From contig NZ_QFFK01000001.1 of assembly GCF_003149455.1 (NCBI RefSeq), positions 625,935-689,934 of the forward strand: a stretch of 64,000 bases of DNA, in the 5' to 3' direction. This DNA is from Chitinophaga deserti (GTDB lineage: Bacteria > Bacteroidota > Bacteroidia > Chitinophagales > Chitinophagaceae). How positions within the stretch are numbered: the first letter of the stretch is position 1; each line of letters opens with the position of its first letter. Both the position numbers and the translations under genes were made by a program. The notes under the pieces are model-generated. The model was not told the DNA's origin. It searched no databases and saw nothing but the letters and a program-made list of their open reading frames with translations. Shown here piece after piece: positions 1-64,000 of the stretch.

Positions 1-390
1 CTTGTTAACTACTTCGACAAAGCCGATCATGCCTATGTTTCCGCGTACCGCAAGCATAACCGCGACGGATCTTTCGACATCAGCCTCGAATATGTGTCCT
101 GTCCTCCGCTGGACGGGAAAGTCCTCATCCTCTCCGACCCTATGCTGGCAACCGGTGCTTCGCTGGTAAAAACCATCGAGCACATCGCCGAATTCGGTAA
201 ACCCGCTCATATCCACATCGTTACAGCTATTGCCTGTACTATCGGCATCGAGTACGTACAGCGCCACTCCGATGCCAATATCAGCATCTGGGCCGGCGAT
301 ATCGACGATGAGCTGACTGCCAAAGGCTACATCGTACCCGGACTGGGCGATGCGGGAGATCTGGCTTTCGGGGAAAAGGTGCAGCAGTAA
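1..390 (+). CDS. upp: Uracil phosphoribosyltransferase, 3' part
   Basis: This is the C-terminal 129 residues of a uracil phosphoribosyltransferase; the start lies before the window. The enzyme makes UMP from uracil and PRPP in pyrimidine salvage, in the cytoplasm. The reading frame is open from base 1. It carries the PRPP-binding loop DPMLATGAS (about bases 136-162) and the family's C-terminal uracil-binding motif GDAGDLAFG (about 349-375). The protein ends normally at GEKVQQ. Identity is firm because both hallmark motifs are intact. Nothing upstream is visible, so operon context is unknown. Confidence 0.95.
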   Translation, partial: LVNYFDKADHAYVSAYRKHNRDGSFDISLEYVSCPPLDGKVLILSDPMLATGASLVKTIEHIAEFGKPAHIHIVTAIACTIGIEYVQRHSDANISIWAGDIDDELTAKGYIVPGLGDAGDLAFGEKVQQ

Positions 391-509
391 CAAATGAGCA
401 GATTTCGCGTTCTAAAGAAAGGCACTATAACAGTAAAAACAACCAGAATTAGCGTGGCCATGCTTAACTAAATCTATATCAATACCTCCTGCTATATATA
501 TAGATTTAA

Positions 510-540
510 TTTGAAATATAAAATTGATTTTCTACCTTAG
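510..540 (+). promoter_or_regulatory. Bacteroidota-type promoter for the PorP/SprF-like gene
   Basis: TTTG at 510-513, a 19-base spacer, then TACCTTAG at 533-540, one mismatch from the -7 consensus TAnnTTTG. It lies 46 bases before the start codon at 586, in an AT-rich stretch. The spacing fits the primary sigma factor of Bacteroidota. Confidence 0.6.
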
Positions 541-585
541 CATTATATAGTGTCCCTATATGCCTTTAACCGATGAAGTATTGAA

Positions 586-1602
586 ATGAAAAAAGTACTA
601 CTCCTATTAACCATAGCCCTTTATGCATTCAGCCCTGTTAAAGCGCAGGATCCGCATTTCACGCAGTTCTTTGCGTCTCCGATGACGCTGAATCCGGCAT
701 TTACGGGGTACTTCTCCGGCGACCTTCGTTTATCCGGCAATTACCGCAGCCAATGGCGCAGTATTGCTTCTCCTTATATCACAGGTACGCTGGCAGCGGA
801 TTTCGGTATTTTAAAGAATTCAATTCCTTATACAGACACCTGGGGTGCGGGTATACTTGCACTGTATGATAAAACCGGTGCAGGTGCACTCACTTCCAAC
901 TTCATAGCCGCCAGCACAGCATACCACAAAGGCCTGGATGTGGAAGGGAACCATACTTTAGGGCTTGGCGTACAGATGGCGCTGGTACAGAAGCGGGTAG
1001 ATCAGAGTAAACTTATTTTCGAGCAGCAGATAGGAGACAACGGGTACGACCCTTCCCTGCCCAGTGGCGAAACCATTTCCAATACAAACATTTCTTATCT
1101 TGATTATAACGTGGGCCTGCTGTACAGCGGCCTTATCGGGGAATCGTCCAACATTTACCTCGGTGCTTCCTATTATCACTTCACACAGCCTACAGAAACT
1201 TTCCTTGATAATAATAACAACCGCCTGAGCTATCGCTATACCGTGCATGGCGGCGGTTCTTTCCCGGTTAACGGCGGCAACCGCATTCACGTTTCCGCAC
1301 ACTACATGCGGCAGAATCAGGCTGTAGAAACCACCATGGGTGCGGCTTACGGCTTCCTGCTGAACGATATGCCCGACAGTCCCACCATTTTCTACGTAGG
1401 TTCCTGGTTCCGTCTGAAAGATGCCGTGAATCCTTATGTAGGCCTTGAGTTCAACAGCTTCAAGGTAGGTTTGAGCTACGACATGAACGTATCTACCCTG
1501 AAGCCGGCCTCCAACTACCGCGGTGGTATGGAGATTTCCGTGATCTACATCGGCAAGAAAGGCGACAGCAACAAGAACGGCACGCTTTGCCCGAAGTTCT
1601 GA
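586..1602 (+). CDS. PorP/SprF family type IX secretion membrane protein
   Basis: A 338-residue outer-membrane beta-barrel of the PorP/SprF family. Residues 1-20 are a signal peptide (KKVLLLLTIALYAFSPVKAQ). The mature N-terminus DPHFTQFFASPMTLNPAFTG is the family hallmark, and the rest alternates amphipathic beta strands with Asn/Gly-rich turns. Family members anchor large surface adhesins or serve the type IX secretion and gliding machinery. A dedicated SprF partner usually sits beside its adhesin gene, but here no adhesin or OmpA partner is adjacent, so the cargo is unknown. It has its own promoter and a terminator, which suggests a single-gene unit. Confidence 0.88.
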   Translation: MKKVLLLLTIALYAFSPVKAQDPHFTQFFASPMTLNPAFTGYFSGDLRLSGNYRSQWRSIASPYITGTLAADFGILKNSIPYTDTWGAGILALYDKTGAGALTSNFIAASTAYHKGLDVEGNHTLGLGVQMALVQKRVDQSKLIFEQQIGDNGYDPSLPSGETISNTNISYLDYNVGLLYSGLIGESSNIYLGASYYHFTQPTETFLDNNNNRLSYRYTVHGGGSFPVNGGNRIHVSAHYMRQNQAVETTMGAAYGFLLNDMPDSPTIFYVGSWFRLKDAVNPYVGLEFNSFKVGLSYDMNVSTLKPASNYRGGMEISVIYIGKKGDSNKNGTLCPKF

Positions 1603-1639
1603 TCCCCCCGCACATTACTTTATCTCTCTTTCAATACAG

Positions 1640-1668
1640 CAGGCCCGCAAGGGCCTGTTTCGTTTTCA
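1640..1668. terminator. Rho-independent terminator after the PorP/SprF-like gene
   Basis: A perfect 7-bp stem CAGGCCC / GGGCCTG (1640-1646 and 1651-1657) with a GCAA loop, followed by a T-rich tract. It separates this gene from the convergent DNA glycosylase. Confidence 0.8.
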
Positions 1669-1684
1669 GGAAGTGCCGTTGCAA

Positions 1685-2296
1685 CTACCTGGTTAGTCCT
1701 TTCCCTTTACTCACCCATTTATTCCCCCTGATCCAGAACCGGTACGGCAGGTAAGCATCTTCCATGGCATAGGCCACGCCTACGCGGGTACCGGCAACAA
1801 TATCCTTCGGTGGTATGGCGGGAGCATCTTCTATCCAGATCTGATTTCCAAGAAGGCTCTGGCCCGTGAGGGCAGTACTGATGCCCAGTGCGCGCGAAAG
1901 GCTGCCGGGGCCCGCAGTAAGGGTGTAATCCACTTTTTGCTTACCGGTGCGGTGCAGCATATCCGGAATACCTTCCAGCGGTTCAAGGCCGCGAACCAGT
2001 ACGGCGTGCGGCACTTCCTGCAGATTGGTGACTACGTTGAAGAGATGATGAATACCGTAACAGAGATAAACATATGCAGCACCTCCTTCGGCAAACATGA
2101 TTTCGGTACGTTGCGTACGCCGGTTGTTCCAGGCATGCGATGCCCTGTCTGCCCCGCCATTGTAAGCTTCCGTTTCCACAATTCTCCCGGATGTGCGGAC
2201 ACCATCTATTTCTGTCACCAAAACCTTTCCCAGCAAAGCTTTGGCTACTTTCAGTACATTTTTCTCGAGATAAAATGCGCGTTCCAGTTTAGGCAT
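1685..2296 (-). CDS. 3-methyladenine DNA glycosylase (AAG/Mpg family)
   Basis: About 203 residues. It removes alkylated purines such as 3-methyladenine from DNA, the first step of base-excision repair. Family motifs present are VETEAY (with the catalytic Glu region), YVYLCYGIHHLFNVV, AVLVRGLEP and GPGSLSRALGI. The longest open frame would begin at 2398, but it overlaps the divergent EI24 gene and adds 34 unrelated residues. The ATG at 2296, giving MPKLERAFYLEKNVL, matches the usual family start (a hydrophobic-x-L-A-x-x-L-LGK pattern follows). It converges on the PorP/SprF-like gene. Confidence 0.93.
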   Translation of the reverse strand: MPKLERAFYLEKNVLKVAKALLGKVLVTEIDGVRTSGRIVETEAYNGGADRASHAWNNRRTQRTEIMFAEGGAAYVYLCYGIHHLFNVVTNLQEVPHAVLVRGLEPLEGIPDMLHRTGKQKVDYTLTAGPGSLSRALGISTALTGQSLLGNQIWIEDAPAIPPKDIVAGTRVGVAYAMEDAYLPYRFWIRGNKWVSKGKGLTR

Positions 2297-2388
2297 ACTG
2301 AAAAATAATACTAATTTACGTTCGACCCATCCGTTGGTTGAGCAAAACTCCAGTACATTTTTTGCTTCATATCTAAAAAAAGCGAACG

Positions 2389-3168
2389 TTGTTTTCACTA
2401 AGAGAAGTTATAGGCGCCATACAGTCTTATGGCGCTGCCCATCGTTTCATTTCAACACACAGGTTGTGGAAGTGGATCGTTATACCGGGGATCGTGTACT
2501 GCCTTATGTTTGTGGCCGGGATCATTTATGTATGGGACTATTCCGGCGTTTTCATTGATTATGTACTCAACCTGCTCACATTAAAAACCTGGATAGAGGA
2601 GCTGCAGAACGGCTTTGTCAATTTCCTGTTTTTGCTGGTAGGGTTCGCCGTGCGCATGGTTTTCCTGATCATGTATTTCTCCTTCTTCAAATATTTGTTC
2701 TTAATAGTAGGCGCCCCGCTTTTCGCATATCTCTCCGAGAAAACGGAAAGTATTATGCAGGGCAAAGATTATCCGTTTAATGCCGCACAGCTGCTGAAGG
2801 ACCTCTGGCGGGGGATCCGCCTTTCCCTCCGGAACCTCCTGTATCAGACGGGGCTGATGCTGGTATTGGCGATACTCGCATTCGTTCCTATCCTCGGATG
2901 GCTCACGCCGCTGATAGCCTTGCTGGTGGAATGCTATTACTTTGGATTTTCGATGATGGACTACAGCTTTGAGCGCCGCCGCTGGCCTATGGCGCAGAGT
3001 ATCCGGTACATCCGTCAGCATAAAGGCATGGCATTAGGGAATGGGGTTGTATTTTATCTTTTCCTGTTCATCCCGGTACTGGGATGGCTACTTGCGCCCT
3101 GCTATGCAGTAATAGCGGCAACGATCCATTTGCAGGCGCAGCGCCTGCCGGAAGGAACGGAAGCCTAG
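2389..3168 (+). CDS. EI24 domain-containing inner-membrane protein
   Basis: A 259-residue integral membrane protein of the EI24/CysZ-like fold. It has about four hydrophobic segments, near residues 30-52, 77-105, 155-185 and 215-240. The N-terminal block IGAIQSYGAAHRFI and the polar stretch FGFSMMDYSFERRRW between membrane segments are typical of bacterial EI24 proteins. The function in Bacteroidota is not established; CysZ relatives carry sulfate. The reading frame has a stop at 2374 and no upstream ATG, and the next ATG lies within the first membrane helix, so TTG at 2389 is the likely start. It precedes the methylase gene by 33 bases and may be co-transcribed. Confidence 0.82.
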   Translation: MFSLREVIGAIQSYGAAHRFISTHRLWKWIVIPGIVYCLMFVAGIIYVWDYSGVFIDYVLNLLTLKTWIEELQNGFVNFLFLLVGFAVRMVFLIMYFSFFKYLFLIVGAPLFAYLSEKTESIMQGKDYPFNAAQLLKDLWRGIRLSLRNLLYQTGLMLVLAILAFVPILGWLTPLIALLVECYYFGFSMMDYSFERRRWPMAQSIRYIRQHKGMALGNGVVFYLFLFIPVLGWLLAPCYAVIAATIHLQAQRLPEGTEA

Positions 3169-3201
3169 AAAACCTATCTTTGCCGGAATTCATCAATTAC
3201 T

Positions 3202-3912
3202 ATGGCACAAAAGGGCAAATTATATCTTATTCCAACGGTTCTCAGTGCAGATGCGCTTTTCAGCCTTCCTGCGTATATCACTGATACCATCCGGCAGCTT
3301 CGTTTTTTCTTCGTGGAAGATGAAAGAACGGCACGCCGGTTCATGAAAGCCCTCGACCGTAGCATAAATATCGATGCACTGCAGCTCCACCCCATGAACA
3401 AGCAAAACCCGCCTGATACAGCGCTTGTAAAGAAGCTCCTGCAGGAAGGGCACTCCATCGGTGTGATCAGCGAAGCAGGATGCCCCGCAGTGGCAGACCC
3501 CGGCAACATCGTTGTGCAGGTCGCCCACCAGGTACAGGCTACCGTAGTGCCCATGGTTGGTCCTAACTCCATGCTCCTCGCCCTCATGGCCTCCGGCATG
3601 AATGGCCAGAACTTCCAGTTTGTGGGGTACCTGCCCATTAAGAATCTGGAAAGAATGCAGGCCATCAAAGAGCTGGAAGCTACTTCTGCCCAAAAGAAAC
3701 AAACACAGCTTTTCATAGAAACCCCCTACCGCAATAACCCTCTTCTGAGAGATATACTCCAGCACGCCAGCGACAGTACTCTGCTTTGTGTGGCTGCAGA
3801 CCTTACGGCGCCTACGGAATTTATCCGTACCCAAACCATTGCACAATGGAAAAAGGATAACCAGGACTTCCACAAAAGGCCCGCTATCTTCCTGCTCTAC
3901 GCAGGACAATAA
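3202..3912 (+). CDS. RsmI-like SAM-dependent methyltransferase (tetrapyrrole methylase fold)
   Basis: A 236-residue protein of the tetrapyrrole/RsmI methylase superfamily. The N-terminus KGKLYLIPTVL and the motif SEAGCPAVADPG (about residues 93-104) match the RsmI-like class, as do GPNSMLLALMASGMNG and LFIETPYRNN. RsmI 2'-O-methylates C1402 of 16S rRNA. This short Bacteroidota form lacks the C-terminal helical region of full-length RsmI, so the substrate cannot be named with confidence. The start ATG at 3202 fits the family N-terminus. Confidence 0.85.
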   Translation: MAQKGKLYLIPTVLSADALFSLPAYITDTIRQLRFFFVEDERTARRFMKALDRSINIDALQLHPMNKQNPPDTALVKKLLQEGHSIGVISEAGCPAVADPGNIVVQVAHQVQATVVPMVGPNSMLLALMASGMNGQNFQFVGYLPIKNLERMQAIKELEATSAQKKQTQLFIETPYRNNPLLRDILQHASDSTLLCVAADLTAPTEFIRTQTIAQWKKDNQDFHKRPAIFLLYAGQ

Positions 3913-4140
3913 GTTTCCTGATACTGCCCGATAAGCGGTTTCAATTCAAGAATGCAACAATAACTTTCTCATCCCGGACGATGCTGCATTTCCGCGCAAT
4001 ACAATGTATTGTGTTGATATCCCAGTTCATAATACCATCGTTGCTGCCCGTCAAACCTATGGCTCCTGAAGGCCGCTCACGCCAGTTCTTCTCTTTTAAA
4101 GATTAGCTATTCCATACATAAAAGGAGGTTGCTGAAAGTA

Positions 4141-4275
4141 TAATGAAACTGTAATGAATGCAGTTAGAAGCAGGTAAGTATTAAGTAACTCAGGAGTAAC
4201 TACGGCTTAAATACGAGTTAAGTACGTCGATAACGTGGACTTGATGCGGAGGTGATGTGCAGGTGATGCGGAATT
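4141..4275 (+). repeat. 11-bp periodic direct-repeat array
   Basis: This sits in the 527-base gene-free gap 3913-4439 between two convergent genes. TAA occurs at 4141, 4152, 4175, 4186, 4197, 4208, 4219 and 4231. The phase then continues as TGATG at 4242, 4253 and 4264. Most steps are exactly 11 bases, with one of 12 and one double step of 23. The bases between are only loosely conserved; typical units are AGTAACTCAGG and AGTAACTACGG. The period is not a multiple of three, so it is not coding, but it is close to one helical turn. The rest of the gap (3913-4140 and 4276-4439) shows no gene. Confidence 0.75.
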
Positions 4276-4439
4276 GTGTTGGAGGAGAGGGGAAGCAGGT
4301 AACAGGCATATAAAGGGAAGATCGGGCGCCTGCAGCCCATGGCAATGGCTGGCGGAAGAGTGGCCTGCCGTGTAGATTGGGGTTCCTTATTGTTTGATTA
4401 TGAATTTCTTACAACTAAATATCCAGTAATGGCGATACG

Positions 4440-5216
4440 CTATTCCCGTTGATTGACAGCCTGCCTGTTTTGAGTGGAAGCGGCCTTACGGGGCGGCATT
4501 GAAGGTATGCCGGCTAGTTTCTTATGGGATTTGTTTTTTGCAAGCGAAACCTCAGGCTGCTGATCTTCGACAACCGCCACGATATCGGCGGCAAACCAGT
4601 TCCGGTCACGGTAATCACCGTCTTCCCCAATCTGCCTTACCTGTACAACTACCAGCAGTGTGCCCTTGCCGGGGACTTCAATAGACATTTCTGCACCATT
4701 GAAAGGTTGCTCCAGGTCGATGGTCATCACTACTGCATCGGTGCCGGTAATGCTGCGGGTGGCAAAGTCGATACGGGTGGCGATCAGTTTCACCTCCATC
4801 TGCTTTGCGGTGCCATAGTTGTTGCCATAGGCTTCCAACCGTTGCGCGGGTATGTGCAGCGTACCGTCTTTAGAGAAAACAGGCAGCTGAGGAAATAGCT
4901 TGTCAAGGCCCGTGTAGCCATTGAAACGGAAGTTCTTCAGGCCGGCATGGTTGTTCCTCCCTGCCTTCATGATGTAACTGTTCAGCCGGTTTACGAGGTA
5001 GCTGTCGGGGTAAATGTCCAGTTCGGGAGTGATGGCACTCCGGATAAGGGCACCTTTACGGCTGGCAGCGCCGAACCATTTGGCAGCCTGGCGTGTGTTG
5101 GCCGTTTGCCTGACTTGCTCGGGCTTAGTGCGCAAACAGTGTTTTCCGTTGCGCTTGTAAGAAATGATATTACCGAGTTTACCGGTAAATGGAATGATGG
5201 AATCTAAAATAGCCAT
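4440..5216 (-). CDS. Hypothetical protein with a GKLGNIISYKRNGKH N-terminus
   Basis: About 258 residues with no recognised enzymatic motif. The N-terminus MAILDSIIPFTGKLGN resembles the opening of DUF6266-like Bacteroidota proteins (a Gly-rich 'G-x-G-N' turn followed by basic residues); this is a resemblance only. Residues 20-60 are basic and polar, the middle is beta-rich, and the last 35 residues are a basic, Gln/Ser-rich tail. The ATG at 5216 is preferred over an upstream ATG at 5258, since residue 1 then starts the conserved-looking block. It is followed about 165 bases downstream by the 11-bp periodic array. Function unknown. Confidence 0.7.
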   Translation of the reverse strand: MAILDSIIPFTGKLGNIISYKRNGKHCLRTKPEQVRQTANTRQAAKWFGAASRKGALIRSAITPELDIYPDSYLVNRLNSYIMKAGRNNHAGLKNFRFNGYTGLDKLFPQLPVFSKDGTLHIPAQRLEAYGNNYGTAKQMEVKLIATRIDFATRSITGTDAVVMTIDLEQPFNGAEMSIEVPGKGTLLVVVQVRQIGEDGDYRDRNWFAADIVAVVEDQQPEVSLAKNKSHKKLAGIPSMPPRKAASTQNRQAVNQRE

Positions 5217-5413
5217 TACTTTAATATTTAGTTGTACTGAAATATACGTAAGACGCACCAGAGGGGTATCCGGGGTGAATTGACGGATATTTAATGGTGC
5301 AGCAGTACATTTTGGCGGTTGTCCAATGGCAATAGCAGTAAGGTTGAATATTCTCGAAAGTCACTTCGACGGGGGTTAGAAGTTTTCGAAAAATACAATG
5401 GCTCCCCTTCCAA

Positions 5414-5446
5414 TAAAAAAAGCCGGGTGTTTCCACCCGGCTTTTT
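5414..5446. terminator. Bidirectional hairpin terminator
   Basis: A 9-bp stem AGCCGGGTG / CACCCGGCT with a TTTC loop, flanked by A-run and T-run. Read on the minus strand it ends the 5450-7227 transcript, just downstream of the small membrane protein. Confidence 0.85.
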
Positions 5447-5449
5447 GCC

Positions 5450-5845
5450 TTAAAATGTCGTTCGTTTACCCGTACCAGGGTCCGTCACTGATATCACACT
5501 ATCTACTATAAAGCTGCTATACCCGCGCCAGGGCAGGGCGCCGAGGTACTCTTTGTAATGTAATTCCAGAATCTTCCCGCTGCTGCTCATCAGCATCTGT
5601 GCCACCCTCTCATCCGTTACGGAAAACTGGAACTCGTTCGACTGCATGCCGCCCATGTTCTGGGGTTTAAAGCCCGTCTGGATCAGCCTGCCTTCATACG
5701 TTTTCCAGATATACCCCTTCTGCACAAAATAGTTCAGCTCACCCGCCTTGGCCCCGCGGCCAAATACAAAGTAATACCGGTAGTAAAAGAAGCCTCCCAG
5801 TACTACCAGGATGATTGCGATAATGATCAGTACAAATTTCTTCAT
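5450..5845 (-). CDS. Small conserved single-pass membrane protein
   Basis: A 131-residue protein with one N-terminal membrane segment (residues 4-23, FVLIIIAIILVVLGGFFYYR) and an outward domain with the motifs KGYIWKTYEGRLIQTGF and WRGYSSFIVD. Similar short proteins occur across Bacteroidota; from memory, some carry the name '6-phosphogluconate dehydrogenase', which this sequence does not support because there is no Rossmann glycine motif. It starts 8 bases after the M28 peptidase stop, so the two are probably one transcript. Function unknown. Confidence 0.75.
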   Translation of the reverse strand: MKKFVLIIIAIILVVLGGFFYYRYYFVFGRGAKAGELNYFVQKGYIWKTYEGRLIQTGFKPQNMGGMQSNEFQFSVTDERVAQMLMSSSGKILELHYKEYLGALPWRGYSSFIVDSVISVTDPGTGKRTTF

Positions 5846-5853
5846 GGTCAGGA

Positions 5854-7227
5854 TTATAAACCGTATTTATCAACAAGATAGATCAATGCCCCCATGCCGA
5901 TGGCACCCATTTCCAGTTCCCGCTTATTCACGGATTCAAATACATCGGATGCGGCATGATGAATATCAAAATAACGCTGTGAGTCAGGAGAAAGTTCAGC
6001 CATAGGGATGCCGAACGCACGGCCCAACGGTGTGATATCCACTCCGGAACCAACTTCATCGAAGTCATACAAGCCATATGGAATCATTAATGGTGCCCAG
6101 CTCTTCACTTTTGCACGCTGCGCATCCGTCATTTCCATGATAAAGCCACGCGGAGTGAAACCACCGGCGTCGCTCTCCAGTGCGAATAGGTGCTTTTCGT
6201 TATTCGTTTTTGCCAGCTCTGCATATTTGGCACCACCGCGTACACCGTTCTCTTCGTTTGCGAAAAGTACTACGCGCAGGGTCCGTTTTGGGCGGAGGCC
6301 CATGGTTTTAAACGCTCTCAGTATTTCAACGCTCTGCACCACACCGGCGCCATCGTCATGGGCACCTTCGCAGTTATCCCACGAATCGAGATGCGCACCT
6401 ACCGTGATGTACTCATCCGGAAACTCGCTTCCGCGCAGTTCGCCAATCACGTTATGGCCAATGGTATCGGGCAGCATCTGGCAGGTGGTGCGGAGGAAAA
6501 CCTGCATAGACGGGTCGTTCACGATCCGCTTGCTCAGCCGCCCGGCATCTTTCAGGCCGATGGCTACGGCAGCAATCTTCGGGAAAGAATCGTTGTAACG
6601 GGTGCTGCCGGTATGCGGATGATTATCCATGCTATGGCTCATAGATCGTACAATGATGGCCAGTGCGCCGTATTTAGCTGCCCGGCTGGGCCCCTGACTG
6701 CGGAATTTCACCGCATCGCCATAGCTATGAAAGGTTTTAATGAATTTCGGGTTGAAGGGATAATTGTAAAACACGATCTTCCCTTTCACTTCGCTCTTCC
6801 GGGCTTCCAGTTCCTCGAAAGAGCTTACTTCCAGTACAGGTGCGGTAACACCTTTGCTGCCAGTACCAACGGAATTGCCCAGTGCAATGATATTCAGCGG
6901 CGGTACAAAATCGCGGCGCCGGCTAATAATCTTTGCCTGTTCCTTTTCGCCACGCACCCAATGCGGCACCATGCATTCCTGTGTAAATACCTTATCTGCC
7001 CCTGCCGCTTTTAACACCTCAGCGCCCCACTTTTCTGCTTTCACCATTTGCGGGGAGCCGGCCAGCCGGCCACCGATCTGTTTGGTGAGTACACGTAAAT
7101 TTTCGTAAGCGGTGCTGCGGGTCAGCACTTCATCTGCCATCCGGCGGATGGTCAGCGAGTCGGACTCCTGGGCCCATGCGGTTTGTACCGTAAGGCAGGC
7201 CAGGACTGCTAAAATTGGCTTCATCAT
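5854..7227 (-). CDS. Secreted M28 family zinc metallopeptidase
   Basis: A 457-residue exported aminopeptidase or carboxypeptidase-like enzyme. Residues 1-19 form a signal peptide ending AWAQ. A protease-associated insert covers about residues 110-250. The M28 domain follows with likely metal ligands in GAHLDSWDNCEGAHDDGAG (His279, Asp291), ANEENG (Glu325/Glu326), ESDAGGF (Asp353) and DIHHAASD (His423/424). All the expected ligands are present, so it should be active on peptide N-termini in the periplasm or outside the cell. The closest class is plasma glutamate carboxypeptidase-like M28. It is divergent from bshA across an 80-base gap. Confidence 0.92.
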   Translation of the reverse strand: MMKPILAVLACLTVQTAWAQESDSLTIRRMADEVLTRSTAYENLRVLTKQIGGRLAGSPQMVKAEKWGAEVLKAAGADKVFTQECMVPHWVRGEKEQAKIISRRRDFVPPLNIIALGNSVGTGSKGVTAPVLEVSSFEELEARKSEVKGKIVFYNYPFNPKFIKTFHSYGDAVKFRSQGPSRAAKYGALAIIVRSMSHSMDNHPHTGSTRYNDSFPKIAAVAIGLKDAGRLSKRIVNDPSMQVFLRTTCQMLPDTIGHNVIGELRGSEFPDEYITVGAHLDSWDNCEGAHDDGAGVVQSVEILRAFKTMGLRPKRTLRVVLFANEENGVRGGAKYAELAKTNNEKHLFALESDAGGFTPRGFIMEMTDAQRAKVKSWAPLMIPYGLYDFDEVGSGVDITPLGRAFGIPMAELSPDSQRYFDIHHAASDVFESVNKRELEMGAIGMGALIYLVDKYGL

Positions 7228-7275
7228 GATAAGATCCGGATTTTCGGCTTTAAAGCTAACTAATTTTAAAATACT

Positions 7276-7283
7276 TACCTTAG
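7276..7283 (+). promoter_or_regulatory. Candidate -7 element for bshA
   Basis: TACCTTAG, the same 8-mer as the -7 of the promoter at 510-540, lies 24 bases before the bshA start. No good TTTG was found 17-20 bases upstream, so this is tentative. Confidence 0.35.
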
Positions 7284-7307
7284 CAACTCATTAAATCCAC
7301 TTCTCGG

Positions 7308-8447
7308 ATGCGCATTGGAATTGTATGCTACCCAACTTATGGCGGTAGCGGCGTATTGGCGACGGAACTGGGCAAGGCCCTGGCCGACAAAGGTCATCTG
7401 GTACATTTCATCACTTACCAGCAACCCGTCAGACTGAATGCCTTCCACGCCAATATTTATTATCACGAAGTTCAGGTTCCCACATATCCGCTGTTCGACT
7501 TTCCTCCCTATGAAAGTGCGCTCAGCAGTACGATGGTAGACGTGATCCTCAATCAGAAACTCGACCTTCTTCACGTACACTACGCCATTCCACACGCTTC
7601 TACCGCGTATATGGCACAGCAGATCGTGGCAAAGCAGGGCCGTCATATCCCGTTCATCACCACGCTTCATGGTACGGATATTACGCTGGTAGGGAAAGAC
7701 AAGACGTACGCTCCCGTAGTCACTTTCTCCATCAATGAATCCGATGCTATTACGGCGGTATCCAACAACCTGCGGGACGAAACTTATAAATCGTTCCCTA
7801 TTGAAAAGGATATCTCGGTGATCTACAACTTTGTGGATACGGCACGCTTCAAGCGCCGCGAGCTTCCGCATTTCCGCCAGGCTATTGCACCTAACGGAGA
7901 AAAGATCCTCCTGCATGTGTCTAACTTCCGGAAAGTGAAGCGCGTGCCGGATGTAGTGAAGGTTTTCCGCCAGGTACGTGATGTGATGCCTGCCAAGCTT
8001 TTGCTTGTGGGCGACGGGCCCGACCGGCCTATGATCGAATGCATGTGCCGCGAAATGGGCCTGTGCGACGATATCCGGTTCGTGGGTAAACAGGAGCAGC
8101 TGGAAGATGTGATGTCTATCTCCGACCTGTTCCTCCTCCCGTCTGAATACGAAAGCTTCGGTCTTGCAGCACTGGAAGCTATGGCCAGCCAGGTTCCCGT
8201 ACTATCGTCTAATGCAGGCGGCCTTCCTGAAATCAATATTGATGGTGTTACCGGATACAGCAGTCCTGTTGGCGATGTTGACCAGATGGCTTCCCATGCC
8301 ATTACCATCCTGCAGGATGAAAAGCTGCTTGCCACACTCCGTAAAGGAGCGCTTGAGCAGGCACTCCGCTTCCATATCGATAATATCATTCCGCAATACG
8401 AAGCCCTGTACGATACCGTGCTTCAACAGGCAGCAGTACGCATCTGA
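7308..8447 (+). CDS. bshA: N-acetyl-alpha-D-glucosaminyl L-malate synthase BshA
   Basis: A 379-residue GT4 glycosyltransferase. It joins GlcNAc from UDP-GlcNAc to L-malate, the first step of bacillithiol, a low-molecular-weight thiol. BshA-specific features include the start RIGIVCYPTYGGSGVLATEL, the block HVHYAIPHA, TTLHGTDITLVG, and the C-terminal nucleotide-sugar motif LPSEYESFGLAALEAMA with GGLPEIN. Length and start agree with the family. bshB and bshC are not in the window. A strong hairpin ends the gene. Confidence 0.95.
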   Translation: MRIGIVCYPTYGGSGVLATELGKALADKGHLVHFITYQQPVRLNAFHANIYYHEVQVPTYPLFDFPPYESALSSTMVDVILNQKLDLLHVHYAIPHASTAYMAQQIVAKQGRHIPFITTLHGTDITLVGKDKTYAPVVTFSINESDAITAVSNNLRDETYKSFPIEKDISVIYNFVDTARFKRRELPHFRQAIAPNGEKILLHVSNFRKVKRVPDVVKVFRQVRDVMPAKLLLVGDGPDRPMIECMCREMGLCDDIRFVGKQEQLEDVMSISDLFLLPSEYESFGLAALEAMASQVPVLSSNAGGLPEINIDGVTGYSSPVGDVDQMASHAITILQDEKLLATLRKGALEQALRFHIDNIIPQYEALYDTVLQQAAVRI

Positions 8448-8463
8448 CGGATGTGTGCTTAAA

Positions 8464-8500
8464 AAGAAAGAGCGGCAGGTTACCCCTGCCGCTCTTTCTT
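8464..8500. terminator. Bidirectional terminator between bshA and the EnvC-like gene
   Basis: A perfect 16-bp stem (8464-8479 with 8485-8500; core AGAGCGGCAGG / CCTGCCGCTCT) and a 5-base loop, flanked by A and T runs. It serves both convergent genes. Confidence 0.92.
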
Positions 8501-8519
8501 TTTGCCGTATTACCGGTGT

Positions 8520-9962
8520 TTATCTTTGTTTGATCCAGCCGTTTGCGTTCTGGAGCTTATCACCTTTATAGATCTGTACTTCCACCACACCAGCGCTTTC
8601 CTCTTCGTTGGTACGGGCAGTGCCTATCACCTGACCGGTAGATACCTGCTGGCCGGTTTTCACGTTGAAGGAGCTGAGGCCTACGTAGTTAGTGAAGTAT
8701 TGACCGTGGCGGATCATCACAGCATACCCGCCGCCGGGGATGGCAAATACGATACGTACTTCCCCTTTAAACAAGGCTTTTACATTACCGCCTTTGCGGG
8801 TGGCGAAGATCATACCGTCGTTATCCTGCACGATCTTGATATCCGGGTTGCGCTGCGGGCCGAAGAATCCGATAATGGAGCCGGACTCTACAGGCCAGGG
8901 GAGTTTGCCTTTGTTGATCTCAAAATTTTCTGACAGGGCCACAGCTTCCGGCGATGCTTCCAGTACACTCACAACGCGTGTTGGTCTTTCCGGTGTAGGT
9001 GCCGGAGGCTCCGGTTTGGGAGCCGGGGGCGGTGCTGCAGGTGTGGGAGCAGCCGTGTTGTTATTGGCAGTATTGTTATTTGCGGCATTGTTAGCTGCTG
9101 CAGCTTTCGCGGCTTCACGTGCTGCTGCCAGAGCACGCTGGCGTTCTTCTTCCCTTCGTTTCTTCTCTTCTGCTGCAGCTTTTTTGCGGGCCAGCTCTTC
9201 TGCTTCCGCCTTCTTACGCGCGGCCTCAATTTCTTTACGGATAACCGCGCGGATGAGGTCCTGTACTTTCTTCTGGTCTTTTTGTTTCTGTGCTATATCT
9301 GCCGCCAGTTCCTTTTCACGGCCTTTCAGCTTGCTAAGCACTTCGTCTTTCTCTTTCCTGTCTTTCTCAAGTGTCTCCCGTTCTTTCTGCTCCGTTGTGA
9401 GGGCTGTGGAACGTTTATCTTTCTGATCCTGGAGGTTCTTTACTTTTATACGCAGCTGTTCCTGTGTTTCCACAATGTTATCGGCCTGGCGGCGGCGGAA
9501 ATCGCGGTACTGCTGCAGGTACTTATATCTTTTAACTGCATCGTTAAAGCTTTTGGCGGAAAACACGAAGTTCAGCAATGCGTAGGAACTCCGGTTTTTG
9601 TAGGCCGACACGATGAGTTGGGCGTATTGTTCTTTCAGTGTATCCAGATCGCGCTGGAGGGTTTTTACATCGCGCAGGGCGGAATTGATATCGCCGTTGA
9701 TGAAATTGATCTCTTCGTTGATGTTACGGATCATCCTGGAGCGTACGTCGATCTTATTACGGAGTGCGCGCAGCTGGCCAAGGTTTTCCCGGCTCGACTT
9801 CTTTGTTTCTTTCAGGGTAGCCTGCACTTCTTCCATTTCTTTCTGCAGCTCACGTTTCCTTCGCTCCAGTTCTTCCCGGCTCTGGTTCTGCGCATGCAGC
9901 AGCCCCGGCGCCAATGCCAGTGCCAAAATCAATAGCGGGATGAACTTTTTCAATTGCATCAT
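8520..9962 (-). CDS. EnvC-like murein hydrolase activator with degenerate LytM domain
   Basis: A 480-residue exported protein. Residues 1-24 form a signal peptide ending LLHAQ. Residues about 28-275 are a long coiled coil rich in Glu, Lys and Arg. A Pro/Ala/Asn linker (about 285-335) leads to a C-terminal LytM/M23 fold. The zinc-binding positions of active M23 enzymes are replaced: NDGMIF stands where HxGxD is expected and VVEVQI where HLHFE is expected. EnvC and NlpD are similarly degenerate and act by activating amidases at the septum, so a regulatory role is inferred. It is the last gene of the minus-strand run that begins at porU, 50 bases after the DUF4292 lipoprotein. Confidence 0.88.
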   Translation of the reverse strand: MMQLKKFIPLLILALALAPGLLHAQNQSREELERRKRELQKEMEEVQATLKETKKSSRENLGQLRALRNKIDVRSRMIRNINEEINFINGDINSALRDVKTLQRDLDTLKEQYAQLIVSAYKNRSSYALLNFVFSAKSFNDAVKRYKYLQQYRDFRRRQADNIVETQEQLRIKVKNLQDQKDKRSTALTTEQKERETLEKDRKEKDEVLSKLKGREKELAADIAQKQKDQKKVQDLIRAVIRKEIEAARKKAEAEELARKKAAAEEKKRREEERQRALAAAREAAKAAAANNAANNNTANNNTAAPTPAAPPPAPKPEPPAPTPERPTRVVSVLEASPEAVALSENFEINKGKLPWPVESGSIIGFFGPQRNPDIKIVQDNDGMIFATRKGGNVKALFKGEVRIVFAIPGGGYAVMIRHGQYFTNYVGLSSFNVKTGQQVSTGQVIGTARTNEEESAGVVEVQIYKGDKLQNANGWIKQR

Positions 9963-10012
9963 ATTATTCTGAAGTGATGTTTATTAACGTTAAATATACA
10001 ACGAAATTGTAT

Positions 10013-10846
10013 TTACTGACGGGTATAGGATGCCGGAATGGGGAACGGGAAGCTCACGGGCTTGTTAAACTCCATTTTCCGGAAGTCGAGCGCCACCTTC
10101 ATTACGTTCTTTTCTTCCACATAGATCTTCCGCTGGAAGGCCAGTTTGCGGCCGTCTGTGGTACGGAAGTCGCCGTAAGTCAGCTCAACTACCCTGGGGG
10201 TTGGCCGCGAGCCGTCAGCATCCGTGATCTTTACCTGCTGAATGGAATAATCGTCGGCAAACACATTGAACTGGCTCACCAGTTCCTGCATTCTGGATAC
10301 GAACGATACGATGGATTGCGTGCGTACTACCTGGCCAACAGAATCGCCAAGGAACACGGGGTTTCCTACGATCAGGTCCTGCAGTTCGGTGAGGCTCAGG
10401 TTCAGCTTCATCAGCTCCTGGCCTTCGCTGGTGCTGCGGAGCATCACGGTGCCTTCAAGTTTATTGGTGACTTTAATACTATCGCGGGTAATGAGGATGC
10501 GGGCGCCTTCCACGTTGAGGGGGCCGCCAATGCGAACCCATATGGCACTGTCGTATTGCATCCGGATGTTCACACCGAGGTTATTGCCTTTTTTGCCCCT
10601 GTCGTCTTCAAAATCCATTTTCACATCCGCAGTAAAGGTTTCATAGGTAACACGGTTGGCTTTCACCTTATCGCGGATCTCTATCGCTTCAGCAGCAGCT
10701 TTACCATTAACCGCCGAATCAGGCCGGGTAACAGGGGCAGTGCTGTCAGACGGGAAAGTGGCACGGGTTATCCGTGTGGAGCGGCAGGAGAAGAATGCCA
10801 GACTGATCAGTGGTGCAACAATTGTAAGTACTATTTTACGATTCAT
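10013..10846 (-). CDS. DUF4292 lipoprotein
   Basis: About 277 residues. The ATG at 10846 gives a lipoprotein signal peptide with lipobox SLAFFSC; the longer frame would use a TTG at 10858. The body is beta-rich, with alternating strands such as VTYETFTADVKMDFED and IWVRIGGPLNVEGARILITRD, typical of DUF4292, which has a LolA/LolB-like appearance. A role in lipoprotein or outer-membrane handling is an inference only. It lies between the TPR lipoprotein and the EnvC-like gene on the same strand. Confidence 0.83.
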   Translation of the reverse strand: MNRKIVLTIVAPLISLAFFSCRSTRITRATFPSDSTAPVTRPDSAVNGKAAAEAIEIRDKVKANRVTYETFTADVKMDFEDDRGKKGNNLGVNIRMQYDSAIWVRIGGPLNVEGARILITRDSIKVTNKLEGTVMLRSTSEGQELMKLNLSLTELQDLIVGNPVFLGDSVGQVVRTQSIVSFVSRMQELVSQFNVFADDYSIQQVKITDADGSRPTPRVVELTYGDFRTTDGRKLAFQRKIYVEEKNVMKVALDFRKMEFNKPVSFPFPIPASYTRQ

Positions 10847-10878
10847 GATACTGTTCAACGATTTTTAGTGCCCGCCAT

Positions 10879-12621
10879 TTAACGGTCCATATTTTTGATG
10901 TAGCGCCGCTCCGCAATCTTACGGGCCAGCCCGTGAGAATTGGCGCCTTTGGCTTTCGCCATCTGCCAGTATTGCATGGCTTTCTCTTTTTCGTTCAGAT
11001 TGAAAAGGATGTCTCCATAATGTTCCAGCACGTCAGGGTCCTGCTGCGCATCACTGAACTCGAGTGCTTTCTCGATCCATACACGTGCATCCCGGTAACG
11101 GCCGAGGCGGAAGAGGATCCATGCGTAAGTGTCGAGATAAGTAGGGCTATCCGGCTTCAGCTCGATGGACTTTCTGCTGAGGGCTTCCGCCTTATCCAGC
11201 TTCTCACCGCGCATAGACAGGTAAAAGCTGTAGTTATTCATGACAATATGATCCTTCGGCCGCATGCCCAGCACGATCTCGTAGCAGCTGTCGCTACGGG
11301 AATGCAGGCCACTGGCGTGATAGGTATCTCCCAGCAGGGCATATACATCGGCCACGAAGCGTTTTTCGCCACCGATGCCCAATGCTCCGTTCAGGGAAGA
11401 AGCCGCGGCATCATACCGTTGTTTGAAATAGTTAGCCAGCCCGTTGAAGTAATAACCCATGAACTCGCGGGGGAACTGCTGCATCACCTTGTTGCTGACA
11501 CGCAGGAGGGAATCGGGCTGATCGGTACGCGAGTAAAGGTACATGAGCTGGTACCATACGCTGAAGCGGGTAGAGTCCAGTGAAAGGGCGTGATGGTAAT
11601 TGATGAGCGCACTATCCGGCACATCTGCCTGGGAGTACATATCGGCGCGGAGGGCATATGCCTTGGCGTCTGCCGGATGTGATTCCACGATCAGGTTGGC
11701 CAGCATAATACCTTCGCCACGTTTGGTGGTATCGGTTTCCAGCATCTGGAGGTAGGGGTAAACAAAAGATACCTTTTCGTCGATACTGAATTCAGGATTA
11801 TTAAATGCTTTCAGCAGGAATGCGCGGTAGCGTTCCTCATTACCATTCTTCTTTTCCATATTGGCCACGGCGATAAGGGCACGTGGCTGCTGCGGATCGA
11901 TCATGAGAATGGAATCGTAGACTGCTTTGGCAGCCGCCGGCCTGTCTACCGCTTCATAGATCTCTGCCAGTAGCCCCCAGTAACGGAGTTCTTCCGGTTG
12001 CTGGGCAATGAGGCGCCTTACTTCGGAGGCTGCTTCATCAGGCATATTGAGCCGCATGTAAATGCGCTGCTTCTGAAATACGACTTCATCATTGATTCCT
12101 ACGCGGGCTTCGAGGGTATCGAATATGCGGAGGGCTTCGGAGAAATGCCTGCCTTTGGAAAGGGAAAGCCCTTTATTGAACAGCAGGTCATCATCCTGCG
12201 GTGTTTGTACCATCAGCCGGTCGTATACATACGCAGCACTGTCGAACATCTCGTTAACGGTGAAGGCTTCGGCCAATGCCAGCTGATACCATTTGTTGGA
12301 AGAATCCATAGATGCCGCACGCCGTGCGAAGCCGAGTGTATACTGCGCATTACGCCCTTCGAGGAAGAGGCGGCTCAGTTCGTAATACACGGCAGCATTA
12401 TCGCGGTTGAGGCGCAGGTAATCGGAATACTGGGTGATGGCAGTTTTATAATCCCCGAGCATTTTAGAGCGCTGTGCGGCAAAAAAGAGACTGTCCGCCC
12501 GTTGCGCCAGGATTTCCTTTTGCAATGGTGCGGGTATCGAGGAAGCAGTTTTGCGTTGACTGCCGCAGGAAACTGCTATCAGCCCCGATAAGGCCAGGAT
12601 CAATATGCCGGTAATACGCAT
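10879..12621 (-). CDS. TPR-repeat lipoprotein
   Basis: A 580-residue protein with a lipoprotein signal (lipobox LIAVSC, Cys19). Tandem tetratricopeptide repeats run from about residue 40 to the end, with recognisable helices such as AITQYSDYLRLNRDNAAVYY and PTYLDTYAWILFRLGRYRDA. TPR lipoproteins are scaffolds; the partner is not identified. It starts 2 bases after the dut stop, so translation is probably coupled. Its place in the same operon as PorV and PorU makes an envelope-assembly scaffold plausible, but this is inference. Confidence 0.88.
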   Translation of the reverse strand: MRITGILILALSGLIAVSCGSQRKTASSIPAPLQKEILAQRADSLFFAAQRSKMLGDYKTAITQYSDYLRLNRDNAAVYYELSRLFLEGRNAQYTLGFARRAASMDSSNKWYQLALAEAFTVNEMFDSAAYVYDRLMVQTPQDDDLLFNKGLSLSKGRHFSEALRIFDTLEARVGINDEVVFQKQRIYMRLNMPDEAASEVRRLIAQQPEELRYWGLLAEIYEAVDRPAAAKAVYDSILMIDPQQPRALIAVANMEKKNGNEERYRAFLLKAFNNPEFSIDEKVSFVYPYLQMLETDTTKRGEGIMLANLIVESHPADAKAYALRADMYSQADVPDSALINYHHALSLDSTRFSVWYQLMYLYSRTDQPDSLLRVSNKVMQQFPREFMGYYFNGLANYFKQRYDAAASSLNGALGIGGEKRFVADVYALLGDTYHASGLHSRSDSCYEIVLGMRPKDHIVMNNYSFYLSMRGEKLDKAEALSRKSIELKPDSPTYLDTYAWILFRLGRYRDARVWIEKALEFSDAQQDPDVLEHYGDILFNLNEKEKAMQYWQMAKAKGANSHGLARKIAERRYIKNMDR

Positions 12622-12623
12622 TA

Positions 12624-13067
12624 TTAGGATTTACCTGTATGCCCGAATCCGCCGGCTCCCCTTTCAGTATCCGTCAGCTCCCCTACTTCCGTAAGTGTAG
12701 CCTGAACGAAAGGGGCGATCACCATCTGCGCGATACGGTCGGCATGCTGGATGGTTTGCGGTTCGGTAGATAAATTGATCATGATGATTTTAATCTCTCC
12801 CCTGTAATCTGCATCAATCGTGCCGGGTGTATTGAGGAGAGTGAGGCCCTGTTTGATGGCCAGCCCGCTGCGGGGGCGTATCTGCGCTTCGAAGCCCGAA
12901 GGCAGTTCCATAAAAAGCCCTGTGGGGATGAGTGTACGCTCCATGGGTTGCAGTGTAACTGCAGTTTCCAGGTTAGCGCGGAGGTCCATACCGGCCGCTT
13001 CGGCCGTTGCGTATTCGGGCAGTGGGTTGCCGGAACGGTTGATGATTTTTACTTGAATATCAGCCAT
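12624..13067 (-). CDS. dut: dUTP diphosphatase
   Basis: A 147-residue trimeric dUTPase. It hydrolyses dUTP to dUMP and pyrophosphate, keeping uracil out of DNA and feeding dTMP synthesis. All five motifs are visible: GMDLRA (motif 1), [10 protein letters not shown] (motif 2), [14 protein letters not shown] with the catalytic Asp (motif 3), RIAQMVI (motif 4) and [10 protein letters not shown] (motif 5, C-terminal lid). It lies 31 bases after ispF and 2 bases before the TPR lipoprotein, in the porU-EnvC run. Confidence 0.96.
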
Positions 13068-13098
13068 TGAACAAAGGTAACAGTTATCTATAAAAAGG

Positions 13099-13581
13099 TT
13101 ATTGCTTTTCGAGGAGCACGTTGGCGTAAGCTACAACGCCTTCCTCCCGTCCTACGAAACCGAGTTTTTCGGTGGTGGTGGCTTTGATGGAAATCTCTTC
13201 CACCGTGAGCCCCAGTCTTCCTGCAATTACTTCCTGCATCTGCGGAACATATGGCCTGATCTTAGGAGCCTGCAGGCAGAGGGTTGCATCTACATTCACC
13301 ACACTGTAGCCTTTCTCTTTGATAAGTTCAGCGCAGCGGGAAAGCAATATTTTACTGTCGATATCTTTATAGGTATTATCCGTATCGGGGAAATGTGTTC
13401 CGATATCACCGAGGGCAGCAGCACCCAGCATGGCGTCGCAAATGGCGTGGAGCAGTACATCCGCATCGCTGTGCCCGAGGGCGCCCTGCGTATGAGGCAC
13501 CAGCACACCTCCCAGCCAGAAATCACGGCCGGGTACCAGCTGATGAAAATCTACTCCCAATCCAATCCTTAACTTACTCAT
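13099..13581 (-). CDS. ispF: 2-C-methyl-D-erythritol 2,4-cyclodiphosphate synthase
   Basis: A 160-residue enzyme of the MEP isoprenoid pathway, which cyclises CDP-methylerythritol 2-phosphate. The metal ligands are in GLGVDFHQL (Asp10, His12) and [20 protein letters not shown] (His near 37-45). [10 protein letters not shown] and the C-terminal [14 protein letters not shown] are also typical. Length fits. It lies between porV and dut on one strand. Such ispF placement beside unrelated envelope genes is an operon of convenience rather than a pathway cluster. Confidence 0.96.
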
Positions 13582-13676
13582 TATCCTGTTTTTTTTGCAG
13601 TTCCGTAAAATAATAAATCCCCCTAAAGACCGGAGGATTTATTGCATCTTAAAGTTATTATGGCAAATATACTGTA

Positions 13677-14846
13677 CTATTCCTCATTAGCGCCCAAATC
13701 AAACGTCAGCGAGAACCGCAGCGTGTTGGACAGCGGATTCCGCTGTATCCCGGTGCCGGAAGGCACGAGGTATGAAAAATTCAGGCCGAAGATATTGTAT
13801 TTAACACCAACACCGGCTGTAAAGTATTTGCGGTTTCCTTTGGTAGCGTGCTCGTTATAATAACCGGCGCGTACCGCGAAAAGCTCGTTATACATGTATT
13901 CTGCACCTACGGAATACATCAGCTCCTGTAATTCTTCCTTAAAGCCGTTGGGCGCATCACCGAAAGAGCTGAACATCCCTTCCAGCATGCTTTTGTTGGG
14001 CAGGTAAGCAGAGTCTCCCACATATTGAACAGAGGGCACCATCAGCTTATTGATATCTGCCGTGAAAGTCACTTTATTATATTCATCGATCCCTATCATG
14101 TAAGCCGCACCCAGCCCGAGGTTGGTGGGGAGGAAATCTTTCTGCGCGGATTGCGTATAGGAGATACGGTTACCGATATTGGTGATGGCGATACCAGCGC
14201 TGAAGTTGTTCATTACACCGTTATCTTTCTCGATATCTTTTGTATAGAAAGCCGAAAGGTCTGCAGCAATGGAACGCCCGGGGCGGATGGTCTGGTCATT
14301 AATAGTACCGCTGGCCAGGCTGGAGTGGATATACCGGGCGGTAACACCAATAGACCAGTTGGGGCTCAGTTTGCGGGCATAACCACCATCAATGGCGAAT
14401 TCCCGGGGGCGGAAATTACCATCGAACTGGCCGTTATTGTTCCGGAACTCAATATCTCCCAGTGAGAAATAGCGGAGAGAACCGCCAATGGACTGGTTTT
14501 CATCTATCTGCGTATATCCCGCTAACTGCGCGAGAAACACATCGCTCACCAGCTCTTTCAGCCAGGGGGTATAAGTTACGGCAACTGATGTCTTCTTTTT
14601 TGCGAAAGGAAGTTTGGAAAGGTTCCAGTAAACTGAATTGGCGTCTGGGGAAATTGCAACGCCTGCGTCGCCCATTGCACCGCTCCTGGCATCCGGGGAG
14701 ATTCGCAGGAATGGAACAGCCGTGCTGATCACATTCACCCTGCCATCTACAGGTCCCGGTCCGGGGTCGAGTTGGGCAAACGAGCGCTGAGAGCTTAGGC
14801 ACAGGGAAGAAATGCAAATAACAGCTGTCGTTATCCTAGAAAACAT
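13677..14846 (-). CDS. porV: Type IX secretion outer-membrane protein PorV (LptO)
   Basis: A 389-residue beta-barrel of the FadL-like PorV/PorQ family. Residues 1-24 are a signal peptide ending RSFAQ. The block ARSGAMGDAGVAISPDANSV (about 56-75), followed by WNLSKLPF, is the family hallmark. PorV shuttles cargo with C-terminal sorting domains from the translocon to the PorU attachment complex at the cell surface. Its gene follows porU on the same strand with a 117-base gap, matching the porU-porV pairing seen in other Bacteroidota and supporting the assignment over PorQ. Confidence 0.92.
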   Translation of the reverse strand: MFSRITTAVICISSLCLSSQRSFAQLDPGPGPVDGRVNVISTAVPFLRISPDARSGAMGDAGVAISPDANSVYWNLSKLPFAKKKTSVAVTYTPWLKELVSDVFLAQLAGYTQIDENQSIGGSLRYFSLGDIEFRNNNGQFDGNFRPREFAIDGGYARKLSPNWSIGVTARYIHSSLASGTINDQTIRPGRSIAADLSAFYTKDIEKDNGVMNNFSAGIAITNIGNRISYTQSAQKDFLPTNLGLGAAYMIGIDEYNKVTFTADINKLMVPSVQYVGDSAYLPNKSMLEGMFSSFGDAPNGFKEELQELMYSVGAEYMYNELFAVRAGYYNEHATKGNRKYFTAGVGVKYNIFGLNFSYLVPSGTGIQRNPLSNTLRFSLTFDLGANEE

Positions 14847-14963
14847 GCAATACTATTTAGTTAGCTTAAATGTAAAAATAATGTCTAATTTATTAAAAGC
14901 AATAAACGGCGGTAAAGCGCATAATATTATTTGCTTAAATATATTCATTTTACAGTATACAAT

Positions 14964-17900
14964 TTAATATAATATTAGCTTACCGCCCAAAAACCTTTGG
15001 CCACCATCCTTTTTGCTCAAGCTGATTTGATAGAAGTAGATTCCAGGGGTCAGTCTTGCTCCCGAACTGGCGCTCGTATTCCAAGGTATATCCCCAAAAC
15101 GGCCGTTATCTGTATTTATTGTGCTTCTCAATCGTTTCACTGGCTGTCCGGAGGCTGTAAAGATAGTGATAACCACGTCAACATCAACATGCTCCCAGGG
15201 CGCCCTGATCATAAACCGGGTGAATCCGTTTGCCGGGTTGGGGTAATTCCAGACCTCCGGCCCGCTTTCCGCACCGCCCACCATAAAACGCAGTACCCGG
15301 TCTGAGGCATTGTTCCTGGTATCCCAGGCCCTTATCCGCAGGGTATGAACACCGGGAGACAGTCCGGCCAGCGGGAAGCGGACCGTACCTTCCTGCCAGG
15401 TTCCCAGGCTGGCGTTGTAATAATCATTGAGTATGAAAAACTGTGTGCTGTCGTCCAGTACTGCCGTCAGATCGTGACCGATGCCATTACCCGATACATT
15501 GATCCCGGAAACATCTTTCAGCCGCAGTAATAATACGGGTGAAGCTGAAGTACTCCCTCCGTCCGTAAATCCTTCATGATCCATCCATGCGCCGATTTTC
15601 GGGCCTTGTGTATCCTGCTGCTGTCCTTCTGCAGTTCCTGAAAGGCGCATCCCTTTCCAGGCACCTCCTGCATCGCGGGTATCACTTTCTGCATAAAAAC
15701 GCATCACTGCCTGACCTCCTGATTGCGACATATCTTTAGGGACTATGAACCCCGATTTCCAGCGCCCTGCAATTACAGTATCTGATCCGCGATACAGCAC
15801 CCTGTCGTCTTCCACGAATGGCACACGGCTGCTTCCGGCATCATTACCACGGGTATATTGCAGGCCCGGCACATCACTCACCGTGATCTTCACCCTGCCG
15901 TTAAAATCCCCGAGTACTGAACCGGCTCCATTCCGTACGCTACCCGATAATCGGTAGAACCCCATTGCTTTCAGGGAATCCGTTTCACGCGCTACTGCAC
16001 CGTTAACAGAATCGAGGAATACACGTTCTTCCGGGAAGGCGATGGCCATGGCGGGGTCGCCCAGCAGCTGAAACTTCCGGTTATTAATTACATCGGGAGA
16101 CTGTACATAAGTTGCATTCTTTGCCCGCATGGCGCCTTCTCCCAGCAATGGCATTTTCCCTGAAGCATCGGGCCGTAGTGCCTCCCTGAAATAATTGGCG
16201 TTCATCACTTTATTGGATGCAGCCAGTACGGCACGGGTAGTAGAAAGCAAAGCGATTGCACCGCCCTGTTTACGCAGGAGCAACTGGCTTCCCAGCGGCT
16301 GTATCTCCGGCTGGTCGAACGGGGCAAAATCACAGGTAGCGGTAATCAGCAACGGCGGCCGGTCCGTATTATCCCATTGTGCGGCCGAAGCTTCGCTCAG
16401 TATTACTTCTTCTGCCAGCCGCGATGCACTGCCGTGGCCACTGTAGTTCCAGATAAGGTTACCGCTGTTCATCCGTTCCCGGATGGCATCGTTTACTGCC
16501 GGATACCTGCTCCCTGAGGCTCCGGGTTCCTGAGGAAAGGCGTCGAGGTAGATTTTACGGATATGAAAACCAGGCACTTCCTCTGCCAGCATATGCGCTA
16601 CCGCTTCCGCATCTTCGAGATGCAGGTTATTATCTTCATCGTCTGCTACAAAGGTTATCTCCTGCCGCCAGGGACCGTAAGTGGCAGCGGATTGATACCT
16701 GATGATCTTCTCCACGGCATCCGCGGCTTCTTCGGGTGTGGAAACCGGGAGCCGGCCTACCGCAACATCGAGCAGGGAGCCGTGCCGGGAAATATCGTCG
16801 TTATCATCAAGGAAGGCGTAAAAATCGTCGGAGGGGTGGGTATTGAGGCCATGGAGGGAAACGGGGCTTTGCCAGACGGGAACCAGTGTGCTTCCCGCAC
16901 CTTTATACCTGTAACCGGCGCGCCCCATGAGCAGCACGAAGCGCAGCTTTTTACGGTCGTAGTGCATTTTCAGGAAATCCCGAAGAGCGGAAGGGTCTGC
17001 CACTCCGCTGCCAAACTCGTTCCATATCTGAGCGGGAGGTACACAGGCTACGGTGAGGCCCTGATGGCTGCGGCGCCAGGCTGCCAGCTTTTCTGCCTGC
17101 GGTAAGAATGCCGGCGGGGCGATGATCAGCATTTCTACAGGCTCCTGGCCGTGGAGGTCCTGGTTTTCAACCGAACCGATATAATCAGGCTCCGGTATTG
17201 CATCCGGCTTAAAGGCCGCGAATTCACGTAATATACCCGCATCGCGGGAAAAGCGGAGACTACCTGCAATGAGATCTGTTGACAGCTTTACGGGGCGCCG
17301 GGGATCCGTTACATCCCAAACAACCGTATTCCCATCGGCACCCGCCACTTCGAAACCAGTGATTTTACCGGCCCCGTAATTGCGATGGTCCCGAAAGAGG
17401 AGCGCTCCCTGTGCAGGGAGCCTTAGCGGCGCCAGGCCTTCCACTGTAAAATAATCGATCCAGCCCTGTGCGCTTGCGTTGCCGGCGAAGGTAACGGAGA
17501 GGTCGGCCGGGGCAATAACGTTAAAGGAACCGGTTACCGTGGAGGCGTAAGTATCAAATATATTACCGGGAACGGCTGGCGGGAAGAGGGTTCCCAGCAA
17601 CTGTCCGTTAGCGGAGAGGTCAAATTTAGTAGCCGAGGTGGATCTGGCGGCGAAACGGGCATGGAGTACTCCCTGGCGGAGGTTTTCCGGAGCGTCCATG
17701 CGGAACGTCCGCGTAAGGGCATCTTCCGGGAGGGAGGAAAAACGTTCTCCCATCCATTGCCTGCCTCCGGAGAGGATATTATGCCGGTCTGCCTCATACA
17801 CTCCCCGGAAGCTGTATTCTTTCTCCCAGATGGCGACCACCGGCTTAGCAGGATCAGCAGCCACGCGCAGGCCCTGGTTACCTACAGTAATAAAATAACA

Positions 17901-18332
17901 GGTGGAATCGGCGTAGATATTAGGCAAATGCTCCCATGTACTGCCGGAGCGTTGCCACCGGAGTGGGCCGGGGGCGTAAAATAAAATATGATCGTTACCG
18001 TTTAAGATACCGTCGCCCCCATCGATCACCGAGACAGCGATTTCGGGGAGGTCATCGGGGCGGGGGATGGCATTATCTTCCGGGATGGTGGCACCTCCGG
18101 TACCGAAGAGGCGGATGGAAGAGGAAGGTTGCCCTTCTGCGGGCAGCCCCCAGTTGCGGAGAAGCTGAAGGGAGATGCGGTACACGCCGGCACGGGGTAC
18201 GGAGAGCTTTCGCCATTGGCCTTCTGCCAATACCGAATGGGTGGTATATTGCCTTTGGGCCACGGTTTTCAGGGTGGGTAAAAGGCAGGCAGAAAGGAGG
18301 AGAAAGCGGATTTTCCGGGAGGCGGTTCGCAT
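14964..18332 (-). CDS. porU: Type IX secretion system sortase PorU (C25 family)
   Basis: A 1122-residue surface protease that removes C-terminal signals and attaches cargo to the cell surface. Residues 1-25 form a signal peptide. The gingipain-like C25 domain spans about residues 395-770, with the catalytic dyad visible as WNYSGHG (His633) and TATCDF (Cys667). The C-terminal 90 residues (from WNYPNPANGFTRF) form an Ig-like sorting-domain fold ending GGKLILY, as expected for PorU, which carries its own signal. It has a good promoter upstream and shares a 172-base divergent region with gldJ. It is the first gene of a seven-gene minus-strand run. Confidence 0.95.
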   Translation of the reverse strand: MRTASRKIRFLLLSACLLPTLKTVAQRQYTTHSVLAEGQWRKLSVPRAGVYRISLQLLRNWGLPAEGQPSSSIRLFGTGGATIPEDNAIPRPDDLPEIAVSVIDGGDGILNGNDHILFYAPGPLRWQRSGSTWEHLPNIYADSTCYFITVGNQGLRVAADPAKPVVAIWEKEYSFRGVYEADRHNILSGGRQWMGERFSSLPEDALTRTFRMDAPENLRQGVLHARFAARSTSATKFDLSANGQLLGTLFPPAVPGNIFDTYASTVTGSFNVIAPADLSVTFAGNASAQGWIDYFTVEGLAPLRLPAQGALLFRDHRNYGAGKITGFEVAGADGNTVVWDVTDPRRPVKLSTDLIAGSLRFSRDAGILREFAAFKPDAIPEPDYIGSVENQDLHGQEPVEMLIIAPPAFLPQAEKLAAWRRSHQGLTVACVPPAQIWNEFGSGVADPSALRDFLKMHYDRKKLRFVLLMGRAGYRYKGAGSTLVPVWQSPVSLHGLNTHPSDDFYAFLDDNDDISRHGSLLDVAVGRLPVSTPEEAADAVEKIIRYQSAATYGPWRQEITFVADDEDNNLHLEDAEAVAHMLAEEVPGFHIRKIYLDAFPQEPGASGSRYPAVNDAIRERMNSGNLIWNYSGHGSASRLAEEVILSEASAAQWDNTDRPPLLITATCDFAPFDQPEIQPLGSQLLLRKQGGAIALLSTTRAVLAASNKVMNANYFREALRPDASGKMPLLGEGAMRAKNATYVQSPDVINNRKFQLLGDPAMAIAFPEERVFLDSVNGAVARETDSLKAMGFYRLSGSVRNGAGSVLGDFNGRVKITVSDVPGLQYTRGNDAGSSRVPFVEDDRVLYRGSDTVIAGRWKSGFIVPKDMSQSGGQAVMRFYAESDTRDAGGAWKGMRLSGTAEGQQQDTQGPKIGAWMDHEGFTDGGSTSASPVLLLRLKDVSGINVSGNGIGHDLTAVLDDSTQFFILNDYYNASLGTWQEGTVRFPLAGLSPGVHTLRIRAWDTRNNASDRVLRFMVGGAESGPEVWNYPNPANGFTRFMIRAPWEHVDVDVVITIFTASGQPVKRLRSTINTDNGRFGDIPWNTSASSGARLTPGIYFYQISLSKKDGGQRFLGGKLILY

Positions 18333-18357
18333 AAAGGCGGAAAGCTTGTACTTTATA

Positions 18358-18388
18358 CAAACCTAATATATATCAGTGAGTTTCGCAA
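18358..18388 (-). promoter_or_regulatory. Promoter for porU
   Basis: On the minus strand, TTG (18386-18388), a 20-base spacer, then TAGGTTTG (18358-18365), a full match to the -7 consensus TAnnTTTG. It lies 25 bases before the porU start. Confidence 0.65.
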
Positions 18389-18424
18389 CGCCCGTTACAA
18401 GCACTTATTTACAGATTATTTATT

Positions 18425-18454
18425 TTTGCTATAAAATAAAAAGAATTACATTTG
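18425..18454 (+). promoter_or_regulatory. Promoter for gldJ
   Basis: TTTG (18425-18428), an 18-base AT-rich spacer, then TACATTTG (18447-18454), a full -7 match. It lies 50 bases before gldJ and is divergent from the porU promoter. Confidence 0.7.
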
Positions 18455-18504
18455 CGTTTACCTATTTGAATACCTAAATTGTATCGATCAAAAGCTGATT
18501 TCGC

Positions 18505-20055
18505 ATGCATAGATTAACCTCCTTATCCTTGATTGTGGGCGCTGGCGTGATAATGTCCATGTCTGCCTGCAGCAAGAACGGCGGCGGGCTGTTCGGCAAG
18601 AAGAAAGAATCTTCTTCTGCTACAGGCTGGGCGTATAACGACCCCAAAATGGGTGGTTTCTCCGTTGCCAAGAGCAAGGACCAGTTCACCGGTCCGGGCC
18701 TTGTGTTCGTTCAGGGCGGCACGTTCGCCATGGGCGCCACGGAACAAGATGTGATGGGCGACTGGAACAATATTCCCCGCCGTATCACGGTTTCTTCATT
18801 CTATATCGACGAGAATGAGGTTTCCAACATTAATTACCGCGAATACCTTTTCTGGCTGAACCGTGTATACGGGGAATCCTTCCCGGACGTATACCGCGGC
18901 GCTTTGCCCGACTCCCTCGTATGGCGCAGTGAGCTGGCTTATAACGAGCCGCTGGTGGAGTACTACTTCCGCCACCCTGCTTACAACGATTATCCGGTAG
19001 TAGGTGTTTCCTGGAAACAAGCCACCGATTACGCTAAATGGCGCTCCAACCGTGTAAACGAAAAACTGCTCATCGACGCCGGCCTGCTTTCCCAGGCAGA
19101 CATCATGAACCAGGCAGACGACAACACGTTTGATTCCAAAGCCTACCTGGCCGGCCTTTACGAAGGCACTCCGGGCAAGATGTCTAAAAGCGCCAAGAAG
19201 CAATTCTCTAATGCCGACGGATCTCCCCGCGGCGCTCAGTTCGAAGATGGTATCATGCTGCCTAACTACCGCCTCCCCACAGAAGCGGAATGGGAATACG
19301 CAGCACTCGGATATATCGGTCAGAACCCCAACCCTTCCAAGAAAGAAGGTAAACGCGGGGAAGAGCTGATCCTCAACAAACAGATTTATTCCTGGGGCAC
19401 CAATAACAGCGGTCTCCGCGATATCCGCCGCGGTAACTGGCAGGGCCAGTTCCTGGCGAACTTCAAACGCGGATCGGGTGACAACATGGGTATGGCCGGT
19501 GGTCTTAACGACCGGGCTTCCATTCCTGCTCCCGTTCGCTCCTTCTTCCCCAACAACTTCGGTGTATATAACATGTCCGGTAACGTGAGTGAGTGGGTGA
19601 ATGACGTTTACAGACCGCTGACTACCATAGACGGTGACGACTTCAACTACTTCCGCGGTAACAAATTCCAGACTGTATACCAGAATAGTGATAAGGAATT
19701 CGAGAAAGACAGCCTGGGTGTACTGAAGATGCGTGATGTAACCGACGAAGAGTCTGCCAGCCGCCTCAACTACCAGAAAGGTGACGTAATCAACTACCTT
19801 GATGGTGACTCCCTTTCACTGGTTGAATATGGTTACGGTGTAACTACCCTGATCAACGATAAATCCCGTGTGATCAAAGGTGGTAGCTGGAACGACCGTG
19901 CATACTGGCTCTCTCCCGGCTCACGCCGCTACATGCAGGAAGAAATGGCTACCAATACAGTAGGCTTCCGTTGTGCGATGGACCGTGTAGGCAGCCCCGA
20001 AGGCAACAAGTTTAAAACGGGTCAGGCTTTCCGCGCACAGCGCCAGAAACGCTAA
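18505..20055 (+). CDS. gldJ: Gliding motility lipoprotein GldJ
   Basis: A 516-residue lipoprotein with a formylglycine-generating-enzyme (SUMF1-like) fold. The lipobox MSMSAC puts the lipid on Cys22. The block GTFAMGATEQDVMGDWNNIP, the stretch RLPTEAEWEYAALG (about residues 255-268), NMSGNVSEWVNDVY and KGGSWNDRAYW are standard for the fold. GldJ and GldK share it; GldJ is chosen because of the TGWAYNDPKMGGF N-terminal region and its place divergent from porU and porV, as in other gliding Bacteroidota. GldJ stabilises GldK and the type IX secretion apparatus. It is a single-gene unit with its own terminator. Confidence 0.92.
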   Translation: MHRLTSLSLIVGAGVIMSMSACSKNGGGLFGKKKESSSATGWAYNDPKMGGFSVAKSKDQFTGPGLVFVQGGTFAMGATEQDVMGDWNNIPRRITVSSFYIDENEVSNINYREYLFWLNRVYGESFPDVYRGALPDSLVWRSELAYNEPLVEYYFRHPAYNDYPVVGVSWKQATDYAKWRSNRVNEKLLIDAGLLSQADIMNQADDNTFDSKAYLAGLYEGTPGKMSKSAKKQFSNADGSPRGAQFEDGIMLPNYRLPTEAEWEYAALGYIGQNPNPSKKEGKRGEELILNKQIYSWGTNNSGLRDIRRGNWQGQFLANFKRGSGDNMGMAGGLNDRASIPAPVRSFFPNNFGVYNMSGNVSEWVNDVYRPLTTIDGDDFNYFRGNKFQTVYQNSDKEFEKDSLGVLKMRDVTDEESASRLNYQKGDVINYLDGDSLSLVEYGYGVTTLINDKSRVIKGGSWNDRAYWLSPGSRRYMQEEMATNTVGFRCAMDRVGSPEGNKFKTGQAFRAQRQKR

Positions 20056-20073
20056 TCCGATCAATAGCATACG

Positions 20074-20111
20074 AAAGAGAAAGGCTGACCATTTGGTCAG
20101 CCTTTCTCTTT
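20074..20111. terminator. Terminator downstream of gldJ
   Basis: A perfect 17-bp stem (20074-20090 with 20095-20111; core AAAGGCTGACC / GGTCAGCCTTT) and a 4-base ATTT loop, then TT. Confidence 0.93.
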
Positions 20112-20169
20112 TAAGCCAGGTTAAAGTATTTCCCTCAGCGATTGTCTGGTACGTTACAGATGTTCATTA

Positions 20170-20204
20170 AAGGAAAGGCTGACCTTATTGGTCAGCCTTT
20201 CCTT
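20170..20204. terminator. Second, related hairpin before the convergent peroxiredoxin gene
   Basis: A perfect 15-bp stem (20170-20184 with 20190-20204) with the same core AAAGGCTGACC / GGTCAGCCTTT as the hairpin 80 bases upstream. It probably ends the minus-strand peroxiredoxin transcript. Confidence 0.88.
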
Positions 20205-20227
20205 CGTAATATTCAAACTACTCCCGT

Positions 20228-21592
20228 TTAGCGTTTTTTAGCTTTAGCCTTGGGAGCTGGTTTTCTTTTAGGTGTACCCCATCCGGCAGGCCTGGGCTCG
20301 GAAGCGCTCTTCTTAACAGCGGGTTTTGCTTTAGCGGCAGCTTTCCTGGCTACCGGTTTTGCTTTCACCTTTGCCTTTGCCTTAGGTGCCGGCTTAGCCT
20401 TTACTGCAGCTTTAGCTTTAGCCTTGGGAGCGGGTTTAGCTTTTGCTGCCACTTTAGCCTTTGCCTTAGGTGCCGGCTTAGCCTTTACTGCGGCTTTCGC
20501 TTTTCCTTTTATAGCTGGTTTTGCTTTAACAGCTGCTTTTTTAGCTACTGGTTTCACTTTAACGGCTGCTTTTTTAGCTGCCGGTTTTGCTTTAACAGCG
20601 GCTTTCTTAGCAGCGGGCTTCGCTTTCACAGCAGCCTTTTTAGCCACCGGTTTCGCTTTAGCGGCTACTTTCTTAGCTACAGGTTTAGCTTTAGCGGCTG
20701 GTTTCGTTTTAGCAGCAGCTTTTTTAGCTACAGGCTTGGCTTTAACAGCAGCTTTTTTAGCAGCGGGCTTTGCTTTGGCAGCAGCCTTCTTAGCAGCAGG
20801 AGCGGCTTTGGCGGCAGCTTTCTTAGCAACAGGTGCAGCCTTCACAGCAGCTTTTTTGGCAGCAGCGGGCTTAGCCTTGGTTGCGGCCTTCGCTTTGGGA
20901 GCGGGCTTTGCTTTAACGGCGGGCTTCTTTGCGGCAGGGGCTGCTACGGGTTCTGCTTTCTTCTCAGCAGGAGCCGCAGCTTTTTTCTTAACCACTTTCC
21001 TTGCGGGAGCGGGAGCTGCAGGAGCAGGCTCAGCGGTTTCCGTTGCGGCGGCAGGTGCAGCCACTTCAGCAGGAGCCGGAGCAGGTTCTTCCTTCTCAGC
21101 GGGCTTCACATCTTCCCAGCCATCGGTATTCCCTTCCCACAGTGCAATAATCTCGCGGGCATGGTCTCCGGTGTCGGGCTTTTCGATTACGTTGGCAAGG
21201 ATGCCGTTTTCATCGATGAGGAATGTGGTGCGGTGGGTTCCGTCGTAAGTACGGCCCATAAATGTCTTCTCTCCCCAAACGCCATAGGCATTCAGGATTT
21301 CGTGGCTGGTATCCACGAGAATGGGGAACGGCAGGTCGTACTTGTCGCTAAACTTCTTATGGCTTTTTTCGTCATCCTCACTTACACCGATCACCGCATA
21401 GCCTCTGTTCAGAAGCTGTGTGTGATGATCACGAAGATTGCAGGCCTGGGTTGTGCAGCCTGGCGTCATGTCGTGGGGATAAAAATAGAGGATGACTTTC
21501 TTTCCTCTGAAATCGGCCAGCGATATGGTATTACCATGCTGGTCCACGGCGGAAAAGTCGGGGGCGCTTGCCCCAGGTTGCAGATGCGTCAT
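20228..21592 (-). CDS. Bcp-type peroxiredoxin with a long histone-H1-like tail
   Basis: 454 residues, about three times the usual Bcp length. Residues 1-153 are a complete thiol peroxidase that reduces peroxides through thioredoxin. The peroxidatic Cys46 is in PHDMTPGCTTQACN, with Cys51 as probable resolving Cys, and the fold continues through YGVWGEKTFMG and TTFLIDENG. Residues about 160-195 are a Glu/Pro/Ala linker. Residues about 196-454 consist almost entirely of Lys, Ala, Pro and Val in repeats such as KPVAKKAAVKA and KPAPKAKA, like H1, AlgP or PhaF tails. DNA or polyanion binding is inferred. It starts 7 bases after the M23 peptidase gene and is probably co-transcribed. Confidence 0.93.
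   Translation of the reverse strand: MTHLQPGASAPDFSAVDQHGNTISLADFRGKKVILYFYPHDMTPGCTTQACNLRDHHTQLLNRGYAVIGVSEDDEKSHKKFSDKYDLPFPILVDTSHEILNAYGVWGEKTFMGRTYDGTHRTTFLIDENGILANVIEKPDTGDHAREIIALWEGNTDGWEDVKPAEKEEPAPAPAEVAAPAAATETAEPAPAAPAPARKVVKKKAAAPAEKKAEPVAAPAAKKPAVKAKPAPKAKAATKAKPAAAKKAAVKAAPVAKKAAAKAAPAAKKAAAKAKPAAKKAAVKAKPVAKKAAAKTKPAAKAKPVAKKVAAKAKPVAKKAAVKAKPAAKKAAVKAKPAAKKAAVKVKPVAKKAAVKAKPAIKGKAKAAVKAKPAPKAKAKVAAKAKPAPKAKAKAAVKAKPAPKAKAKVKAKPVARKAAAKAKPAVKKSASEPRPAGWGTPKRKPAPKAKAKKR
20290..20990 (-). repeat. Low-complexity coding repeats for the Lys/Ala/Pro tail
   Basis: Imperfect units of about 33 bases encode KP-x-AKKAA-x-KA peptides and change to shorter PKAKAK units near the 3' end. 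Codons vary between units, so the tail has diverged since the units duplicated. The region is likely to vary in length between strains and to assemble poorly. Confidence 0.8.
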
Positions 21593-21599
21593 GGTTTAA

Positions 21600-23297
21600 C
21601 TAGCGTTTAAACGTCAATGTATATGTGGATGAGTTGTTCGCGATGTCCGTCACGGTGAGCGTAAGGGTATGCGTCCCGGGAGGGCAATGCTTATCAAAAT
21701 TATAAGAAACTACGTTACTTTTTCGCGAAAAGCGTAACCATTTTCCATCCAGTTCCGCACGGTAGGATTTTATCCCGCTCCCGTCGCTCATACTGAATGC
21801 AATACGGCCTGCCCCGCCAAGATTTGCGCCCTGTTTAATTCCCCCAAGCGGCGTGATTTTAGGTGCTGTGGTATCTGCCAGCAGTTGAAAATCTCCCAGA
21901 TCCCGCGAGGTACCGCGGTACCAGCCGTCTTCTTCTGCCGTAACCGCCATTACACTTTCCCCAAATCCCTGCCTGTGCAGCACCAGCCTGTCGCGCAGAT
22001 GTGCCGGAACGGGCCTCGATGGCTTAATACGGAGGTTGAAACCCGTATGCAGCGGTACCAGTGCGGAATGCAGCCTGAAGATATTGGAATACCCGCCGGC
22101 AGAAGCGATCTCAGAATACCGGAAACAGATCTGGTCGTACAGCAGCCCTTCATCCAGACTAAACTCCACCTGGTTGTTCTCGAATATATTCATGGATTCA
22201 GGGAACATCCTGTTGGCGCAGGCCGCTTCTGCAGCCTTACTGCCGCTTTGCTGCAGCGTGAGCTTTACATCAGATTTGTTACCGTATGCGTCCGTTACCC
22301 GGAGAGTTACAGGGTGAGGCTGCCCGTCAGACAGGTCGATCGTACCATCGCCTTCCACGTCGTGATAAATGCCCAGCTGATTCCCCGGGAGGGCAAATAG
22401 CAGTTGCACATACGGGCCGCCGCCTTTTTTCATTTTATAGTCGATGTGCGCGTTGAGGTACCGCGTTTCGTCGTATCCGATATTATCCAGCTGGAAGCCC
22501 ATATCTACCGCCCCGTCGCGGATGAGCATGGCTTCGTAGATGCCATTGGGGTTGGCAGAATTGCTCTGGCGGTCGAGGGCGCTGATGCCCAGGCTTACTT
22601 TATCGGTAGCTACCTGAACGAGGGGTTTAGCGGCTACAAAACCACCTTCCTTCGTACGTTTTACGGGTACTACCACCGGTGTTTGTTCAAAAATGCTGCG
22701 GTTGCGGTCGTACACCACCACGCGGGAAATCTCCGGGTCGCGGGTATCGGGGATATTGAAACCGAAAAGCATCCCGTTCAGGGGCTTTTCCGTTTGTGTA
22801 TCGCGGATCTCGAAGTGGAGGTGCGGACCGGCAGAGCCGCCAGTATTACCGCTCCAGGCTATGAAATCGCCCTTTTTAACCGGGAAAAGATTAGCGGGGA
22901 TATCCAGGCTCACAGCCCATGATTCCTGCTCGTATTGCTTCCGTTCGAGGTATTCCTCGAGCAGGGGGGTAAACTTATTCAGGTGGGCGTATACGGTGGT
23001 ATATCCGTTGGGGTGGGTGATGTAAAGCACATTTCCGAAACCGGTGTGCGAAACGCCCACACGGCTCACATAGCCCTCGGCAGCCGCGTGTACGGGAAGA
23101 TTCTCGCGCTGTTGCGTCTTTAAATCCAGCCCGGAATGGAAGTGATTGGGCCGTAATTCACCGAAATTACCGGCCAGCTCCATGGGAATATTCAACGGGT
23201 TTCTGAAATAGCCTTTCGGGTAATGCTTCTCCGGCAGCGACTGCGCCTGCACAAGCTGCGGGAGCAATAGCAAAAGTGCGATCGATCTTTTCATCAT
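21600..23297 (-). CDS. Exported M23 family metallopeptidase
   Basis: About 565 residues. The start at 23297 (ATG-ATG) gives the signal peptide MMKRSIALLLLLPQLVQAQ; the longer frame adds 25 poorly fitting residues. The M23 domain is near the N-terminus and has an intact zinc site: HFHSGLDL, then YAHLNKF, then HLHFEIRD. A cross-linked peptidoglycan endopeptidase acting in the periplasm is expected. The C-terminal 350 residues are beta-sandwich-like (for example IKSYRAELDGKWL and HTLTLTVTDIANNSS) and may bind the envelope. This contrasts with the degenerate LytM protein at 8520-9962. It is followed 7 bases later by the peroxiredoxin gene. Confidence 0.9.
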   Translation of the reverse strand: MMKRSIALLLLLPQLVQAQSLPEKHYPKGYFRNPLNIPMELAGNFGELRPNHFHSGLDLKTQQRENLPVHAAAEGYVSRVGVSHTGFGNVLYITHPNGYTTVYAHLNKFTPLLEEYLERKQYEQESWAVSLDIPANLFPVKKGDFIAWSGNTGGSAGPHLHFEIRDTQTEKPLNGMLFGFNIPDTRDPEISRVVVYDRNRSIFEQTPVVVPVKRTKEGGFVAAKPLVQVATDKVSLGISALDRQSNSANPNGIYEAMLIRDGAVDMGFQLDNIGYDETRYLNAHIDYKMKKGGGPYVQLLFALPGNQLGIYHDVEGDGTIDLSDGQPHPVTLRVTDAYGNKSDVKLTLQQSGSKAAEAACANRMFPESMNIFENNQVEFSLDEGLLYDQICFRYSEIASAGGYSNIFRLHSALVPLHTGFNLRIKPSRPVPAHLRDRLVLHRQGFGESVMAVTAEEDGWYRGTSRDLGDFQLLADTTAPKITPLGGIKQGANLGGAGRIAFSMSDGSGIKSYRAELDGKWLRFSRKSNVVSYNFDKHCPPGTHTLTLTVTDIANNSSTYTLTFKR

Positions 23298-23418
23298 GCA
23301 AATGTAATGGTTAAAGAAGTGACAGACAGCCATCTTCCATGATTGACAGCGAATTAACATATTTTTTGTCAACAGCTCTGCACTTTTCCTTAATTTCCAT
23401 TCACCAAAACATCCGCAT

Positions 23419-23826
23419 ATGAGCTACCCGATACAAGAGATCCAGGGCATAGGGCCCAACTACGCAGGAAAACTGAAAGGCATTGGCATCGATACCGTGT
23501 CTAAATTGCTGCAGGATGGCAGCCTTAAAAGCGGCCGTTCCCGCATTGCAGAATCTACCGGAATCCCCGAAACACTCATCCTCACATGGGTGAACCATGC
23601 AGACCTTATGCGCCTGAACGGCGTGGGCGACCAGTTTGCCGAGCTGCTAGAAGCAGCCGGCGTAGATACCGTTAAAGAGCTGCGCAACCGTAATGCAGAA
23701 AACCTTTACGCCAAGGTAACTGAACTGAACCAGCTGAAAAATCTCAGTGGCCGGCCCCCTTCGCTCTCAGAAATCCAGAGCATGATTGACCAGGCCCGCG
23801 ACCTGGAGCCTGCCGTCGCTTATTAA
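23419..23826 (+). CDS. DUF4332 helix-hairpin-helix protein
   Basis: A 135-residue protein with two helix-hairpin-helix pairs: IQGIGPNYAGKLKGIGIDTV (about residues 8-27) and LNGVGDQFAELLEAAGVDTV (about 66-85). This matches the DUF4332 family. The hairpins often contact DNA or serve as protein interfaces; no catalytic motif is seen. It is divergent from the M23 gene and ends at a strong hairpin. Confidence 0.88.
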   Translation: MSYPIQEIQGIGPNYAGKLKGIGIDTVSKLLQDGSLKSGRSRIAESTGIPETLILTWVNHADLMRLNGVGDQFAELLEAAGVDTVKELRNRNAENLYAKVTELNQLKNLSGRPPSLSEIQSMIDQARDLEPAVAY

Positions 23827-23847
23827 AATCTCAAACCAACGTCAACG

Positions 23848-23877
23848 AAAAGGGCGGGGAACTTTCCCCGCCCTTTT
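23848..23877. terminator. Bidirectional terminator
   Basis: A perfect 13-bp stem (23848-23860 with 23865-23877; core AGGGCGGGGA / TCCCCGCCCT) and an ACTT loop, between the convergent DUF4332 and tail-fibre-like genes. Confidence 0.92.
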
Positions 23878-23881
23878 TAAT

Positions 23882-24700
23882 TTATTTACCAGCTTTCGCT
23901 TCCTGCTCTGCCTTCCACTTCTCCAGCGCCTCCAGCTTCTTGTTCTGTTCGATCAGGTACAAGGTTAGCTCTTCTACTTTCGCCAATAGTTTCTTGTTCA
24001 TCTCTCCCAGTTCAACCCCTTCTTTCTCAACTTCTTTTTCTGAAGGTATATCCTTCAGGTGGCCATTTTCCCGGATATGTTTTTCTACCTCCTGCAAGGA
24101 AGGCAACCGGTAATCGCTCCTGAATACATAATCCGCCCATCCGGTGCTGAGTACCTTTACTTTTTTAGAGGTGATGGTGCCGTTGACGGAGAGTTCCGAT
24201 TGCGGGGCGAGCGTACCAATACCAACCAAACCGGTACTGGTTACATTGATCGCCCCCGAAGCTGGCGCAGCCGTACCCCGTCCGCCAATCCTCATAATAC
24301 TGCTTTCCTCCTGAATCCAGAAACGGGTATTGCTGGCTGATTGCAGGGCGATCGTGGATTTACCGTTGATGAGATCATAAACATAAAGTTTTCCCGGGAA
24401 AGTAGCGCCTCCATAGCCTATGGCCATGCCCGTTTCGGAAAGATAAATCTGTGTAGAATTTGAACCGACCCCGCCTGACAACGATAACGGAATATAAGTA
24501 TTAGTGGTCCTGTTAAATCCGATAATCCCTGCAATGGGATTCGTGCCAGGAGTTATTACTCCAATTTCTGTAGCAGGCCCAGTGCCTCCGCTCAGATACC
24601 AGTCTTTAAAACGGCCTTGCCCTTCCCATTGTGTAGTTGGAGCCTGTCCTTTTGCAATAATCGGGCTGATTGCAAACAATAATAAAAAAAACCTTTTCAT
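23882..24700 (-). CDS. Secreted tail-fibre-like protein with C-terminal coiled coil
   Basis: 272 residues. Residues 1-18 are a signal peptide ending IIAKGQ. The middle is Gly/Thr/Ser-rich beta structure with VGIGTLAPQSELSVNGTI, a motif common in phage-fibre and bacterial surface repeats. The C-terminus has the widespread Bacteroidota block DYRLPSLQEVEKHIRENGH followed by LKDIPSEKEV and a coiled coil LGEMNKKLLAKVEELTLYLI. This layout resembles trimeric fibre stalks that end in a self-cleaving chaperone, but the S74 protease itself is not recognisable. A surface fibre or adhesin is inferred. Confidence 0.8.
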   Translation of the reverse strand: MKRFFLLLFAISPIIAKGQAPTTQWEGQGRFKDWYLSGGTGPATEIGVITPGTNPIAGIIGFNRTTNTYIPLSLSGGVGSNSTQIYLSETGMAIGYGGATFPGKLYVYDLINGKSTIALQSASNTRFWIQEESSIMRIGGRGTAAPASGAINVTSTGLVGIGTLAPQSELSVNGTITSKKVKVLSTGWADYVFRSDYRLPSLQEVEKHIRENGHLKDIPSEKEVEKEGVELGEMNKKLLAKVEELTLYLIEQNKKLEALEKWKAEQEAKAGK

Positions 24701-24781
24701 AGATATAAGTGATTAACAGGACGCAAGATAAAGTTTTAAAATAAAAAGAGGTCCGGATATCCAGCTCTCTTAATCAAATAC

Positions 24782-25585
24782 TTATAATCCCTTCCGTATC
24801 TCATCTATCAGCCCTACGAACTTCGGATCGGTCCGGATATCGGGCTTCCAGGCGAGGCCCATTTCGCAGAGGTCGTACTCCTTCCGGATGGTAGCCCCCA
24901 CTTTACCTTCTTCCGTCCCCATCAGCCACACTGTGTCCGACACGGCTGCGGCATTCTCAATATCGTGGCTCACCACAATGAGGGTATTATCTTCATGCAA
25001 AGTGGAAACTTTCAGCAGCAGTTCGATCACCTTATCGATCATCAGGATATCAAGCCCGGAAAAAGGCTCGTCTAACAGGATAAACCGGTTGCCGGTAAGT
25101 ACCTGCTGGATGATGCTCACGCGCTGGCGCTGGCCGCCGCTTAACTGAGCCGGATATTTCTTCAGATGGTCGATCAGTTCAAACGTGTTCGCATAATCTT
25201 CAATAATGCGTTTCTTCTCCGCCTCACTCAGTGCCACTCCGGAATGATCGAGCCCAATCCGGAGGTTCTGGTAAACGGTGCGGTGCTGGAACAGGATGTA
25301 GTTCTGGGGCACAATACCTACCTGACCTGCTTTCACGGGATGCTGGTCGGCCCCTATCCGTACTGTTCCCTGTGTAGGAGGCACGAGCCCTGACAGCACT
25401 TTAAACAACTGGGTTTTACCCAGCCCGCTGCGCCCTATCAGCGCAACTACCTGCCCCTGATGCACGCCTTCACGGTGTACATTCCGTATCTGGAAATTGA
25501 TGTCGCGGAGAATGACCTTTTCACCATACTGCAAATGAATGTTCTCCGCACTCAGCAGTACATGGCTTTTTGTATATGCGTTCAT
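24782..25585 (-). CDS. ABC transporter ATP-binding protein (TauB/SsuB-like)
   Basis: 267 residues with a complete nucleotide-binding domain: Walker A GRSGLGKT (residues 51-58), signature LSGGQ (148-152), Walker B ILLDEP (169-174) and switch His207 in VVSHD. The class resembles nitrate/taurine/sulfonate importers. The start ATG overlaps the permease stop by one base, so the two are translationally coupled. It is the last gene of the five-gene operon 24782-29916. The C-terminal 40 residues, which mention no known regulatory domain, extend past the standard domain. Confidence 0.92.
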   Translation of the reverse strand: MNAYTKSHVLLSAENIHLQYGEKVILRDINFQIRNVHREGVHQGQVVALIGRSGLGKTQLFKVLSGLVPPTQGTVRIGADQHPVKAGQVGIVPQNYILFQHRTVYQNLRIGLDHSGVALSEAEKKRIIEDYANTFELIDHLKKYPAQLSGGQRQRVSIIQQVLTGNRFILLDEPFSGLDILMIDKVIELLLKVSTLHEDNTLIVVSHDIENAAAVSDTVWLMGTEEGKVGATIRKEYDLCEMGLAWKPDIRTDPKFVGLIDEIRKGL

Positions 25586-26367
25586 TATCGTGTTTGCAAT
25601 TTGGTGTAAGGAAATAACCAGTGGCGGAACTGGCCCAGGATGTAATCGAAGGCCATACCCAGTATGAAAATGATGACGAGCAAACCGAACACCACGTCCA
25701 GCTGCACATATTTATTGGCTTTTATGAGCATCACGCCCAGCCCCCCTTCACTCATGCTAAGGCCTTCCACAGATGTGATCATGAGCCAGGCGATGGCAAA
25801 GTTCTGACGCATCACTTCAAACACCTGATCCAGCCGGCCGATGATAATCACCTCCCACAGGGTCTTCCAGCTGTTCATGCGCAGGGTGGTACACAGTTCA
25901 TATTCCTGCTTGTTAATCCCTTCGATCACCGATAACAGCGAGGTCACGAAGAAAGGAACGATACCGAATATGAGCAGGCTGATCTTCAGCTGATGCCCGT
26001 TTTGCGTAAGCAGCGTAAACAGGAAGATGAGCCCCGTGAGCGTGAGGTACCGGCATTTGACTATAAACCTTGCTATGGGCTGAAAAAACGGCACGATCGA
26101 CAGATAACTGATCACCAGCGCGATGAGGATGGAAATAACCATCCCTTTCACGGTAAGCGTAAGACTGGCGAAAAGGTTATCGATAAAGTCGGGCATGGTA
26201 AATATCCGTCCTATAGCACCCACCACTTTATCCGGCGTAGGTATGAGCCCGCCGCCCGACAGCTGCCAGGCAATGAGTGCCACCGCTGCTTCCGCAACAA
26301 TCAGCAACAGCATCGTGCGCGGGTTAATGGTGCGCAGTGGCTCGAATATGGATTTGATTTTATTCAA
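25585..26367 (-). CDS. ABC transporter permease (TauC/SsuC-like)
   Basis: About 260 residues with roughly six membrane segments and the cytoplasmic EAA-like loop around ELCTTLRMNSWKTLWEV. The longest frame opens at a TTG at 26430, but its first 21 codons lie in an intergenic hairpin. The TTG at 26367, preceded by GGAAA and giving MNKIKSIFEPLRTI, is a better start; no ATG lies before residue 40 of the longest frame. It forms the membrane channel for the ATPase encoded immediately downstream. Substrate unknown. Confidence 0.85.
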   Translation of the reverse strand: MNKIKSIFEPLRTINPRTMLLLIVAEAAVALIAWQLSGGGLIPTPDKVVGAIGRIFTMPDFIDNLFASLTLTVKGMVISILIALVISYLSIVPFFQPIARFIVKCRYLTLTGLIFLFTLLTQNGHQLKISLLIFGIVPFFVTSLLSVIEGINKQEYELCTTLRMNSWKTLWEVIIIGRLDQVFEVMRQNFAIAWLMITSVEGLSMSEGGLGVMLIKANKYVQLDVVFGLLVIIFILGMAFDYILGQFRHWLFPYTKLQTR

Positions 26368-26393
26368 TGGTTTCCGGTTTAAGGGATAAGAAA

Positions 26394-26423
26394 ATCCCCG
26401 GAATGGCAAGCCACCCCGGGGAT
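26394..26423 (-). terminator. Intercistronic hairpin in the OmpA-ABC operon
   Basis: Stem ATCCCCGG (26394-26401) with CCGGGGAT (26416-26423), an inner TGGC/GCCA stem, and TTTTCTT after it on the minus strand. It lies between the substrate-binding gene and the permease gene. It may act as a partial terminator or a 3' stabiliser, giving more binding protein than transporter. Confidence 0.6.
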
Positions 26424-26430
26424 ACAGCAA

Positions 26431-28197
26431 TTATTTACCCAGTACGATCTGAACACGGCGGTTCTTCGCACGGCCTTCGGCAGTAGCATTGCTCGCTTCA
26501 GGACGGGAAGCACCGTAGCCTTTAGACTCCAGGCGGGCAGCGGAAAGCCCTTTACCCTGCAGGTAAGCCACTACGGAAGCAGCACGCTCGTTAGAAAGCT
26601 TCACGTTGGCTTCGTCATTACCCACATTGTCGGTATGGCCATATACGCCCAGCTTCAGCCCTTCAGCCACCACGGCACTCTTCAGGATATCGTCCAGCAC
26701 AGCATAGGATTCAGCACGGATCACAGCGCTGCCGGTCTCAAACTGCACCTGTACGGATTTGGAAGAAACCTCGGAAGTAATCGTATCGGCATACTGCACC
26801 TTAATGGCTGCACCTGTCAGCAGTTCGGGATGGTTGCTTACCACGCTGGCGAGGAACGATTTGTCGATCACCTTGTTGTATACCGGGTAGCTGGGTACCA
26901 GCTCAGGATACATTTTCACGAGGATGTCGCCGAAAGTACCGTATACTACCTTGTAGCGGTCCAGCTTATCGTCGCCCAGGCCAAACATATTGGCAGCGTC
27001 TGCCAGGTTGTAGGCCATGGAACCACCGAGGTGGAGGGTAGTACCCTGCGCATCTTTTTCTTCCACGCCGTTGTAATACTTCAGCCAGTAAGCACCGTCC
27101 TGCTCATTGTACACTTTGGCAGATACGTTAGCAGCGAACGCTTTGGCATCGTTGAAAGAGCGTACCTGGTCGCCGGCTTGAGCAAGCGCCATGATGAGGT
27201 TCTCTATATCCGTACGGTGGTCGTTGGCGAACTTCTTGATGGTGATCGTGATGTTCGGCATCTGGGCAGCATACTCACGGGTGGTAGCGATATTGATCAG
27301 GCCGCCTTTCTTCTGGGCGATATTCACGTCGCCGGGCGTCCAGGTGGCAACACCGTCTACCCCTACTGTTGTGTCTTTCGCAACCTTCTTACCATTTTCC
27401 ACGAACTTGCGCGTTTCGGCATAACCTGCGATGTACTTGTTGGCAGCATCCAGGAAGTCGTTGGCAGCAATGAGGTTGATGGCGTTACGGTCGAAGGAAG
27501 TTTCGTCCGGGTTCACACGGAGACCGTTATCACCGGCCCATTTCACGAGGATGTTCATGTCCCCGTCGCGGAGCACACAGGCAACGGTTTTACCGAGAGC
27601 CGCTTTAGGATTGAGCTTCCATTCTGCGGGGCCCATCAGTTTATCTTCACCATAGCTTTTACCCATGGAGTAAAAAGCGACAGGCTGATATTCGGGACCC
27701 AGCGGCTCCAGTTCTTTCGACAGTGCGGCAAAGAACATCGGCATACCATCGCCCATGAAAGATGCGAACACACCGGGCGTGTTGGGATCTGATTTGTAAT
27801 CCTGTGCAAACTTCACCATATCAGCGATGGATTTGTTGCAATCGTCCTGACGCACTACCTCCACCTGAAGTGAAGCTTTATCGATCAGGGAGTTCTTCGT
27901 TGTTTTAGGGCCGCCGTTGGCATACATGAGCGGGAATTGCGAGTTCCAGGCCATGATCTTCCAGATGATGCGGGTACCGCCGTTGGCAGATTCATCTGTG
28001 GAAGGCAGCTCCAGCTTGGCTGCGTTACCGCTCAGCGAAGCCTCTGGCGCATCGGGGAGACTTACTTTACCGATTTCTGTGGAAGCCTTTGCTTCCTGCG
28101 GGCGCTTGTCCCACCATAATACTTTACCGGCGTACAGTCCGCCGAGGAGGATAAGGATACCTACTACTTTACCACCAGGTTTAACTTTAATTGCCAT
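26431..28197 (-). CDS. Membrane-anchored substrate-binding protein fused to an OmpA peptidoglycan-binding domain
   Basis: 588 residues. Residues about 10-28 (GKVVGILILLGGLYAGKVLW) are an uncleaved membrane anchor. Residues about 75-460 resemble periplasmic binding proteins of the phosphate/nitrate type, with MPMFFAALSKELEP and VACVLRDGDMNILVKWAGDN. Residues 481-588 are a full OmpA C-terminal domain: FETGSAVI, YGHTDNVGND, LSNERAASVVAYL and NRRVQIVL, including the Asp and Arg regions that hold diaminopimelate. The protein would bind a solute while tied to both the inner membrane and the cell wall. It is third of five genes, upstream of the permease. The solute cannot be told from sequence. Confidence 0.88.
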   Translation of the reverse strand: MAIKVKPGGKVVGILILLGGLYAGKVLWWDKRPQEAKASTEIGKVSLPDAPEASLSGNAAKLELPSTDESANGGTRIIWKIMAWNSQFPLMYANGGPKTTKNSLIDKASLQVEVVRQDDCNKSIADMVKFAQDYKSDPNTPGVFASFMGDGMPMFFAALSKELEPLGPEYQPVAFYSMGKSYGEDKLMGPAEWKLNPKAALGKTVACVLRDGDMNILVKWAGDNGLRVNPDETSFDRNAINLIAANDFLDAANKYIAGYAETRKFVENGKKVAKDTTVGVDGVATWTPGDVNIAQKKGGLINIATTREYAAQMPNITITIKKFANDHRTDIENLIMALAQAGDQVRSFNDAKAFAANVSAKVYNEQDGAYWLKYYNGVEEKDAQGTTLHLGGSMAYNLADAANMFGLGDDKLDRYKVVYGTFGDILVKMYPELVPSYPVYNKVIDKSFLASVVSNHPELLTGAAIKVQYADTITSEVSSKSVQVQFETGSAVIRAESYAVLDDILKSAVVAEGLKLGVYGHTDNVGNDEANVKLSNERAASVVAYLQGKGLSAARLESKGYGASRPEASNATAEGRAKNRRVQIVLGK

Positions 28198-28260
28198 AGT
28201 TGGGATTGTTTTAATTTTTGATGTTTGTTCGGAATATGAGATTTGACTTGGGTTATGCGG

Positions 28261-29247
28261 TTAGCTTAACAGATTATTGTAGCTGTCGTTAGGCAGCGTG
28301 CCGGGCGTACGCGGCGTAGTGGAAGGCTCCCACTTCGATACGTCGAGGCGGAATTCCTTGTCCGGATCAAAAGATTCCAGCATCTGGAGGCCCTGCAGCT
28401 CATAGGTAGCGTTATCCAGGTCAATGGAGCGCATAAAATCTGTAGAATAGTTGATGGCCTTTTTCATGCTCGAAAGTTTTGTGGCGATGTCTTCCTTCAG
28501 GTATTCCATCGACTGTTCCACCATCAGCTTCTTTTCCGGATCACCGTTGAAGATCTTCAGGGCAGAGGTCAGCGCCTTGTTGCCGGACGATACGGATTTA
28601 TACAGATCCTTTTTCAGCTCAAGTTCGTTACGCGCATCTTCGATCATGTACCCGCTATTCTTATGCACTTTGGTGAGGTAGTCACCGATGCGGGCCAGGT
28701 TATCGCGGATGGGGGTCAGCTGCTGGATGTATTCCTTGATCCGCGCAATGTGGCGGGTGGCATTACCCAGCTCGGGAATCATGTTGTTGGTCTGTGCGGC
28801 TTTGGCGCGGCTCATGAGCTGTGCCATATCTTTCTCTTTCTCACCGATCTTCAGGTCGATGCGCTCTTTCTGCGCGTCCACGTCTATAGACTGTTTATAC
28901 AGTTTCTCCCGCTGTTCTTCCATATCGCCGATATAGTCTTCCGCGATAATGAAGGGGTCGAGTTCGATTACCACACCTACGAGTTTCTTCATCAGCCATT
29001 CATAGAAATAGAAGAAGCTGAGGCGGAGTTTGCGGTGGGTAACGCAATAGAGGAACACACCGAGTACTACCAGCGCAATACCGAAGTTGATCGTGCTCCA
29101 TACCACGGCGGCAAGGATAGGGATGATGAAATATCCTGCGGCGATGAGGAGGCCGAGGCCTATCATGATGCCAAATTTGCCGCCTGGCCGTTGCCAGTAT
29201 GATTTTAATTTTTCATTGCCCGCGGCGGGGAAGATGTTTGTTTCCAT
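28261..29247 (-). CDS. Membrane protein with long cytoplasmic-type coiled coil
   Basis: 328 residues, no recognised family. Two adjacent membrane segments lie near residues 25-45 (FGIMIGLGLLIAAGYFIIPI) and 48-68. Residues about 105-260 are a charged coiled coil (EDYIGDMEEQREKLYKQSID and following). The C-terminus is polar and Pro/Thr-rich. It lies 63 bases upstream of the OmpA fusion and 6 bases downstream of another coiled-coil gene. Structural partnership with the ABC proteins is inferred from the operon alone. Confidence 0.75.
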   Translation of the reverse strand: METNIFPAAGNEKLKSYWQRPGGKFGIMIGLGLLIAAGYFIIPILAAVVWSTINFGIALVVLGVFLYCVTHRKLRLSFFYFYEWLMKKLVGVVIELDPFIIAEDYIGDMEEQREKLYKQSIDVDAQKERIDLKIGEKEKDMAQLMSRAKAAQTNNMIPELGNATRHIARIKEYIQQLTPIRDNLARIGDYLTKVHKNSGYMIEDARNELELKKDLYKSVSSGNKALTSALKIFNGDPEKKLMVEQSMEYLKEDIATKLSSMKKAINYSTDFMRSIDLDNATYELQGLQMLESFDPDKEFRLDVSKWEPSTTPRTPGTLPNDSYNNLLS

Positions 29248-29253
29248 AATCGG

Positions 29254-29916
29254 TTAGAGGGATGTTTGGATTTTTTGAATGTCTGTTTGAATCTTGGTGA
29301 TCATGGCCTGGCAGGCAATATCGTACCCCTGCCTGCTGGCAGCGATCTTCTGTTCCTGTTCGGCCACCTGTGCCTGTAGTGCTTTCATACCAGTCTGAGC
29401 TTTCGTGATTTCTGCTGAGAGGCGTTGGATTTCGCTGGAATGGTCGGCGATCTGCTTTTCCATGTCCGTTATTTCCTTTTTGCGGCCTTCCACTTCGCGG
29501 GATGCTTTGTCTTCGGCAGCTTTCAGGAATTCATTCCTGTCCTTTTCTACCATGGCCTGGTAAAGCGCGGCAGTTTCGAGCAGCTTTTCACGTGACAGGC
29601 CCTGGATGCTGAGCGTGGCGAATACAGCAGCGATACGCGCTTTTTCGTCAGGCACGTGGGCTTCCAGCGTTTCCATCATGCGCCAGAACTCGAAGTAATC
29701 CGGACCGGGCAGGTTAGATGACTCGAATAGGCTTGTGAAGTGCTTTTCAAACTTATCCAGCTCCTCATCCGATATACCGGCGGCAGCCTGTTTCGGACTG
29801 GACAGGGGGAATTTTTGGGCAAGTGCATCCCGTGCGGGAGAGCTGCCCGTTTGCAAAGGTTCATTGGGTTCAAATTCCACGAAAAGACCCAATGCCTTCT
29901 TTAGAAAGTTCGACAT
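29254..29916 (-). CDS. Coiled-coil protein, first gene of the OmpA-ABC operon
   Basis: 220 residues, no signal peptide and no membrane segment, so probably cytoplasmic. Residues about 1-110 look globular and helical (SDEELDKFEKHFTSLFESS, YFEFWRMMETLEAHVPDEKA). Residues about 115-218 are a regular coiled coil (REVEGRKKEITDMEKQIADH and following). The stop is 6 bases before the next start. Function unknown; the ATG at 29916 follows a 330-base regulatory gap. Confidence 0.75.
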   Translation of the reverse strand: MSNFLKKALGLFVEFEPNEPLQTGSSPARDALAQKFPLSSPKQAAAGISDEELDKFEKHFTSLFESSNLPGPDYFEFWRMMETLEAHVPDEKARIAAVFATLSIQGLSREKLLETAALYQAMVEKDRNEFLKAAEDKASREVEGRKKEITDMEKQIADHSSEIQRLSAEITKAQTGMKALQAQVAEQEQKIAASRQGYDIACQAMITKIQTDIQKIQTSL

Positions 29917-30246
29917 TGACAGGTGATGGGTTTAAGAAAGTCGGCTGAATACCAATCTACACAGTTGAGTGTAAATCTATATATTTAATTGAGAAGGTAT
30001 GTCGCAGAAATTATATTCTACATCGGTGTGTTATTGAAGACGTAAAATTACACATTTTTCGTCATATGCAAAATATCAGGCCTGTTTGGAAGCGCGTTCT
30101 GCTTTGATAAACAATAATCTGGAAGCCTTCTTAACGAAAATCCGAAAACACGGAGGGCTCCGGATTTGAAAATTTATAAGCAGGATGCCTGCGGATTAGC
30201 GGTTTACTATATTTTTAACCTAATTTAGTCACCGCAAAAACGACGC
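29917..30246. other. Divergent intergenic region between the OmpA-ABC operon and gldA
   Basis: 330 bases, AT-rich, no gene. On the minus strand TAGATTGG resembles a -7 element for the operon, and on the plus strand TAATTTAG near 30222 resembles one for gldA, but neither has a convincing TTTG partner. No clear operator or riboswitch was seen. Confidence 0.5.
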
Positions 30247-31149
30247 ATGTCAATCAACGTATCGCAGCTGCTGAAGCAGTATGGAGAGCAAAAAGCGGTG
30301 GACGGTATATCTTTCAGCCTGCAAAAGGGTGAGATCGTCGGCTTCCTGGGGCCTAACGGCGCAGGAAAATCCACCACCATGAAGATTATTACGGGATATC
30401 TGCCGCCAACGGGGGGCAGCGCATCTGTATGCGGGTATGACGTGGCCACTGCTCCGCTGGAAGTACGCCGCCGTGTGGGGTACCTCCCGGAAGCCAATCC
30501 TTTGTATCCTGACATGTACATCCGTGAGTTCCTCGAGTTTGCCGCCGGCATGCATCAAATGGGTAAAGGCACATCCGCCCGGATCGATGAAATGATTGCC
30601 CGTACAGGCCTCACTCCCGAACGTCATAAAAAGATCGGCACCCTCTCCAAAGGCTATAAGCAACGGGTAGGACTTGCACAGGCCCTCCTGCATAACCCGG
30701 AAGTACTCATCCTCGACGAGCCCACCTCCGGCCTCGATCCCAATCAGCTGGCCGATATCCGCCAACTGATACGGGAACTGGGAGAAAACAAGACGGTGAT
30801 GCTCTCCACCCACATTATGCAGGAAGTGGAAGCCCTCTGCAGCCGCGCGATCATTATCAATAAAGGGCATATAATTGCCGACAGCGCTATCAGCACCCTC
30901 CGGCAGGGAGCCTCCGGGTTTATACAGGTAGCCTTTGCGGAAGAAACCACCCCCGCAGAGCTTGAAAACCTCCCCGGCGTTCAGAAAGTAACCCCGGCGG
31001 AAGGGAATACCTGGCGCCTTTACACGACAGAACCCGAAACAGTAAGGAAAAACCTCCTGCAATTCGCTTTGATAAATAACAGGAACATCCTTTCTTTGCA
31101 GAGCAATTCACTGTCGCTCGAAGACGTGTTCAGGGAACTGACAAACTAG
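30247..31149 (+). CDS. gldA: Gliding motility ABC transporter ATPase GldA
   Basis: 300 residues. An ABC-2 type ATPase with Walker A GPNGAGKST (residues 35-43), signature LSKGY (133-137), Walker B VLILDEP (153-159) and His189 in LSTHI. The C-terminal 80 residues form the regulatory domain seen in GldA-like proteins. GldA with GldF and GldG is needed for gliding in Flavobacterium. gldF and gldG are not adjacent here, as is often the case for gldA. A generic ABC-2 ATPase is the alternative reading. Confidence 0.83.
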   Translation: MSINVSQLLKQYGEQKAVDGISFSLQKGEIVGFLGPNGAGKSTTMKIITGYLPPTGGSASVCGYDVATAPLEVRRRVGYLPEANPLYPDMYIREFLEFAAGMHQMGKGTSARIDEMIARTGLTPERHKKIGTLSKGYKQRVGLAQALLHNPEVLILDEPTSGLDPNQLADIRQLIRELGENKTVMLSTHIMQEVEALCSRAIIINKGHIIADSAISTLRQGASGFIQVAFAEETTPAELENLPGVQKVTPAEGNTWRLYTTEPETVRKNLLQFALINNRNILSLQSNSLSLEDVFRELTN

Positions 31150-31182
31150 TGGTAAGAATCGGTCACCTTTTCTAGCATTTAA

Positions 31183-32493
<1,311 letters not shown>

Positions 32494-32538
32494 TTATTCT
32501 TTCCACTGCGTTTAATTAGTGGTCACATACAATTCATT

Positions 32539-32567
32539 CCGGGCACTGTCTTCAGTGCCCGGATTTT
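32539..32567 (+). terminator. Terminator after eno
   Basis: A perfect 10-bp stem CCGGGCACTG / CAGTGCCCGG with a TCTT loop, followed by ATTTTAT. It separates eno from the FtsB-like gene 20 bases downstream, so readthrough may still supply that gene. Confidence 0.85.
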
Positions 32568-32587
32568 ATAAGTAAACTGGTGCGATT

Positions 32588-32911
32588 ATGGAGACGACGA
32601 AGAAGAAAGGGTTTAAATTCCCCCGCTGGGCACGGAACAAATACATCATCAGCTGTATCCTTTTCGGAGGCTGGCTCATCTTCCTCGACCGTAATAACGT
32701 CCTTTACCAGTTCCAGCTTTACCGCGAAGTAAACCAGCTGGAAGATCAGAAAGCCTTCTATCTCAAAGAAATCGAACAGGACAGGCAGAACCACCAGGAC
32801 CTGTTCTCCAGCCCCGATAAACTCGAGAAGTTTGCCCGCGAGCAATACATGATGAAAAAAGATGATGAAGATATCTACGTTGTACCCACTCCTCCCGACG
32901 CAAAACGTTAA
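32588..32911 (+). CDS. Septum formation initiator (FtsB/DivIC-like)
   Basis: 107 residues: a basic cytoplasmic N-terminus, one membrane segment (about residues 20-33, CILFGGWLIFLD), and a short coiled coil (LYREVNQLEDQKAFYLKEIE) ending in REQYMMKKDDEDIYVV. The layout and the terminal 'EeYRikkpgEdvy'-like block fit FtsB/DivIC, a divisome scaffold partner of FtsL and FtsQ. The gene follows eno, a classic arrangement. Confidence 0.9.
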   Translation: METTKKKGFKFPRWARNKYIISCILFGGWLIFLDRNNVLYQFQLYREVNQLEDQKAFYLKEIEQDRQNHQDLFSSPDKLEKFAREQYMMKKDDEDIYVVPTPPDAKR

Positions 32912-33075
32912 CCGCCTGAATATCACCCCACTTCATTTGTTAAAAACTTGCTAAAATCAAAAAAATAGCCTAGTTTAACAATACTGTCCAGCCATTCTCC
33001 GTTATCTATCTGTATCTGAATTTCGTGACCGGGATTTGTTTAATCCATTTAACAACTAACACAACCATCAAACGC

Positions 33076-33291
33076 ATGAGCAATTCTACCCTGCCTTTTT
33101 CTGCCCGTCAAGGCGCATTAACCGATCCTACACAAAAAACCATGCATATGCCAGAGCAAGATTTGGTGCGTGAAGAAAAGCAATTGCATCTGCAAACACA
33201 CCAGGCGCTGGATACCATCCGGTACAGCCCCCGCACGTCTTCACTTACCGCCATCTTCGATTACGCGCAAGACGCCGCTAAAGACCGCTAG
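33076..33291 (+). CDS. Small hypothetical protein
   Basis: 71 residues from the ATG at 33076 (an upstream ATG at 33025 adds 17 residues). It is polar, with no signal peptide, membrane segment or known motif; QDLVREEKQLHLQTHQALDT may be helical. It ends 18 bases before nth on the same strand and may be co-transcribed with it. Translation is uncertain. Confidence 0.5.
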   Translation: MSNSTLPFSARQGALTDPTQKTMHMPEQDLVREEKQLHLQTHQALDTIRYSPRTSSLTAIFDYAQDAAKDR

Positions 33292-33309
33292 TTTTATTAT
33301 TTTGCGGGC

Positions 33310-33954
33310 ATGACGAAAAAAGAACGATTCCAGTACGTAATCGATTACTTTGAACACCATGCGCCCGATGCAGAAACAGAACTGCTTTACGACAATCCGT
33401 ATCAACTGCTGGTTGCCGTAATCCTGTCTGCCCAGTGTACCGATAAGCGGGTCAATCTCACCACTCCCGCCATATTCCAGCAGTATCCGGACATCCCGGC
33501 ACTCAGTAAGGCCACCTTCGATGAGCTCTTTCCCCTCATCCGGAGTATCAGCTATCCCAACAACAAAACGAAACACCTCATCGGCATGGCCAATATGGTC
33601 ATGGATGATTTCCACGGCGAAATCCCATCCACCGTGCCCGAACTCGTTAAACTCCCCGGGGTAGGGCGCAAAACCGCCAACGTTATCACCAGCGTTATTT
33701 ACCAGCAACCCAATATGGCGGTAGACACACACGTGTTCCGCGTTTCCGAACGCCTGGGCCTCACCACCAATGCAAAAACCCCGCTCCAGACAGAACTGCA
33801 GCTCCTGAAATATATCCCGGAAGATAAAGTTCATATCGCCCACCACTGGCTCATCCTCCATGGCCGCTACATCTGCATCGCCCGTAATCCCAAATGCGGG
33901 GAATGCGGACTGAGGAAAGTGTGCAAATATTATCAGAAGTTGATGAAATCATAA
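33310..33954 (+). CDS. nth: Endonuclease III
   Basis: 214 residues. A bifunctional DNA glycosylase/AP lyase that removes oxidised pyrimidines. The helix-hairpin-helix LPGVGRKTANVI carries catalytic Lys121, and VDTHVFRVSERL carries Asp139. The 4Fe-4S cluster ligands are Cys189, Cys196, Cys199 and Cys205 with C-x6-C-x2-C-x5-C spacing. All key residues and the length match Nth. Confidence 0.97.
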   Translation: MTKKERFQYVIDYFEHHAPDAETELLYDNPYQLLVAVILSAQCTDKRVNLTTPAIFQQYPDIPALSKATFDELFPLIRSISYPNNKTKHLIGMANMVMDDFHGEIPSTVPELVKLPGVGRKTANVITSVIYQQPNMAVDTHVFRVSERLGLTTNAKTPLQTELQLLKYIPEDKVHIAHHWLILHGRYICIARNPKCGECGLRKVCKYYQKLMKS

Positions 33955-34024
33955 AAAAACGGATTGCAGGGAGAAATACTTTTTTCTATATTGGAGAAAT
34001 TAAAATAATTTAAAAATTCTCCAC

Positions 34025-35212
34025 GTGAATACTAGTAAAGGCTTTCAGCTATCCTTCATGATGTTCCTAGAATACTTTATCTGGGGAGCATGGTATGTGT
34101 CCATGAACAGTTACATGGCTACCAACCTTCAATCTTCCGGTCAGCAAATCAGCTACGCCTACATGGCCCTGGCCGTTGCTACCATGATTTCGCCCTTTTT
34201 TGTGGGCATGATCGCAGACCGCTATTTTTCGGCGCAAAAGATCATGGGGGTGCTGCACCTCCTGGGAGCAGGATGCCTCCTGCTGGCTACCACTACCACC
34301 TCGAACACCGTTTTCATCGGTATCGTCCTCTTCTATTCCTTATTATATATGCCCACAATTGCCCTGAGCAATTCCGTGGCATTCACCCAGATGCAGGATC
34401 CCACCAAGCAATTCCCCCTCATCCGCATGTTCGGCACCGTTGGCTGGATCCTTTCAGGCATCCTCATCAGCTACCTTGGTGTGGAGAAAACGCATTTCAT
34501 CTTTATCATTGCAGCCGGTGCATCCACCCTGCTGGGGCTATTCAGCTTTACCCTGCCGGATACGCCGCCGCCTGCAAAAAATACTTCCATGACTGCCTCT
34601 CAGGCGCTGGGGGCAGAAGCCGTTGTATTATTTAAAGACCGGTCTTACGCCGTGTTCTTCATCGCCGCGGTACTCATCTGCATCCCGCTGAGCTTCTACT
34701 ATGGGTTCGCCAATCTGTTCCTGAACGAAGCCGGGATGGAAAATGCGGCCGGTAAAATGATCTACGGTCAGATATCCGAAGCCGTCTTCATCCTCGCCAT
34801 CCCTTTATTACTGAACAGGATCGGTGTTAAAAAGATGCTCATCCTCGGTATGGCGGCCTGGATCATCCGCTATATCTTCTTCGCCAATGGCGACAACGAC
34901 TCCAACCTCTGGATGCTGTATGCCGGCATTATCCTGCACGGTATCTGTTACGATTTCTTCTTTGTTACCGGTTACCTCTATACGGAAAAGAAAGCCGGTG
35001 AAAAGATCAAGAGTGCCGCACAGGGACTGTTTACTTTCGCCACCTATGGCCTTGGTATGGTGATCGGAACTCTCTTCTCGGGAATGGTGGCCGATCATTA
35101 TGTAACCAACGGCCAGCGCGACTGGAGCCACATCTGGATGGTACCGGTTTATATCGCTGCAGCCGTACTTATTTATTTCATCATTGCCTTCAGGGATAAA
35201 AAAACTATCTGA
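34025..35212 (+). CDS. Nucleoside:H+ symporter family MFS permease (NupG-like)
   Basis: 395 residues with about 12 membrane helices. FMMFLEYFIWGAWYVSMNSY near the N-terminus and ISPFFVGMIADRYFSAQKIM are typical of the NupG/XapB nucleoside symporters, as is LYTEKKAGEKIKSAAQGLF. The start is GTG at 34025, since the conserved N-terminus begins immediately. Nucleoside is the family substrate; the linked dehydrogenase gene downstream hints that a sugar-like compound is also possible. It precedes that gene by 23 bases, suggesting an operon. Confidence 0.85.
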   Translation: MNTSKGFQLSFMMFLEYFIWGAWYVSMNSYMATNLQSSGQQISYAYMALAVATMISPFFVGMIADRYFSAQKIMGVLHLLGAGCLLLATTTTSNTVFIGIVLFYSLLYMPTIALSNSVAFTQMQDPTKQFPLIRMFGTVGWILSGILISYLGVEKTHFIFIIAAGASTLLGLFSFTLPDTPPPAKNTSMTASQALGAEAVVLFKDRSYAVFFIAAVLICIPLSFYYGFANLFLNEAGMENAAGKMIYGQISEAVFILAIPLLLNRIGVKKMLILGMAAWIIRYIFFANGDNDSNLWMLYAGIILHGICYDFFFVTGYLYTEKKAGEKIKSAAQGLFTFATYGLGMVIGTLFSGMVADHYVTNGQRDWSHIWMVPVYIAAAVLIYFIIAFRDKKTI

Positions 35213-35235
35213 TAAACGTATAAATCAATCATACT

Positions 35236-36426
35236 ATGGCGAAAATTGCAATGCTGGGGTCCGGTTTTATCGGACGATTCTATGCAGATTCTCTACAGGG
35301 ACAAAGAAGCCGGGATAAGATCGTAAGTATCTATTCCCGCCGCGAAGAAAGCGCGAAGAAGTTCGCGGAAGATTACAAATGCGACCACTGGACAACCGAC
35401 ATGGAAGAAGCGATCAACCATCCTGATGTGGATATGGTTTGCATCTCTCTTCCCAACAATCTTCATGAAGCCGCTGTGCTGGCCTGTTGTAAGGCTAAAA
35501 AAGCCGTGATGTGTACCAAGCCCCTCGGCCGTAATGCCGAAGAGGCGCAACGCATGATGGAAGCAGTGGAAAAAGCAGGCATCTTCAACGGTTACCTCGA
35601 AGATCTGGTGTATACGCCCAAATTCCTTAAAGCGCTCCAGAGCGTAAAAGCCGGAGCACTGGGTAAAATCCTCTGGGCTAAATCCCGCGAAACGCATCCC
35701 GGCCCCCACTCAGAATGGTTCTGGGATAAGGAACAGGCAGGTGGCGGCTGTATGCTCGACCTCGGATGTCATTGCGTGGAAATTGCCCGCAGCTTCATCG
35801 GGAAAGACATTAAGCCCGTTGAAGTAATGTGCTGGGCCGATACGCAGGTGAAACCCATCGAAGCGGAAGACCATGCCATCGGCCTCGTGAAATACGAAAA
35901 CGGCGCCATTGGCCAGTTCGAAGTGAGCTGGACCTTCCGCGGCGGCCTCGATCTCCGCGACGAAGTAATGGGTTCAGAAGGCACCATCTGGCTCAACAGC
36001 TTCCTCCGTACCGGTTTCGATATGTTCACCACCGGCAAGGGAGCTGATTATGTGGCAGAAAAAGCAGAAAGCAATTCCGGATGGCTCTTCCCCGTGGGCG
36101 ATGAGCTGAACGAGCTGGGCTACAACCACATGTTCGCAGATATGTTCAATGCCCTGGAAGCTGGTAAAGCGCCCCAGGAAACATTCTACGACGGATACGT
36201 GGTAAACGCCATCCTCGATGCCGCCTACCGCTCCTCCACTTCCAAACAATGGGAACCCGTGAAACTCCCCGTTTGGCGCGGACAGGAAGGTGTGCAGAAA
36301 GAAAAAGCACTTACCAGCTACAACGACCAGTTCTACCTCATTAAAGAAGAAATGACCCACTTCGGCAGTCAGAAACTGATTCTGAAAGACAAGAAAACCG
36401 GTCAGATCATCGAAAAAGTACTGTAA
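35236..36426 (+). CDS. Gfo/Idh/MocA family oxidoreductase
   Basis: 396 residues. The N-terminal Rossmann domain begins [19 protein letters not shown], with G-x-G-x-x-G for NAD(P). [12 protein letters not shown] contains the family's catalytic Lys-Pro motif, and [19 protein letters not shown] holds the C-terminal domain's Gly-rich turn with the catalytic His region. Such enzymes oxidise sugars or inositols. The specific substrate is unknown. Pairing with an MFS permease suggests uptake and oxidation of one small polyol or nucleoside sugar. Confidence 0.9.
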
Positions 36427-36447
36427 GCCAGATAGCTCTACAAAGAG

Positions 36448-36482
36448 AAGCCGTCCCACATCTACCCGGGACGGCTTTTTAT
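36448..36482 (+). terminator. Terminator after the oxidoreductase gene
   Basis: A 10-bp stem AAGCCGTCCC / GGGACGGCTT (36448-36457 and 36468-36477) followed by TTTTTAT. Confidence 0.88.
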
Positions 36483-36612
36483 TTCGGCCTATCCGGCCAA
36501 TCCTATTCTGATAAGAAGGAAGAAGTCTCACAGATTGGCAGATGCAGGGCTCATTCAGGAACCTTCAGCGCAATTTCAGGACGAGACAAACCCAGCCCAA
36601 CTTCACGTTGAC

Positions 36613-36680
36613 TTCAGGGGTACTTATGGGTTACTGCAGGGTTAAAGTAGGGGTAAAGCAGGGTAAATGCATATTAACAG
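36613..36680 (+). repeat. 11-bp periodic array, second site (first block)
   Basis: In the 535-base gap 36427-36961 between convergent genes. TAC or TAA occurs at 36621, 36632, 36643, 36654, 36664 and 36675, nearly all 11 bases apart. Units read like TTCAGGGGTAC, TTATGGGTTAC, TGCAGGGTTAA and AGTAGGGGTAA. No protein-coding gene was recognised in the gap. Confidence 0.7.
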
Positions 36681-36763
36681 GGAACAAATGCAGTGCTGTA
36701 GCGGCTTATATACAAGTATGTATACTATAAACATAGAAAGAATATACTTTCAGCTACCATAAA

Positions 36764-36808
36764 GTAAACCTTAAGTAAGACAACAGTAAACGATAAGTAA
36801 ATGGTAAT
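36764..36808 (+). repeat. 11-bp periodic array, second site (second block)
   Basis: Four head-to-tail 11-base units that all begin AGTAA: AGTAAACCTTA, AGTAAGACAAC, AGTAAACGATA and AGTAAATGGTA, with TAA at 36765, 36776, 36787 and 36798. It lies about 85 bases after the first block. Confidence 0.75.
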
Positions 36809-36825
36809 TTTTAAAGCTGTAAAGA

Positions 36826-36916
36826 AGGAGGATATCTTAACCGGCCGATCCTTCAGTCCAACACCCTCAAACCTGTACAATCACTGAGCGCCACTGAAGG
36901 ATAGCAGGAGGATATC
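36826..36916. repeat. Paired direct and inverted repeats after the 11-bp arrays
   Basis: AGGAGGATATC occurs at 36826-36836 and 36906-36916, exactly 80 bases apart. Inside them, ATCCTTCAGT (36848-36857) and ACTGAAGGAT (36893-36902) are perfect inverse complements that could pair as a long-loop hairpin. No gene overlaps. Confidence 0.65.
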
Positions 36917-36961
36917 TGGAGGTTATTCAAAATGAGCATGATGACGATAAAATGGCCACAT

Positions 36962-37558
36962 TCATCTCAAAACAAAACGGGCCTTACCCAAGGAGTGGTT
37001 CACCTCCACTTCCGTACATTTCCCTTTGCTGTAATGGTATACATTCCTTTTACCTTCCGGCAGCTGCAGCTCATACAGATGGTTCCCGAGGTGGCGGATC
37101 ACCAGTTCCCTTGCCAGCGTTTCGCTGAAAACGGAATGTACTCCTTCCGGCTCCGTGAAGTAAAGGTCACCTACACTAAAAATAATCCCTGACAGATCAA
37201 GGGTTCTGGTTTCCCCTTTATGTACCACCACATATTTTTTTCCCGACTGCCTTACTGAAGTAAGTAACTCGCCCTTACGTTCCGCCCTCGATTCATGCAG
37301 CACATTATTCCGGAAAACGGAGGTAATATCCACTTCCATCCGGGCCATCAGCTTAGATTGTATCCTGCTGGACATGGAGTTGGTTCTCCCCTCAGCGGTT
37401 TTTGCCTGTTTAACGGTGAGGGTGCCGATGGGATTGGCATTATTGCCAAAGTAGATGTCATATATCTGTGAATGAGGACTTTGGAACGCGGTAGTCAGGT
37501 AAAATACCGGCACCAGCGCAAGGATCTTTATTCGGTTAAACGGGAGGCTCAGGTTCAT
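36962..37558 (-). CDS. DUF6134-like exported protein
   Basis: About 198 residues from the ATG at 37558. A hydrophobic N-terminus (ILALVPVFYLTTAFQS) looks like a signal peptide. The mature part is all-beta, with YDIYFGNNANPIGTLTVKQ at its start and repeated strands. The 'I-x-x-G-x-x-x-G' start of the mature region fits DUF6134, a family of unknown function found in Bacteroidota. It lies downstream of the korA-like gene but is separated from it by a terminator. Confidence 0.72.
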   Translation of the reverse strand: MNLSLPFNRIKILALVPVFYLTTAFQSPHSQIYDIYFGNNANPIGTLTVKQAKTAEGRTNSMSSRIQSKLMARMEVDITSVFRNNVLHESRAERKGELLTSVRQSGKKYVVVHKGETRTLDLSGIIFSVGDLYFTEPEGVHSVFSETLARELVIRHLGNHLYELQLPEGKRNVYHYSKGKCTEVEVNHSLGKARFVLR

Positions 37559-37589
37559 AGCGGAAAGGGTTACGTAAAACAATATACGA

Positions 37590-37629
37590 AAAAGGCGGTT
37601 ACCGCTTTTCGCAGCAACCGCCCTTTTTT
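37590..37629 (-). terminator. Terminator after the korA-like gene
   Basis: A GGCGGTT / AACCGCC stem with inner complementary bases and a single bulge, flanked by A and T runs; read on the minus strand it ends the korA-like transcript. Confidence 0.75.
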
Positions 37630-37646
37630 ATCATGACTATATCTAC

Positions 37647-39494
37647 TTACAGTAATTCGCGGATCTTTTCCACCAGTTCGCCTTTGGTAATGGGCACGCC
37701 CATTACCTTATTGTAACCTTTGGCGGGGATGAGGAATTGCTCGCGGATGATCTTGATGAGCTGGCCATTGTTGATCTCGGGGATCAGCACATGGTCGTAG
37801 CTGTGAAGGATCTCTTCGAGATTGCGGGGGAATGGGCGCAGGTACCTGATGTGTGCGTGCGCCACTTCATGCCCTTCTGCCAGCAGTTCCAGTACAGCAC
37901 TTTTGATGGCGCCAAAGGTGGAACCCCAGCCCAGCACGAGTACTTTACCTTTTTCCGGTCCTACTTCGATATCCTGCAGCGGAATATGATCAGCGATCTT
38001 ATCTACTTTCTCCTGACGGATCTTCACCATGAGCTGGTGGTTTTCAGGATCATAGCTTACGTTACCGGTGATGTTCTGCTTTTCCAGACCGCCGATACGG
38101 TGCTCAAGTCCGGGTGTACCGGGCACCGCCCAGGGGCGCACCAGGTTCTCATCCCGCTGGTAAGGCAGGAAGGTTTCTTCGTCTTCCGCCAGGCCTTTCT
38201 TGAATTTCACTTCAATCTTAGGCAGATCGGCCTGTTTGGGGAAGCGCCATGGCTCTGCGCCGTTGGCGATATAACCATCGCTGAGGAGGATTACAGGCGT
38301 CATGTGCTGTACGGAAATACGGAAGGCTTCAAACGCCATATTAAAGCAGTCGGACGGGGTGGCTGCAGCAACTACGGGCATAGGGCATTCGCCGTTACGG
38401 CCGTAATAAGCCTGCAGGAGGTCAGACTGTTCCGTTTTGGTAGGCAACCCGGTTGAGGGGCCGCCACGTTGAATATCAATGATCAGCAGGGGAATTTCCA
38501 GCATTACGGCCAGTCCCATGGCTTCACCCTTCAGGGCAACGCCGGGTCCGGAGGTGGTGGTAATACCCATATGCCCGCCATAAGATGCTCCAATGGCAGA
38601 GGCAATACCGGCAATCTCATCTTCCGCCTGGAAGGTGCGGATGCCGAAGTTCTTGTAGCGGCTCAGTTCATGCAGGATGTCTGACGCAGGAGTGATGGGG
38701 TAGGTACCGAGGAAAAGAGGCAGACCGGATTGCTGTCCTGCCGCCACGAGGCCGTAAGACAGGGCGGTGTTGCCGGTGATACTGCGGTAGGTACCGGGTT
38801 CCATGCGGGCTTTCTCCACTCTGAACCTGGAGGCGAAGGCTTCTACGGTTTCTGCGAAGTGATACCCAGCCTGCAGTACTTTCACGTTGCTGTCGAGGAT
38901 ATCGGGCTTCTTACCAAATTTGTCGTTGAGGAAGTTGAGGGTGCTCTGCATGTCGCGGTCATAGAGCCAGTAGAGGAAACCGAGCACAAACATGTTTTTG
39001 GCGCGGTCTTTCTCTTTCATACCGAGGGTGCTTTCCTTGAGGGCTTCCCGGGTCATTTTAGTGACGTCCATGGTATGGAGCTGGTAATTGACGAGGGACC
39101 CGTCTTCCAGGGGATTGATGCCATCGGGATAATTGGCGAGGCGGAGGTTCTTGGCATCAAAGCCATCGGTGTTGGCAATGATGATACCGCCTTTCTTCAG
39201 TCCTTTCAGGTTGGCTTTAAGGGCAGCAGCGTTCATGGCTACGAGTACATCGCAGGCATCGCCGGGGGTAAAGATGCGGTTAGATGAGAAGTGCAGCTGG
39301 AAGCCGCTCACCCCGGGGAGTGTACCCTGCGGGGCACGGATCTCTGCCGGGAAGTCCGGGAAGGTACTGAGGTCGTTCCCGATCAGGGCCGTATTATTGG
39401 AGAACTGCGTTCCGGTCAGCTGCATACCATCGCCGCTGTCGCCCGCGAATTTTATCACTACATCCTCTATCTGTTGAATCGTTCTATCGGACAT
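37647..39494 (-). CDS. 2-oxoacid:acceptor oxidoreductase, alpha subunit with fused gamma domain
   Basis: About 615 residues. The ATG at 39494 gives MSDRTIQQIEDVVIKFAGDS, a typical start; the longer frame adds 12 residues. The N-terminal gamma domain (residues about 10-190) contains GDSGDGMQLTG, and the alpha domain starts around ALSYGLVAAGQQSG and GTYPITPASDILHELSR. These are the hallmarks of KorA-type 2-oxoglutarate or pyruvate:ferredoxin oxidoreductases, which make acyl-CoA from a 2-oxoacid. The beta subunit, normally adjacent and holding thiamine diphosphate and Fe-S clusters, is not on either side. It must lie elsewhere or be absent. Confidence 0.9.
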   Translation of the reverse strand: MSDRTIQQIEDVVIKFAGDSGDGMQLTGTQFSNNTALIGNDLSTFPDFPAEIRAPQGTLPGVSGFQLHFSSNRIFTPGDACDVLVAMNAAALKANLKGLKKGGIIIANTDGFDAKNLRLANYPDGINPLEDGSLVNYQLHTMDVTKMTREALKESTLGMKEKDRAKNMFVLGFLYWLYDRDMQSTLNFLNDKFGKKPDILDSNVKVLQAGYHFAETVEAFASRFRVEKARMEPGTYRSITGNTALSYGLVAAGQQSGLPLFLGTYPITPASDILHELSRYKNFGIRTFQAEDEIAGIASAIGASYGGHMGITTTSGPGVALKGEAMGLAVMLEIPLLIIDIQRGGPSTGLPTKTEQSDLLQAYYGRNGECPMPVVAAATPSDCFNMAFEAFRISVQHMTPVILLSDGYIANGAEPWRFPKQADLPKIEVKFKKGLAEDEETFLPYQRDENLVRPWAVPGTPGLEHRIGGLEKQNITGNVSYDPENHQLMVKIRQEKVDKIADHIPLQDIEVGPEKGKVLVLGWGSTFGAIKSAVLELLAEGHEVAHAHIRYLRPFPRNLEEILHSYDHVLIPEINNGQLIKIIREQFLIPAKGYNKVMGVPITKGELVEKIRELL

Positions 39495-40032
39495 TGATGT
39501 TTGCTTTATGATAATATATATAATGGACAAATACGTTGGCCTGCTGCCCGGGTGCCAGTCCGGTTCCTGCAGGCTTTTTACTAATCTGTAAAATTACAGA
39601 ATAGACGGGTAATTCCCCTGTAATTTCCGGCTTTAAAAGTACACAAAACAAGTAGACTTTACCCATAACTAAATGGAATGGGGCATTCCAAAACCGCTAC
39701 GGCAGTTTTTCCGGCAAGGTATTTGTTATTTTATCCGGCGTGAGAAAAAGACGGTAAACAACAGTAAACATTCCGTTGAAACCCTTTACAGGGTGGGAAA
39801 TAACTGAACTAACGTCTACGACACTACGTAAATAAGTAGTATTTTAATTCGCCGCAAACCCATACTGTTAAAGGATTTATAAAGAATTGTTAAAGAGGCG
39901 AATTTTGATCAAGTGGCATGGTAATTGCAAAAAACTCAACAGCACACAGTATTTCAGCACTAAAAGATTTGCTTATAGAATCGATTATTACTTAAACCAT
40001 TCTTTATTATTAAACCTTAAAAATTGTATGCT
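39495..40032. other. Intergenic region with a palindrome
   Basis: 538 bases between divergent genes, no coding gene seen. It contains a perfect 7-3-7 inverted repeat TGGAATG-GGG-CATTCCA (39674-39690), about 180 bases before the korA-like start. Near 39850-40020 is an AT-rich stretch leading to the small secreted-protein gene; its promoter could not be fixed. Confidence 0.5.
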
Positions 40033-40350
40033 ATGAAAAGAGCAAAAATGAGTTTGTTAGCAGTTGCGGCCGTTGCATTCGGCGCATTCGCCTTCAAAGG
40101 TATCGCAGGCGGTTCCATCGGTGGTAAAGTAGTTCCTGCAGATGGTGCTACTGAAGCCTGGGCAGTTTCCGGAACAGACACACTGAAAGCTCCCATTGCT
40201 GATGGTGCTTTCTCTTTCGCAGAAGCTAAAGCCGGCACTTACACCGTGGTAATTGACGCTAAAGAACCTTTCAAGGATGCTACCATCACCGACGTAAAGG
40301 TTGAGGACGGTAAATCTACCGACCTTGGCGAAATCAAACTTGCACAATAA
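40033..40350 (+). CDS. Small exported carboxypeptidase-regulatory-like protein
   Basis: 105 residues. The ATG at 40033 gives MKRAKMSLLAVAAVAFGAFA, a signal peptide. The mature part is one beta-sandwich like the carboxypeptidase regulatory domain: GGSIGGKVVPADGA, then AGTYTVVIDAKEPFKDATIT and VKVEDGKSTDLGEIKL. It is probably a periplasmic or surface single-domain protein of unknown partner. A strong terminator follows, so it is probably monocistronic. Confidence 0.8.
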   Translation: MKRAKMSLLAVAAVAFGAFAFKGIAGGSIGGKVVPADGATEAWAVSGTDTLKAPIADGAFSFAEAKAGTYTVVIDAKEPFKDATITDVKVEDGKSTDLGEIKLAQ

Positions 40351-40380
40351 GTAAATAGTTGGTTTTCATAGGGGTTAATC

Positions 40381-40421
40381 AAGCCGGTCCGCCTTACTCA
40401 GGCGGCCGGCTTATTTTTTTT
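40381..40421 (+). terminator. Terminator after the small exported protein
   Basis: Stem AAGCCGG...CCGGCTT with an inner CGCC/GGCG pair, followed by ATTTTTTTT. Confidence 0.9.
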
Positions 40422-40498
40422 CAGCCCTTCTGGGGGTAGGCTCCCTGTTCGCCGTCATAATTACATCCGCCACCATTGCGGAATTACCCCTAAAAAAA

Positions 40499-41269
40499 AT
40501 GACAGTAATGAAAATGACGGCAAAAAACGAATCAGTACTCACCATCGGCAGCCTCAGCGCTTCCCTCATCCTCTGCCTCCTGGCAATCTTCGGCTTCATC
40601 CTTACCGGTTGCAGCCGCGAAAATGTAAACGGCTCAGGCCGCATGATCTCCGAAGAAAGGTCTGTAGGCCGCTTTGAAGATGTGACCATCGACGGTTCCA
40701 TGGATGTAATCGTTAAACAGGGCCCCGCCATCCCCCTCACCATCGAAGCGGAAGACAATGTAATGCGCTACGTGGAAACCTATGTGGCCGGCACCACCCT
40801 CCGCATCAAAATGCGCAACGGGCTCAACCTCAGAAGACATAAACAGATCATTGTCCATATCCAGAGCGAACAGTATCGCAAAATCGTCTTTTCCGGATCC
40901 GGCGGCGTAACTGCCCCCGATACTATCCGGACCAACCAGTTTATCACTGAACTGAACGGTAGCGGCAACGCCCGGCTGAAGGTAGACGCCAATGAAGTGC
41001 GCCTCTATGTAAACGGTTCCGGCAACGTAAACGTAGAAGGTAAAACACGGGATTACTTCTCCGAAATCAATGGCAGTGGCGATGTGAGTGCCGAAAATGT
41101 AAAATCCCTGAATGCCGATGTACGCATCAGCGGCTCCGGCAACCAGTCTATTTCCGTGGCCGACCGCCTGAACGCACGCATCAGCGGAAGCGGTAACATC
41201 CGCTACTGGGGCAATCCCCCTGCACTTACCGTGAATGTAACCGGATCAGGAAAAGTCATCAAGCAGTAG
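40499..41269 (+). CDS. Head-GIN domain (DUF2807) lipoprotein
   Basis: 256 residues. The N-terminal hydrophobic segment ends in the lipobox FILTGC. The rest is a right-handed beta helix typical of DUF2807: FEDVTIDGSMDVIVKQGP, then repeated blocks such as FSGSGGV, LNGSGNARL, VNGSGNVNV, INGSGDVSA, ISGSGNQSI, ISGSGNIRYW. The family is common in Bacteroidota and its role is unknown. It lies 97 bases upstream of an ECF sigma gene on the same strand, and could be in its regulon. Confidence 0.9.
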   Translation: MTVMKMTAKNESVLTIGSLSASLILCLLAIFGFILTGCSRENVNGSGRMISEERSVGRFEDVTIDGSMDVIVKQGPAIPLTIEAEDNVMRYVETYVAGTTLRIKMRNGLNLRRHKQIIVHIQSEQYRKIVFSGSGGVTAPDTIRTNQFITELNGSGNARLKVDANEVRLYVNGSGNVNVEGKTRDYFSEINGSGDVSAENVKSLNADVRISGSGNQSISVADRLNARISGSGNIRYWGNPPALTVNVTGSGKVIKQ

Positions 41270-41333
41270 TACCCGAAAGGATCAAATGAAAGTAACCGCT
41301 ATACTGTCAACCGCCGTTCGTCCGGACAGGCTG

Positions 41334-41362
41334 TTTGCGAAAGCCCAAACTGGTTATTTTTG
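41334..41362 (+). promoter_or_regulatory. Promoter at the ECF sigma start
   Basis: TTTG (41334-41337), a 17-base spacer and TATTTTTG (41355-41362), a full match to the Bacteroidota consensus. It ends only 4 bases before the ATG at 41367, so the transcript would have little or no leader. Confidence 0.65.
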
Positions 41363-41366
41363 CAGC

Positions 41367-41903
41367 ATGTCCGACAACGACCGTTTATTGCAACTATTAC
41401 GGGAAGATGAGCAACAGTTTATGAAAGCCCTCTTCCAGACTTATTTTCCACTTGTATGCAAGTCGATTTACCGCCTGGTACCCGACATGGCAACGGCGGA
41501 AGACCTGGCACAGGAGGTGTTCATCAAGGTCTGGAACCGGCGCGATCAGCTGGGGGAAGTCTACTTCAAGGCCTACCTTCACCGCGCCGCGGTTAACATG
41601 GCCCTCGATCATATTGACAAGCACAAACGCCGGGGTGGCCCGCCTGTAGAAATAGGGCCCGCGGCGGAAGAACAACAGGCCACAGCTCCTGTGGTTCACC
41701 TTGCCGAAACACAGACCCGCATCCGCCAGGCGGTGGATGCCCTGCCGGAAAAATGCAGGGAGGTGTTTATGCTGAGCCGGTACGAGGAACTGAGTTATAA
41801 GGAAATTGCGCTGGCAATGCAGATATCGGTCAAAACAGTGGAGAACCAGATGATCACCGCCCTTAAAAAGCTGCGGCACTCCCTCAGGGAATATTTGGAA
41901 TGA
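41367..41903 (+). CDS. ECF-type RNA polymerase sigma factor
   Basis: 179 residues from the ATG at 41367, preferred over an in-frame ATG at 41286 whose 27 extra residues do not match the family and which would place the start before the promoter. Region 2 covers about residues 20-90 (YRLVPDMATAEDLAQEVFIK, then VWNRRDQL). Region 4 is ALPEKCREVFMLSRYEELSY then EIALAMQISVKTVENQMITA. It belongs to the FecI-like, 'Bacteroides expansion' class. It is followed 64 bases later by the FecR anti-sigma gene. Confidence 0.93.
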   Translation: MSDNDRLLQLLREDEQQFMKALFQTYFPLVCKSIYRLVPDMATAEDLAQEVFIKVWNRRDQLGEVYFKAYLHRAAVNMALDHIDKHKRRGGPPVEIGPAAEEQQATAPVVHLAETQTRIRQAVDALPEKCREVFMLSRYEELSYKEIALAMQISVKTVENQMITALKKLRHSLREYLE

Positions 41904-41967
41904 CGATGCTTCCCTACACCTAACACACCATTGTCATGAAGAATTTCCTATCAGAAAAAGAACTAGC

Positions 41968-42942
41968 ATGTTGAGCAACGAAAATATGGATACACTGATC
42001 GCCCGGGATATCGAGGGTACGATCTCCGGGGCCGAAAAGCGCGAGCTGGCCGCCTGGCTGCAGGAGTCTCCTGCCAACCAGGCGTATTACGACGCGCTGA
42101 AAGATACCTGGGACCTGACGGCAGAAGCCTGGGATGAAATGCCCGAGCCGGATACCGCCGCCAACTGGGAGCGCTTCTCCCAAAAGATCGCTGAACCGGC
42201 GCCTATGGAAGTGGTGCACCGTGGCCGGGGGCGATGGCTCGCCGCCGCAGGCGTAGCCGCCATCCTTGCTTCAGGCATCGCATTCTTCCTTACCCGCAGC
42301 AGCGACACCGTTACCCTCGCTGCCACCAGCGAGAAGCAGACATTCACGCTTCCCGACGGCAGCAAGGTGTACCTCAACCGCAACTCCACCCTCCGTTATA
42401 ACGAACGCTTTGCTCAAAACAACCGCGATATCACCCTCGAAGGAGAAGCCTTTTTCGATGTGGCGCCAAACGAAGCACATCCTTTTATCGTGCATGCGGG
42501 TGCTTCGCAAACGAAGGTACTGGGCACCTCTTTCGGGATCAAAGCTTACGATGCACAACCCGTGCGCCTCAATGTGATAACGGGTAAAGTGGCCTTCTCC
42601 AATCAGGAGAAAAAGGGAGACGCCCTTGTATTAACCGCCGGCCATTCCGCCGTTGTGAAAGCAAACGAAGATCCGGAAGCCATTACAGAAGCCGATCCTA
42701 ACTTTACTTCCTGGAAAGATAACAAGCTGGTATTCCGCCGCTCCAGCCTGGCCTCCACATTCTCCGCCATGGAAGAATACTTCGGCATCGAGATCCGGAT
42801 CGAAGACAGTTCACTTTCCGGCATCGAATACAACGCTTCTTTCTCCAATCCGGGGCTTGACACCATGATGAAAGTGATCTCGCAGACAACCGGCGTGAAA
42901 ATCGTGGAAGAGAGTAAAGGCATTTACGTAGTCCGGCCATAA
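41968..42942 (+). CDS. FecR family anti-sigma factor
   Basis: 324 residues. Residues 1-75 form the N-terminal anti-sigma segment (LIARDIEGTISGAEKRELAA then WLQESPANQAYYDALK). A single membrane helix lies near residues 89-107 (WLAAAGVAAILASGIAFFL). The periplasmic FecR domain contains TFTLPDGSKVYLNRNSTLRY and ITLEGEAFFDV; a DUF4974 domain ends the protein at GVKIVEESKGIYVVRP. It would hold the upstream sigma until a TonB-receptor signal. No SusC/SusD genes follow; the next gene is convergent. Confidence 0.93.
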   Translation: MLSNENMDTLIARDIEGTISGAEKRELAAWLQESPANQAYYDALKDTWDLTAEAWDEMPEPDTAANWERFSQKIAEPAPMEVVHRGRGRWLAAAGVAAILASGIAFFLTRSSDTVTLAATSEKQTFTLPDGSKVYLNRNSTLRYNERFAQNNRDITLEGEAFFDVAPNEAHPFIVHAGASQTKVLGTSFGIKAYDAQPVRLNVITGKVAFSNQEKKGDALVLTAGHSAVVKANEDPEAITEADPNFTSWKDNKLVFRRSSLASTFSAMEEYFGIEIRIEDSSLSGIEYNASFSNPGLDTMMKVISQTTGVKIVEESKGIYVVRP

Positions 42943-42978
42943 CCTTGCCATAAGCATACACAACTGGAAACCAAAACG

Positions 42979-43007
42979 ATCCGGGCCATATTGGTCCGGA
43001 TTTTTTG
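42979..43007. terminator. Terminator after the FecR gene
   Basis: A 9-bp stem ATCCGGGCC / GGTCCGGAT (one G-T pair) with an ATATT loop and TTTTTTG. It stands in the 318-base gap 42943-43260, which otherwise holds only the hairpin of the convergent gene. Confidence 0.85.
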
Positions 43008-43205
43008 TTAGCGTAAGGATAGAGGGCTTTAGGGAATGGGTATGTGAACGTCAAAATGAGGCTGGCCAATCATTCCGCCTGGGAAAAACAGGAGAAGGCG
43101 AAAGTAAACAGAGTGGCGACAGTAACTTATTCGAAACCATGGTTGGGTAACAGGCAGCAGTATACCGGTGGTAAATGTGAATACATGAGATGACCTGCCA
43201 GGGCA

Positions 43206-43235
43206 CAAAAAAAATCCGGCCCATGAGGACCGGAT
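43206..43235 (-). terminator. Terminator of the Gly/Arg-rich 2H phosphoesterase gene
   Basis: Stem ATCCGG / CCGGAT with an inner CCC/GG pair; eight consecutive A bases (T on the minus strand) follow in the direction of transcription. Confidence 0.8.
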
Positions 43236-43260
43236 TCTTTTTATTGACGGGGGCCGTTAA

Positions 43261-44622
43261 TTAAACGCCGCCGAGTTTGCATTTCTGGAGTACTTCCCAG
43301 GATTTGCCGTTGTGGCGGAGGAAGTACAGGTTGTTTACTTTGAAGGAAGCCTGATACTCTTTGTTTTCGTATTCGGGCCAGGCTTTTTCGAAAGTAGCGT
43401 CGTCGAGGTCTTTGAAGGCCACGGTAACGTGAGGGGTGAAACCGGTACGTGCAAGCATGGTGCTGAAGCCGAATTCCTTCCGGAGGAAGTTAATCAGCTG
43501 GCGGTGCATGGCGCTCATTGTTTCTGATTTCTCTACGTTGATGAAGAGGACGCGGTTTTGTTTATTCGGGAATGTACCGAAGCCGTTGAGACCTACTTCG
43601 AAGGGTGCCTGTGTTTTTGCAAACTCAGTAAGTTCTTCGCAGAAAGCTCTTTCGAGGCTGGGATCGGCAGTGAAGGGTACCTGCAGGGTAATGTGCGGGA
43701 GTACTTTCAGTGCGTACATCGGGCCGTACTGTTCGGCAAATTCCTGTTTTATCTTGATGATCTCCTTACCTACTTCAGCAGTAGGGAGTAAGGCGATGAA
43801 GTAAATCTTGTTATCGGGTTTGGGGGGACGGGCACCGCCTCTGAAACCACCCTGGGGACGACCGCCGCCGCCCTGGGGACGACCGCCATATCCACCGCCG
43901 CCGCCACGGTCATATCCACCGCCGCCACCGCCACGGTTGAAGCCACCGCCTCCACCGCCACGATTGAAGCCGCCGCCTCCGCCGCCACGGTTGAAGCCAC
44001 CGCCTCCACCGCCACGATCGTAGCCACCGCCTCCGCCACCGCGGTCATATCCACCACCACCACGGTCGTAACCGCCGCCGCCACCACCATAGCCTCCGCC
44101 ACGGTTGCCGCCGCCGTATCCGCCACCGCCGCGGTCATATCCGCCGCCGCCGCTTCCACCACGGTCGTATCCTCCGCCGCCACGGTCATATCCACCGCCG
44201 CCGCCGCGATTGAATCCTCCGCCACCGCCGCCTTCGCCACGGTCGCGATTGAAGTCACGGTCACGGTATCCGCCGCCACCGCCTTCGCTGCGGGGAGGAA
44301 ATCCGCCACCTTCACGGTTAAAGGTACCTTCGCGGTTGAAATTGCTTTCACCACGGGGAGTGTAACCACCACCTGTACCGCCTTCGTTGCGGGGAGTGTA
44401 ACCTCCGCCTGCACCGCCTTCGCTACGGGGAGTGTAGCCACTGCTGCCTTCGTTACGGGGACGATAGCCGCCTTCAAATCGGTTGTTGTAAGGACGTTCT
44501 TCGTCTTTGCCAAATTCGGGTTTCTTGGAATAACCGCCGTCCTGGTCTTGGTTGGGTTCTTGTGGATCTCTGTTGTAGCCAGGAGAATACTTTCGGGGGC
44601 GTTCGTTTCTCTCAAAATTCAT
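43261..44622 (-). CDS. 2H phosphoesterase (2'-5' RNA ligase family) with an RGG/Gly-rich disordered N-terminus
   Basis: 453 residues. Residues 1-270 are of low complexity: basic, Asn/Arg/Gly-rich openings, then many units of GGGGGFNRGG, GGGGYDRGG and similar, with Tyr or Phe next to Asp-Arg or Asn-Arg. This resembles eukaryotic RGG-box RNA-binding proteins. Residues 272-453 form a LigT-like 2H domain with both HxT motifs: LPHITLQV (His310, Thr312) and TPHVTVAF (His398, Thr400). Such domains cleave or seal 2'-5' or cyclic phosphates in RNA. An RNA-binding, possibly phase-separating enzyme is inferred. It is a single-gene unit. Confidence 0.9.
   Translation of the reverse strand: MNFERNERPRKYSPGYNRDPQEPNQDQDGGYSKKPEFGKDEERPYNNRFEGGYRPRNEGSSGYTPRSEGGAGGGYTPRNEGGTGGGYTPRGESNFNREGTFNREGGGFPPRSEGGGGGYRDRDFNRDRGEGGGGGGFNRGGGGGYDRGGGGYDRGGSGGGGYDRGGGGYGGGNRGGGYGGGGGGYDRGGGGYDRGGGGGGYDRGGGGGGFNRGGGGGGFNRGGGGGGFNRGGGGGGYDRGGGGGYGGRPQGGGGRPQGGFRGGARPPKPDNKIYFIALLPTAEVGKEIIKIKQEFAEQYGPMYALKVLPHITLQVPFTADPSLERAFCEELTEFAKTQAPFEVGLNGFGTFPNKQNRVLFINVEKSETMSAMHRQLINFLRKEFGFSTMLARTGFTPHVTVAFKDLDDATFEKAWPEYENKEYQASFKVNNLYFLRHNGKSWEVLQKCKLGGV
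43850..44420 (-). repeat. Coding minisatellite for the Gly/Arg-rich tail
   Basis: Tandem units of about 24-33 bases encode GGGGG-F/Y-N/D-RGG. Units such as the three consecutive GGFNRGGGG repeats near 43930-44010 are nearly identical at DNA level, so recent duplication is likely and length variation is expected. Confidence 0.8.
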
Positions 44623-45084
44623 CTTACTTAATTAAGCGTGTTTGAAGCAATTTTTCAATGATTTCATGAAAATGAAATTCACCTACTTGTTTAACTAAAA
44701 ATGATTAAAATTTTATTCTTTCAGCTGCCGGCGCGTAACCTGCATAACGTCAGGATGATTGATTATGTTCAATATATACCGGCTTCCGTTTAATGCTAAT
44801 AATTTTCTCTGTTTGTAATTCGGGAATCGCAAAGATAATTTAGCGCCGCATTGCGTGATAACTTTTATCGCGGATATTTTCAAATTAATCCTCACGTCCG
44901 TCTCGACAGGATATTAATGGTAGTTCTGGCAAATGGTTAACTGGATTTCATCCAAACCGCTTATAGGGCTACCGATATAAGACCTGGTAATTGTTTTTGC
45001 CTTGAGATACACCTGAATTCATTTAATGAGTAAGTTTTTCAATTCTTATTCATAGCACCTAGGATAAATTGTCTTTTAATGCGC

Positions 45085-45123
45085 CAGTGAGTATTCACTG
45101 AATTGGCACCCACACAGTGCCAA
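45085..45123. promoter_or_regulatory. Adjacent pair of inverted repeats
   Basis: CAGTGA (45085-45090) and TCACTG (45095-45100), then TTGGCAC (45103-45109) and GTGCCAA (45117-45123). They may be operator sites or a small structured RNA; no regulator is assigned. Confidence 0.4.
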
Positions 45124-45271
45124 ACGCTTTATGTTTCCTTTGTAATATACAAAAAATCCGGTGTATCCGGTCAAGCCTCCGGGCAATATTAGTACAATAC
45201 TACCAATCCATTCGTTAATTTTTTGCAAAAATGGTATAAACGGAAGGATTTTAACTTCGAAATGTATTGCC

Positions 45272-45320
45272 TAAAAAAGGCGCCTGCCGGTAAAAGGTTT
45301 CCCCTTCCCCACAGGCGCCC
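45272..45320 (-). terminator. Terminator of the AIM24-like gene
   Basis: Stem GGCGCCTG (45279-45286) and CAGGCGCC (45312-45319) with a long loop, with an A-run at 45273-45278 that gives a T tract on the minus strand. Confidence 0.75.
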
Positions 45321-45338
45321 ATATTAACGAATTGATTA

Positions 45339-46124
45339 TCAATCTCCATCAAGCAGGTTACCGATCCCTCCCAGGATGCTCCCCTCTTCCTTCCGCGCAC
45401 CGGTACCGTAAGCCAGTACACGGCTTGCCAGGCGACTGATCGGCAGGCTCTGCAGCCATACTTTTCCAGGTCCTCTCAGCACCGCAAAGAACAGCCCTTC
45501 ACCACCGAAAACCATGTTCTTTACCCCGCGTACGAACTCAACATCAAAATCCACCTGCTGGGTATAAGCTACGATACAACCGGTATCCACCTTCAGCACC
45601 TCGCCCGGAGCCAGCTCCTTTTCGATCACATACCCGCCTGCATGCACAAAGGCCAGCCCGTCGCCCTCCAGCTTCTGCATAATGAAGCCTTCGCCGCCAA
45701 AGATGCCGGTTCCCAGCCTGCGCTGAAATTCGATCCCTACGTTCACTCCTTTCGCTGCACAGAGAAATGCGTCTTTCTGACAAATAATCTTCCCTCCCAG
45801 TAACCGGAGATCCATCGGGATAATTTTGCCCGGATATGGTGAAGCAAAGCTCACCCGCTTCTTGCCGTGGCCGGTATTCGTAAAACAGGTGATAAACAGG
45901 CTCTCCCCTGTGATCAGGCGCTTACCGGCAGACATGAGCTTTCCGAAGATGCCCTGCTTTGCACCGGAGCCGTCCCCGAAAAGGGTCTCCATTTTAATCT
46001 CCTGATCCATCATCATGAAACTGCCGCTCTCGGCCACAGCGCTCTCATTGGGGTCCAGCTCGATCTCTACGATCTGCATTTCCTCCCCGTGTATTTTGTA
46101 ATCGATCTCGTGATTGTTCAGCAT
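45339..46124 (-). CDS. AIM24/TIGR00266 family protein
   Basis: About 261 residues from the ATG at 46124. The family block IEIELDPNESAVAESGSFMM is followed by GESLFITCFTNTGHGKKRVS, FLCAAKGVNVGIEFQRRLGT and GGEGFIMQKLEGDGLAFVHA, the hallmark of TIGR00266/AIM24 proteins. The fold is a triple beta-prism, and the bacterial function is not known. It is followed downstream by its own terminator, and the SGNH gene ends 12 bases upstream of the alternative start. Confidence 0.88.
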   Translation of the reverse strand: MLNNHEIDYKIHGEEMQIVEIELDPNESAVAESGSFMMMDQEIKMETLFGDGSGAKQGIFGKLMSAGKRLITGESLFITCFTNTGHGKKRVSFASPYPGKIIPMDLRLLGGKIICQKDAFLCAAKGVNVGIEFQRRLGTGIFGGEGFIMQKLEGDGLAFVHAGGYVIEKELAPGEVLKVDTGCIVAYTQQVDFDVEFVRGVKNMVFGGEGLFFAVLRGPGKVWLQSLPISRLASRVLAYGTGARKEEGSILGGIGNLLDGD

Positions 46125-46166
46125 AGGTTTATTGGCGTTTTTGTCTTCCCGCAAATTACATCACAT

Positions 46167-47264
46167 TTACCTTATGGGAAGGCTTTTTTTCATCAGCTTT
46201 TTCAGCTGCGGCCACATCGCTTCCAGCTGCCTGAGGTAGCCCAGATCGGTCAGATGCACACCGTCAATAGTACCTTCATGATCGCTCCCGATCAGGTTAG
46301 TAGCAGGCAGGTAATACAGTTGTTTGTATCCTTCCGATTTCAGTTTCGTGTAAGCCTCCCTGATAGCTGCGTTCTTATCTTTCGAATCCTGATCTATCTT
46401 CCGGTCAAAATATCCGTTTTCGCGTATAACGGTTTCCACCAGCAGGATGGGTACTTCCGGGCGCTTATCAAGCAGGTGCTTTATGAAGGGATAGGCTCTT
46501 TCCTTAATTTCTTTCGGGGAAGGGTTGGGGATACAATCCAGCACAAATACAGACGCAGGCATTTTTGCGAGCAGCTCCGCTACCGGGAACTCCATCTTTC
46601 CATTCCCGCTAAAACCGAGGTTTACCACATCCCAGCCGGTTTTGCGCTGCAGGATGGAAGAGTAAACCATTCCGGCCCTGCTGGCCGATGCACCCTGCAG
46701 GATACTGGACCCGTATATCACGATGCGGTGTGTGGTATCAATCTTAGGACTGGCGGGCCTTCCCAGCTGCGCTTCCGGCGCCACGCCTATTTCCAGCGAA
46801 GTAAGTTCGTTATAGGTAGGCAGGTACAACATGTACTGCCGCATGGCTCCGTCCATATTACTCACGAGCGTGCCGGCATTAGCGGTTTCCTTATCACCCG
46901 GCCTTCCTACTCCGGCCCACTGCCATTTCCCGTTGTTCCAGGCGTATAAATCAAGACCACTGTGGCAAATAGGAACAATGTTGTTATAGAACAATCCGTT
47001 CGCCAGCGTCCATTTGGCTTTGATGTACGTACTGTTCGTTTCAAACAATACGGCTATTCCCGAACTATGCTTGGAAAGATGCTTCACAGCGGGAGTCAGT
47101 TCCTTATCAAGCAGGGAATCGAAACGCTGATACACCGGGCTGGTGGGCAGCCCTTTCCCGACAATCTGGAATTGGCGCGCATCCGTGTACCGTGTATTAT
47201 CCTGGCCGTGGGCCCAGGTAAAAGTAGTGCCTGCCAGCAGCAGGGCAATCATCCAGTTCTTCAT
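46167..47264 (-). CDS. Exported SGNH/GDSL hydrolase (GxDLY type)
   Basis: About 365 residues from the ATG at 47264, with a signal peptide ending TWAHGQ. The N-terminal beta domain has the GxDLY motif (GLDLYAWNNGKWQWAG). The C-terminal SGNH domain shows GSSILQG (nucleophile Ser), GFSGNGKM (Gly and Asn blocks) and DGVHLTDLG (Asp and His of the triad). This resembles carbohydrate esterases that remove acetyl groups from polysaccharides; the substrate here is unknown. It is about 42 bases upstream of the AIM24-like gene. Confidence 0.88.
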   Translation of the reverse strand: MKNWMIALLLAGTTFTWAHGQDNTRYTDARQFQIVGKGLPTSPVYQRFDSLLDKELTPAVKHLSKHSSGIAVLFETNSTYIKAKWTLANGLFYNNIVPICHSGLDLYAWNNGKWQWAGVGRPGDKETANAGTLVSNMDGAMRQYMLYLPTYNELTSLEIGVAPEAQLGRPASPKIDTTHRIVIYGSSILQGASASRAGMVYSSILQRKTGWDVVNLGFSGNGKMEFPVAELLAKMPASVFVLDCIPNPSPKEIKERAYPFIKHLLDKRPEVPILLVETVIRENGYFDRKIDQDSKDKNAAIREAYTKLKSEGYKQLYYLPATNLIGSDHEGTIDGVHLTDLGYLRQLEAMWPQLKKLMKKSLPIR

Positions 47265-47318
47265 AATTCGAAAAATAAGCATAAGCCTCCGGGAAAGGAA
47301 GACCCGGGCATAAAAAAA

Positions 47319-47342
47319 ACCGTCCCGAAGAATCGGGACGGT
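47319..47342 (-). terminator. Terminator of the RND efflux operon
   Basis: A perfect 10-bp stem ACCGTCCCGA / TCGGGACGGT with an AGAA loop and eight T on the minus strand. Confidence 0.92.
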
Positions 47343-47392
47343 ACTAGTTAACCTACAACTGTTACACTGTTTGCTCTGATAAAAACAGTTTC

Positions 47393-50300
47393 TTAATTCA
47401 TCGAAACCTTATCCGTTGGCTTTACATGCTTTTCTGCATGCGCATCTTCCGGATGGTTGAAGAAATGATATGGGCGTGGAGAAATATAGTCCGGCTGGTG
47501 CAGTTTTTTCACAGTTTCCCTTTTCAGGAACATTTTGAGAATCAGCACGAGGAAAGGAACATATTTCAGCGCACGGGGTAATTTGTAAAGGTCGAGAACA
47601 TCGATGCAGCGCTTGTTCATAGCGTACATCACGGGTACGAGAACCAGCGTCAGGAAAGTGGCGAAGATCAGGCCAAACACCATCGTCCATGCGAGCGGGC
47701 CCCAGAAAGCCACGTTATCGCCACCGAAGTAAAGGTGAGGGTTAAACTCGTCAAACATCTTCCAGAAGTCGATATTGAGGCCTACTGCCAGCGGGATAAG
47801 ACCAAGGATGGCAGCGATGGCGGTAAGGATTACAGGGGTCATACGGGTACGACCACCTTCTACCACCGCCTCGTTAAAGGGCACGCCCTGTATTACGAGC
47901 AGGTCGATGAATTCCACCAGTACGATACCATTCCTGGCTACGATCCCTGCGAGGGCCATAATACCTACACCGGTCATTACGATGGAGATATCCATACCGA
48001 AGATGGCGAAACCAAGGAATACGCCGATGATGGAGAAGAGGATCTCAAGGAAGATCACAAAGGCACGGCCAACCGAGTTGAACTGCGTAACCATGATCAG
48101 GAAGATGAGGCCTACCGCTCCGCCCATTGCAAGCAGCAGGAAGTTCATGGTTTCTGCCTGGTCTTCCTGTTCACCAGTCATCTTCACCGTGATACCATCC
48201 GGCGGATTGAATTCCTGTACTGCCGAGGTGATTTCTGCCACTACCTCATTCGCGTTGAAACCGGTGAGGATGTTGGAGTAAAGCGTCACCACACGTTTCT
48301 CATCTTTATGCTTGATACCTGCATAGGTATTACTGTAGCGGATATCAGCCACTGCGCTCAGAGGTACCTGCCTGATAGCACCACCCATATTCATGTCGCG
48401 GTAAGTAAGGTTCAGGTTCATCAGGGTGTTGATGTTGTTGCGCTGATCTTCCTGGAGGCGAACGGTAATATCGTACTCATCATCCGCGTCGCGGAATTTG
48501 GTGGGCGCGTAGCCAGACAGTGCGATACGCAGAGCGGTACCGATCTGATCTGTAGTGATGCCTTCGCGGTTAGCACGTTCGCGGTCGATATTTACCACGA
48601 TTTCCGGCTTATTGCTCTGGAAATCGCTTTTCAGTTCTTCCACACCACCGATCTGTAAGCTGTCAAGATAACGTTTCAGTTTATCTGAAGTCAAAGCAAG
48701 CTGCTCAAATTCATCACCGGAGATTTCGATATTGATGGGCTTCCCTGTAGGGGGGCCACCCTGCTCCTGTTCCACGGTAATATCTGCACCAGGGATGCCT
48801 TTTACGGCATCACGGATCTTATCCAGATATTCGAGGGTAGATTGTCCGTTACGTTTGGAGAATTCAACGAACGCCACGGTTACCTTTCCTTTATGGGGAT
48901 AAGTACCTCCATCCATCTGGGAAGGATCGGTAGCACTTTTCGCTACGTTGGAGATGATGGATTTAACCAGCGGATTGTTTTTGCCCACTACTTTGACGAT
49001 CCGTTGCTCAACGATGTTGGTCACGGAATCCGTCGTCTTCTCATCAGTACCGTTTGGTAATTCCAGGTATGCAAAAATAAAGTTCGGATCTGCGGTCGGG
49101 AAGAAGATCACTTTCGGGTTACGGATACCAGTAAGCACGATGCTAAACACGAGCAAACCGAATGTAGCGAAAAGAATCTTTACAGGTCTCCACCCTACGA
49201 TACACCATTCCAGGATACGGCGGTAGCGGTTCTGAACACGGGGCCAGATGTTTGTCTGGAATTTCCGTGCTACTACGCCCAGCCAGAAGCGCTCGATGGT
49301 GATCAGCAGCCAGATGAAAACAACCAGGTTACCCGCACCCATGCTGCCAATATACCCGATCAGTGCGGCTGCACCGAAAACGAGGGTCAGGATGGTGTAT
49401 TTACGGTCCCATTTCGGCTTGGGATGTGCATCGCCTTCATGACGATCCATGAAATCCACCGCAAATACAGGGTTGATAATATATGCTACGAACAGGGACG
49501 CCATCAGGGTAACGATCAGCGTCGCCGGCAGGAAGAACATGAATTTACCGATAATGCCCGGCCAGAACAACAGCGGGAAGAATGGCGCCAATACCGTCAT
49601 AGTACCTGAGAATACCGGAAGGAACACTTCCCCGGCAGCTATCTTGGCGGCTTTAACGATACCGAGATCTTTCCGTTCATAGAAGATACGGTGTACGTTT
49701 TCAATAACCACAATGGCATCATCCACCACAATCCCCAGCGCCAGCAGGAAGGAGAACAGCACCATCATATTGAGGGTGAATCCCATTACCGGCATGAAAA
49801 GGAAAGCAATGAACATCGACAGCGGCACTGAGGCTGCTACGAACAAGGCGTTCACAGCCCCCATGAAGAACATTAGTACTACGGTAACAAGGATGAAACC
49901 AATAATAATGGTATTGATCAGGTCGTGCAGCGTGATACGGGTAGACTCGCTCTGGTCTGCCGTAATGGTCACTTCCAGATCTTTAGGGAGGAGGTCCTGT
50001 TTCGCATCTTCCACGATCTGGAAGATTTTATCAGACGCATCGATGAGGTTTTCGCCACTACGCTTGATTACGTTGAGGGTTACCACACTTTTACCGTCGA
50101 GACGGGCATAGCTGTCCTGTTCCTTATGGGAATCTACCACTTCTGCGATATCGCGGAGGTAAACTACCGCACCGGAAGTACCACGCACCACGATGTTGCG
50201 GATCAAGTTGGGATCTTTATACTCTCCTTTGATCGCCAGCGTACGTTTCATACCGTCTATCCGCACGAGACCACCGGACACAGTTTTATTCTCTCCCTGC

Positions 50301-50938
50301 ACAGCCATAATCACATCGCCGAAGCTGATCCTTGCCGCATCCATTTTGTATTTGTCCAGATTAATCTGGATCTCACGTTCGAGGGCACCTACAATGTCTA
50401 CACGGGTAATTTCTGTAAGACCTTCGATCCTGTCCTGCATTTCATCCGCATACTTTTTCAGTGTCTGCAGATCGAAATCGCCCGACATGTTTACGTTCAT
50501 GATAGGCACTTCGGAGATCTCCATTTTGGTGATCATCGGATCTTCAGTGAGATCTTTAGGCAGATCCTTCTTGGCAGCATCCACTTTCTCCCGCACCTGA
50601 ATACCAGCTTCCAGCAGATCTTCATCCGGGTTGAACTCTACGATAACAGCAGAGAAGTCCTGGATGGAGGTGCTCGTGATTTTGCGCACGCCGGAGATAG
50701 ACTTAAGTTTTTTCTCGAGGGGCTTGGTCACGAGGGTTTCCATGTCTTCTGGGGAAGTACCATCGTTGATTGTGGAAATATAATACTGGGGGAACACTAC
50801 CTCGGGGAATTGCTCCTTCGGCAGGCTCCTGTATGTGAGGATACCGGTGATCGTGAGGATCAGGGTGATCACATAAATGCTCACCTTGTTGTCGATCGCC
50901 CAACTGGTCGGCCGGAATTCTTTTTCTAAGTCCTTCAT
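47393..50938 (-). CDS. Efflux RND transporter permease (HAE-1-like)
   Basis: 1181 residues, longer than the usual 1030-1050. The proton-relay pair Asp406-Asp407 lies in GIVVDDAIVVIENVHRI. The porter domain starts around QFPEVVFPQYYISTINDGT. The C-terminal half repeats the fold (FGMDISIVMTGVGIMALAGI, then VARNGIVLVEFIDLL). Between the halves, after residue 500, there are two hydrophobic segments (YTILTLVFGAAALIGYIGSM and NLVVFIWLLITIERFWLGVV) that the standard fold does not have, which explains the extra length. It should export drugs, lipids or metals with the adaptor and TolC encoded upstream. Confidence 0.93.
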   Translation of the reverse strand: MKDLEKEFRPTSWAIDNKVSIYVITLILTITGILTYRSLPKEQFPEVVFPQYYISTINDGTSPEDMETLVTKPLEKKLKSISGVRKITSTSIQDFSAVIVEFNPDEDLLEAGIQVREKVDAAKKDLPKDLTEDPMITKMEISEVPIMNVNMSGDFDLQTLKKYADEMQDRIEGLTEITRVDIVGALEREIQINLDKYKMDAARISFGDVIMAVQGENKTVSGGLVRIDGMKRTLAIKGEYKDPNLIRNIVVRGTSGAVVYLRDIAEVVDSHKEQDSYARLDGKSVVTLNVIKRSGENLIDASDKIFQIVEDAKQDLLPKDLEVTITADQSESTRITLHDLINTIIIGFILVTVVLMFFMGAVNALFVAASVPLSMFIAFLFMPVMGFTLNMMVLFSFLLALGIVVDDAIVVIENVHRIFYERKDLGIVKAAKIAAGEVFLPVFSGTMTVLAPFFPLLFWPGIIGKFMFFLPATLIVTLMASLFVAYIINPVFAVDFMDRHEGDAHPKPKWDRKYTILTLVFGAAALIGYIGSMGAGNLVVFIWLLITIERFWLGVVARKFQTNIWPRVQNRYRRILEWCIVGWRPVKILFATFGLLVFSIVLTGIRNPKVIFFPTADPNFIFAYLELPNGTDEKTTDSVTNIVEQRIVKVVGKNNPLVKSIISNVAKSATDPSQMDGGTYPHKGKVTVAFVEFSKRNGQSTLEYLDKIRDAVKGIPGADITVEQEQGGPPTGKPINIEISGDEFEQLALTSDKLKRYLDSLQIGGVEELKSDFQSNKPEIVVNIDRERANREGITTDQIGTALRIALSGYAPTKFRDADDEYDITVRLQEDQRNNINTLMNLNLTYRDMNMGGAIRQVPLSAVADIRYSNTYAGIKHKDEKRVVTLYSNILTGFNANEVVAEITSAVQEFNPPDGITVKMTGEQEDQAETMNFLLLAMGGAVGLIFLIMVTQFNSVGRAFVIFLEILFSIIGVFLGFAIFGMDISIVMTGVGIMALAGIVARNGIVLVEFIDLLVIQGVPFNEAVVEGGRTRMTPVILTAIAAILGLIPLAVGLNIDFWKMFDEFNPHLYFGGDNVAFWGPLAWTMVFGLIFATFLTLVLVPVMYAMNKRCIDVLDLYKLPRALKYVPFLVLILKMFLKRETVKKLHQPDYISPRPYHFFNHPEDAHAEKHVKPTDKVSMN

Positions 50939-50963
50939 CGGTTAATTTTTTAAAGTTGGCCGG

Positions 50964-52073
50964 TTACAGCTTGATAAAGTCGTTGTCGTTCAGGCCCTGG
51001 AAGCCGGTGGTAATAATCTTTTCCCCGGTATTAAGGCCGGTTTTGATTTCAGCTTTATCGTTATAAGTCCTTCCCAGTTCGATGTAAGAGCGTGAGGCCT
51101 GCATTTTATCGCCCGAACCTTTTACGGTCAGTACGTAAGGTTTACCCAGTGAGTACTGGATAACGTTTACCGGTATAACCACCGCATTATTGGCACGATA
51201 GTCTACAATGCGGATCTGAGCCAGCATATTGGGATGCAGATCCTTGTTACCGGATACGGGGATCTCAACGCGAATGGTACGGCTGAGAGGATCAATCGTG
51301 CGGGATGCAAAACCGATTTTAGTGCGGAAGGTTTTTTGAATATCGGGGAAAGTCACTTCTACTTCGTCTCCAGTTGTCACTTTCCCGGCGAAAGCTTCCG
51401 CCACATTGGCCACTACACGGAGGTTAGATACATTCACTACGCGGAAGGCTGGCATCCCTGGAGAGGCGGCATCACCGATCTTGGCAATCACCTGATCTAC
51501 GGTACCGTTGATGGGAGAAATGATCCGGGTGAGGTTGATCTGATCTCTCATAGTAGCAATGCTCTTTTCCAGCGATTCCTTTTGGGATTTGGCGGTGAGA
51601 TACTGTACTTCGGAACCGATCTTCTGACGCCACAGGTTAGCCTGTTTGTTGTAGAGGGTGGTAGCGAGGTCCAGCTGTGTCTGAAGCTGGGCGAGGTTAG
51701 ACCGCATCACCTGATCGTCTACCTGAGCCAATGTCTGGCCTTTGCTGACAGTTTGCCCTTCACGGACGAGGATAGCTTTGATGATGCCGGGCGACTGTGC
51801 AGACACCTGTACGTTTTCACGTGCGTCCACATCTCCCTGGATATCGATGAAATGTTCGAAAACTGAAGTTTGCACATCGGCAATAGTCACTGTCTTGGTT
51901 TTAACCGCAGTGGAATCACCGGCTTTCATTTCCTTTTCAAGGATTTTGATCTCCGCGTCCAGTTTGGCTTTCTCCTGCTTGAGGCGCGCGAGTTTCTCAG
52001 GTTTCTTTTCTTCTCCGCCGCCGCAGGCAATCATCAGGGAGATCAGCGGAAGAACGAAATATCTTTTATTCAT
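50964..52073 (-). CDS. HlyD/AcrA family periplasmic adaptor lipoprotein
   Basis: 369 residues. The lipobox LISLMIAC puts a lipid on Cys17. A short coiled coil (residues 25-50) precedes the biotinyl-lipoyl-like domain (VQVSAQSPGIIKAILVREGQ then TVSKGQTLAQVDD), an alpha hairpin (about 120-175) and the beta-barrel (TGDEVEVTFPDI). It bridges the RND pump and TolC. It starts about 33 bases after the tolC-like stop and is followed by the pump gene. Confidence 0.94.
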   Translation of the reverse strand: MNKRYFVLPLISLMIACGGGEEKKPEKLARLKQEKAKLDAEIKILEKEMKAGDSTAVKTKTVTIADVQTSVFEHFIDIQGDVDARENVQVSAQSPGIIKAILVREGQTVSKGQTLAQVDDQVMRSNLAQLQTQLDLATTLYNKQANLWRQKIGSEVQYLTAKSQKESLEKSIATMRDQINLTRIISPINGTVDQVIAKIGDAASPGMPAFRVVNVSNLRVVANVAEAFAGKVTTGDEVEVTFPDIQKTFRTKIGFASRTIDPLSRTIRVEIPVSGNKDLHPNMLAQIRIVDYRANNAVVIPVNVIQYSLGKPYVLTVKGSGDKMQASRSYIELGRTYNDKAEIKTGLNTGEKIITTGFQGLNDNDFIKL

Positions 52074-52106
52074 TTTATGTTGATTTTTGGGAGATAAAGT
52101 TGAAGG

Positions 52107-53471
52107 TTAGAGTTTTCCGAATGCTTTCAGGTAATCTACTCTTGCCACAATTACATTGAAGAGGGCGGAGAAGTAGTTATTCTGTGCAACCAGCAGGGCC
52201 GATTCGGCATTGATCATTTCCACGCTGGAGCCTACGCCTTCGCGGTACTTAATCATGGTTGTTTCAAATACTTCCTTCGCCAGCTGCATGTTTTCTTCTT
52301 CGTTGCTGAGTGTGGAAAGGTTGTTACGCAAACTGGTGGCGGAATTAGCCTGATCCAGGTCAATGGAGCCACGGAGTTTTTCGAGATCGATATCGTTCTT
52401 TTTCACGGCTATAAGTGCCTGATCTACTTTACGAAGGCGTTGGAAGCCGGTAAAGATGGGCACTTTAAGATTCAGGCCGTAAGACACATAGCCATACCAG
52501 CTCTGAGAGGAGAAATAGTCAAACTTACCCGAAGCGCGCGAAGCACCACCCTGACCAAAGAGGTAGAGTGATGGCCAGGCAGACAGGCGGTACCTTTTCA
52601 GGTTATACTCATTAGCCTGGCGCTGGGTTTCCAGCAGCTGATATTCGATACGGTTCTGATAGCTGAAACCATCCTGACCCTGAATATCAGCCTTCAGTGA
52701 ATTGTTACCCAGCGTATCCGTCAGCTGAAGGGACTGTTTCACCGGCATACCGATCTGGAACTTCAGGGCGGCAATACCTACTTCGCGGATTTCCCGGAGG
52801 CGCGTTACCTGCGATTCCAGGTTATTAACCTGCACTACGAGGCGGTCCACATCCAGCTTTTCTACGAGACCGTTTTTGTAGATCTCCCGTGTTTCTTCCA
52901 GCATGGATTTCAGGCGTACCTGGTTGGAGTCCAGGATAACGAGGGCCTTATCAGCAGCCACTACGTTGAAATACGCCTTGTAAACCGCAGCCTTTACTTC
53001 CATCTCGGAATACTCTACGCCTTTACGGGCCAGTGTTTCGAGGGTTTTACGGGCCTGCAGTGCTACCAGCACACTGGGGTCGAAGAGGGTCTGGTTCACA
53101 TCCACCTGGCCTAATACATTATAGGCCAGTCCGAATGCGATAGGAACTGTTGTTCCCTTGGGGGCGCTGGGATCGAAGTTGCTGATATCTACCAGCTGCT
53201 TCTGGATAACAGGATTATGCTGGAACATCCCCGTACCGCTTACCTGCGGCAGGGCGAGGCCGCTCACTTCGCGGTTAACCGCGAGCTGGTTTAGTTCGTC
53301 CAGCTTTGCATTACGAATGTCGTACTGATGGGAGAGCGCATAAGATATGGCGTCCTGCACCGAGAACCGCAGTGTTTCCGGTGTAGGTGCCGGTTGCTGC
53401 TGCGCATGGGCACAGGTTAAAACATGCAACATCGTGCCCGCGAGGACAGCGAGTTTCCATTTAAAATGCAT
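52107..53471 (-). CDS. TolC family outer-membrane efflux protein
   Basis: 454 residues with signal peptide ending TCAHAQ. The TolC fold is shown by two long alpha-helical halves: AISYALSHQYDIRNAKLDEL near the N-terminus, and EVFETTMIKYREGVGSSVEM near the C-terminus followed by INAESALLVAQNNYFSALFN. It forms the outer-membrane exit duct for the adaptor and pump. It lies 15 bases after the TetR gene, so all four are one transcript. Confidence 0.94.
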   Translation of the reverse strand: MHFKWKLAVLAGTMLHVLTCAHAQQQPAPTPETLRFSVQDAISYALSHQYDIRNAKLDELNQLAVNREVSGLALPQVSGTGMFQHNPVIQKQLVDISNFDPSAPKGTTVPIAFGLAYNVLGQVDVNQTLFDPSVLVALQARKTLETLARKGVEYSEMEVKAAVYKAYFNVVAADKALVILDSNQVRLKSMLEETREIYKNGLVEKLDVDRLVVQVNNLESQVTRLREIREVGIAALKFQIGMPVKQSLQLTDTLGNNSLKADIQGQDGFSYQNRIEYQLLETQRQANEYNLKRYRLSAWPSLYLFGQGGASRASGKFDYFSSQSWYGYVSYGLNLKVPIFTGFQRLRKVDQALIAVKKNDIDLEKLRGSIDLDQANSATSLRNNLSTLSNEEENMQLAKEVFETTMIKYREGVGSSVEMINAESALLVAQNNYFSALFNVIVARVDYLKAFGKL

Positions 53472-53485
53472 AGAACATTGATTTA

Positions 53486-54097
53486 TTACTGGTTATCTTT
53501 CGATTTATACTGGTCGATCAGCTGGTAGCCCTTCAGCGTGGCTACCCCGTACAGGAAATGTTCCAGCAGCACGCGCTGCACCTTCGACATATCATAACCG
53601 TTCATGGGGAACAGTTCGGGCTGGAAACAAAAGAGGGACGACGCGGCGCGGAAAGCGCTGAGAATGTCCAGGTCCAGGTCTGGCCGGTAAAATCCTTCCC
53701 GGATACCCCGTTCCAGGTTTTCACGGATCGTCCGTACCATGAACACATTTTTATGCTGCTCAAAGAGCTGAAATGCCTTGGAATGGAATTTCTGGAGGTC
53801 CATCATCACTACCGGGTTCATGTTCCGGAATTTATCTTCCATCATCTTAATGACCAGGAACAATTCCCCGATAGCATCGGCACTATTTTGCCGGCTGGCG
53901 ATACATTCCTCTTCGATGAGGCCGAGGTGGCGGCTCATCACATTGAGTACCAGGTCGCTTTTATCGGCGAAGTGCGCATACAGCGTTTTTTTGGAAATGC
54001 CCATGCGGTTGGCGATATCGTCCATCGTAATGGAGCGGGTGCCGTACTGCCGGAACATGTTGAACGCTGTATCCAGGATTCGTTCTTGAACTTCCAT
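53486..54097 (-). CDS. TetR family regulator of the efflux operon
   Basis: 203 residues. The helix-turn-helix is MFRQYGTRSITMDDIANRMG followed by ISKKTLYAHFADKSDLV (about residues 13-50). The C-terminal half is a helical ligand-binding domain (KFRNMNPVVMMDLQKFHSKA). As first gene of the efflux operon it probably represses its own promoter, where a perfect inverted repeat overlaps the -33 and -7 elements. The inducing ligand is unknown. Confidence 0.94.
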   Translation of the reverse strand: MEVQERILDTAFNMFRQYGTRSITMDDIANRMGISKKTLYAHFADKSDLVLNVMSRHLGLIEEECIASRQNSADAIGELFLVIKMMEDKFRNMNPVVMMDLQKFHSKAFQLFEQHKNVFMVRTIRENLERGIREGFYRPDLDLDILSAFRAASSLFCFQPELFPMNGYDMSKVQRVLLEHFLYGVATLKGYQLIDQYKSKDNQ

Positions 54098-54136
54098 TGG
54101 TTTTTGATAAAAAGGGGGCGAATTGAATTACACGCA

Positions 54137-54167
54137 CAAAACTATGGAAACTATTTAAACCTCCAAA
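54137..54167 (-). promoter_or_regulatory. Promoter of the TetR-TolC-HlyD-RND operon
   Basis: On the minus strand TTTG (54164-54167), a 19-base spacer, then TAGTTTTG (54137-54144). Both match the Bacteroidota consensus. It lies 40 bases before the TetR start. Confidence 0.8.
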
Positions 54168-54175
54168 GTTTCCAT
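54144..54175. promoter_or_regulatory. Inverted-repeat operator, probable TetR site
   Basis: ATGGAAACT (54144-54152) and AGTTTCCAT (54167-54175), perfect 9-base arms separated by 14 bases. It covers the -33 element, the spacer and the edge of the -7 element, so a bound dimer would block the polymerase. Confidence 0.8.
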
Positions 54176-54260
54176 CAAGTATTTATGGCATAATATGACG
54201 AACGGAGTTCATCACAGGATTTCCCGGCTTTATTGGGGGGCTGATGCGGTTTTTATGGTG

Positions 54261-54268
54261 TAACTTTG
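54261..54268 (+). promoter_or_regulatory. Candidate -7 element for the DUF502 gene
   Basis: TAACTTTG matches the -7 consensus and lies 18 bases before the ATG at 54287. No TTTG at standard spacing was found; a TTG lies 25 bases upstream. Confidence 0.45.
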
Positions 54269-54286
54269 CCCTTTCAAACCGAAAAC

Positions 54287-54946
54287 ATGTCTCCAAAGCT
54301 GAAATTCAGGGTATTGCTGTCGCGGGTACTGCGGTATTTTTTCCAGGGGTTGCTGATTCTGGCACCCATTGGAATCACAGCCTTTACCCTTTACTGGGGC
54401 TTTATCACTATAGACAACATCCTTCCCCGCGATATAATCCCGGAAGATCATCCCATGAACTTCCTGCGTTATAAAGGAGTTGGATTTGCTATCGTATTGA
54501 TTTTCATAATATTTGTTGGCTATCTGAGTTCCTCCTTCATCATTGGCAGACTGATCGACATGTTTGACCACATCCTGGAGCGGACGCCTTTTATAAAATA
54601 TATCTATTCTTCCGTGAAGGATGTGTTTGATGCATTTGTAGGGGAGAAGAAGAAATTCGACCATCCGGTATTGGTGAATGTTTATGGTGAAGATGTATGG
54701 GAAATGGGGTTCATAACCCAGGAAGATGTGCGGGCCCTGGGCCTGGAAGGCTTTATGGCGGTGTATGTGCCTCATGCGTATGCGATCACCGGTAAGGTAT
54801 TCATCGTTAAACAGGAAAAAGTACGGCCGCTGACGAATGTATCGGCAGGTGAGGCCATGAAGTTTGCCGTTTCAGGGGGCGTTACCCATATTACAGAGCT
54901 GCCTTCCGTACCGGTTACAACCCAGGAAAAGCCCGAATCTCACTAA
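54287..54946 (+). CDS. DUF502 membrane protein
   Basis: About 219 residues from the ATG at 54287 (an in-frame TTG at 54266 overlaps the -7 element). There are two membrane segments (about residues 15-40, FFQGLLILAPIGITAFTLYW, and 65-90, AIVLIFIIFVGYLSSSFIIG), and the block PFIKYIYSSVKDVFDAFVGE with KKFDHPVLVNVYGEDVWEMG, which are typical of DUF502. The C-terminal part is soluble. The function is unknown. It is divergent from the efflux operon. Confidence 0.87.
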   Translation: MSPKLKFRVLLSRVLRYFFQGLLILAPIGITAFTLYWGFITIDNILPRDIIPEDHPMNFLRYKGVGFAIVLIFIIFVGYLSSSFIIGRLIDMFDHILERTPFIKYIYSSVKDVFDAFVGEKKKFDHPVLVNVYGEDVWEMGFITQEDVRALGLEGFMAVYVPHAYAITGKVFIVKQEKVRPLTNVSAGEAMKFAVSGGVTHITELPSVPVTTQEKPESH

Positions 54947-55038
54947 TTCGGAGAAATGCTCTTCCCGGACTGAGAAACGTATCGTTAAATTGAGTTCTTT
55001 ACATACTGGAGCGGATTACATTGCAGGAAACGAACTGT

Positions 55039-56019
55039 ATGATGTATTCCTTATGGATGCGCGCTGCATTACTTACGCTGGCGTGTTGTTGTATTTCAGG
55101 AAGCGCCCGGAGCTGGGGTTTCTTCGGACATGAACGGATCAACCGGATTGCGGTATTTTCCCTTCCACCCGAGATGCTGGTATTCTTTAAACCGCATCTG
55201 GCCTATATCGTCAGGCATTCCACCACGCCCGACAAGCGGCGGTACATGGTAGCCGACGAAGGCACCAGGCACTATATCGATATCGACCATTACGGCGCTC
55301 CGCCCTTTCCCGCATTGCCACGCAGCTGGCGGGAGGCAGTTGCCCGGTACGGCGAAGATACCCTTTCCCGCCATGGCATACTCCCATGGCACCTGGAGCG
55401 GATGCAATACCGGCTTACGGAAGCTTTCCGGAAGGGCAACGGTCTTCAGGTACTGCGCATAGCAGCCGAACTTGGCCACTACATAGCTGATGCCTATGTA
55501 CCTCTCCACACCAATTCCAATCACAACGGCCAGCTAAGCGGCCAGCACGGCATTCACGGTTTATGGGAATCCCGTATACCTGAACTATTTGCCGACAGCC
55601 GGTTCGATTTCTGGACCGGGCGTGCTGCATACATCCCTGATTGCAATTCCTTCTTCTGGACTGCCGTGCTGGAAAGCGCATCGGCATCATGGCAGGTGCT
55701 GGAAAAGGAACGGATGCTCGCTAAAAACTACCCTGCCAGCGGGAAATACTCCTGGGAACTGCGGAACGGTAAACTGGTGCGGCAATACAGCACCGGATAC
55801 ACCACCGCCTACCAGGACCTCCTTGGAGATATGGTGGAAAGCAGAATGCGGGGAGCCATTGCCGCCGTAGCCGCCAGCTGGTATACAGCATGGGCCGATG
55901 CCGGCCAGCCGCCACTCGCACATCTGGCAGCCCTCACCTTTCCGGAGCTTGAAGCAAAGGAGGATCAACGGCTGGACAGTATAGCCACCGCCGGGAGTAT
56001 TATCGGGCGGGGGCACTAA
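55039..56019 (+). CDS. Secreted S1/P1-type zinc nuclease or phospholipase C
   Basis: About 326 residues from the ATG at 55039; ATGs at 55042 and 55057 are alternatives. A hydrophobic signal (MRAALLTLACCCISGSARS) precedes the mature start WGFFGHERINRIAVF, where the Trp and His are zinc ligands in this fold. Further likely ligands lie in DIDHYG, AELGHYIADAYVPLHTNSNH and GIHGLWESRI. The three-zinc site suggests a phosphoesterase acting on nucleic acids or phospholipids outside the cell. Whether it is nuclease or lipase cannot be decided here. Confidence 0.85.
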   Translation: MMYSLWMRAALLTLACCCISGSARSWGFFGHERINRIAVFSLPPEMLVFFKPHLAYIVRHSTTPDKRRYMVADEGTRHYIDIDHYGAPPFPALPRSWREAVARYGEDTLSRHGILPWHLERMQYRLTEAFRKGNGLQVLRIAAELGHYIADAYVPLHTNSNHNGQLSGQHGIHGLWESRIPELFADSRFDFWTGRAAYIPDCNSFFWTAVLESASASWQVLEKERMLAKNYPASGKYSWELRNGKLVRQYSTGYTTAYQDLLGDMVESRMRGAIAAVAASWYTAWADAGQPPLAHLAALTFPELEAKEDQRLDSIATAGSIIGRGH

Positions 56020-56382
56020 CAGCCCCTCCGGATACACTGAAGTAATTAACGTTACCGGCTATCTGTAGCCCGTATCACAACAGCATTATTTCAGGCGTAA
56101 ACCGCCCCTCCGGCGGCCCTTCGTTCCTGATGCCTCAGCATAGCTGCAGGCACTGTAAAAACCCGCTCCAAACGGAAGCCTGTACAGTGTTGAAGGCGTT
56201 AAAATATTTAGGTTCCCTAATACGTTTTCTGAAAAGAAACATTATCTTTGGTTCTCCATCTGATATTTTTAACCACTCCTACACTGACCAATCTTCCGGT
56301 TCATTTACCGTGATTTTTTACCTTTTCCTTCGAAAAACCATATAAAGTGGAACAAGAAACCGTATACAATTTAGACCGCAAC
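56020..56382. other. Intergenic region upstream of serC
   Basis: 363 bases with no gene; TATCTTTG (56243-56250) is a full -7 match for serC but lacks a good -33. The first 120 bases contain several GC-rich short repeats but no clear terminator was found for the upstream gene. Confidence 0.5.
56243..56250 (+). promoter_or_regulatory. Candidate -7 element for serC
   Basis: TATCTTTG, a full match to TAnnTTTG, 132 bases before the ATG at 56383. No TTTG was seen 17-20 bases upstream. Confidence 0.4.
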
Positions 56383-57453
56383 ATGAAGGTGCACAATTTT
56401 AATGCAGGTCCTTCTGTATTGCCCAATGAGGTGCTGTACAAAGCCAGCAAAGCGCTCATCGATTTTGAAGGATCAGGTATGTCCATCCTCGAGATCGGGC
56501 ACAGAACGGAGCCTTTTATGGCAGTAATGGAGGAGGCCCGCAACCTTACCCGCGAGCTCATGCAGCTCGATGACGATTTCGAAGTACTCTTCCTGCAGGG
56601 AGGGGCTACCATGCAGTTTATGCAGGTACCCATGAACCTGCTGGACAGTGGCGAAACTGCTTCCTATATCGATACCGGCGTATGGTCAAACAAAGCCATC
56701 AAGGAGGCGAAACTGTTTGGTTATGTAGATGTGGCCGCCAGCTCCAAAGAGGCGAACTATAATCACATCCCAAAACAATACACTATAGCCCCCCAGGCCA
56801 AGTATCTCCATATCACCACCAACAACACTATTTACGGTACCCAGTGGCACACCATGCCCCAAACGGATGTACCTGTTGTAGCCGATATGAGCAGTGATAT
56901 ACTGAGCCGTCAGATGGACTTTAACCGCTTTGCCCTTATCTATGCAGGCGTGCAGAAAAACATGGGTGCCGCTGGCGCTACTATGGTTGCTGTCCGTAAA
57001 AGCATGCTGGGTAAGATCTCCCGTCAGATCCCGTCCATCCTCAACTACAAGAACCACATCGAAAACGGCTCTATGCTTAATACACCGCCCGTTTTCGCCG
57101 TATATATCTCCATGCTTACCCTCCGCTGGCTCAAAGGCCAGGGCGGCGTAGCTGCCATTGAGCAGATCAATAATAAGAAAGCTGCCCTCCTTTACGACGA
57201 GATAGATCATAACCCGCTCTTCCGTGGTAACGTTGCTAAAGAAGACCGCAGCAAAATGAACGTCACCTTCACCATCGATAAACCCGAGCTGGAAGATGAA
57301 TTCCTCAAATTCTGCAAGAAAGAAGATATCGTTGGCATTAAAGGCCACCGCCTGTCCGGAGGCTTCCGTGCTTCCCTTTACAACGCCCTCCCGCTCGACA
57401 GCGTGGAAGTTATGGTAGAAGCCATGAAGTTCTTCTCCCTCAAAAAAGCATAA
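56383..57453 (+). CDS. serC: Phosphoserine aminotransferase
   Basis: About 356 residues. The ATG at 56383 gives MKVHNFNAGPSVLPNEVL, the family start; a GTG at 56347 would add 12 residues. It transaminates 3-phosphohydroxypyruvate in serine synthesis with pyridoxal phosphate. The Lys of the cofactor site is in IYAGVQKNMGAAGATMV; phosphate-site blocks include FLQGGATMQFMQVPMNL and HRLSGGFRASLYNALPL. Length and motifs are complete. In many Bacteroidota serA follows serC; here the next gene is DUF1015. Confidence 0.96.
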   Translation: MKVHNFNAGPSVLPNEVLYKASKALIDFEGSGMSILEIGHRTEPFMAVMEEARNLTRELMQLDDDFEVLFLQGGATMQFMQVPMNLLDSGETASYIDTGVWSNKAIKEAKLFGYVDVAASSKEANYNHIPKQYTIAPQAKYLHITTNNTIYGTQWHTMPQTDVPVVADMSSDILSRQMDFNRFALIYAGVQKNMGAAGATMVAVRKSMLGKISRQIPSILNYKNHIENGSMLNTPPVFAVYISMLTLRWLKGQGGVAAIEQINNKKAALLYDEIDHNPLFRGNVAKEDRSKMNVTFTIDKPELEDEFLKFCKKEDIVGIKGHRLSGGFRASLYNALPLDSVEVMVEAMKFFSLKKA

Positions 57454-57492
57454 CCTTTCCCCTTACCGAAGTATTGAAAATATTTAAATACG

Positions 57493-57522
57493 AAGAGCGC
57501 CGCAGATTACTGCGGCGCTCTT
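57493..57522 (+). terminator. Terminator after serC
   Basis: A perfect 13-bp stem (57493-57505 with 57510-57522; core GAGCGCCGCAG / CTGCGGCGCTC) with an ATTA loop and then TTTT. Confidence 0.93.
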
Positions 57523-57580
57523 TTTTATTCCTACCCTCCTTTTCTTACTTTTACCCCTCCTAACAGTAAACTTAGAATCC

Positions 57581-58816
57581 ATGGCAATTATCAAACCGTT
57601 CCAGGCGCTGCGTCCGCAACCCGCACTGGCCAAAGAAGTAGCCGCCAGGCCCTACGATGTGCTCAACGCTAAAGAAGCCGCCGAAGAAGCCGCCGGAAAC
57701 CCTCATTCCTTCTATCATGTCAGCAAATCGGAGATCGATCTGCCTGCCGGAACGGACACCCACTCCGCACCCGTATATGCCAAAGCTGCTGAAAACCTGC
57801 GGAAAATGCAGGAAGACGGCACCCTTTTCCAGGAAACATCTCCCGCGTATTATATCTATAAACTCGTAATGGATGGCCGCTCCCAGACCGGGCTTGTTTG
57901 CGCTTCCTCCATTGCCGACTATAATAATGGCATTATCAAGAAACACGAGTTCACCCGTCCTGAAAAGGAACAGGACCGCATTAACCACATCACCGCCACC
58001 CGTGCGCAAACAGGTAATGTTTTCCTCGCCTACAACGATGTCCCTGAACTCAACGCGCTCATCTCACACTGGCAGGAACATAACGCCCCCGTATATGATT
58101 TCGTAGCTGCCGATGGCATCGCCCACACGATCTGGGTAGTGGCAGATGCCGCAGCTGTGGAAGAAATCACTCACCGTTTCAACACCCAGGTACCTGCTAC
58201 CTACATTGCAGACGGCCACCACCGTGCTGCTTCCGCCGCCCTGGTACAGCAAGCCAGCGGTGAAGATGTAGCCACTGATAATCCTGTAAACTTCTTCCTT
58301 ACCACCATCTTCCCTGCCAGCCAGCTCGCTATTCTCGACTACAACCGTGTTGTGAAAGACCTGAATGGCCATAGTAAGGAAGACCTCATTTCCCGCCTGG
58401 AATACGACTTTATCGTGGAGGCTGTGGGCCATCACGAGCAAAAGCCGGCTATGCTCCACGAGTTTTCCATGTACCTCGATCATACCTGGTACCGCCTCGT
58501 GGCCCGCGAAGGCACTTACACGAATGATCCCATCGGCATCCTGGACGTAACCATCCTCCAGAACAATGTGCTCGACAAACACCTTGGCATCCAGGACCCT
58601 CGTACCGACAAGCGGATCGATTTCGTAGGCGGCATCCGTGGATTGGGCGAACTAGTAAAAAGGGTAGACAGTGGCGAGATGGCTGTGGCCTTTGCCCTGT
58701 ATCCAGTTACCATCCAGCAATTGTTCGACATTGCTGACTCCGGCAATGTGATGCCCCCAAAATCTACCTGGTTTGAACCCAAACTGCGCGACGGGTTGCT
58801 GACCCACACTTTCTGA
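57581..58816 (+). CDS. DUF1015 family protein
   Basis: 411 residues. The start MAIIKPFQALRPQPALAKEV followed by AARPYDVLNAKEA, the block ATYIADGHHRAASAALV with conserved Asp-Gly-His-His-Arg, and IDFVGGIRGLGELVKRVDSG are the DUF1015 family hallmarks. The enzyme activity has not been established to my knowledge. It sits beside serC, a frequent pairing in Bacteroidota that hints at a role in serine metabolism, but a terminator separates the two here. Confidence 0.9.
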   Translation: MAIIKPFQALRPQPALAKEVAARPYDVLNAKEAAEEAAGNPHSFYHVSKSEIDLPAGTDTHSAPVYAKAAENLRKMQEDGTLFQETSPAYYIYKLVMDGRSQTGLVCASSIADYNNGIIKKHEFTRPEKEQDRINHITATRAQTGNVFLAYNDVPELNALISHWQEHNAPVYDFVAADGIAHTIWVVADAAAVEEITHRFNTQVPATYIADGHHRAASAALVQQASGEDVATDNPVNFFLTTIFPASQLAILDYNRVVKDLNGHSKEDLISRLEYDFIVEAVGHHEQKPAMLHEFSMYLDHTWYRLVAREGTYTNDPIGILDVTILQNNVLDKHLGIQDPRTDKRIDFVGGIRGLGELVKRVDSGEMAVAFALYPVTIQQLFDIADSGNVMPPKSTWFEPKLRDGLLTHTF

Positions 58817-58831
58817 TTTCCGACAAATCCG

Positions 58832-58869
58832 CCGTTGGCCCCGGTTTGAGCCGGGGTCAACGGTTTTTT
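58832..58869 (+). terminator. Terminator after the DUF1015 gene
   Basis: A 13-bp stem (58832-58844 with 58851-58863; core GGCCCCGG / CCGGGGTC, one G-T pair) and a TTTGAG loop, followed by TTTTTT. Confidence 0.9.
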
Positions 58870-58897
58870 CTTACATTTACAGAAAACGTACTGAACA

Positions 58898-59974
58898 ATG
58901 GAATGGCAAAAGGCTGCAAAAAAATGGACAATGGTGCTGACGGGCGTGCTTTCCTTCCAATGGGCACTTGCCCAGGATAACGCCGAACTGCAACAAACCG
59001 CCCGGAACTTCCTCCGGTCCGGCGATTATACCAATGCCATACTTGTCCTCAACCAGGCCATTACTTCCGCTCCTGACGATCTTCAGCTCAAAAAAGATCT
59101 GGCCTTCGCCTATTACCTTAAAGGGGATTATAACCGCGCCTATACCGTGGTTTCGCCGCTCACTGATAAGAAAGACGCCGACATTCATCTGTTCCAGATA
59201 GCCGGCAACATCTATCAGGGCAGGCAGGACTGGAAGGGTGCAGAAAAGATCTACCAGCGCGGGTTACGTAAATTCCCCAACAGCGGCGAGCTCCATTGCG
59301 ATTATGGAGATCTCCTGCAAAACATGAAGAACTTCGACGGCGCCCTCCGCTACTGGGTAAAAGGCATTGAAGTAGACCCTAATTTCCCGGGCAATTACTA
59401 TCATGCCTCCCGCAGCTACCTGTGGACCAAGGAACCCATCTGGGCCATCCTCTACGGCGAAACCTTCATCAACCTCGAAAGTTATACCACCCGCACCGCC
59501 GAGATCCGCGATGTGGTGCTGGAATGTTATAAAAAACTGTTCGACGACCCGGCCATCTTTAACAGTGTGCCCGGTGAAACCGGCAGCTCCAAAGGCAAAA
59601 AGACGGACGCGAATGCCTTCATGGACGCTTATAAAACCGTAATGGCCAAACAGGTAAGTGTGATCGCCACCGGCATTGAGCCCCAATCGCTCATCATGCT
59701 GCGCACCCGTTTTTTGCTGGACTGGTACAAATTCTACGGCGTGAAGTATCCATATGCCCTGTTCGACTTCCAGCGGAAGCTCCTGCGGGAAGGGATGTTC
59801 GAAGCGTACAATCTCTGGCTGTTTGGCCCTGCCGCTAACCAGTCTGAATACAAATCATGGACCGCCCTGCACAAAACGGAGTACGACAACTTCACCGCCT
59901 GGCAGCGTAACCACCCGCTGAAACTCCGGGACGACGAGTTTTACAACACCGGCAAAGTAGCCACCATCCGGTAG
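58898..59974 (+). CDS. Exported TPR-repeat protein
   Basis: 358 residues with a signal peptide-like N-terminus (TMVLTGVLSFQWALAQ). Three to five TPR units follow: LRSGDYTNAILVLNQAITSA, LKGDYNRAYTVVSPLTDKKD, GRQDWKGAEKIYQRGLRKFP and MKNFDGALRYWVKGIEVDPN. The last 120 residues are non-repeat and contain KFYGVKYPYALFDFQRKLLR. It is probably a periplasmic scaffold of unknown partner. It has its own upstream terminator and ends 54 bases before paaN. Confidence 0.85.
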   Translation: MEWQKAAKKWTMVLTGVLSFQWALAQDNAELQQTARNFLRSGDYTNAILVLNQAITSAPDDLQLKKDLAFAYYLKGDYNRAYTVVSPLTDKKDADIHLFQIAGNIYQGRQDWKGAEKIYQRGLRKFPNSGELHCDYGDLLQNMKNFDGALRYWVKGIEVDPNFPGNYYHASRSYLWTKEPIWAILYGETFINLESYTTRTAEIRDVVLECYKKLFDDPAIFNSVPGETGSSKGKKTDANAFMDAYKTVMAKQVSVIATGIEPQSLIMLRTRFLLDWYKFYGVKYPYALFDFQRKLLREGMFEAYNLWLFGPAANQSEYKSWTALHKTEYDNFTAWQRNHPLKLRDDEFYNTGKVATIR

Positions 59975-60028
59975 CATTGGCCGGTGCCGTCAGCAATCGT
60001 TTACAACTCATATCTAAACCATAGCGCT

Positions 60029-61690
60029 ATGCTGATCGCAAAACACCAAAACATCATCGACAACGCGGTAAAGGCCAACCACGAAAGAACCTTTTACTCG
60101 CAGTATCCCGAGCACCCCAAGGCATACGGCGATGAAGCTCCCCAACAGGGAGAAGCTGCTTACAAAAGCTTGCTTAACAAGCCCTTTTCACGTTTGAAAC
60201 AAAAAGTCGTGGAGAACTGGTATGGGGAAGAAGTATCCCCTTACACCCTTGAGCCCCTCGGCATTTCGTATCCCATTATTTCCACGGACGAACTTGTTAA
60301 AGCCGGACAGAGAGCCGGACAACGCTGGGCACAGCTATCTGTAGCCGATCGTGCCGGCATCCTCACCGAAACACTGGAAAAAATCCAGCACCACTTCTTC
60401 GAGATTGCGCATGCCACCATGCACACCACCGGCCAGAGCTATATGATGAGCTTCCAGGCCAGCGGCCCTCATGCAAACGACCGCGCCCTCGAAGCCATCG
60501 CTATGGGCTACCAACAGCTCCAACACTTCCCCGGACAGCAAACATGGGAAAAACCCATGGGCAAGATCAGCGTGAAGCTGCAGAAAACCTTCCGCCCGGT
60601 TCCTAAAGGACTGGGTCTCGTGATCGGCTGCTCCACTTTCCCGGTATGGAACTCTCTCCCCGGCATTTATGCAGATCTTATTACCGGCAACCCCGTAATT
60701 GTGAAGCCTCATGCCCGGGCCGTACTTCCCATTGCCATTGTAGTGGCTGCTATCCAGCAGGTACTGGAAGAAAACGGGCAGGATCCTTATACCTGCCAGC
60801 TTGCTGCAGACTCTACGGGAGCACCAATTACAAAAGCCCTTTGCGAGCATCCCGGCATCCACCTGATCGATTATACCGGCGGCAGTGCTTTCGGTAACTA
60901 TGTGGAATCTCTCACATCGCAGGGTAAAACGGTGTTCACAGAAAAAGCCGGTGTTAACTCCGTTATCATCGATTCTGTACAGGAAATAGACCCTGTAATG
61001 CAGAACCTCGCCTTCTCTGTGAGCCTCTATAGCGGACAGATGTGTACCGCTCCCCAGAACTTCTTTATCCCGGAAACGGGTGTTAAAACTGCCAACGGTA
61101 CGCTTTCCTTTGATGAGGTAGCCAGGAAATTCACCGACGCCATTACAGCCCTTGTCAATAACCCTAAAATGGGAGCCGGCACGCTGGGCGCTGTTCAAAA
61201 CGAAGCCACCCTCACCCGTGCCCGCGAAGCTGCCAAACTGGGAGGTAAAATATTACTGGAAGGAGCACCGGTAAACAGCGAAGAGTATGCAGGCGCTCGC
61301 ACCTGGTCGCCTGTAGTAGTGGAAGTATCGGCCGAAGACCAGTCCATTTTCCAGCAGGAACTGTTTGGCCCGGTAGTGTTGCTCGTTAAAACGAAAAACA
61401 CCGACGATTCCATTCGCCTGGCACGACAGATGGCTTCCAGTCATGGTGCTATTACCTGCGGCGCCTATTCAACTGACGAAGGGGTGATGGACAAAATAGC
61501 CGATGCAATGAACAGCGTGTTTACGCCTGTTTCATTCAATTTCACGGGTTTCATCTGGGTAAACCAGCACGCCGCTTTCTCTGACTTCCATGTAACCGGA
61601 GGTAACCCTGCCGGCAATGCCAGCTTCACAACTCCCGAGTTTGTGGATAAGCGTTTCGTTTGGGTAGGGAACAGAACTTATGTAGCCTAA
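60029..61690 (+). CDS. paaN: PaaN-type aldehyde dehydrogenase
   Basis: About 553 residues from the ATG at 60029; a GTG at 59984 would add 15 residues. The long N-terminal part (ERTFYSQYPEHPKAYGDEAP) is characteristic of phenylacetate degradation PaaN rather than standard aldehyde dehydrogenases. The catalytic Cys is in YSGQMCTAPQNFFIP, and NAD-binding blocks include GCSTFPVWNSLPGI and TGGSAFGNYV, with FTEKAGVNSVIID near the general base. The enzyme is thought to oxidise ring-cleavage aldehydes in phenylacetate breakdown. No other paa gene is in the window. Confidence 0.88.
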   Translation: MLIAKHQNIIDNAVKANHERTFYSQYPEHPKAYGDEAPQQGEAAYKSLLNKPFSRLKQKVVENWYGEEVSPYTLEPLGISYPIISTDELVKAGQRAGQRWAQLSVADRAGILTETLEKIQHHFFEIAHATMHTTGQSYMMSFQASGPHANDRALEAIAMGYQQLQHFPGQQTWEKPMGKISVKLQKTFRPVPKGLGLVIGCSTFPVWNSLPGIYADLITGNPVIVKPHARAVLPIAIVVAAIQQVLEENGQDPYTCQLAADSTGAPITKALCEHPGIHLIDYTGGSAFGNYVESLTSQGKTVFTEKAGVNSVIIDSVQEIDPVMQNLAFSVSLYSGQMCTAPQNFFIPETGVKTANGTLSFDEVARKFTDAITALVNNPKMGAGTLGAVQNEATLTRAREAAKLGGKILLEGAPVNSEEYAGARTWSPVVVEVSAEDQSIFQQELFGPVVLLVKTKNTDDSIRLARQMASSHGAITCGAYSTDEGVMDKIADAMNSVFTPVSFNFTGFIWVNQHAAFSDFHVTGGNPAGNASFTTPEFVDKRFVWVGNRTYVA

Positions 61691-61696
61691 AACATC

Positions 61697-62371
61697 ATGT
61701 ATATGCGTACATCTTCACGGATATGGTTTATACTGCCCCTCGCCGCCGCGGCCTGCCAGCAGGCACCGAAGGCCGACAAGGCAGCAGTATCAGAGCCACA
61801 GGCAGTGGTATCTCCCTCCAGCGGGCATACCCTCCCCCTCGACACTTCGGCATGTATCCTCTACTGGATCGGCACCAAGCCCACCGGGGAGCATAAAGGA
61901 TCGTTCCGGTTCAAGGGCGGGGAGATATTCGTGAACGACAGTACCATTACCGGCGGCAATTTCACCATCAATATCGCCAGCCTCCGTAACCTCGACCTTA
62001 ACAAGCAGCCCGACATGCAGCAGCAGCTGGAAGAAGAACTCCGCGGAGCCAACTTCTTTGATGCCGGCCAGTTCCCAACGGCGAAGTTCGAAGTAACGGA
62101 GGTGACGCCTTACCACCCTGCTGCCAGCGACCAGTCTGTGATCCTGAAAGACGCGACCCATATGATACGCGGTAACCTGACCATGAAAAACGCCACCAAG
62201 AACATAACTTTCCCCGCCAAGATCGTTTACGAGAAAGGGAAAGTGAGAGCGGCGGCCAATTTCAACATCGACCGTACACAGTGGGGGATGACTTACCGGG
62301 CAGATAAATCGCTGCAGGACAAGTTGATCAATTCCGTCGTCAATATTCAGTTTGAACTGATTACCAAATGA
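61697..62371 (+). CDS. YceI family lipoprotein
   Basis: 224 residues. The lipobox LAAAAC marks a lipoprotein; ATG at 61703 is an alternative start. The YceI lipocalin-like fold is shown by LYWIGTKPTGEHKGSFRFKG, the strand-turn ITGGNFTINIASLRNLDLNK, LRGANFFDAGQFPTAKFEVT and FNIDRTQWGMTYRADKSLQD. YceI proteins bind isoprenoid-like lipids in the periplasm. It starts 6 bases after paaN and may be co-transcribed. Confidence 0.93.
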   Translation: MYMRTSSRIWFILPLAAAACQQAPKADKAAVSEPQAVVSPSSGHTLPLDTSACILYWIGTKPTGEHKGSFRFKGGEIFVNDSTITGGNFTINIASLRNLDLNKQPDMQQQLEEELRGANFFDAGQFPTAKFEVTEVTPYHPAASDQSVILKDATHMIRGNLTMKNATKNITFPAKIVYEKGKVRAAANFNIDRTQWGMTYRADKSLQDKLINSVVNIQFELITK

Positions 62372-62375
62372 TAAA

Positions 62376-62403
62376 GAGGCCCGGTTTTACGCCGGGCCTT
62401 TCA
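62376..62403 (+). terminator. Terminator after the YceI gene
   Basis: An 8-bp stem AGGCCCGG / CCGGGCCT with a TTTTACG loop, followed by TTTC. Confidence 0.82.
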
Positions 62404-62475
62404 TTTTCCGGGGAAAATTCGGTAAATTGAATGAGCCCAAAGTGCTTTATATGCCCATTCATCCAATCATTCATC

Positions 62476-64000
62476 ATGCACCACCCCAACCGCCTTTTTG
62501 ACGTACTGTCGCACCAGCTCCGGCATTTCCCCAAGCAGGATATGCTGGCCGCCAAAGAAGAAGGCGTATGGAAGAAATACGCCACGGCAGATGTTGCCAC
62601 CCTCACCGCCCGGTTTGCCGCCGGCTTCCTGGAAATGGGTGTAGGCGGAAAGCCCCCTGCACCTGAAATCCAGCATAAGATCGCCATCATCAGTGCCAAC
62701 AGGCCCGAATGGATACTTACCGACCTTGCCTGCCAACAGGCCGGGGCCGTTCTCGTACCTATCTACCCCACCATCAGCGCCACCGAGCTTTTGTTTATCC
62801 TCAACGATTCAGAAGCCCGTGTCCTGTTTGTGGATGATGCTGAGATGTATGAAAAAGTAAAATCCATCAGGGATCAGCTCCCTCACCTCTCCGACATCTT
62901 TTCTTTCAACCGCATACCCGGCGTCCGCCACTGGATGGATGTGCCCGCTGCTGCCACTCCACAATCAGAAGCCCGGCTCCCGGAAGTGTCAGCAGCCATA
63001 ACACCTGATACGCTGGTAACTATCATTTACACCTCCGGTACTACCGGAACGCCCAAAGGAGTGATGCTCACGCACGGTAATATCATGAGCAATGTGGAAG
63101 GCTGCCTTCCCATCCTCCCTGTAGATGAACATGCCCGCGCCCTCAGCTTCCTGCCCCTGAACCATATTTTTGAGCGGATGGTGACCTATGTCTATTTCAC
63201 TGCGGGTGTATCTGTCTATTACGCGGAAAGTCTGGATGCCATAGCCGATAATCTCAGGGAGGTGCAGCCCGGCATATTCACCACCGTACCCCGGGTATTG
63301 GAAAAGCTGTTTGAGAAGATCATGGCGCGTGGCCATGCCCTAACCGGCATCCAGCGGGCGATATTCTTCTGGGCGCTGCGCGTGGGACAGCAATATGAAA
63401 TCAACAAAAACCAGGGCCCATGGTACCGGATGGAGCTGGCATTGGCCAACAGGCTTGTGTTTGGCAAATGGAGGGAAGCACTGGGTGGAAAGATCCGCTG
63501 TATCGTTACTGGTGCCGCCGCCTGCCAGATACGGCTGCTAAAGCTCTTCACAGCTGCTGGCCTTCCCGTACTGGAAGGCTACGGCCTCACAGAAACCTCC
63601 CCTGTGATCAGTGTAAACGGCAAAGAGCCGAAAGACCGCATGTTCGGCACCGTAGGTCCAGTTATATCAAATGTGGAAGTAAAGCTGGCAGACGATGGGG
63701 AGATCCTCGTAAAAGGCCCAAGCATTACCTCCGGCTACTACAAGCGCCCCGACCTTACCGCTGAGGCTTTCAAAGACGGATGGTTCCATACGGGCGACAT
63801 TGGAGTGATCCTGCTGCAACGTTTCCTTAAAATCACAGACCGCAAGAAGGAGCTTTTCAAGACCTCAGGCGGGAAATTCGTGGCCCCACAGCCAATAGAG
63901 AATAAGTTCAAGGAATCGCCATTAATAGAGCAGATTATGGTGGTAGGGGCCGACCGGAAGTTCACCGGTGCCCTTATAGTACCCAATTTTGAGAACCTGA
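62476..64000 (+). CDS. Long-chain fatty-acid-CoA ligase (AMP-binding), 3'-truncated by the window
   Basis: The frame runs from ATG at 62476 to the window end, 508 codons without a stop; about 80 residues of the C-terminus are missing. It is an adenylate-forming ligase that activates fatty acids to acyl-CoA. The AMP motif is IYTSGTTGTPKGVMLTHG, with LPLNHIFERMVTYVYF, YGLTETSPVISVNG, and the hinge GWFHTGDIGVI. The 'K-E-L-F-K-T-S-G-G-K' A10-like block near the end (KKELFKTSGGKFVAPQ) matches the bacterial FadD/FACL class of Bacteroidota. The start follows the terminator of the YceI gene. Confidence 0.92.
   Translation, partial: MHHPNRLFDVLSHQLRHFPKQDMLAAKEEGVWKKYATADVATLTARFAAGFLEMGVGGKPPAPEIQHKIAIISANRPEWILTDLACQQAGAVLVPIYPTISATELLFILNDSEARVLFVDDAEMYEKVKSIRDQLPHLSDIFSFNRIPGVRHWMDVPAAATPQSEARLPEVSAAITPDTLVTIIYTSGTTGTPKGVMLTHGNIMSNVEGCLPILPVDEHARALSFLPLNHIFERMVTYVYFTAGVSVYYAESLDAIADNLREVQPGIFTTVPRVLEKLFEKIMARGHALTGIQRAIFFWALRVGQQYEINKNQGPWYRMELALANRLVFGKWREALGGKIRCIVTGAAACQIRLLKLFTAAGLPVLEGYGLTETSPVISVNGKEPKDRMFGTVGPVISNVEVKLADDGEILVKGPSITSGYYKRPDLTAEAFKDGWFHTGDIGVILLQRFLKITDRKKELFKTSGGKFVAPQPIENKFKESPLIEQIMVVGADRKFTGALIVPNFENL

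Follow-up and report, generated by a model that had tools for sequence, protein, structure and literature searches.

What does an ABC transporter operon do when its binding protein is fused to a peptidoglycan-binding domain and its first genes encode coiled-coil proteins? The question is raised by a locus of Chitinophaga deserti, located in a 64-kb window (the whole stretch of DNA that was analysed). Five ORFs lie on the minus strand, from 29916 to 24782, in the order g1-g2-g3-g4-g5 (Table 1). The gaps between them are 6, 63 and 63 bases, and g4 and g5 overlap by 1 base. A first, sequence-only reading of the window had described a five-gene operon with this spacing, and all five ORFs were recovered. 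The start of g4 is a chosen TTG, the mechanical ORF opening at 26430. Literature searches of open-licence PMC papers found no experimental study of the operon.

Table 1. Features of the operon in window coordinates, all on the minus strand.
Feature	Positions	Strand	Basis
g1, 220-aa coiled-coil protein, first gene of the operon	29254..29916	-	generic coiled-coil matches, below cut-offs among the rows shown
g1 predicted amphipathic helix, first 14 residues	29875..29916	-	hydrophobic moment 0.47, shuffle p 0.042
g2, 328-aa membrane-anchored PspA/Vipp1-like protein (probable)	28261..29247	-	PF04012 sub-threshold, AF2 model, Foldseek
g2 hydrophobic segment near the N-terminus, residues about 23-70	29038..29181	-	AF2 model, hydropathy
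g2 helical hairpin resembling PspA, residues about 97-234	28546..28959	-	
g3, 588 aa, fusion of a solute-binding protein with an OmpA-like peptidoglycan-binding domain	26431..28197	-	
g3 predicted inner-membrane anchor helix at the N-terminus, residues about 11-29	28111..28167	-	19-residue hydropathy 1.78
g3 solute-binding domain, residues about 71-463, predicted TauA/SsuA/CmpA/NrtA fold	26809..27987	-	model
g3 OmpA-like peptidoglycan-binding domain, residues 486-580	26458..26742	-	PF00691
g4, ABC permease (BPD_transp_1), 260 aa from TTG	25585..26367	-	PF00528, 31.1 bits vs cut-off 26.4
g5, ABC ATPase, 267 aa, with Walker A, LSGGQ, Walker B and H-loop	24782..25585	-	PF00005, 98.1 bits vs cut-off 25

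Conservation and neighbourhood of the five genes

The gene set and the sequence families of its products can be read directly from the genomes, and the set is conserved within Bacteroidota. A genome scan gave 305 loci, and in 64 of the 80 listed the five genes keep their order and strand; 13 of the other 16 loci are cut by contig ends. Such a grouping does not arise by chance. By label, 78 of these 80 loci are from Bacteroidota, one is from Chlorobiota (L084) and one from Williamsia (L114). In the protein searches, the best 120 of 689, 2297 and 2269 matches were all close relatives. The distribution of the operon is nevertheless patchy: it was found in 22/60 genomes of the genus, 15/117 of the family and 8/395 of the phylum (the last count comes from a search with the g3 binding domain alone). 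No plasmid carries a tblastn match to this domain at E<=0.001 in 72,556 plasmid records.

In the genomes sampled, g2 and g3 occur together. Each of the 8 positive genomes of the 395-genome phylum sample has all five genes. The 21 g2-positive genomes of the genus sample all fall within the 22 g3-positive ones, and the same is true of the 11 g2-positive genomes among the 15 g3-positive ones of the family sample; the five extra g3-positive genomes also have all five genes. At two loci (L114 and L144), g3-g5 stand without adjoining g1-g2, as would be expected if the coiled-coil genes were unrelated passengers next to an ABC operon. Yet both genomes retain g2 elsewhere, with g1 adjoining (L173 and L174; L162), which means that g1-g2 are split from g3-g5 and that both halves are kept. 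Together with the gene order of the listed loci, the co-occurrence counts already largely refute the passenger explanation, to which we give hardly any credence. The sequence-only reading had proposed that the coiled-coil genes are part of the system, and their conservation beside the ABC genes within Bacteroidota bears this out.

The genes next to the operon vary between relatives. As judged from its ORFs, the operon of the window has no AAA+ ATPase, for which the C. deserti genome gives weak partial matches only. Both strands beside the operon gave no AAA+ match in L066-L145 (80 loci) or in L173-L182; an AAA+ gene lies downstream of it in 3/3 genomes of a single genus (L048, L158, L159). In 3/3 genomes of another genus the operon is adjoined by a sigma-54 response regulator, accompanied by a histidine kinase in two of the three.

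PADLOC returned generic ABC, OmpA (ZorB/MotB) and coiled-coil matches for the operon and nothing for g2 or g4, and a defence-system reading was rejected on this ground.

The binding protein g3 and its ABC partners

The sequence-only reading divided g3 into an inner-membrane anchor, a solute-binding domain and a wall-binding domain, and all three parts stand as predictions. The N-terminal helix is predicted to stay in the inner membrane; a lipobox pattern occurs in 0/89 homologues. The C-terminus passes the curated cut-off of PF00691 (75.6 vs 27.2 bits) and superposes on TagL with an rmsd of 1.4 over 112 residues. The Asp/Arg pair of the OmpA domain, which we take to be the wall-binding residues, is present in 89/89 homologues if His or Tyr is allowed before it, and in 86/89 if only His is. 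Like the OmpA-like wall anchors TagL/TssL, MotB and Pal, g3 carries a PF00691 domain, but in g3 this domain is joined to an ABC binding protein.

The binding domain alone has no Pfam match at E<=0.5 and no sequence match in the PDB. Modelling predicts a type II fold of the TauA/SsuA/CmpA/NrtA group. PstS appears neither in the 50 structure matches listed for g3 nor in the NCBIfam rows shown (25 of 38).

The nearest NCBIfam families of g4 are SaoP, TauC and SsuC, all far under cut-off. Among the rows shown, the scores also fall far below the curated equivalog cut-off of every named importer (TauB, TauC, SsuC, NtrCD). Thus, g3-g5 share the binding-protein fold and the permease and ATPase class of the TauABC/SsuABC/NrtABC/CmpABC importers, which is a resemblance of class and not membership of a named system. 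They differ from these importers by a binding domain that lacks PDB and Pfam sequence matches, is predicted to be membrane-anchored and is followed by an OmpA domain. Among operon g5 proteins of at least 240 aa, Walker A is found in 81/81, LSGGQ in 79/81, Walker B (loose pattern) in 80/81 and the H-loop in 79/81. One Walker B miss and one H-loop miss come from the same mis-read ORF (L132).

These resemblances to the taurine/nitrate/bicarbonate class, the ATPase motifs of g5 and the patchy, accessory distribution would all fit an ordinary TauT/NitT-type nutrient importer, in which g3 would be tethered to membrane and wall just to stay near the permease and g1 and g2 would stabilise or position the complex. 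However, the membrane-remodelling-like partners are almost always retained, some relatives have an AAA+ ATPase or a two-component system as extra neighbours, and no recurrent metabolic gene beside the operon was noticed by eye in the loci with printed ORFs. On balance, we regard a simple importer as rather unlikely.

ABC pairs may also act as signal relays, in the way of FtsEX. The operon could accordingly encode a sensor that does not transport: g3 would gauge the distance or the tension between membrane and wall, the ABC pair would relay the signal and g1/g2 would be the output. The predicted two-ended tether of g3 (no lipobox in any homologue, and the Asp/Arg pair in all of them with the loose pattern) is consistent with this idea, as is the sigma-54 regulator of one genus, with its kinase in two genomes. 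On the contrary, the full type II binding fold and the BPD_transp_1 permease, both well conserved, would be superfluous for a pure relay, which makes the sensor improbable in our view. The mechanical device that the sequence-only reading had suggested finds evidence neither for nor against it in these results.

The coiled-coil proteins g1 and g2

Both coiled-coil proteins had been described as unknown by the sequence-only reading. This still holds for g1, which appears to belong to no recognised family on the basis of its generic matches (Table 1), and no longer fully for g2, which has a sub-threshold Pfam match to PspA/IM30 and is closest to Vipp1 in Foldseek.

PspA/IM30 (PF04012) is the sole Pfam match of the window g2 at E<=0.1, with 19.5 bits for a curated cut-off of 33.9. 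Every g2 protein whose score was seen stays below this cut-off, the best relative reaching 33.5 bits. PspA_IM30 is matched by 7/15 aligned g2 members at E<=0.1 (best 4.2e-8), which outnumbers every other Pfam family, and by 0/3 reversed-sequence controls. In a second Pfam scan of seven g2 proteins it was found at E<=0.01 in 2/7, and the divergent g2 of L173, L174, L175, L122 and L081 gave no such match at E<=0.01. The AF2 model of g2 is weak (pLDDT 65.5); the top nine Foldseek matches to it are Vipp1 chains (probability 0.99-1.00, with E-values of 0.0057 or worse), and E. coli PspA comes at rank 13. In a VIA structure comparison, PspA was tied with unrelated helical hairpins. The alignment of g2 compared by hhalign with a very shallow PspA alignment of four sequences (E. 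coli and three Chitinophaga) reached a probability of only 9% and did not confirm the relationship. When g2 was searched against PDB sequences, GrpE came up at 0.008 and PspA did not.

In g2, as in PspA/IM30/Vipp1, a short helix and a "[D/N]P" turn are predicted to precede a helical hairpin; this family is the commonest Pfam match among the relatives of g2, and Vipp1 chains lead the Foldseek list. What sets g2 apart from that family is an N-terminal extension of ~70 residues that contains a membrane segment, its scores under the curated cut-off and divergent members that go unmatched. Residues about 23-70 form one long helix in the AF2 model and are possibly a transmembrane hairpin; the hydropathy profile shows a single peak for the g2 of the window and for L047 and L157, and two peaks for L104, L048 and L176. 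Altogether, g2 is probably a relative of PspA/Vipp1 (ESCRT-III superfamily) with an N-terminal membrane segment, an assignment that is supported and not proven.

PF04012 scores above its cut-off in 3/60 genomes of the genus, two of which also have g2. The canonical PspA therefore stands alongside the operon in 2/3 of the Chitinophaga genomes that have this PspA, and the proposal that g2 simply replaces PspA was rejected since the two share genomes.

Homologues of g1 adjoin g2 in relatives, with 18-64% identity. The N-terminal helix of g1 is a possible membrane-binding segment: its amphipathicity reaches p<=0.05 in 64 of the 82 homologues that were measured (87 in total, 5 unmeasurable). No such signal was observed for L048 and L158, and L047 gives a p of 0.096. 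According to hhalign, g1 and g2 match with 28% probability over 54 columns of coiled coil, and g1 and the same very shallow PspA alignment with 2%.

Published precedent and proposed function

Ravi et al. 2024 (PMC11237479) describe operons in which PSP/Snf7-TM genes, "along with the AAA+ ATPase", stand next to genes for a PBPB-OmpA protein and for the permease and ATPase of an ABC transporter (e.g., OGG56892.1). In section 18 of that paper, this operon type is read as connecting membrane remodelling with solute transport. The operon of the window likewise brings together an ABC ATPase, a permease, a fusion of solute- and peptidoglycan-binding domains and a probable PspA/Snf7-like gene with a membrane segment. 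It differs from the operons of that description in that it has no AAA+ ATPase, that g1 is an additional conserved partner, which the sentence of Ravi et al. does not name, and that PF04012 has no match at E<=0.001 in the C. deserti genome. With respect to this part of the paper, the general gene association is thus already in print, and what is new here is the missing AAA+ gene and the presence of g1.

The reading that we favour, with a probability that we judge evenly balanced for the full mechanism from g1 to g5, is that the operon encodes one trans-envelope module for membrane maintenance. In such a module, g4-g5 would form a TauABC/NrtABC-type transporter with g3 as its binding subunit. 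Held in the inner membrane by its helix and clamped to peptidoglycan by its OmpA domain, g3 would fix the complex at places where wall and membrane are separated by a set distance. On the cytoplasmic face, the membrane-anchored g2 would polymerise on the membrane like PspA/Vipp1, under the control of g1 or nucleated by it; g1 would be peripheral, a coiled-coil protein whose N-terminus is amphipathic. The occupancy of g3, or the strain on it, would be read via the cycle of the ABC ATPase, and the g1/g2 scaffold would be placed or switched in response, so that the membrane is stabilised. The physical complex, the polymerisation, the direction of transport, the ligand and the coupling are what we infer.

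The membrane-maintenance reading is suggested by the five-gene order, the co-occurrence of g2 and g3 and the persistence of the split halves. It is also suggested by the AAA+ ATPase or the sigma-54 regulator and histidine kinase that some relatives add, as in membrane-stress systems, and by the products themselves (g2 PspA-like in Pfam and Foldseek, g3 TauA-like and OmpA-like, g5 with its ATPase motifs), and the published interpretation of such operons is similar. The patchy distribution, which recalls an accessory nutrient system, weakens it, as do the g2 scores below the PF04012 cut-off, the low hhalign probability, the GrpE match, the Foldseek E-values, the VIA tie, the weak g2 model and the canonical PspA present alongside the operon.

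A more specific version is a long shot: in lineages without the AAA+ protein, a membrane-anchored polymer of the PspA/ESCRT-III kind might be assembled and taken apart by the ABC ATPase itself, with the solute- and wall-tethered subunit acting as its gate from outside. The operon would then correspond to ESCRT-III with Vps4, but would sense the wall and be powered by an ABC protein.

In g3, the operon would offer the case of a binding protein that is physically held at both the membrane and the wall. The operon is a compact and recurrent unit that joins a PspA-like protein, an ABC ATPase and peptidoglycan in culturable Bacteroidota, and this link can therefore be tested by the deletion of single genes.

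The operon and its described relatives

The sequence-only reading had proposed that a coiled-coil protein (g1), a membrane and coiled-coil protein (g2), a binding protein with an OmpA-like domain (g3), an ABC permease (g4) and an ABC ATPase (g5) form one operon. This is borne out: all five open reading frames lie in this order on the minus strand, with intergenic distances of 6, 63 and 63 bases followed by a 1-base overlap. g2 is a possible relative of PspA/Vipp1, with sub-threshold support by sequence. In a scan of a genome collection, the g3 binding domain shows 99% identity to a Chitinophaga pinensis record.

Coordinates of the operon genes and neighbouring genes, in the window unless a locus (L) is named
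Feature	Position	Strand	Description
g1	29916-29254	-	220 aa, coiled-coil protein
g2	29247-28261	-	328 aa, membrane and coiled-coil protein
g3	28197-26431	-	588 aa, binding protein with OmpA domain
g4	26367-25585	-	permease
g5	25585-24782	-	ATPase
DrrA/GldA-like ABC ATPase	30247-31149	+	PF00005 and DrrA C-terminal domain
Peptidase_M23 protein	21600-23372	-	
peroxiredoxin	20228-21592	-	AhpC/TSA
FGE-sulfatase domain protein	18505-20055	+	lipoprotein-like start
sigma-54 type response regulator	L047:2055-3419		directly after g5
sigma-54 type response regulator	L156:12506-13870		directly after g5
sigma-54 type response regulator	L157:12126-13493		directly after g5
PhyH gene	L159:6640-7371		phytanoyl-CoA dioxygenase family
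two inserted ORFs	L101:7346-8849		between g2 and g3

Operons in which an ABC ATPase, a permease and a PBPB-OmpA protein are encoded together with PspA/Snf7-TM proteins and an AAA+ ATPase have already been described by Ravi et al. (PMC11237479), and the operon of the window is therefore a variant of that kind which is devoid of the AAA+ gene and carries g1 in addition. The paper also mentions a third coiled-coil gene, possibly g1, in the PspA and Snf7 neighbourhoods of some Bacteroidetes.

No family assignment was found for g1. Its residues 1-14 are amphipathic, as judged from the hydrophobic moment, in 64 of the 82 homologues measured (out of 87), and by the same measure the amphipathic N-terminus is absent from two loci of relatives, L048 and L158. 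In 25 sequence variants of the g5 ATPase that were inspected, the residues IxRxxxxQGQ directly precede the Walker A motif; this stretch is presumably an addition relative to usual ABC ATPases.

Conservation of the five-gene unit

The named genome collection was scanned with a profile built from the binding domain of g3 only, and the best 80 of 305 confirmed relatives were analysed. The five genes occur in the same order and on a single strand at 64 of these 80 loci; contig ends interrupt 13 of the remaining 16, which leaves three real departures. One of them (L091) is a second, partial copy consisting of g2 and g3, and a complete copy (L100) is present in the record set of the same organism. 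The genomes of the two others (L114 and L144) retain g2 elsewhere, with g1 adjoining it (L173, L174; L162).

Of the 60 genomes in the genus sample, 21 carry g2, and g3 occurs in those 21 and one more; of the 117 genomes in the family sample, 11 carry g2, and g3 occurs in those 11 and four more. Each of the five extra genomes (one from the genus, four from the family) has the full five-gene set, g2 having been missed there because it is too divergent for a single-sequence search. In the phylum sample g3 is detected in 8 of 395 genomes, and all five genes are present at 8 of 8 of these loci. From these counts and the order of the genes at the loci, it follows that the five-gene unit is coherent but accessory.

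What is shown is the gene content, its conservation and the predicted domain make-up. The likeliest reading, at about even confidence, is that the five genes would form a single membrane-maintenance module which spans the envelope. The main rival is an ordinary importer whose binding protein is positioned, which we regard as rather unlikely. One genome (G271) contains two complete five-gene copies of different types (L180, L181), and in another locus (L101) g2 and g3 are separated by two ORFs, neither of which matches any gene of the set.

Divergence between operon types

Two operon types were compared in Chitinophaga, with seven loci each. Between the types, the identity is 65.5-67% for g3 and 51-54% for g5, 32-37% for g1 and only 30-33% for g2; inside the type of the window, g2 is 81-99% identical. 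By these identities, the cytoplasmic partners change, or have been exchanged, more quickly than the periplasmic partner.

Regulatory, AAA+ and other neighbouring genes

An AAA+ ATPase gene (PF00004 with AAA_lid_6) lies downstream of g5 in three genomes of one genus (L048, L158, L159), and at L159 a PhyH gene is located between the two. The AAA+ query gives zero matches, on both strands, in the 80 loci L066-L145 and in L173-L182. In the genome of the window itself, the AAA+ protein finds no more than weak and partial matches, and the PspA/IM30 family (PF04012) has no match at E<=0.001.

In three genomes of another genus, g5 is directly followed by a sigma-54 type response regulator. A HAMP-PAS histidine kinase lies behind the regulator in L156 and L157; none was seen in the stretch of L047 that was examined. 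A sigma-54 regulator beside the operon is reminiscent of the way in which PspF controls the psp genes.

In the window, an ABC ATPase gene that we would liken to GldA is divergent from g1, and an opposite-strand ABC ATPase is found upstream of g1 at 7 of 7 compared loci of the window's type. About 1.4 kb past the end of the operon, with two other genes between, lies the gene of a Peptidase_M23 protein, which is possibly wall-acting. The peroxiredoxin has a tail of about 300 residues made of lysine/alanine/proline-rich repeats, and the FGE-sulfatase domain protein has what we take to be a resemblance to the gliding/type IX secretion protein GldK.
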